In this document: positions 1-23,733 of the stretch, one piece after another
Position numbering within the stretch: position 1 is the stretch's first letter
Layout: each line of letters begins with the position of its first letter
Origin: a virus
DNA: 23,733 nucleotides
Virus record (IMG/VR): IMGVR_UViG_3300037189_008369
Location: 1 to 23,733 of that record
Direction: 5' to 3' (one strand)
Made by a program: the position numbers and the translations under genes
The notes under the pieces: generated by a model
Told to the model about the DNA's origin: nothing
The model's input: the letters and a program-made list of their open reading frames with translations, nothing else
Database searches by the model: none

Positions 1-321
1 CCACTTACATCACCTGGCATTACTATTAGTGATGCTAGTATGGCACAGCCTAGACGATTAAATTTTGAAATGTACATTATGGATGTACCATTACAAACAG
101 ATACTGATTTAGTTGATGTTATGTCTAACACTGAACAAATTGGTTACGATATATTATCTGATTTTTATGATGGTACTTATGAGAACCTAATTAAGGTTAC
201 TACTAATAACATTGTTCCATTATTTGAGGCGTTTCAAGATAGGGCTGCCGGTTGGGTATTTAGTGTAACAGTAGAAACAACACCTCAAGGATTTACCTCT
301 TGTAATAGAACTAATGATTAA
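1..321 (+). CDS. Tail-completion/neck-like protein, 5' partial
   Basis: The reading frame is open from base 1, so this is the last 106 residues of a longer gene; the ATG at base 40 is probably an internal methionine. The visible part resembles small neck or tail-completion proteins of Bacteroidota phages, which carry a segment like 'DLVDVMSNTEQIGYDIL' and end in a short cysteine-containing tail (here FTSCNRTND). Such proteins sit between head and tail. An HK97 gp10-like gene follows directly and overlaps by 8 bases (ATG at 314, stop 319-321), which supports a neck role. The family call rests on memory of similar proteins and is moderate; that it is a real, truncated virion gene is much surer. 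Confidence 0.7.
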   Translation, partial: PLTSPGITISDASMAQPRRLNFEMYIMDVPLQTDTDLVDVMSNTEQIGYDILSDFYDGTYENLIKVTTNNIVPLFEAFQDRAAGWVFSVTVETTPQGFTSCNRTND

Positions 322-802
322 AAGACCTAATTTAGAAAGAACACCTAATTATGATTTGACGTTCGATTTAATGGGAAGGCGTCTTGCCGAGAAATTAAAA
401 GAAGCAGTCAATAGTAAAGGTATATCAGCAACAGGAGAATTAGCTAATTCGTTTAGATATGACCAAGCTAATGGTTATGTTACTTTTCTTGCCTATGGTC
501 AAGTAGTTAATGATGGTAGAAGACCTGGTAAATTCCCTCCTATTAAGCCTATTGCTGATTGGGTTAAAGCTAGAAACATTAGTACTGCTGGTAAAACACC
601 TGAACAGGTAGCTTTTGCCATTGCCCGTGACATACAGAAACGAGGATTTAGACCTCAACCTTTTATACAACCTACTATATCAGTTATTGAACAACAATTT
701 GCTGAGTATTTTGCCCAGGCAATAGCTGATGATATCGAATTGAATGCCCAAATTTTCTTCGATAAGAATATTAATAATAAAAAATTTGAAATAAAACTCT
801 AA
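314..802 (+). CDS. HK97 gp10-like tail/neck protein
   Basis: This 162-residue protein matches the HK97-gp10-like pattern. It has a central YGQVVNDGRRPGKFPP segment (about residues 61-76), then IADWVKARNI, a helix AFAIARDIQKRGFRPQPFIQP (about 100-120), and a C-terminal helix ending the domain near residue 140. The family contributes to the head-tail joint and tail completion. The last 20 residues are rich in asparagine and lysine and look like a disordered tail. The gene overlaps the preceding one by 8 bases, and its stop overlaps the next ATG as TAATG. Start choice: the ATG at 314 is the first one that gives the complete domain. Confidence 0.82.
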   Translation: MIKRPNLERTPNYDLTFDLMGRRLAEKLKEAVNSKGISATGELANSFRYDQANGYVTFLAYGQVVNDGRRPGKFPPIKPIADWVKARNISTAGKTPEQVAFAIARDIQKRGFRPQPFIQPTISVIEQQFAEYFAQAIADDIELNAQIFFDKNINNKKFEIKL

Positions 803-2193
803 TGGCTATTACAGTTAATCAATACCCACCTCAAATATTAAACGCTGCTAATAGTGACTTACATTATGTTGTTACTTCAAACAGTAGTAGTAAGGATAAT
901 TATTCCTATGTTTGTGATATTATAGATACAACTGATACCCGAATTGTTAGACTAAAACAACGTCCTAATGCTTCTGGTATTGGTGTCTTTAATATTAACG
1001 ATATAGCTAAAACATTAGTATCTGGGGATGAAGATTTACCTGAGTCTAATGATGGTTCAGTGTTTCAACCTTCTGATAATGCCCTGGTATTCTATAAAGT
1101 AGCGTTTGGTGAAGAATGGAGTAATACCCCTACTAGTTCTATTTTCTTATATAATGGTATTACTAGTACAGCTATTAGTGGTGCTACTAATGTTGCTAAA
1201 TTAGACCCTAACCATACTTTAGACCCAATTACTTATTTATTTGGTGCTACTGTAGATAGAACTGAAACTATTTATTATTTTGATTATCCCAGTCACTACA
1301 ACCCATCGGCTACTTGGAATGAGGCATTGGATAAAAAACTAAGTGATATGCCAAATACCAACATTCCTTTATATAAAGACAGATTCCATATATTTAGTAT
1401 GTTTGATGGTCAATGGGCTAGTGGTTCTACAGTATATAGAAACGATATTGCTTTTATGGATGTCAATGAAATTGATAGTACTGGACAAATAATTAACCAA
1501 GAAAGATTATACAATAGTAGAGATGCTGTTGGTCCTAATAGTCCTAGGGCATTGTTTAATTCTACCTTAGCTTCCTACTCGTCCAGTTTCTTTAGTTCGT
1601 CTTACAGAAACAATAGATTAATTAATATAGGAGTAGGGGACCCAATATGGTCAAATGAATTTACCTTAGACCCAACTACAGTTTCTGTTACAATTGATTT
1701 AGGTTCTAATTTTACTTCTAGCTGGCACTTCCAATACTTACAATACGATATTTTAGACCCACCTTGTGATTATCCTTTATATCAATTAGCTTGGTTAAAT
1801 AAATATGGTGTTTATGACTATTATTTCTTTACAGGTAGGGACCAATATACAATAAGCAGAATTGATAATCAGTATACAAGAGGATTCCTCAATTATAGTC
1901 TTACAGATGCAGGAATTAGTCCTTATAATTATGAAAATAGAGGTGTTACTAATTATGAAACTGATTATAATCAAGTTTATACTGTATCTACTAAATTCTT
2001 AACTCAAGAATGGTCTGATTGGTTAGAAGGATTATTTATTTCTCCTGAAACGTGGCTTATTGACAGTAATAATAGATGGTTCCCTATTAATTTAGTTTCT
2101 GCTGATTATACTAAGCTAAATGACCCGAGAAGTGAGAAATTAAAGTCTTATACTGTACAATTTAAATACGCAAACTCTCCAAGAACAAGATAA
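802..2193 (+). CDS. Distal-tail-like structural protein
   Basis: This 463-residue protein is rich in Tyr, Asn and Ser and has no signal peptide or membrane segment. Its last 90 residues have a Bacteroidota-phage pattern: a stretch like STKFLTQEWSDWLEGLFIS, then PETWLI, a tryptophan before PINLVSADYTKLND, and a closing beta strand YTVQFKYA. I associate this with proteins at the tail tip or upper baseplate (Dit-like role). It lies between the gp10-like gene and the large hub-spike gene and overlaps each by one base (TAATG), which fits a tail-tip component. Being a virion protein is well supported by context; the exact position in the tail is inferred. Confidence 0.6.
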   Translation: MAITVNQYPPQILNAANSDLHYVVTSNSSSKDNYSYVCDIIDTTDTRIVRLKQRPNASGIGVFNINDIAKTLVSGDEDLPESNDGSVFQPSDNALVFYKVAFGEEWSNTPTSSIFLYNGITSTAISGATNVAKLDPNHTLDPITYLFGATVDRTETIYYFDYPSHYNPSATWNEALDKKLSDMPNTNIPLYKDRFHIFSMFDGQWASGSTVYRNDIAFMDVNEIDSTGQIINQERLYNSRDAVGPNSPRALFNSTLASYSSSFFSSSYRNNRLINIGVGDPIWSNEFTLDPTTVSVTIDLGSNFTSSWHFQYLQYDILDPPCDYPLYQLAWLNKYGVYDYYFFTGRDQYTISRIDNQYTRGFLNYSLTDAGISPYNYENRGVTNYETDYNQVYTVSTKFLTQEWSDWLEGLFISPETWLIDSNNRWFPINLVSADYTKLNDPRSEKLKSYTVQFKYANSPRTR

Positions 2194-5100
2194 TGGCCCA
2201 AGTAATAATTAGAGTATTTAACGCTAAAAGAATAGCAAAACCAGGTGTTCCAGCTGCTGATTGGTTTGACTTAGATGTTGACCAGTCTACAACACCATTA
2301 AAATTAGATATTTCAGCTGTTGAAGTAGGTAGTTTAGGAGATATATATGGTATAGGTTCTCAACAATTTACCTTACCTAATACTCCTGTTAATAATGACT
2401 TCTTTAATTATGCTTTTAATATTAATGCTGAGGAAGCTGGTTTTACATTCCAGAAAACCTTTACTTGCCAAATATTAGTTGATGGTGGTGTTATTGCTAG
2501 TGGTAAATTATACTTTGATTCTGTAACTACTGATAATAAAGGAGGTCACTTTTATAATTGCACCTTTACTGATGCTGTTTCTTCTATAACTGATATTTAT
2601 AAGGATACTTTAATTGCTGATTTAGATTGGAATGCTTATAACCATAATTTTACTGTCAATAATATTACAGGTTCGTGGGATGAAGCGTTATTTAATGGCG
2701 ATATAATTTATCCTAACGTTTTATATGGTTATCCTGAAAACGTTACTACTTGGGCTTGGGATGCCAGTTATTTTGGTTTATGGAATGGTCTTACCTATAC
2801 TGCCGCCTCAAATATTCCACTTAATGCCTTTAAGCCTTCTGTTAGGGTAAAAACTATATTTGATAAAGTATTTGATTCGATAAATTACGAATACGAATCT
2901 AATTTTATATCTAATAGTACATCTTCTTTTGGTACTGGAGTAACTGCTTCGTTTAGCGATTTATATATGCTAATGACTCCAGATGGTAACTTAGGACCTC
3001 TTATCAATACTCCAGTTGCTGATGGTGAATGGTATGATGAGTTAAAAACACAAACTGTAGGATATAATGGAGGTACAGCTACTGCTAACATTACTTTCCA
3101 AAGTATATTCGGTAGCAGTGGGGAAGTTTATGACCCAAATAATATGGCTGACTTTAATAGCAGCAATAATATTACCTTCCCATATGGTGGTACTTACAGA
3201 ATGGAACCTGGTCTTATTTTTAGAACTAACACAGCAGGATATTATACTATTGAGTTAGAAAATATTACTACAGGTGAAATTACAACATTAATACAAGGAA
3301 ATTTAGCTGCTAATACTGATTATTCCCATAACCAAGCTATTGAATTTGATACCACTTCTGGTCTTATCGCTACAGTTTATGCTTACAGAATTAATATTAA
3401 AGTATCAAACGTACCAAGCTGGAGTCCAGGTGACCCTCAGTTAAACATTGCTACTCAATTAAAAGATGTTAATATCAAAATTGATAATGCTGCTTACGAT
3501 GCTGGTGTTGTTGAAATAGGTCCTCAATTTGGTGATTTAAAAGTAGTTGATTTCCTAAAAGGTTTAACTGAACAGTTTAACTTAGTATGGTGGGCTGATA
3601 AGGAAAATCCTCGTAAAATTTACATAGAACCTTGGAATGCTTACATTAAAACCGGAGTTGAACTAGACTGGTCAAATAAAGTAGATTATAGCGTTAAATG
3701 GGATATTTCTCACCCATCTGCTGATGCTGAAAAGACTATAATTTTTGCTAACGATGAAGATGAAGACTCACCTAACCAGTATTATATAGTCAACGATAAT
3801 GTACCTTTTGGTTCTTACACTTACCAGGCCCAAAGTGATTATGCTGAAGGTGAGAAAGAAATAGGTAAGTCATTCTTCGCACCTACTATAGTTAAGCCTA
3901 TACCAGGTACTAATGCTGTATCTTCGCTTAGTAATATGGTAATTCCTCATATTTACACTGATGGATACTTACCTAGACCTAAGGTATTTAAATTTAAGCC
4001 TAGACTATTATTTAAGAATGGTAAAAAAGATTATTCTTTCCCTTACAGAGTAGGAGGAGTACAATTAACTACTTATTATCAGATGACTCCATCTACAAAT
4101 TTACAGTATGATGCTGATAAATTTGATTTGAACTTCTCTTCGTATAATTGGTTCTGGGGTGCTGATAATGTAGTAACCTATAACCATTATACTGATAATG
4201 ATAGTTTCAACGTATTCTGGGCCAATTACATAAATAATATTTATAGAAACCCAGCACGTAAAGTTACCTTAAATATTAAGTTTGAACCTATTGATTTATT
4301 TCAATTTAGAGTTAATGACTTAATTTTTATAGATGGTCAAACTTATCTAATTAATAAAATAAGTGGTTTTAACTTATTAAAACCTGCTTCTACTCAAGTT
4401 GAGTTAATTAAAGTTTTATATCCATCCTATAATAAACCAGTATTTATAGTTGAAGGTAATGACGATATACAAGTACCAGGACACGGTGACCCAATAGATG
4501 ACAACATAGGTCAAGAATGGGTTTTTGAACCTGATACTGGAGACCCTGTTAGAGTTGTTCCTACTGATATTGTTAATAATGACCCTATTAGTGTTGACAG
4601 TATAAAGAAAACATTAATTAGACAACAAGGTTTCTTACCTAGTAGTTCTATTGTTTGGAAAGAAGTTAGATGGAATAAGCAATCTGTTAATACTAATATT
4701 AAAAATAATTTACAATATGGTGTTAATACCAGTGGTAACCAATCTGCTAACAGTATTAATTTAGGTACTAAAAACGAAGTTAATTCTGAAACTAATAATA
4801 CTATAATTGCTGGTAATACCAATATTGTTGGTTTAACAAATACTAACCTAAACATTATAGGTAATGACAACGTTATAGGACGAGAAAATAATAACCTAGT
4901 TTACATTGGTAACAATAGTAACTCAGGTGTTAATTTCTTTAAGAATAGTATTATTATGGATATTGTTTCAGGTAGTAATACTTTAAACAATGACAGCGTT
5001 GAAAAAACTGGTATATTTGCCTTGAATAAAGGTGTTATATTAGAAGGTGCCCATAGTGGTTCTGTTGTTATAGCTAACGTCAATTCTGGTAGTCTTATTA

Positions 5101-7262
5101 CTACAATAGGTAAAACAGGTTACTCAGTTGACAATAGTTTCTTTATGGGTAATGATGATAGCAATATGTCACCTAATAGTAGTAGTATTGAAAATAACTT
5201 TATTGCTAATAATACAGATGTTGATTTAAGATTTGTAACTAAATCAGGTGTCTTTACTCCTAGTAACATTACTTTATTTAATAATAATGGAATTGTTTTA
5301 AGTGGTAGTGCTAATTCCATTTCTGCTTTTGGTAGTGATGATGCAACAATTTGGCAATCACTTAATGTTATGTCAATTAATGACACAGGATTAGAAGTAT
5401 TAGATTGTGCTGATGTAACTTCTATGGGTGCTACTGATGTTAAAATGAGAAGTGGTGTTTGGATTTTATCAGCTAATGACTATAATGTTTATTTAAACGA
5501 ACAAAATAATATCGGTTCTATAGCTAACCAATACATAAATGTTGGTACTACTGGAACTGAGTATTTTAATAACTTTTATGCTACTAACTTATATGTTGAT
5601 GTTTATAAATCTCAAGAATCAGTTTATTTAAACAATAGAGGAGTATTTAATCCAGGAACTGGTTATGGCCCCCAAACATTATTAACTGAAGATAGTAATC
5701 AATCAGCTTTTATTAATAATAACAGATTATATATAAGTCAATCTACTGAGACAGAGTTAATTGGTAATAAGTATATGAATGTTAGAAGTGCTACAGATAG
5801 TACTTTTATCAATAATAATGGTAATAGTGTTGTAGATGAGTTATCAATTACTATTACAACTCTTGCTACTTCAAGTCGTCAATCTACTTTTATTAATAAT
5901 TCTATTGGTAGTAGATTTTCTAATGTTACCCAATCTATAATATTTAATAATCACCAAATAAACTCATCAGGTTCTGTTATAAAAACCTTAATTGGTAATA
6001 ACGTAGATACTACAGTTTTAGGAGTTTCACCATTCTTTATACGTGGTAACCATAATTTATCTACAATATTAGGAAATACTGATATTAAAGTAAATAGAGA
6101 TACTACTAACACTCTTATTCTTAATACTGAAGATTGTGAGTTTAGGGCATCTTTAGATAACTCAGCTATTATAAACGATGCTGATTCTTCATATTCTGGT
6201 AGTTCTGTTAGTGGTCTTAATGTTTTAGGTGGGTTATTAAATAAAGTTACAGGTTCTTCAACCTCTACTTTAATTAACAATACTTTATGTACTATTAGAG
6301 GTGGTACAGGTATTCTTTTAGCTAATAATACATTCTCAACATTAGCAGACTCGAGTACTACAACTTACATAAATAATAGTAGTCTTAATACTTCAGGTTC
6401 TATTTCTGCTACTAGTTTTATAAACAACCCTAGTTTAACCTTTTCAGGGTCAAGTGTTGATAAAAGTTTTATAGGTAGTAGTACTAATACTATTACTTTA
6501 AGTGGAACTAACAATACTATTTTAAACAATAGTGGTAGTAGTAATTACAAAGGAGATTATAATTCTTTCTTAAATAATTCTCTTGTAGGTAACTCAGGGT
6601 CAATAAGTAATAGCACTTTTGTTAATAACCATAGATTTTCAATATCTAGTTCTACTGCTAATAGAAATACTTTTATCAACAACTCAGGTTCTTTAGATTC
6701 TGTAGGTAGTGGAAATACTATAATTAATTTAAGAGGAAACAATCACGAAATAGGAGGTAATAAAACTATTATAGGTTATAATGGTACAAATAACCAATTA
6801 AGTTATAGTAACTATTCGTTAGATGAAAATTCTTATGCTACTTTTGCAGGAACACCTGATATTTCAATATACAATAATGGCCCTGCTACTTCAGTTGTTA
6901 GTGAAAGTTTATTTACCGGTAGACAATTCCATTATGGTGCCCAATTCCACGGATATGAATTTGTAGTAGGTGCTTCAGGTTCTACTAATACTTTAAGTGC
7001 CAAATCTGCAAATACCGTATTGTTAGATTGGTTTAGTACTGCTGGAACTTCTACTTTAAATTTACCTTTAGCTTCTGATAATGATGGTAGAAGAATATAT
7101 TTTAAAGCTAATGGTAATATATCAGCTACTAAAGTTATAAGATTAGCTACAACTGGAGGTGAACGTATTGATGCTAATTTAACTTACGATATTAATCGTG
7201 CTTATCAAGCAAATACTTTAATGGCTATGGATGGTCAATGGTGGCTGATAGCTTATAACTAA
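2193..7262 (+). CDS. Tail hub protein fused to a beta-helix-like tail spike
   Basis: This is the largest gene in the window (1689 residues). Residues 1 to about 750 resemble the hub or upper-baseplate protein of Bacteroidota phages: an N-terminal strand, then 'QQFTLPNTPVNNDFFNYAFN' near residues 55-74, then alternating beta segments. A linker (about 750-840) contains GNDDIQVPGHGDPID. From about 830 to 1530 the protein becomes a long, imperfect repeat of short strands ending in Asn-Asn turns (FINNN, FINNS, LINNT, YINNS, FINNP, IINLRGNN). This is what a parallel beta-helix or beta-solenoid with asparagine ladders looks like. The last 90 residues form a different compact domain ending MDGQWWLIAYN. 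Inference: one polypeptide carries both the hub and the host-contact spike. Its start overlaps the previous stop (TAATG). Confidence 0.7.
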   Translation: MAQVIIRVFNAKRIAKPGVPAADWFDLDVDQSTTPLKLDISAVEVGSLGDIYGIGSQQFTLPNTPVNNDFFNYAFNINAEEAGFTFQKTFTCQILVDGGVIASGKLYFDSVTTDNKGGHFYNCTFTDAVSSITDIYKDTLIADLDWNAYNHNFTVNNITGSWDEALFNGDIIYPNVLYGYPENVTTWAWDASYFGLWNGLTYTAASNIPLNAFKPSVRVKTIFDKVFDSINYEYESNFISNSTSSFGTGVTASFSDLYMLMTPDGNLGPLINTPVADGEWYDELKTQTVGYNGGTATANITFQSIFGSSGEVYDPNNMADFNSSNNITFPYGGTYRMEPGLIFRTNTAGYYTIELENITTGEITTLIQGNLAANTDYSHNQAIEFDTTSGLIATVYAYRINIKVSNVPSWSPGDPQLNIATQLKDVNIKIDNAAYDAGVVEIGPQFGDLKVVDFLKGLTEQFNLVWWADKENPRKIYIEPWNAYIKTGVELDWSNKVDYSVKWDISHPSADAEKTIIFANDEDEDSPNQYYIVNDNVPFGSYTYQAQSDYAEGEKEIGKSFFAPTIVKPIPGTNAVSSLSNMVIPHIYTDGYLPRPKVFKFKPRLLFKNGKKDYSFPYRVGGVQLTTYYQMTPSTNLQYDADKFDLNFSSYNWFWGADNVVTYNHYTDNDSFNVFWANYINNIYRNPARKVTLNIKFEPIDLFQFRVNDLIFIDGQTYLINKISGFNLLKPASTQVELIKVLYPSYNKPVFIVEGNDDIQVPGHGDPIDDNIGQEWVFEPDTGDPVRVVPTDIVNNDPISVDSIKKTLIRQQGFLPSSSIVWKEVRWNKQSVNTNIKNNLQYGVNTSGNQSANSINLGTKNEVNSETNNTIIAGNTNIVGLTNTNLNIIGNDNVIGRENNNLVYIGNNSNSGVNFFKNSIIMDIVSGSNTLNNDSVEKTGIFALNKGVILEGAHSGSVVIANVNSGSLITTIGKTGYSVDNSFFMGNDDSNMSPNSSSIENNFIANNTDVDLRFVTKSGVFTPSNITLFNNNGIVLSGSANSISAFGSDDATIWQSLNVMSINDTGLEVLDCADVTSMGATDVKMRSGVWILSANDYNVYLNEQNNIGSIANQYINVGTTGTEYFNNFYATNLYVDVYKSQESVYLNNRGVFNPGTGYGPQTLLTEDSNQSAFINNNRLYISQSTETELIGNKYMNVRSATDSTFINNNGNSVVDELSITITTLATSSRQSTFINNSIGSRFSNVTQSIIFNNHQINSSGSVIKTLIGNNVDTTVLGVSPFFIRGNHNLSTILGNTDIKVNRDTTNTLILNTEDCEFRASLDNSAIINDADSSYSGSSVSGLNVLGGLLNKVTGSSTSTLINNTLCTIRGGTGILLANNTFSTLADSSTTTYINNSSLNTSGSISATSFINNPSLTFSGSSVDKSFIGSSTNTITLSGTNNTILNNSGSSNYKGDYNSFLNNSLVGNSGSISNSTFVNNHRFSISSSTANRNTFINNSGSLDSVGSGNTIINLRGNNHEIGGNKTIIGYNGTNNQLSYSNYSLDENSYATFAGTPDISIYNNGPATSVVSESLFTGRQFHYGAQFHGYEFVVGASGSTNTLSAKSANTVLLDWFSTAGTSTLNLPLASDNDGRRIYFKANGNISATKVIRLATTGGERIDANLTYDINRAYQANTLMAMDGQWWLIAYN

Positions 7263-7288
7263 TTAGTGCCTTATTAACAATATCTGTA
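7262..7288 (+). promoter_or_regulatory. Candidate phage late promoter upstream of the tape measure gene
   Basis: Box 1 is ATTAGTGCC (7262-7270), followed by 10 bases and box 2 TATCTGTA (7281-7288). The same two boxes with identical spacing occur at 10430, 12700 and 16212, always between genes and upstream of a virion gene. If box 2 sits at about -11 to -4, transcription would start near 7292, leaving a leader of about 13 bases before the ATG at 7305. Confidence 0.6.
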
Positions 7289-7304
7289 ATAAATATCTAG
7301 CAAA

Positions 7305-9170
7305 ATGGCCGCAGAAGCAAGAATTGACATAGTAGTTGAAACAGAAGACGTAACAAGGTCAATAGAAAAATTTCAAGGTGCCATTGACATCTTGGGAGGT
7401 TCTGTTGAGACCGTTGTTGGTGGTTTAGCTTTATTTGGTGTTGAAAACAAATATATAGAAAATTTAGAACAAGGTGCTTTAGGTGCTATTGCGTTTGCTG
7501 ATGGTGCTAAACGATTAGCAGATGGTCTTAAAGACTTTATTGGTGAAACTAAATTAGCTTCTGCTGCACAAGCAGTATTTAATGCTGTACAGAATGCCAA
7601 CCCTATATTCTTAATTGTTACAGCACTAGCTGCTGCTACAGCTGCTGTTGTTATATTTACAAACGCTATAGCTGATTCTGCTAAAGAAACTGCTTTAGCT
7701 AATAGTACAGCTGTAGATTTAACTAACTCGTTAAATTCTGGTGCTGCATCTGCTGAACAATTAGGTTTATCTATGCAAGATGTAGCTGATATAGCTGCAC
7801 AAGCTAGAGGTGAAGCTGAAGCACAATTAGAAGTTATAAATTCTCAAGAAGAAACCTTAAAAAGACAAGGTTTAACTGAAGAACAAATTGAGGATTTAAA
7901 AATAAATCAGTTAAGAACTGTTGTTGAAGCAAGTAAGACTGAAGCTAAAGCTAGAAAAGAGGCAATTAAAGGTGATGTTGAAAGAACTAAGACATACTTT
8001 AAAATTACTAAAGCAATAGTAACCTTCTTAACTGCACCTATTGGTGTTATATTAGCTGGTATTGATTTACTTACTGCTGGATTAGCTAAAGCTGGAATTA
8101 TAGCCGAAGAAAATGTAACTAATTTACAACAAGGTTTTACTGAAGGAGTAGCTAAATTATTATTTGACCCTGCAGAAGTAGAAGCAGAAGGACAAGCAGC
8201 AGTTGCTGAAGCAGAAAAACAAGCTAGAGAAGCACAAAATGCTATTGATGGTATTATCAATGCCAGAAATCAAAGAAGACAAGAAGCATCTAAAAAAGCT
8301 AGAGAAGCAGAAGAAAAAGCTGCTGAAAAAGCTAGACAAGAAGCACTTAAAAAAGCTGAAGAAGAACAAGCAAGATTAGACGAAATTGTCAAAGGACAAT
8401 TAGATGACTTAGAAAGAAGAAGGGTTGAAGCGGGTGAACAATATGCTAAAGATTTAGAAACGTTTAAGGATAATGAAGAAGCTAAAGCTGAAGCTAAAAA
8501 GTTTTATGACAAACAATTAGCAGATATAGATGCCGAAAAATTAAAGAGAGAACAAGATGCAGCTGCTGCTAAAAAAGCTATTGATGATAAAGCTGCTGCT
8601 GATGCTGAAAAGACTGCTACCGAGGCAGTTAAAAGAGAACAAGAAAGAACAAAAGCTATAGCAGATGCTGAACAAGATTTATACGATGCTAAAGTAGGAT
8701 TTGCTAATGCAACATTATCTGCTTTAAGTCAAATAGCTGGTGAAAACGAACAGATACAAAATGCTATATTTGCTGTAGAAAAAGCAGTTGCTATTGCTGA
8801 TATTATAACTAAGTTACAAGCAGAAAAAGCTGCAAACGCTGCCTATGGTGCTACATTAGGACCTGGTGTTGGTGATGTTTATAGAGTAACTAAAAACAAA
8901 GCTGCTAATTTAAGGGCTGCTGCTTCTATTGCTACTATTGTTGCTGCTACAATATCTAAATTTAAAAATGGAGGTGGTACTACTGGTGGAGAAGAAGGAG
9001 GTAGTTCAACAGTAACAACTGGTTTTGCTTTAGCAAGTTCTCAACAACAATCAAATTTCCAGACACCTACAGGTACTACAGGAGGGCCAATACAAGCATA
9101 TGTTTTAGCTGGTGATGTATCTGATGGTTTAGAAGCTGAACAAAGAATTAACTCAAGAAGAAAATTATGA
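7305..9170 (+). CDS. Tail tape measure protein
   Basis: This 621-residue protein sets tail length and carries segments that may enter the host membrane during DNA delivery. It has hydrophobic Ala/Val/Ile-rich stretches at about residues 98-122 and 237-267, a long charged coiled coil (about 285-465) of Ala, Glu and Lys, a further hydrophobic helix near 540, and a flexible Gly/Thr/Ser/Gln linker before a conserved-looking C-terminus (VLAGDVSDGLEAEQRI). At 0.15 nm per helical residue the length predicts a tail of roughly 90 nm. It lies after the hub-spike gene rather than before it, which is unusual. A candidate late promoter precedes it, and its stop overlaps the protease start as ATGA. Confidence 0.9.
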   Translation: MAAEARIDIVVETEDVTRSIEKFQGAIDILGGSVETVVGGLALFGVENKYIENLEQGALGAIAFADGAKRLADGLKDFIGETKLASAAQAVFNAVQNANPIFLIVTALAAATAAVVIFTNAIADSAKETALANSTAVDLTNSLNSGAASAEQLGLSMQDVADIAAQARGEAEAQLEVINSQEETLKRQGLTEEQIEDLKINQLRTVVEASKTEAKARKEAIKGDVERTKTYFKITKAIVTFLTAPIGVILAGIDLLTAGLAKAGIIAEENVTNLQQGFTEGVAKLLFDPAEVEAEGQAAVAEAEKQAREAQNAIDGIINARNQRRQEASKKAREAEEKAAEKARQEALKKAEEEQARLDEIVKGQLDDLERRRVEAGEQYAKDLETFKDNEEAKAEAKKFYDKQLADIDAEKLKREQDAAAAKKAIDDKAAADAEKTATEAVKREQERTKAIADAEQDLYDAKVGFANATLSALSQIAGENEQIQNAIFAVEKAVAIADIITKLQAEKAANAAYGATLGPGVGDVYRVTKNKAANLRAAASIATIVAATISKFKNGGGTTGGEEGGSSTVTTGFALASSQQQSNFQTPTGTTGGPIQAYVLAGDVSDGLEAEQRINSRRKL

Positions 9171-10381
9171 AGACCCCAATTATAATAAAATTAGATTTCG
9201 AAGAGGAAGATTTAAATAGTGGTGTTGATGCTATTGCATTAGTAGACCAACCTGCTATTGAAGTTGATTTCTTCGCTTTCAATAAATACGAATTTGCTAC
9301 TTATTCTGACTATCCTAAAGCTGTATCTCAGCAAGCACAAGTAGGTATCAATTTAAATGAAAAGGTTAATAATAAATGTGCTACACAAGTTGGTAAAGTT
9401 AGGGCACAACAATTAGCCCAGGGTAAACCTATTAGTGAAGAAACAATTAAGCGAATGTTTGCTTATTTATCTCGTGCTAAAGAATATTATAACCCAAGTG
9501 ATAGAGAAGCTTGTGGTACAATTTCGTTTTTACTATGGGGTGGTGAACCAGCATTAGCCTGGTCTGAAAGAAAATTAGCCCAAATTGAACGTGAACGTGA
9601 AATGAAGGCTGAAAATGAAGTTGTTGATTCTTCTTATGCAGAATTGTTTTCAATTATCGAACAATTACCAGATACAGAATTTGATAATGTAATAGACTTT
9701 CTTAATAAAATCCCGTTATATACCGACAAAGAAATATTTTGCGATATAGATGGTGATTGTGATGAGGAAATCGCATATAAAACGAATTTTAGCGTTATAA
9801 GCGAAGATAAACAAATGCTAATATCGCCCGTTATGATTCCTAATAAGCCTATTTTAAGACGTGACACTAATGGAGAAGATTATTATGTATACTTCACCCC
9901 AGAAACTGTTGAAAGAATGGCACACGGCTTTATTAAAAATAAATTTGTTGATAACATTAATGTACAGCACGATGCTGGAGTTAAATTAACAGGTGCTTAT
10001 GTTGTAGAAAGTTGGTTGAAAAAAGATGACAAAGACAAGAGTTATAGCTATGGCTTTAATTTACCTAATGGTACCTGGTTTGTTGCTTTAAAAGTAGAAG
10101 ATACTAATTTATGGCAATTAATTAAATCAGGTGTTGTTAAAGGATTATCGTTAGAAGGTTATTTTGGCAAACAAACAATGCTAAATGACAAAGAGGAAGA
10201 TTTTGTTCAAGTAACAACTGCAGGAGGAACAAAATTATTTGTAAAAGAAGATACATTGGTTACATTTATCCTTGATAATAAGGGAGATATCGCAAGTATT
10301 GCCCCAGATGGCAGTTATGAACTTGCTGATGGTACTACGTTAGTAGTGAAAGAAGGAAAAGCAAATCGCTTTCCGGGTTAA
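9167..10381 (+). CDS. Capsid maturation protease, XkdF-like (peptidase S78_2)
   Basis: This 404-residue protein would cleave the scaffold and capsid precursor during head maturation. The C-terminal half carries the XkdF-like serine protease signature: NVQHDAG with the likely catalytic His268, a YVVESW strand, NGTWFVALKVED, then LIKSGVVKGLSLEGYF with the likely nucleophile Ser328. The N-terminal part (about residues 55-145) is a separate helical domain with NNKCATQVGKVRAQQLA and EACGTISFLLWGG, also common in this protein type. The last 30 residues (PDGSYELADGTTLVVKEGK) echo a module in the next gene, the scaffold. Start ATG overlaps the tape measure stop. A strong terminator follows the stop codon. 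Confidence 0.88.
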   Translation: MKTPIIIKLDFEEEDLNSGVDAIALVDQPAIEVDFFAFNKYEFATYSDYPKAVSQQAQVGINLNEKVNNKCATQVGKVRAQQLAQGKPISEETIKRMFAYLSRAKEYYNPSDREACGTISFLLWGGEPALAWSERKLAQIEREREMKAENEVVDSSYAELFSIIEQLPDTEFDNVIDFLNKIPLYTDKEIFCDIDGDCDEEIAYKTNFSVISEDKQMLISPVMIPNKPILRRDTNGEDYYVYFTPETVERMAHGFIKNKFVDNINVQHDAGVKLTGAYVVESWLKKDDKDKSYSYGFNLPNGTWFVALKVEDTNLWQLIKSGVVKGLSLEGYFGKQTMLNDKEEDFVQVTTAGGTKLFVKEDTLVTFILDNKGDIASIAPDGSYELADGTTLVVKEGKANRFPG

Positions 10382-10397
10382 TTTGTTGTTTGCCTAT

Positions 10398-10429
10398 GGG
10401 GTCTCTGCAACGGCAGGGACCCCTTTTTT
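10398..10429 (+). terminator. Rho-independent terminator after the protease gene
   Basis: An 11-bp stem (10398-10408 with 10413-10423, one G-U pair) closed by an AACG loop is followed by six T. It ends transcription of the tail-protease unit. The next candidate late promoter begins directly after the T tract. Confidence 0.93.
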
Positions 10430-10456
10430 ATTAGTGGCAATCTTTTAATATATGTT
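10430..10456 (+). promoter_or_regulatory. Candidate phage late promoter upstream of scaffold and capsid genes
   Basis: Box 1 ATTAGTGGC (10430-10438), 10 bases, box 2 TATATGTT (10449-10456). It abuts the preceding terminator. The predicted start near 10460 lies downstream of the ATG at 10452, which favours the ATG at 10491 as the true scaffold start. Confidence 0.6.
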
Positions 10457-10490
10457 GTCGTTGAACATTAACCCACTAAAAAAATTTATT

Positions 10491-11075
10491 ATGAATTTAA
10501 AAGAATTAGTCAAAAGACACTTTAATCTTGTCGACGCTAATGCTACAGTGGCTACAGTTAAATTTGCGACTATCAAAACTAAGGATGGCGAGTTGACAAT
10601 GGAATATGACGAATTAGCTGCTGGTAAGGAAATATTCCTTATCGATGCTGAAGGAAACAAAGTTCCAGGACCAACTGGCGAGTACGTCTTAGAAAATGAC
10701 AAAGTCATTAGAATTGAAGATGGTGTGATTGCTGAAGTCAAAGAGGCAGTAGAAGCAGAAGAAGAAGTAGTTGAAGAAGAAGTAGTTGAAGCTGAAGAAG
10801 ACAAAAAAGAAGAAATGGCTGAACTTACTCCTGCATTAGTTGAAGAATTAATTAAGCAAATTGCTGCTGTTGTAGAAGAAAAACTACAACCAATGGAAGC
10901 AAGATTAGGTCAATTAGAAGACAAATCAACCAAAATGGCTATTGCCCCTGCGGTTGAACCAACTGTTATCAAATCAGACAAAAACGTTGAAATCTTTAAA
11001 GGTTCAGCATTAACCCAAAACTCAGAAGCGAGAAGAAATAGAATCGCTAACGAATTAAAATTATTAAACAGATAA
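10491..11075 (+). CDS. Capsid scaffolding protein
   Basis: This 194-residue acidic protein lies between the protease and the major capsid gene, the classic place for a scaffold. Residues 20-80 form a small beta module (GELTMEYDELAAGKEIFLID, then PTGEYVLENDKVIRIEDG). A very acidic Glu/Val/Ala run follows (about 84-107), then a coiled-coil helix (LVEELIKQIAAVVEEKLQPMEARLGQLEDK) and a basic C-terminus that probably contacts the capsid protein. I chose the ATG at 10491, set in A/T-rich sequence (aaatttatt before it), over the in-frame ATG at 10452, which would overlap the candidate promoter. The function is inferred from position and composition. Confidence 0.75.
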   Translation: MNLKELVKRHFNLVDANATVATVKFATIKTKDGELTMEYDELAAGKEIFLIDAEGNKVPGPTGEYVLENDKVIRIEDGVIAEVKEAVEAEEEVVEEEVVEAEEDKKEEMAELTPALVEELIKQIAAVVEEKLQPMEARLGQLEDKSTKMAIAPAVEPTVIKSDKNVEIFKGSALTQNSEARRNRIANELKLLNR

Positions 11076-11087
11076 AAAAATTAAACA

Positions 11088-12053
11088 ATGAGTAATAACT
11101 TATCAACAATCACAACCGACTTCATCAATAGAGAAGGGTTGGGATTCTTAGCAAGAATCGTAAATGAGGGTAACACTATCGAATTAGCTACCCTACAAAC
11201 TGGTGTTAGACACAAAGCAACTGTTAACTCAGTTTTTGCTGATGGTAACTTCCAGTATGGAAACTGTGCTGGTACTGCTGAAACCGCTACCACTTCTTCT
11301 TTCAATGCAAGAGAAATTTTAGCTTGTAAAACTACTTTGTACGATGGTATTTGCATGACAGATGTACAAGATAAATTTGGTAACTTAGGTGGTGAAGGTG
11401 CTATTGTTCAAAATGCAGAAGTATTAAGACCATTAGCTGAGGGTGCTTTAAGCACATTCCAATCTCAAATTGAAAAGAATTTGTGGAACAGACCTAGAAC
11501 TTCTTTATGTGGTGAAATTACTGGTTTGTACTCAGTTATTTCTGGTTCTACAACTGGTGTTACTTTCAGTGGTTCAGCTTCTCCAAACGCTTGGGTTGGT
11601 GATGCAGTTGCAACCCCAACTTCTAACAACATTATCGCACAAGTTAATGCTGTTTACCAAAACATCCCTGAATTAGCTTCTAACAAAGGTGACTTAGCTA
11701 TCTTTATGAGTGTTGCTTTATTTAAGATGTACGTTAATGCATTAAGCACCTCTACTGGTACTGTTTTAGGTGGATACAATGTTAAGCAAACTGCTAACAG
11801 AAGCTTGATGTATATTGAACACCCAACTGCACCTGGTGTTATTGTTGTTGGTACTATGGGATTAACTGGTGGAAACAGAATTGTTGGTGGACCTGCAAAA
11901 GATATTGTTGTTGGTACCGACTTAGCTGCTGAAGCAACTAATTTCCAATTGTGGTACGATATTAATGCTGACCAACTTAAGTACAGAATTTCTGCTAAAT
12001 TTGGTGCACAAATTGCCAATCCTACATTTTGGGTATCTAACGATTTAGCATAA
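11088..12053 (+). CDS. Major capsid protein
   Basis: This 321-residue protein has the size, composition and location expected of an HK97-fold major capsid protein: directly after protease and scaffold and upstream of tail-tube and portal genes. Visible features are an N-terminal helix (TTDFINREGLGFLARIV), an extended E-loop-like region rich in Ala/Thr (about residues 44-75), a long helix with EGALSTFQSQIEKNLW, and a C-terminal beta-rich segment ending NPTFWVSNDLA. It uses more C-ending Asn and Phe codons (AAC, TTC) than its neighbours, which suits a highly expressed gene. A 12-base A-rich gap separates it from the scaffold stop; no Shine-Dalgarno is seen. Confidence 0.85.
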   Translation: MSNNLSTITTDFINREGLGFLARIVNEGNTIELATLQTGVRHKATVNSVFADGNFQYGNCAGTAETATTSSFNAREILACKTTLYDGICMTDVQDKFGNLGGEGAIVQNAEVLRPLAEGALSTFQSQIEKNLWNRPRTSLCGEITGLYSVISGSTTGVTFSGSASPNAWVGDAVATPTSNNIIAQVNAVYQNIPELASNKGDLAIFMSVALFKMYVNALSTSTGTVLGGYNVKQTANRSLMYIEHPTAPGVIVVGTMGLTGGNRIVGGPAKDIVVGTDLAAEATNFQLWYDINADQLKYRISAKFGAQIANPTFWVSNDLA

Positions 12054-12062
12054 CAGTTGTCC

Positions 12063-12088
12063 ATTAGTTTAACCTTTAAATATTAAAA
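12063..12088 (+). promoter_or_regulatory. Weak variant of the late promoter motif
   Basis: ATTAGTTTA (12063-12071) followed after 9 bases by TATTAAAA (12081-12088), just before the tail-tube start. Box 1 lacks the GTGSC end and the spacing is one base short, so this is only a weak member of the family. Confidence 0.25.
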
Positions 12089-12092
12089 AACT

Positions 12093-12668
12093 ATGGCAAC
12101 ATGTAATATAACCCAAGGATGGCAGTTAGGATGCCGTGATAACACTGGTGGTGTTAAAAGAGTGTACATTTTAAGTGGTAGTGTTACTAGAGTAGTTAAT
12201 ACTAACTCTTTAATCACTGCGATTACTGGTTCAGGTAAGTTCTTTGCCTTTGAACAAGTCAATCAAACCGCTAATTACACTGAAACTATCAACTCAAGTG
12301 TTGAAAACGGAACTATCTTCTATCAGCAAGACCTAACTATTCAATTCCACAAGTATCAAGATGGCTTACAAGACTTGGTTGGTGCTTTGAGTAGACAACC
12401 TGATACTAAAATTATCGTTGAAACACAAAATGGTACTGACGATAATGATGGAAGATGGTTCTATATAGGTCAATTTAACGGTGCTACTTTATCAGCGGGT
12501 AGTGGTCAAACAGGAACTGCTTATGGTGACCTAAATGGTTACTCATTAACATTCACCGCGTTAGAACCAGAACCAGCTAAGGAAATTAGTGCTTCGTATG
12601 ATAACACAAAGACAGTATTCCAAATGTTGTCTGGAAGCCTAAACGGCATCACAGTAGGTTATACCTAA
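12093..12668 (+). CDS. Major tail (tube)-like protein
   Basis: This 191-residue protein resembles a structural protein widespread in Bacteroidota phages: it begins with a glycine/cysteine segment (ITQGWQLGCRDNTGGVKRVYI), then FFAFEQVNQTANYTETI, ENGTIFYQQDLTIQF, a strand with WFYIGQFNGATLSAGSGQTGTA and the typical DLNGYSLTFTALEPEPAKEI near residue 155. I take it to be the tail-tube protein because it is mostly beta structure and of the right size. Here it follows the capsid gene and is far from the tape measure. A strong terminator lies 22 bases after the stop. Confidence 0.65.
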   Translation: MATCNITQGWQLGCRDNTGGVKRVYILSGSVTRVVNTNSLITAITGSGKFFAFEQVNQTANYTETINSSVENGTIFYQQDLTIQFHKYQDGLQDLVGALSRQPDTKIIVETQNGTDDNDGRWFYIGQFNGATLSAGSGQTGTAYGDLNGYSLTFTALEPEPAKEISASYDNTKTVFQMLSGSLNGITVGYT

Positions 12669-12690
12669 TAACTGAATTTATATAAATGAG

Positions 12691-12719
12691 AAAGCGGGCC
12701 TTAGTGCCCGCTTTTTTTT
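12691..12719 (+). terminator. Rho-independent terminator after the tail-tube gene
   Basis: A perfect 9-bp stem (12691-12699 with 12706-12714) with a 6-base loop is followed by an uninterrupted T tract. Its loop and 3' arm also contain box 1 of a candidate late promoter. Confidence 0.93.
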
Positions 12720-12726
12720 ATCTTTG
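12700..12726 (+). promoter_or_regulatory. Candidate late promoter embedded in a terminator
   Basis: Box 1 CTTAGTGCC (12700-12708) begins in the terminator loop; after 10 bases comes box 2 TATCTTTG (12719-12726), a perfect match to the Bacteroidota -7 consensus TAnnTTTG. The start codon is at 12732, so the transcript would be nearly leaderless. Confidence 0.58.
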
Positions 12727-12731
12727 TTTAG

Positions 12732-13268
12732 ATGTTATACTTCAGCTTACAAGACGATAATACTGTAGTATTTTATACTCCTACTAAATTAAACTTAGTA
12801 GCAGGCGAACAATTATCTATTGACTTTTTAGCGGATTATTCGTTAGAATCTTACAGTATTACATCAAGCATAACATCGTACACTGGTTTATACATTAAAT
12901 TCGTTATTCCATCGAGTTCTTTGGTTAATGAAGCAATTAAAGGTGGATTTTATACTGTTAGCTTAGTTGCATCTGTTGTTTGGGAAGAAGATTTAGATAA
13001 TTGGGAAGATGCAGATTATAGTTGGGATGAGGGAGGTAATGTATATGATACTGATAGAGGATGGGTTTATGAGTTTGTTCCTACAAGCATCTATACATCA
13101 AGTTTTGAGTCTGCTTCTTACTACACTCATAGTATTAATATAACAGAATATGTTTATACTTCCAGTTTTGAAACAGCATCTTATTATACAGCATCAATTT
13201 CAGGAGATGGGGGCACCCCTTATATATCTGTAAGAGAGACCGCAACATATTACGTATACAATGGCTAA
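12732..13268 (+). CDS. Accessory virion protein with fibre-like repeats (function unknown)
   Basis: I do not recognise a family for this 178-residue protein. The first 80 residues are beta-rich and could be a small Ig-like or jelly-roll domain. A Trp/Asp/Glu-rich stretch follows (about 84-100), then two near-identical copies of YTSSFE-S/T-ASYYT at about residues 122 and 142, reminiscent of the repeats in the tail fibre at 16260-18617. It lies between the tail-tube and portal genes and overlaps the portal start by 8 bases. A decoration, head-fibre or neck role is possible but is inference only. Confidence 0.6.
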   Translation: MLYFSLQDDNTVVFYTPTKLNLVAGEQLSIDFLADYSLESYSITSSITSYTGLYIKFVIPSSSLVNEAIKGGFYTVSLVASVVWEEDLDNWEDADYSWDEGGNVYDTDRGWVYEFVPTSIYTSSFESASYYTHSINITEYVYTSSFETASYYTASISGDGGTPYISVRETATYYVYNG

Positions 13269-14436
13269 TACCGCAAAATATTTTTCAAGACAATATAGCA
13301 ATCGTTATGCTATAAATGAGGAGAGGATGGAATACCATATTAGATATGGTGAAGACGATTTATTCCCTCAAAAATTAATTTGGTTATTTAACCACTCTTC
13401 TATAAATGGTGCTTGTATCAAAGCAAAAACAGAAGCAACTATAGGTAATGGTTTAATTTGTGACCAGGATGAAATTTTAAATTATGCTAATCCTAAAGAA
13501 TCCTGGAACGATATTTACAGAAAAATAGCTTTAGATTATAATTTATTTGGTGGTTTCGCTTTAGAAGTTATATGGTCTCAAGATAGAACTAAAATAGCCG
13601 AAGTATATCACGTTGATTTTTCATTCGTTAGGGCACAACATAAAAACCATAGAGGCGAAGTTGATGCGTATTATGTTAGTGCTTTATGGAATAGTAGTTA
13701 TGGTATTGCTGATATACATAAAATTCCAGCATATAACCCGGAGAATGCGGTAGAATGTCCAAAACAATTGTTGTTTCACGCACCATATCGTCCTGGTTTA
13801 GAATATTATCCTTTACCGGATTATATGGGTGCTGTAAGAGTTATAGAATTAGATGCTGAAGTGGATAATTTCCACGTTAATAATGTTAGAAATGGTTTAG
13901 CACCATCTCTTGCTATAACAACTTTTACAGATGCTTCAAGTGAAGAAAAAGAATGGATTGAAAGGGCACTCAGGGCCCAATATGCTGGTTCGCATAATGC
14001 TGGTTCTCTACTTTATATGGATGTTCCCTCGCAAGACCAAGCACCTATTATAACACCAATTCCAGCTAATGGTAACGATGCATATTATGAAATTATGCAT
14101 AAAATTATGGAACAGAAAATCCTAACTGGACATCGCATTACTTCACCAATGATTTTAGGTATTAAAACTGAAGGTCAATTAGGTGGTAGAGATGAGATGA
14201 TGGATGCTTATTTGTTGTTTATGAATACTGTTATTAACCCAAAACAAGCTGATATATTAGGTTGTTTAGAAAAATTATTAGAGGTTAATTATGGTGATGT
14301 AACATTAGGTGTTGAAACAACTCAATTATTTGATGATGGTTCAGTAGAAACTGATGTTGTTGTAAGTAACGAATCTACTCAGGCAGACAGCAAAGATTTA
14401 GAGGTTCAAACTATTACAGAAGAAACCAATGACTAA
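13261..14436 (+). CDS. Portal protein
   Basis: This 391-residue protein would form the dodecameric DNA gate at one capsid vertex. It fits the shorter portals of Bacteroidota phages: an N-terminal region with a YGEDDLFPQKLIWLFNHSSIN segment, AKTEATIGNGL near residue 55, a helix with DYNLFGGFALEVIW, then LEYYPLPDYMGAVRVIELDAEVDNFH and NGLAPS (about 180-225), and a C-terminal stem/crown region with HRITSPMILGI. The start overlaps the previous gene by 8 bases (ACAATGGCTAA). The last 30 residues are acidic and probably flexible. The stop overlaps the connector gene start by 8 bases. Confidence 0.87.
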   Translation: MANTAKYFSRQYSNRYAINEERMEYHIRYGEDDLFPQKLIWLFNHSSINGACIKAKTEATIGNGLICDQDEILNYANPKESWNDIYRKIALDYNLFGGFALEVIWSQDRTKIAEVYHVDFSFVRAQHKNHRGEVDAYYVSALWNSSYGIADIHKIPAYNPENAVECPKQLLFHAPYRPGLEYYPLPDYMGAVRVIELDAEVDNFHVNNVRNGLAPSLAITTFTDASSEEKEWIERALRAQYAGSHNAGSLLYMDVPSQDQAPIITPIPANGNDAYYEIMHKIMEQKILTGHRITSPMILGIKTEGQLGGRDEMMDAYLLFMNTVINPKQADILGCLEKLLEVNYGDVTLGVETTQLFDDGSVETDVVVSNESTQADSKDLEVQTITEETND

Positions 14437-15049
14437 TACTCTTTTTATAAGTGAAACTAAACTAAAACAGTTCACTGATATTAATAATAATGTTGATGCT
14501 GAGTTGATTAAAAACGCAGTTAGAGAATCACAAGATATTGAGATACAAAGAATCTTAGGTACTAAATTATATAAGGCACTTATAAATGGTATTATCACTA
14601 ACACTCTAACAGGTAATGAAACAACTTTGCTTAACGATTATATTGCTGATGCTTTAACATATTGGGCATATTACTATGCTTTAGATGCAATATATATGAA
14701 GCCAAGAAATAACGGTTTAATTCGTTCTACTGGTGGAGAAAATAGCGAAGCAGCTGATTTAACATTATATGACAGAAAACGTAAAACAGTTAAATCAAAA
14801 GCAGATTGGTATTCTGAGTTGCTAGCAACTTACTTAGTTGAAAATAAAGATTTATTCCCAGAATTATCTGAAACAACTAATGGTGCTGAAAAAGGGGCTA
14901 ATTTAAGTTCTAAATATTCTAAAAGTCCATTCGTTATGAGAAATTCTGGTAGATGCCAAAGCCAATGGAGAGGATTACCTATAGCAAATTCTGCTTATCC
15001 TTATTTACCTCCATACTATGGTTATAATAATGAAAACGGTTGCTGTTAA
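14429..15049 (+). CDS. Head-tail connector (adaptor) protein
   Basis: This 206-residue, mostly helical protein has the N-terminal pattern of connector proteins next to portals in Bacteroidota phages: LFISETKLKQFTDINNNVD, then AELIKNAVRESQDIEIQRILGTKLY, followed by an LLNDYIADALTYWAYYYAL helix. Such proteins form the ring below the portal where the tail docks. The C-terminal 45 residues are rich in Ser, Tyr, Asn and Pro and end in NGCC, probably an extended tail. It overlaps the portal gene by 8 bases. Confidence 0.78.
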   Translation: MTNTLFISETKLKQFTDINNNVDAELIKNAVRESQDIEIQRILGTKLYKALINGIITNTLTGNETTLLNDYIADALTYWAYYYALDAIYMKPRNNGLIRSTGGENSEAADLTLYDRKRKTVKSKADWYSELLATYLVENKDLFPELSETTNGAEKGANLSSKYSKSPFVMRNSGRCQSQWRGLPIANSAYPYLPPYYGYNNENGCC

Positions 15050-15069
15050 TACGTAGAATCCGTTGAATT

Positions 15070-15216
15070 ATGAAAGAACATCACTTAGCTAATATAGTAT
15101 CGGCTGTAGGTATAACGTTCAGTTTAGCCAATATAAACCAAATATTAACAATGGTATCGTTATTGATAGCCATTAGTTTAAACATACATCTAATATATAA
15201 AAATAATAAAAAATGA
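15070..15216 (+). CDS. Small membrane protein (48 aa)
   Basis: This short gene encodes 48 residues. A hydrophobic run covers most of residues 6-42 (LANIVSAVGITFSLANI, then ILTMVSLLIAISLNI), probably one long or two short membrane helices, with a lysine/asparagine tail. Its TGA overlaps the next ATG (ATGA), supporting a real, coupled gene. The role is unknown; small phage membrane proteins include holins and accessory proteins, but a better holin candidate lies at 19827. Confidence 0.65.
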   Translation: MKEHHLANIVSAVGITFSLANINQILTMVSLLIAISLNIHLIYKNNKK

Positions 15217-15545
15217 AAGAACTTCTAAATGCTGTAGGGGGCAAATCGATAGACCAGGTAATAGATATGTTTATAGAAAAAGATATTGAAATATATGAAC
15301 AACATAAAGACCAAATACCTTATTCTAAAGCAGACTATTTATCTTTACACCTAATTGACTTAATCACTAACCAACATAAATTAATAAAAAAATTAATTAA
15401 GGCAACTTTAAAAACTGAGATAAATAATATAGAAAAATTTGCTGCGTATTATAACAAAAGAATAGCTGAAGAAACAAGATTTGTATATCAATTAAAATTA
15501 CCAGCATTAAAGAAAATTGAGTTGCCAAAATTAAAGTCTATCTAG
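15213..15545 (+). CDS. Hypothetical helical protein
   Basis: This 110-residue protein is rich in Lys, Ile and Leu and predicted mostly helical, with no motif I recognise. Residues 1-40 and 45-95 look like two amphipathic helical segments. It overlaps the preceding small membrane protein gene by 4 bases (ATGA) and is followed by a strong terminator, so it ends the portal-connector transcription unit. It could act with the small membrane protein, but nothing in the sequence shows how. Confidence 0.6.
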   Translation: MKELLNAVGGKSIDQVIDMFIEKDIEIYEQHKDQIPYSKADYLSLHLIDLITNQHKLIKKLIKATLKTEINNIEKFAAYYNKRIAEETRFVYQLKLPALKKIELPKLKSI

Positions 15546-15571
15546 ATGCCCCCTTAGTTTAGAAGACAAAA

Positions 15572-15603
15572 GAAGCGTCCTCGTTAGGACGCTTCCCTTT
15601 TTT
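15572..15603 (+). terminator. Strong terminator, possibly bidirectional
   Basis: A perfect 10-bp stem (15572-15581 with 15586-15595) with a CGTT loop is followed by CC and six T. On the minus strand the stem is followed by a shorter T-rich run (TCTTTTGTCTT), so it may also end the antisense zinc-ribbon gene. Confidence 0.93.
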
Positions 15604-15620
15604 AGAATAATATGGCAGTA

Positions 15621-15881
15621 TTATTTCCTTTTATATCTTAATAAGCTGGGTAAATTAAACACTTGGGCATACTGTTCTATAGCAGCATTAAAGTGTTCTT
15701 TTTCATTAATATAACCATCTACATTATACCATCTTTCTTTATTTCTTAATTTAGACTGGTTAGCTGCTTCTTTAACACATTCTTTACAGTGGCAATTGTA
15801 ACCATCTGAATATCTTTTATTGGGGTAAAAGTTAAATATCTGTAATAGTCTTTTACATCCAGAACATAATTTTTCTTCCAT
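15621..15881 (-). CDS. Zinc-ribbon protein, HNH-endonuclease-like N-terminal domain
   Basis: This 86-residue protein on the opposite strand from all its neighbours has two CxxC pairs (CSGC and CKEC) about 24 residues apart, joined by a segment like FNFYPNKRYSDGYNCH. This matches the zinc-binding N-terminal domain often found in phage HNH endonucleases and other DNA-binding proteins. No HNH catalytic motif is present. I chose the ATG at 15881, just downstream of a candidate promoter box, rather than the in-frame ATG at 15965, which would extend toward the structured RNA region and adds only a Lys-rich stretch. It could be a small DNA-binding regulator or the remnant of a homing-type nuclease. 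Confidence 0.6.
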   Translation of the reverse strand: MEEKLCSGCKRLLQIFNFYPNKRYSDGYNCHCKECVKEAANQSKLRNKERWYNVDGYINEKEHFNAAIEQYAQVFNLPSLLRYKRK

Positions 15882-15886
15882 ACTTA

Positions 15887-15915
15887 TAAATATATGGTTC
15901 TTTTTCAAAATCGAT
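15887..15915 (-). promoter_or_regulatory. Candidate promoter (ATCGATTTT class) for the zinc-ribbon gene
   Basis: Read on the minus strand: ATCGATTTT (15915-15907), 12 bases, TATATTTA (15894-15887), then ATG at 15881. The same boxes and spacing occur at 19793 and 20982. The very short distance to the ATG implies a nearly leaderless transcript. Confidence 0.55.
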
Positions 15916-15969
15916 TCTTTCTTTAAAAGCTTTTTATAAAAGATGCGTTTTTGACTCCCTCCCATATAT

Positions 15970-16196
15970 GTATCACCGTCATAAGGTCGTCCAGCTGGAT
16001 ACTAGGTAATGCTAAAAGACCCAGCTTAGTCGAAAATACCGTGACAGGGTTTAAACAGACAACCAAATAGGTTGGACTCCCACGAGATGTGAAAGCTGCA
16101 ATGAATACCAGGTTACAATGCCTGGCGGTGAAACTCCGAAGGGCTTGCAGTATAAGCATAAAATCTCAAAAATGCCTTTTGGGTATATACCCGGGC
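15970..16196 (+). ncRNA. Candidate structured non-coding RNA of unknown class
   Basis: About 380 bases between the zinc-ribbon start and the tail fibre hold no convincing gene. Part of it is much richer in GC (about 48% over 15991-16150). Complementary arms are: 15993-15998 with 16021-16026 (6 bp); 16060-16064 with 16070-16074 (5 bp); 16084-16088 with 16163-16167 (5 bp), which encloses 16096-16101 with 16145-16150 (6 bp), which in turn encloses 16108-16112 with 16121-16125 (5 bp) and a short 16126-16128 with 16136-16138 helix. A last hairpin pairs 16174-16177 with 16193-16196 around a GGGTATATACCC palindrome. Single-stranded parts are A-rich on the plus strand, as in folded RNAs. I cannot assign a known class. 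Boundaries and strand are estimates. Confidence 0.55.
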
Positions 16197-16211
16197 TATT
16201 GGCTTGCTTAA

Positions 16212-16238
16212 TTTAGTGCCCTTTACCTTATATCTATT
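16212..16238 (+). promoter_or_regulatory. Candidate phage late promoter upstream of the tail fibre
   Basis: Box 1 TTTAGTGCC (16212-16220), 10 bases, box 2 TATCTATT (16231-16238), with the ATG at 16260. Spacing is identical to the sites at 7262, 10430 and 12700. It follows directly after the structured RNA region. Confidence 0.6.
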
Positions 16239-16259
16239 TATGTTAATACTTTTTCTATT

Positions 16260-18617
16260 ATGGCATTACCTGATTTAACTGGAAATAAGATAAAAGATAC
16301 CTATCAGAGAGTCGTTCAGACAGGAGATGGGAAGACGTTTTATAATGGGACAGGTTCCCAGGTTTCTATAGTTACTAACCCTTATACTGGTTCCTTAGCT
16401 ATCTCAGGTTCTATAGTTCTTAATGGACCTATTAATATAGGGCTGAATAATTTAAACGATGTAACTATTACCTCTGTCCAGCCCTATGATTTATTAGTTA
16501 GAAATTTAGCTAATAATGACTGGGTAAATACAGCTAATCCAGGAGGTGATTATACCTGGGCTGGTAATAATACATTTGACCAACAAACAGTTCATAATAC
16601 AGGGATATTAACAAAAGGTAATATAGAAGTAGATGCCCACTTAGTCCACAATCTTGGTGGAGAAATTAGCCCAGGTAGAGATTATTGGTTTGCTACAGCA
16701 TCAATAGGTAAAATTAGAACATTCCAGAATAGTATAGAATTTTGTGATGAATCAACTAAAGCTACTTCAGCTGTACTTTCAGTTGAAGGCCCAAACTTTA
16801 TTATTAAAAATAATGCAGGTGCTAAAACAGCTATATCAGGTGCTAATGCAAACTTTACTAACGTAGTTCAAGCTGGTTCATTTATAGGACCATTAACTGG
16901 TACTGCTAGCTGGGCAACTAATGCTGTTACAGCTTCAAACGCTAGAACTGCTTCCTTTGTTACAACTGCCCAGACAGCATCTTATGTTCTCAATGCTATA
17001 TCCTCATCCTTTGCAGCAACAGCTTCATTTGTTAGAACAGCACAAACTGCTTCTTATGTTCTTAATGCTGTAAGTAGTTCCTTTGCAACTACAGCATCTT
17101 ATGCTTTAAATGGAGGTGTTACTCAAATAATAGCAGGAACAAACGTTACAATATCTCCAGTAGGTGGAACAGGTGCTGTTACAATCAACTCATCAGGGAC
17201 AGGTGGAAGCACAGATACAGGTTCACTCCTTAGAACAGCTTCAGTTAATCTAAACACTATCACCTTCACTAAAGGTGATGGTTCAACTTTCCCAATCACT
17301 GTTGATACAGGCAGTGGAGGAGGTGTTACTCAACTTTTAGCAGGTGCTAATATCTCACTATCCCCAACATCTGGTGTAGGACAAGTCACTATTACTTCTA
17401 CAGGTGGAGGTGGGGGTGGATTTAATACTGCTACTGGGTCTTATGGTAGTTTTTATGATACAACTACTCAAACCAATCCCGTAGCTAATGTGCCCCGTTC
17501 AATGTCCTTCAACTCAACAGATATTTCAAACGGGGTATCTATTTCAGGTTCAACAAATCCCTTTAACACCTACATCAAAGTAGCTAATGCAGGGGTATAT
17601 GATATACAATTCTCAGCCCAGTTAGATAAAACAGATTTTGGGTCAGATAGCATAATTATTTGGATAAGGAAAAACGGAATAGATTTAGCTGAAACTGCTA
17701 CAGATGCTACTTTACAAGGAAATAACGCTAAAGCAGTAGCTGCTTGGAACTGGTTTGTGAACGCAGCAGCTGGGGATTATTTCCAATTAATGTGGTTTTC
17801 TCCTGATACTGATGTTAGATTATACTCACAAACAGCCACTGCTAACCACCCTGGTATACCATCTGTAATATTAACAGCAAATCGTGTAGACCAATTCTTA
17901 AGTAATACAGGTTCTTTTACAGGTTCCTTTACTGGTTCTCTATTTGGAACAGCTAGTTGGGCTAATAACGCTTTAACTGCTTCATTCCTCCCAGTTGGAA
18001 CTTATAACATAACCTCAAGTTGGGCAACTAATGCTTTAACTGCTTCAAACCTAGCACCAGCTATAGCTAATAATACTGATAATAGAGTATTAACTGCAAC
18101 AGGTAATGGTTCTATTAATGGTGAAGCCAACCTAACATTTGATGGTTCTTTATTAGATATAATAGGTGATATTCAGTTTAATGAAAATAGAATAAGAACA
18201 TCAAGTACAACAGTAGGTCAACCTGGTAAAGGTGCTGATTTAGCATATGATTGGGGTAACTTCACAACAACACCTACAGCAGGAAGAATAGTTTATTTTG
18301 CTAGTGGTTCAGGTGGATTTGGTTGGAGGGATGCTTTAGCAAGTGCTACAGGTAGTAGTATTGGACCATTAGGTGTAGCTACTAATGCTGCTTCTCAAGA
18401 TGAAATAATGTTAAGAGGTACTGTTAGAGTAAGTGGTTCACTATCTGGATTAGCAGCAGGCCAAGTAGTATATTTAAACAACGCAGTATCAGGTGGAGTA
18501 ACAGGTACAGCACCATCAACAACTGGTCACGTAGTTAGAATAATAGGTTATGTTATTAGCCCAACAGACAACACAATGTACTTTAACCCTGATTTCTCTT
18601 ATATAACAAGAACATAA
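16260..18617 (+). CDS. Tail fibre with ATAS-type repeats and a C1q/jelly-roll-like domain
   Basis: This 785-residue protein is a likely receptor-binding or side-fibre protein. The N-terminal 190 residues probably attach it to the virion. Residues about 216-284 are short repeats of the ATASF/TASYVLNA type (for example ASFVTTAQTASYVLNA), known from fibres of many aquatic phages and expected to form an extended trimeric shaft; two more copies (TASWANNALTASF, SSWATNALTAS) occur near 560-590. Glycine-rich linkers precede a jelly-roll-like domain at about 415-545 (VPRSMSFNST through VILTANRV). The C-terminal domain carries AGQVVYLNNAVSGGV and GYVISPTDNTMYFNP. Domain names are inferred from pattern. 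Its stop overlaps the next start (TAATG). Confidence 0.78.
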   Translation: MALPDLTGNKIKDTYQRVVQTGDGKTFYNGTGSQVSIVTNPYTGSLAISGSIVLNGPINIGLNNLNDVTITSVQPYDLLVRNLANNDWVNTANPGGDYTWAGNNTFDQQTVHNTGILTKGNIEVDAHLVHNLGGEISPGRDYWFATASIGKIRTFQNSIEFCDESTKATSAVLSVEGPNFIIKNNAGAKTAISGANANFTNVVQAGSFIGPLTGTASWATNAVTASNARTASFVTTAQTASYVLNAISSSFAATASFVRTAQTASYVLNAVSSSFATTASYALNGGVTQIIAGTNVTISPVGGTGAVTINSSGTGGSTDTGSLLRTASVNLNTITFTKGDGSTFPITVDTGSGGGVTQLLAGANISLSPTSGVGQVTITSTGGGGGGFNTATGSYGSFYDTTTQTNPVANVPRSMSFNSTDISNGVSISGSTNPFNTYIKVANAGVYDIQFSAQLDKTDFGSDSIIIWIRKNGIDLAETATDATLQGNNAKAVAAWNWFVNAAAGDYFQLMWFSPDTDVRLYSQTATANHPGIPSVILTANRVDQFLSNTGSFTGSFTGSLFGTASWANNALTASFLPVGTYNITSSWATNALTASNLAPAIANNTDNRVLTATGNGSINGEANLTFDGSLLDIIGDIQFNENRIRTSSTTVGQPGKGADLAYDWGNFTTTPTAGRIVYFASGSGGFGWRDALASATGSSIGPLGVATNAASQDEIMLRGTVRVSGSLSGLAAGQVVYLNNAVSGGVTGTAPSTTGHVVRIIGYVISPTDNTMYFNPDFSYITRT

Positions 18618-19504
18618 TGTCCATAGCTACAATAAATGGTGTAACAGCAGGTAATATATCTCTTTTGAATGGGATATCCTATACATTAGTAAGCACCTAT
18701 AATGGTGTTGTATCTTCATCTGCACCTGCACCACCACCAGCTACAGCATCTTTTGTTACAAGCAGCTTATTAGCATATTGGGACCCAAATGATAGTGGTA
18801 GTAGAGGACTTTACCCATTTGAAGCGGGTATTAGCTGTTCATTTAACTTAGCACATAACTACACATCAAGTGTTCACACCCAAAATGGTAGTGGTAGCTT
18901 ATATTTAGGAGGTACTATTTTCAGAAACTTCACAAGTGGAAGTGTTAATATAACAACATATTATTTTGATGGTGTTAATGATTTTGCAGCTTTAAGACCT
19001 CTTGCTAACCCAGCTTGGACTGGTGACCCTAATGTTATTAATACATTAACAACTCTTTCTTATGAGATATGGTTACGTAGCAGTGGTAGCTGGATAAGTA
19101 GTTGTAACTGGATTAGTGCTGCGGGTAACCAAGGTGTAAGAGTAAGGCCCAATAATACATCAGGACAGATTTGGACTTATGTACCTAATATAGCTGTAGC
19201 AACAACTCCTGGAGGAACAGTATCAACCGATGTTTGGAATCACTTGGTTATCACCTTGCAAAATGTTGATGCTACAAATGATAGATTAACAGGCTATGTT
19301 AATGGAACTCAAGTATTCCAAGATACAACAGGTAACTATGTACCTAACTATGCTTTAGCTGAGTTTATGTTAGGTACATTCTTCTTTAGTAGTGAATTCC
19401 AAAGAATGTACGTTGGTGAAGTTAGAAGATATAATAAAGAATTAACAAGTACAGAAGTATTACAAAACTTTAGTTCAAGTGCAGCAAGATATGGAAGATT
19501 ATAA
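18617..19504 (+). CDS. LamG/concanavalin-like virion protein, probable carbohydrate binding
   Basis: This 295-residue protein has a short N-terminal beta segment and a Pro/Ala linker with SAPAPPPATASFVTSS (about residues 34-50). A LamG-type jelly-roll follows: YYFDGVNDFAAL, LSYEIWLRSSGSW, WNHLVITLQNVD, LTGYVNGTQVFQ and the closing MYVGEVRRYNKELTSTEVLQNF. LamG and concanavalin-like domains commonly bind sugars. It lies directly after the tail fibre with a one-base overlap and shares an ATASFV motif with it, so it is probably a fibre tip or second adhesin that contacts the host surface. No signal peptide is seen. Confidence 0.78.
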   Translation: MSIATINGVTAGNISLLNGISYTLVSTYNGVVSSSAPAPPPATASFVTSSLLAYWDPNDSGSRGLYPFEAGISCSFNLAHNYTSSVHTQNGSGSLYLGGTIFRNFTSGSVNITTYYFDGVNDFAALRPLANPAWTGDPNVINTLTTLSYEIWLRSSGSWISSCNWISAAGNQGVRVRPNNTSGQIWTYVPNIAVATTPGGTVSTDVWNHLVITLQNVDATNDRLTGYVNGTQVFQDTTGNYVPNYALAEFMLGTFFFSSEFQRMYVGEVRRYNKELTSTEVLQNFSSSAARYGRL

Positions 19505-19507
19505 ATT

Positions 19508-19774
19508 ATGAAAAAGTACAGATTATTAGCATCCCCAGATTTATTACAAGTAGATGAAAGTAAACTACATCCCCCTAGTATAGATTATGCCCGATATTCT
19601 GTTGATTATCAATGGGCTATAATTGAATATAAAGAAGAACAAACCAACCCAGATTGGGATATGTTCACAGCAGATGAGATAATAAATTATATAGAAGCCC
19701 ACTACAGTGAATGGAACCCAGATACAACAGTAGAACCTTGGCTGTCATATCCCAATAACCCAGAACCAATTTAA
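19508..19774 (+). CDS. Small acidic protein after the fibre genes (unknown)
   Basis: This 88-residue protein, rich in Asp, Glu, Tyr and Trp, has no motif I recognise. It starts 3 bases after the LamG-like gene, set in ataaattATG, and so belongs to the fibre unit. Small acidic proteins in this place are often fibre assembly chaperones, but that is an inference from position only. The C-terminus is proline-rich (PWLSYPNNPEPI). Confidence 0.6.
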   Translation: MKKYRLLASPDLLQVDESKLHPPSIDYARYSVDYQWAIIEYKEEQTNPDWDMFTADEIINYIEAHYSEWNPDTTVEPWLSYPNNPEPI

Positions 19775-19792
19775 AACTTCTTTTTAGAAGAA

Positions 19793-19821
19793 ATCGATTT
19801 TGAAAAAACCTCATATATTTA
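19793..19821 (+). promoter_or_regulatory. Candidate promoter (ATCGATTTT class) for the holin-like gene
   Basis: ATCGATTTT (19793-19801), 12 bases, TATATTTA (19814-19821), then ATG at 19827. Box 1 lies within a 10-base palindrome, AAATCGATTT. The match to the minus-strand site at 15887-15915 extends through the spacer (a GAAAAA run) and up to the ATG. Confidence 0.58.
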
Positions 19822-19826
19822 TTACT

Positions 19827-20030
19827 ATGGAACAAGAAACAAAACCAAAAAGAAAAATCAAACCAAACATAACCAAAACACAATGGTTAGGATTTATAAG
19901 ACACACACTAACAATGGTAGGTGGTGGTTTCATAGCTTCAGGACAATTAACAGAAGCTGAAGCAATGGAAGGAATAGGTTATATTGTAGGTGCTGTAGGT
20001 TTCGTTTGGTCGTTTATAAAGAATAACTAA
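19827..20030 (+). CDS. Holin-like small membrane protein
   Basis: This 67-residue protein has a lysine-rich, soluble N-terminus (MEQETKPKRKIKPNITK). Two membrane-type segments follow (about residues 27-41, TLTMVGGGFIASGQL, and 49-65, GIGYIVGAVGFVWSFIK) joined by an acidic hairpin TEAEAMEG. This layout resembles small putative holins of the Pam3-gp28 type (RHxLTxxGG, an acidic turn, then a second helix ending in Lys/Asn). A holin would make membrane pores that time lysis. The ATG at 19827 is preferred over a TTG at 19800 because the latter falls inside the candidate promoter. No endolysin is visible in this window. Confidence 0.65.
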   Translation: MEQETKPKRKIKPNITKTQWLGFIRHTLTMVGGGFIASGQLTEAEAMEGIGYIVGAVGFVWSFIKNN

Positions 20031-20031
20031 G

Positions 20032-20124
20032 ATGAAAAAGACTAGAACTCATTACAAGACAGCCGCTAAAACAAGAAGGTTACAGAAATTAGTTCAGTTA
20101 ATAAAGGATAAAAATAAAGGTTGA
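20032..20124 (+). CDS. Very small basic protein (30 aa)
   Basis: An ATG one base after the holin-like gene's stop opens a 30-residue frame rich in Lys, Arg and Thr (MKKTRTHYKTAAKTRRLQKL, then a short helix ending KDKNKG). The close spacing and strongly basic composition suggest a real small gene, perhaps nucleic-acid binding, but such a short frame could also be chance. Confidence 0.4.
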   Translation: MKKTRTHYKTAAKTRRLQKLVQLIKDKNKG

Positions 20125-20159
20125 CATTGTTGTTTTAATTAATTTTTTTAAGAAAGGTG

Positions 20160-20186
20160 AAGGGGCGTAAGCCCCTTTGCTTTTTA
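20160..20186 (+). terminator. Rho-independent terminator before the sigma-like gene
   Basis: A 7-bp stem AAGGGGC / GCCCCTT (20160-20166 with 20171-20177) with a GTAA loop is followed by TGCTTTTT. It closes the holin-like unit. A TATATTTA box (20187-20194) follows at once, without a matching ATCGATTTT. Confidence 0.85.
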
Positions 20187-20212
20187 TATATTTATCACTA
20201 ACAACAACAACT

Positions 20213-20719
20213 ATGACAATTAACCAAACAATCGAATTGGCTTACCCTGAATTAATTAAGATGGTAACTGCCATAACTAAAAACAAAGTATTAGCAACAG
20301 ACCTAATACACGACAGTATCGCTGATTTTAAATCTATGGCTGTTATAAAACAAAAGAAAATTAAAAAAGACGATAGAATAAAAGAATATATCTATCAGAT
20401 AGCCAAAACGCAATACTTCTCATCCTCATCTACATTCCACTATACTTACAGAGAAAATCAAGTATTAAAAGTAAAGGAAGAAACGAATGTAGAACAATTA
20501 GAAATAGAGGATTTAGATACCCAGAACACAAACGAATTAAGGTTAATAATGAGTGCAATAAATAGATACTGCACTAAATTCGAAAAACAATTAATCGCAG
20601 ACAGATTTATAGAAAATATGACATATAAGGAAATAGGATACAAACATAGTATGCCTACTTACTTAGTGACAGAAAAAGTTAAATCTGTAATAAATAAAAT
20701 AAAAACAAATGTACTATAA
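20213..20719 (+). CDS. Sigma-70-like (ECF-type) transcription factor
   Basis: This 168-residue protein has the two-domain plan of a small sigma factor. The N-terminal half contains ATDLIHDSIADF (about residues 29-40), like the sigma region 2 helix, then IKEYIYQIAKTQYFSSSSTFHYTYRE, a pattern typical of sigma-like proteins in Bacteroidota phages. The C-terminal half (about 117-168) has FEKQLIADRFIENMTYKEIGYKHSMPTYLVTEKVKSVI, a region-4-like helix-turn-helix. It could direct host RNA polymerase to phage promoters. I chose the ATG at 20213 rather than an in-frame TTG at 20177, which lies in the terminator. Upstream is a TATATTTA box like that of the ATCGATTTT-class sites. The family call is moderately sure; the target promoters are unknown. 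Confidence 0.68.
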   Translation: MTINQTIELAYPELIKMVTAITKNKVLATDLIHDSIADFKSMAVIKQKKIKKDDRIKEYIYQIAKTQYFSSSSTFHYTYRENQVLKVKEETNVEQLEIEDLDTQNTNELRLIMSAINRYCTKFEKQLIADRFIENMTYKEIGYKHSMPTYLVTEKVKSVINKIKTNVL

Positions 20720-20975
20720 TATTCTTGATATTTTCGCCTTTGCTTCATTAGGATTTATGTTCGCAAGGTGGTTTGAACCTATACAATGGATTAAAGATAA
20801 GTTCATACCAAATTTTAAATATAAATACGTTTTATACTGTAGTAAATGCACTACCTTTTGGGGGACACTGGCTTATACGTTTGATATAAAAATAGCCGTT
20901 ATTTCCGCAGTAGTAGCATATGCATTAGACTTTGCTATAGGTCAGATGGATTGGAACTGGAAACAGAAAGGGTAA
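20709..20975 (+). CDS. Small membrane protein with a CxxC motif
   Basis: This 88-residue protein has two hydrophobic segments (about residues 4-22 and 60-78) separated by a soluble stretch with YCSKCTTFWG, a CxxC pair that might bind metal or be redox-active. Small two-helix proteins of this kind occur in many Bacteroidota phages with unknown function. It overlaps the sigma-like gene by 11 bases, so the two are probably co-translated. An ATCGATTTT-class site begins 7 bases after its stop. Confidence 0.65.
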   Translation: MYYNILDIFAFASLGFMFARWFEPIQWIKDKFIPNFKYKYVLYCSKCTTFWGTLAYTFDIKIAVISAVVAYALDFAIGQMDWNWKQKG

Positions 20976-20981
20976 TAAGAA

Positions 20982-21010
20982 ATCGATTTTCCCTTCTCCT
21001 GTGATATGTA
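20982..21010 (+). promoter_or_regulatory. Candidate promoter (ATCGATTTT class) for the nuclease-like/terminase unit
   Basis: ATCGATTTT (20982-20990), 12 bases, GATATGTA followed by TAAC (21003-21014), with the ATG at 21026. Box 2 is less similar than at the other two sites, but the spacing and the flanking ATAA are kept. It would drive the overlapping genes from 21026 to the large terminase. Confidence 0.5.
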
Positions 21011-21025
21011 TAACAAAACAGCAAT

Positions 21026-21499
21026 ATGAACAACAACAATGGCAAAGCAAAAGTCTATAATAGCGTGAAGCTAAATAGAAAAGTATTATTTTCAGGTCTA
21101 GAACACGGTTACAACACATACCCAACAGACTTCGATATGATATTTAACATCAGAAATGAAATCAACATTATAGTTGACGCAAAAGAGACAGGTAAAGAAC
21201 CAGTATTTGGTCAAACAATAACCTACGTTAATATAACAGACGCCTTACAATCAGCTAACATTCCTAGTTATATCGTGTGGGTAGAACATTCTCCCTTCGT
21301 AGACGATATCTTACTCGCAGAATGTAAGGTAGTTAAGATTTACCACGATTCTACGTGGATAACACGAGATAAAATATGTCAAGTATTTGGTTGCGACATA
21401 ACATATAAAGAGTTGCAAGAACAATTAATGAAAAGACATAACGTAGAACCTTACAACCCAGCAAAACACAAATTTAACAAAAACAAATATTTAGGATAA
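21026..21499 (+). CDS. PD-(D/E)XK-like nuclease family protein (putative)
   Basis: This 157-residue protein has YPTDFDMIFNI (about residues 31-41) followed by INIIVDAKETG (about 47-57). The spacing resembles the metal-binding D...(D/E)xK core of restriction-type nucleases (here Asp then Asp-Ala-Lys). A segment GQTITYVNITDALQ, strands YIVWVEHS and AECKVVKIY, and a Trp near residue 111 complete the fold-like pattern. Similar proteins, often with YPTDIDG and EFKYG motifs, occur in Bacteroidota phages. A role in DNA processing or replication is possible. It heads a block of overlapping genes and follows a candidate promoter. The nuclease call is an inference from motifs. Confidence 0.5.
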   Translation: MNNNNGKAKVYNSVKLNRKVLFSGLEHGYNTYPTDFDMIFNIRNEINIIVDAKETGKEPVFGQTITYVNITDALQSANIPSYIVWVEHSPFVDDILLAECKVVKIYHDSTWITRDKICQVFGCDITYKELQEQLMKRHNVEPYNPAKHKFNKNKYLG

Positions 21500-21759
21500 T
21501 GGAAATAGATACACCCTGGACTCCAGACGAAATTAAATTCTTATATAATTTCAAAAATAGCCCTAATTACAATGGTTGGACTAATTACAATCAAGGGCAA
21601 TGGTTAGAAGCAGAACGCTTACTTACATATAGTGAAAAACTAAGAAAGATGCACTGCAACTGCGAAGTAACTCAAGTTATGTCTGTTGTAAAAAATATGA
21701 TGCAAGCTGCTTACCCTAAAATCGAAGAAATATATAAACTAGAAAACGGATTATTATGA
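21499..21759 (+). CDS. Hypothetical small protein
   Basis: This 86-residue protein is soluble and mostly helical, with Trp/Asn/Tyr-rich segments in the first half (YNGWTNYNQGQWLEAERLL) and a CNC motif near residue 54. No family is recognised. It overlaps its upstream neighbour by one base (TAATG) and its downstream one by 4 (ATGA), so it is probably a real coupled gene. Confidence 0.6.
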   Translation: MEIDTPWTPDEIKFLYNFKNSPNYNGWTNYNQGQWLEAERLLTYSEKLRKMHCNCEVTQVMSVVKNMMQAAYPKIEEIYKLENGLL

Positions 21760-22193
21760 GAGGTAAAGCACGTGGTAGCAAAAACAAAATCGAAGCAATA
21801 ACGTCTGTAATGTACATAGACGAGGACCTAGAGAAAGTATGGAAATATATCGAAGAATCCTGTGATATAACGCAGGTTCTTCCATTCTATACTAATGGTG
21901 GTGAGGAATTATTATCTGTGCAAGTAATGCCAGATGAACAAATACACTACTGTAACTTACCTTTCACTAATTATGCTATAACAAGTAAAGGTAGATTATG
22001 GTCGTTTAAATTTAAAAAGTTCCTTAAGGCATTCTACAGACCAAAAAGTATTATCTATTATATGAACTGCCCAACAACTAAAAACATTAAAATAGAAAAA
22101 TTATTTAATGAAGCAGGATGGGTATATGACCATAAAGATATTACACTTAACCTTTATTCTTACGAATTATTAATAGACGATTACAATGGCTAG
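21756..22193 (+). CDS. Protein with a NUMOD4-like segment, no HNH catalytic motif
   Basis: This 145-residue protein begins with a basic RGKARGSKNK stretch that could bind DNA. Its middle (about residues 65-100) reads NLPFTNYAITSKGRLWSFKFKKFLK, close to the 'Y.vSn.GrvrS' pattern of the NUMOD4 domain found ahead of HNH homing endonucleases. No HNH catalytic residues follow. It may be a degraded homing endonuclease or a regulator that uses the same DNA-binding fold. It overlaps the preceding gene by 4 bases and the small terminase gene by 8, so it is not free-standing. Confidence 0.5.
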   Translation: MRGKARGSKNKIEAITSVMYIDEDLEKVWKYIEESCDITQVLPFYTNGGEELLSVQVMPDEQIHYCNLPFTNYAITSKGRLWSFKFKKFLKAFYRPKSIIYYMNCPTTKNIKIEKLFNEAGWVYDHKDITLNLYSYELLIDDYNG

Positions 22194-22599
22194 AACTAAA
22201 TCACCCACTGGTAGAGACCTAGAAGTGGAAAAATACGTAACATTAGAAGAATGTTGCGAAGCAATTATGTCCAATCACTTTGGATGGGGGCAATTTAAAC
22301 AATGGTACATAGAGAAAACTGGGCTTTCTCACGCCGCAGCTAATGAACAGTGGAATAGATGTTGGGAGGTATTAAGAGAAAAATTTAAAGCAAACATCCA
22401 AGATACTGTTGAACGAACCTTAAACGAATTAGAGGGCCAAAAGATGGAAACCAATGATGCAAGATTAAGATTCGAAATAACCAAATACCAGAATAAAATA
22501 AAGGGAGGAGAAATCGATAGACAGGAAATAAAACACTCAGGTGAAATAAAATTTGATTTCGGTTCCCCAATACCAACAACAACTAAATATAATTTATGA
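22186..22599 (+). CDS. Terminase small subunit (putative)
   Basis: This 137-residue protein is basic at the N-terminus (MARTKSPTGRD) and then helical: a helix-turn-helix-like region (about 18-65) with WGQFKQWYIEKTGLSHAAANEQWN, and a long helix with FKANIQDTVERTLNELEGQK. Its C-terminal tail contains HSGEIKFDFG, resembling terminase small subunits. It would recognise viral DNA for packaging and load the large subunit. It lies close to the large terminase gene but is separated from it by the DUF6884-like gene. The call rests on location and fold-like pattern. Confidence 0.68.
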   Translation: MARTKSPTGRDLEVEKYVTLEECCEAIMSNHFGWGQFKQWYIEKTGLSHAAANEQWNRCWEVLREKFKANIQDTVERTLNELEGQKMETNDARLRFEITKYQNKIKGGEIDRQEIKHSGEIKFDFGSPIPTTTKYNL

Positions 22600-23225
22600 A
22601 TATAGCTGTAATTGGGTGTAAAGCTAAAAAACAAGATTATGCTTGTAGTGCTGAAGAAATGTATATGCCATCTTATGTTTACAGGGCACAATTAACCTTT
22701 GTTAAACAAACATACGATTACTATTATATTTTATCCAGCCAATATGGTTTATTAAATCCAAATACTATTATAGAACCCTATAATACAACGCTATATAGTA
22801 AAATGGATATTAAAACTACTCCCCAATTAGAGGAACAGAATAAGTTTTGGCAGTATGTTAATATGCAATTAAGAAACCTTACAGGTGAAATACACTTTCA
22901 TACATCAAAAAAATATACTGAAGGTATAACCTGTAATATTAAACATATTAAACAACAAGTAGCTTTTGGTCAAATTAAAGAAGCATATACTGAAGCACTT
23001 GATATATACACTGGTAATAATTTAGAAGAATGTTTAACTTATTTACAAGAAAAAAAAATTAGTAAATATAATGAACAGGCTAAATGGTTTTATCACCCTA
23101 CAATGGGTAAATTTTATGGTAAAGCTACTCAACTAAAAAAACAATTCCCAGATTACATAGATGAGGGCAATGCATATCAGTTATCAACAGGCAGAATTAA
23201 ACAACATAAAGGCTGGACAATATAA
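22596..23225 (+). CDS. DUF6884-like protein with C-terminal hKGW-type DNA-binding tail
   Basis: The first 140 residues of this 209-residue protein read like a DUF6884/YaaA-type domain: IAVIGCKAKKQDYACSAEEMYMPS, then YYYILSSQYGLLNPNTIIEPYNTTL (about 43-67). The last 50 residues (HPTMGKFYGKATQLKKQF, then a helix and IKQHKGWTI) look like the short repeat often placed at the C-terminus of phage homing endonucleases, where a 'G+..hKGW.l' motif ends a DNA-binding helix-turn-helix. The gene overlaps both terminase genes (ATGA with the small subunit, TAATG with the large). The function is unknown; DNA binding is inferred. Confidence 0.62.
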   Translation: MNIAVIGCKAKKQDYACSAEEMYMPSYVYRAQLTFVKQTYDYYYILSSQYGLLNPNTIIEPYNTTLYSKMDIKTTPQLEEQNKFWQYVNMQLRNLTGEIHFHTSKKYTEGITCNIKHIKQQVAFGQIKEAYTEALDIYTGNNLEECLTYLQEKKISKYNEQAKWFYHPTMGKFYGKATQLKKQFPDYIDEGNAYQLSTGRIKQHKGWTI

Positions 23226-23733
23226 TGAAAATAGAAGGATTTAATCCGCACTACGGACAAGCTATAGTAATAGATGGTTTTGTAAAAACAAACCATAAGT
23301 GGGGGATTGTATCCACTGGCAGACAGTATGGTAAGTCATTGCTTGCAAGTAATGCTATGTTATACTGGTTACTCAACAATAATAAACATAAAGGATGCTG
23401 GATATCCCCCATATATAAGCAATGTAAAAAGGTATTCGACGAACTCACTGAAATAACTAGTCCTGTCATTAAATCCGCAAATAAAGCCGATTTAATAATA
23501 GAATTTATTAATGGTTCCTCACTACAATTCCTTTCTGCCGACTCACCTGATTCTATTAGAGGTTTTAGTTTTAATTATATGATTATTGATGAGGCTGCCT
23601 TCATCCAACAATCTGCCTTTGAACAGGCTATCTTACCTACCTTAACTGCTATTGGTAAAAAGTGCTTACTAATATCAACACCTAAAGGTAAAAATTGGTT
23701 TTATAATTGGTTTTTAAAAGGACAAAACGGCGA
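23225..23733 (+). CDS. Terminase large subunit, 3' partial
   Basis: The gene runs off the end of the window; 169 residues are visible. They contain the ATPase core of the packaging motor: Walker A GRQYGKS at residues 32-38, Walker B YMIIDEA with Asp122 and catalytic Glu123, and the coupling motif ISTPKG at about 150-155. The enzyme translocates DNA into the capsid and, through the unseen C-terminal nuclease domain, cuts the genome. The start ATG overlaps the stop of the DUF6884-like gene (TAATG). Confidence 0.93.
   Translation, partial: MKIEGFNPHYGQAIVIDGFVKTNHKWGIVSTGRQYGKSLLASNAMLYWLLNNNKHKGCWISPIYKQCKKVFDELTEITSPVIKSANKADLIIEFINGSSLQFLSADSPDSIRGFSFNYMIIDEAAFIQQSAFEQAILPTLTAIGKKCLLISTPKGKNWFYNWFLKGQNG

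Follow-up and report, generated by a model that had tools for sequence, protein, structure and literature searches.

The RNA locus

The window, meaning the whole stretch of DNA analysed, is a 23.7 kb virus sequence with portal, capsid, tail and terminase genes. Judged by the portal protein, its nearest named phages are the Nonlabens phages P12024S/L, at 26% identity. The locus considered here has an endonuclease-like ORF (minus strand) on one side and a tail-fibre gene (plus strand) on the other, and the features that bear on it are the following:

15572..15595, plus strand: intrinsic terminator of the upstream operon, a 10-pair stem followed by a T run
15621..15881, minus strand: zinc-ribbon endonuclease-like ORF, likely start ATG 15881 (PHROG endonuclease VII/HNH, E 3e-9 to 1e-6)
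15945..15973, plus strand: promoter-like element GCGTTTTTGACTCCCTCCCATATATGTAT, directly 5' of the RNA; a similar element stands before two window ORFs
15977..16212, plus strand: structured non-coding RNA type I, ~235 nt (match to covariance model R2, covariation; exact ends inferred)
16260..18617, plus strand: tail-fibre-like gene, a repetitive tail-type protein with a weak PHROG match only
20216..20719, plus strand: ECF-sigma-like gene (phrog_1740 sigma factor, E 4.8e-5), homologues of which follow the RNA elsewhere

The region had been singled out, from its letters alone, as a GC-rich candidate structured RNA at 15970-16196. This stretch has the highest G+C among the 227-base windows sampled, and the enrichment is real at a slightly lower figure than the ~48% claimed (45.4%, against 33.5% for the window). 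The proposed limits were nearly right; the RNA extends to ~16212. The lack of a convincing reading frame was borne out, as no frame remains open over the region across all homologues, and a 78-aa minus-strand ORF (15923-16159) is not conserved.

Distant homologues in uncultured viruses

The only close homologue of the region that was found, L004, is 79% identical over it. Identity is unevenly spread, reaching 92% in the promoter-like box, 85% in the core and 95% in the 3' block, and 55% in the upstream spacer. A covariance model of the window and L004 (R1) matched a distant phage at E 9e-15, and a degenerate pattern search supplied further members; the homologues are uncultured viral contigs. 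A second model (R2) was built from a sequence-only alignment of three distant members (L100, L102, L099), with the window left out. R2 recovered the window at E 2e-21, over 15974-16161, and L004 at E 5e-22, and added three members (L150, L155, L145). The family thus comprises eight distinct sequences with core identities of 46-84%, and as judged from these alignments shape is kept more than sequence, in at least seven other phages.

Matches in L208 and L144 and a second match in L155 (E 0.09-0.6) were left out of the member count. At L208:10851-10964, the P3-like hairpin CTTGT-AAATA-ACAAG is followed by GTCTCC, ~650 bases before a sigma-like gene; this is a possible, very distant family member with a weak model match (E 0.6). 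A pattern scan of viral contigs re-found the known members, and its remaining matches scored nothing with the covariance model. Among bacterial genomes, the pattern search gave weak, chance-level matches only, on 18 contigs, and under strict filters, run without a positive control, the covariance model had no match in 395 Bacteroidota genomes. The phage and plasmid records searched held no match to the RNA, and ARAGORN found no tRNA or tmRNA. In Rfam 15, the window and its homologues matched nothing at the gathering threshold, and no family came near threshold even at E<=10.

A conserved fold with compensatory changes

The fold has seven helices, with P1 enclosing P2, a P3 hairpin, and P4 enclosing P5 and P6. 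Its parts in the window, all on the plus strand, are:

15978-16151: core P1-P6, followed by a variable linker and then the conserved 3' block
15978..15982: P1 5' strand GTCAT, pairing with 16041-16045; covariation
15988..15998: 5' strands of P2a (15988-15991) and P2b (15993-15998), with a bulged C between them; covariation
15999..16020: P2 loop ATACTAGGTAATGCTAAAAGAC, near-identical in 5/8 members, similar in L150, different in L145/L155
16021..16032: 3' strands of P2b (16021-16026) and P2a (16029-16032), with TA between them; covariation
16041..16045: P1 3' strand GTGAC; covariation
16047..16081: P3, with P3a 16047-16049/16079-16081 and P3b 16060-16064/16070-16074
16065-16069: P3 loop AAATA, invariant
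16095-16101/16145-16151: P4, enclosing P5 and P6; covariation, recovered by single-sequence folding
16108-16112/16121-16125: P5, inside P4; covariation, single-sequence folding
16126-16128/16136-16138: P6, loop GGTGAAA..TCC, inside P4; covariation, single-sequence folding
16139..16144: junction AAGGGC, between P6 and the P4 3' strand
16187..16199: 3' block ATACCCGGGCTAT, in 8/8 homologues with small changes

Over the eight sequences, 91.9% of cells pair, compared with 37-42% when the partners are slid, and 31 of the 39 pairs are changed on both sides (75 double-change cells), a count that none of 500 shuffles matched and that fell to 5-11 with slid pairing. Since this alignment was fitted to the model, it leans towards the fold; that of the three distant members, made by MAFFT from sequence only, was not so fitted. 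In the latter, 95.8% of cells are paired (slid controls 36-45%) and 20 of 42 pairs are changed on both sides (0/500 shuffles), an agreement that argues against an alignment artefact. A manual alignment of five sequences, itself fitted to the fold, has 186 of 190 cells paired. Among the helices of the eight-sequence alignment, both-side changes affect nine of the ten P2 pairs (97.4% paired) and all five P3b pairs. P1 appears as GUCAU/GUGAC, GCCAU/AUGGC, CGCAC/GUGUG, UGAAC/GUUCA, GAUAGC/GCUAUC and UGACGG/CCGUCA, and P3b as CAACC/GGUUG, UCUGU/ACAGA, CUCAC/GUGAG and GCUAC/GUAGU. The excess of G-U over A-C cells (23 to 11 and 9 to 1) favours the plus strand.

Single-sequence folding of the window core recovered 30 of 34 pairs, and most pairs were recovered in seven of the eight members, including the window, L100 and L099 (20/36 in L150). 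The minimum-energy fold of a longer stretch differs from the conserved fold, which appears when the core is folded alone. Folding energies did not exceed those of shuffled sequence (z -0.4 for 15960-16215 on the plus strand, -1.2 on the minus strand, -1.0 for the core), and it is the comparative evidence, not folding energy, that sets the RNA above chance.

The complementary arms listed in the sequence-only reading, where checked, were all present and perfectly complementary. Homologues support CTGCAA/TTGCAG (16096-16101/16145-16150) as P4, AGCTGG/CCAGCT (15993-15998/16021-16026) as P2b and CAACC/GGTTG (16060-16064/16070-16074) as P3b. The outer helix GAGAT/ATCTC (16084-16088/16163-16167) was discarded; it is kept in the window and L004 alone and lies outside the conserved fold. 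Also rejected was the pairing ATATATGG/CCATATAT (15891/15963) of the window and L004, which represents two copies of the promoter-like element on opposite strands. A weak candidate pseudoknot may form between AAGGG(C/U), 3' of P6, and the ACCC in the 3' block; three to five pairs can form in 8/8 members, and L099 carries a compensatory change.

A lack of compensation among homologues, or a conserved frame through the region, had been set beforehand as grounds for rejecting the RNA; both were looked for and neither was found. The comparative sequence evidence shows a new structured non-coding RNA with the conserved fold P1[P2] P3 P4[P5,P6], on the plus strand. Its conserved secondary structure with compensatory changes marks it as a new RNA family, here called type I. 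That there is no functional RNA, with the arms arising by chance in a G+C-rich intergenic stretch or the conservation reflecting a DNA or protein signal, agrees with folding energies inside the shuffled range, but in view of the covariation, the distant homologues and the absence of a conserved frame it is extremely improbable.

Promoter-like elements and terminators

A TAT-rich box lies a few bases 5' of P1 in all eight members. In four of them, read by eye, a TTG stands 20 bases before TATATTTAT-like boxes, and in the other four CGATTTTGA-like elements lie closer in (also by eye). The flavobacterial -7 consensus is TAnnTTTG (PMC9723704), and the TATATTTAT-like boxes, as read by eye, come near it. 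The window has three copies of CG(A/T)TTTTGA-N7..10-(C)CATATAT(T/G)TAT: at 15885-15910 (minus strand) before the endonuclease-like ORF, at 15945-15973 (plus) before the RNA, and at 19779-19820 (plus) before another ORF that lies at ~19827. The element is possibly a phage-specific promoter class, read by a phage sigma-like factor.

Strong terminators were seen by eye upstream of the RNA in several other members too, and none was found 3' of it. A candidate tail-fibre promoter lies 3' of the RNA, at about 16205-16240 (by eye).

Genes beside the RNA

The next gene begins 11-177 bases from the 3' end of the RNA. In four of the eight phages (L099, L102, L150, L155) an ECF-sigma-like gene is directly next, and in L150 and L099 only 11-18 nt separate the RNA end from its start codon. 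Two further phages have such a gene after one small ORF: in L145 this ORF is DUF3820-like (by eye), and in L100 the contig ends in a partial sigma-like gene that comes after the small ORF or overlaps it. In the window and L004 it is the tail fibre that comes after the RNA, and the sigma-like gene of the window lies 4 kb further on, without the RNA.

The downstream gene is likely an ECF-sigma-like regulator. Four of six proteins have PHROG matches to sigma factors (E 5e-5 to 3e-3), and the best PDB matches of a predicted model of the L145 homologue are ECF sigma factors (Foldseek E 0.0095 at best), with sigmaE region 4 matched at probability 1.00. A chain from RNA-guided transcription ranks 26 among the fold matches of the ECF-sigma-like model; a Cas12-type gene was not seen in the parts that were read.

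HNH or endonuclease-VII-like genes adjoin the RNA in the window, L004, L100 and L145. The endonuclease-type genes beside the RNA differ in family (endonuclease VII-like, HNH_3), as seen in the window at 15621-15881 (minus strand), at L100:689-1423 and at L145:16510-17169. They are possibly free-standing homing endonucleases that help the cassette to move.

A possible second RNA type in the same slot

Six phages (L136, L166, L173, L190, L197, L199) have the sigma-like gene without a type I match, and another conserved, structured-looking stretch, here type II, occupies the slot. By eye it reads ACTTC...TTGG..., then a stem such as CCTCAG...CTGAGG, then ATATGGGGG, and its stems vary with apparent compensation (by eye). 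The type II stretches had no match near threshold in Rfam. They lie at:

L136:10308-10472, before the sigma-like gene
L173:6382-6557, before the sigma-like gene
L166:8233-8416, before the sigma-like gene
L190:13501-13662, before the sigma-like gene
L197:10672-10864, before the sigma-like gene
L199:12526-12746, before the sigma-like gene
L002:6892-7163, a type II-like stretch before the tail fibre

L002 is a close relative of the window, and has its type II-like stretch where the window and L004 have type I. RNA type and sigma sequence have no obvious correspondence. The same slot holds long self-complementary GCTACGTAGC-type repeats in L142 (about 7000-7150) and CACGAG-type repeats in L198 (about 7280-7480).

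From the head genes to the tail fibre, the window (15542-16211) and L002 (5120-7113) have largely different sequence, with flanks that are 88% and 70% identical. In comparisons of close relatives, this stretch appears as a hot spot of cassette exchange.

Possible functions of the RNA

In the sequences, the RNA follows a promoter-like box and precedes the first gene of what is likely a transcription unit. This arrangement, with no strong terminator in between, argues for a leader on that unit. We give about even odds to a promoter-proximal leader RNA that acts on its own operon. Transcription would begin at P1 or slightly ahead of it, which would make the RNA the 5' leader of the operon that follows, headed by the ECF-sigma-like regulator in most phages and, in the window, by the tail fibre. 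As a cis-acting element, the RNA would influence RNA polymerase or the early translation of the unit. Because the RNA is not tied to a single downstream gene, an operon-level effect (antitermination, pausing or polymerase modification) is likelier than gene-specific translational control. The leader is favoured by the closeness of the sigma-like start codon to the RNA in L150 and L099, and by a strong terminator upstream with no strong one downstream. It is weakened by the window clade, whose sigma-like gene lacks the RNA and whose tail fibre, preceded by the RNA, perhaps has its own promoter. The variety of downstream genes (sigma-like, tail fibre, DUF3820-like, small ORF) would suit a stand-alone RNA too, and further weakening comes from the different structured-looking stretch that can fill the slot and from the unremarkable single-sequence folding energies.

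Nearly as likely, at somewhat less than an even chance, is that this phage RNA stands alone, has its own promoter and acts in trans by binding host RNA polymerase, other RNAs or a phage protein, for example the sigma-like factor; its position upstream of regulator genes would then be incidental. The diversity of downstream genes points to an effect on the operon as a whole or in trans, and the stand-alone RNA is consistent with the RNA's own promoter-like element, the four kinds of downstream gene and the candidate tail-fibre promoter behind the RNA. It also agrees with the position of the window and L004 copy, which lies beside an endonuclease ORF, with head genes on one side and tail-fibre genes on the other, away from sigma. 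It fits less well with the absence of a convincing terminator at the 3' end and with the close start codons in L150 and L099.

It is improbable that the RNA is a ribozyme (a self-cleaving one, or else a degenerate self-splicing intron) with a link to the adjacent homing-type endonuclease genes. The complex junction fold, the conserved loops and the endonuclease genes in four members would suit a ribozyme, but Intron_gpI and all ribozyme families were unmatched at E<=10, the RNA lies between genes in 8/8 contigs and interrupts none, and L102, L150 and L099 have no recognisable endonuclease beside it in the part read. A leader or a stand-alone non-coding RNA fits the context better.

Relation to known phage RNAs

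The closest functional model for the proposed leader, by analogy and not by descent, is the put RNA of HK022, a processive antitermination leader of ~70 nt with two stem-loops (PMC9378689). It lies just downstream of a promoter (putL) and acts on the RNA polymerase transcribing the operon behind (PMC9378689). Both are phage stem-loop RNAs, type I with a putative promoter-proximal position (a promoter-like box directly before P1 in every member), but type I has ~235 nt and seven helices, and no relation in sequence or structure was seen.

GOLLD, ROOL and HEARO are complex non-coding RNAs associated with phages or mobile elements and first known from comparative genomics. Type I resembles them as a complex structured RNA of such elements, and differs in that no Rfam family comes near threshold for it. 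Group I introns also often have adjacent (homing) endonuclease genes; unlike them, type I lacks an Intron_gpI match and lies between genes. No known riboswitch aptamer in Rfam came near threshold (E<=10), and no description of the RNA was found in open-access papers. By sequence comparison, the RNA belongs to a new family of structured phage RNAs that none of the catalogues searched contains.

Phages rarely carry structured RNAs of such size and complexity, and among the known examples several are still unexplained. With its strong covariation, its defined fold, its repeated association with sigma-like genes and a covariance model able to detect distant members, this RNA lends itself directly to the design of transcription, binding and mutant experiments. 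The apparent exchange of type I and type II among close relatives suggests selection for an RNA at this place, not for one sequence. A more speculative reading, which we consider rather unlikely, is that phages of this group have a dedicated slot behind the promoter of the regulator operon, filled by unrelated structured RNAs (type I here, type II in close relatives) that would be interchangeable components of a phage transcription switch operating together with an ECF-like sigma factor. We know of no described counterpart of such a switch.
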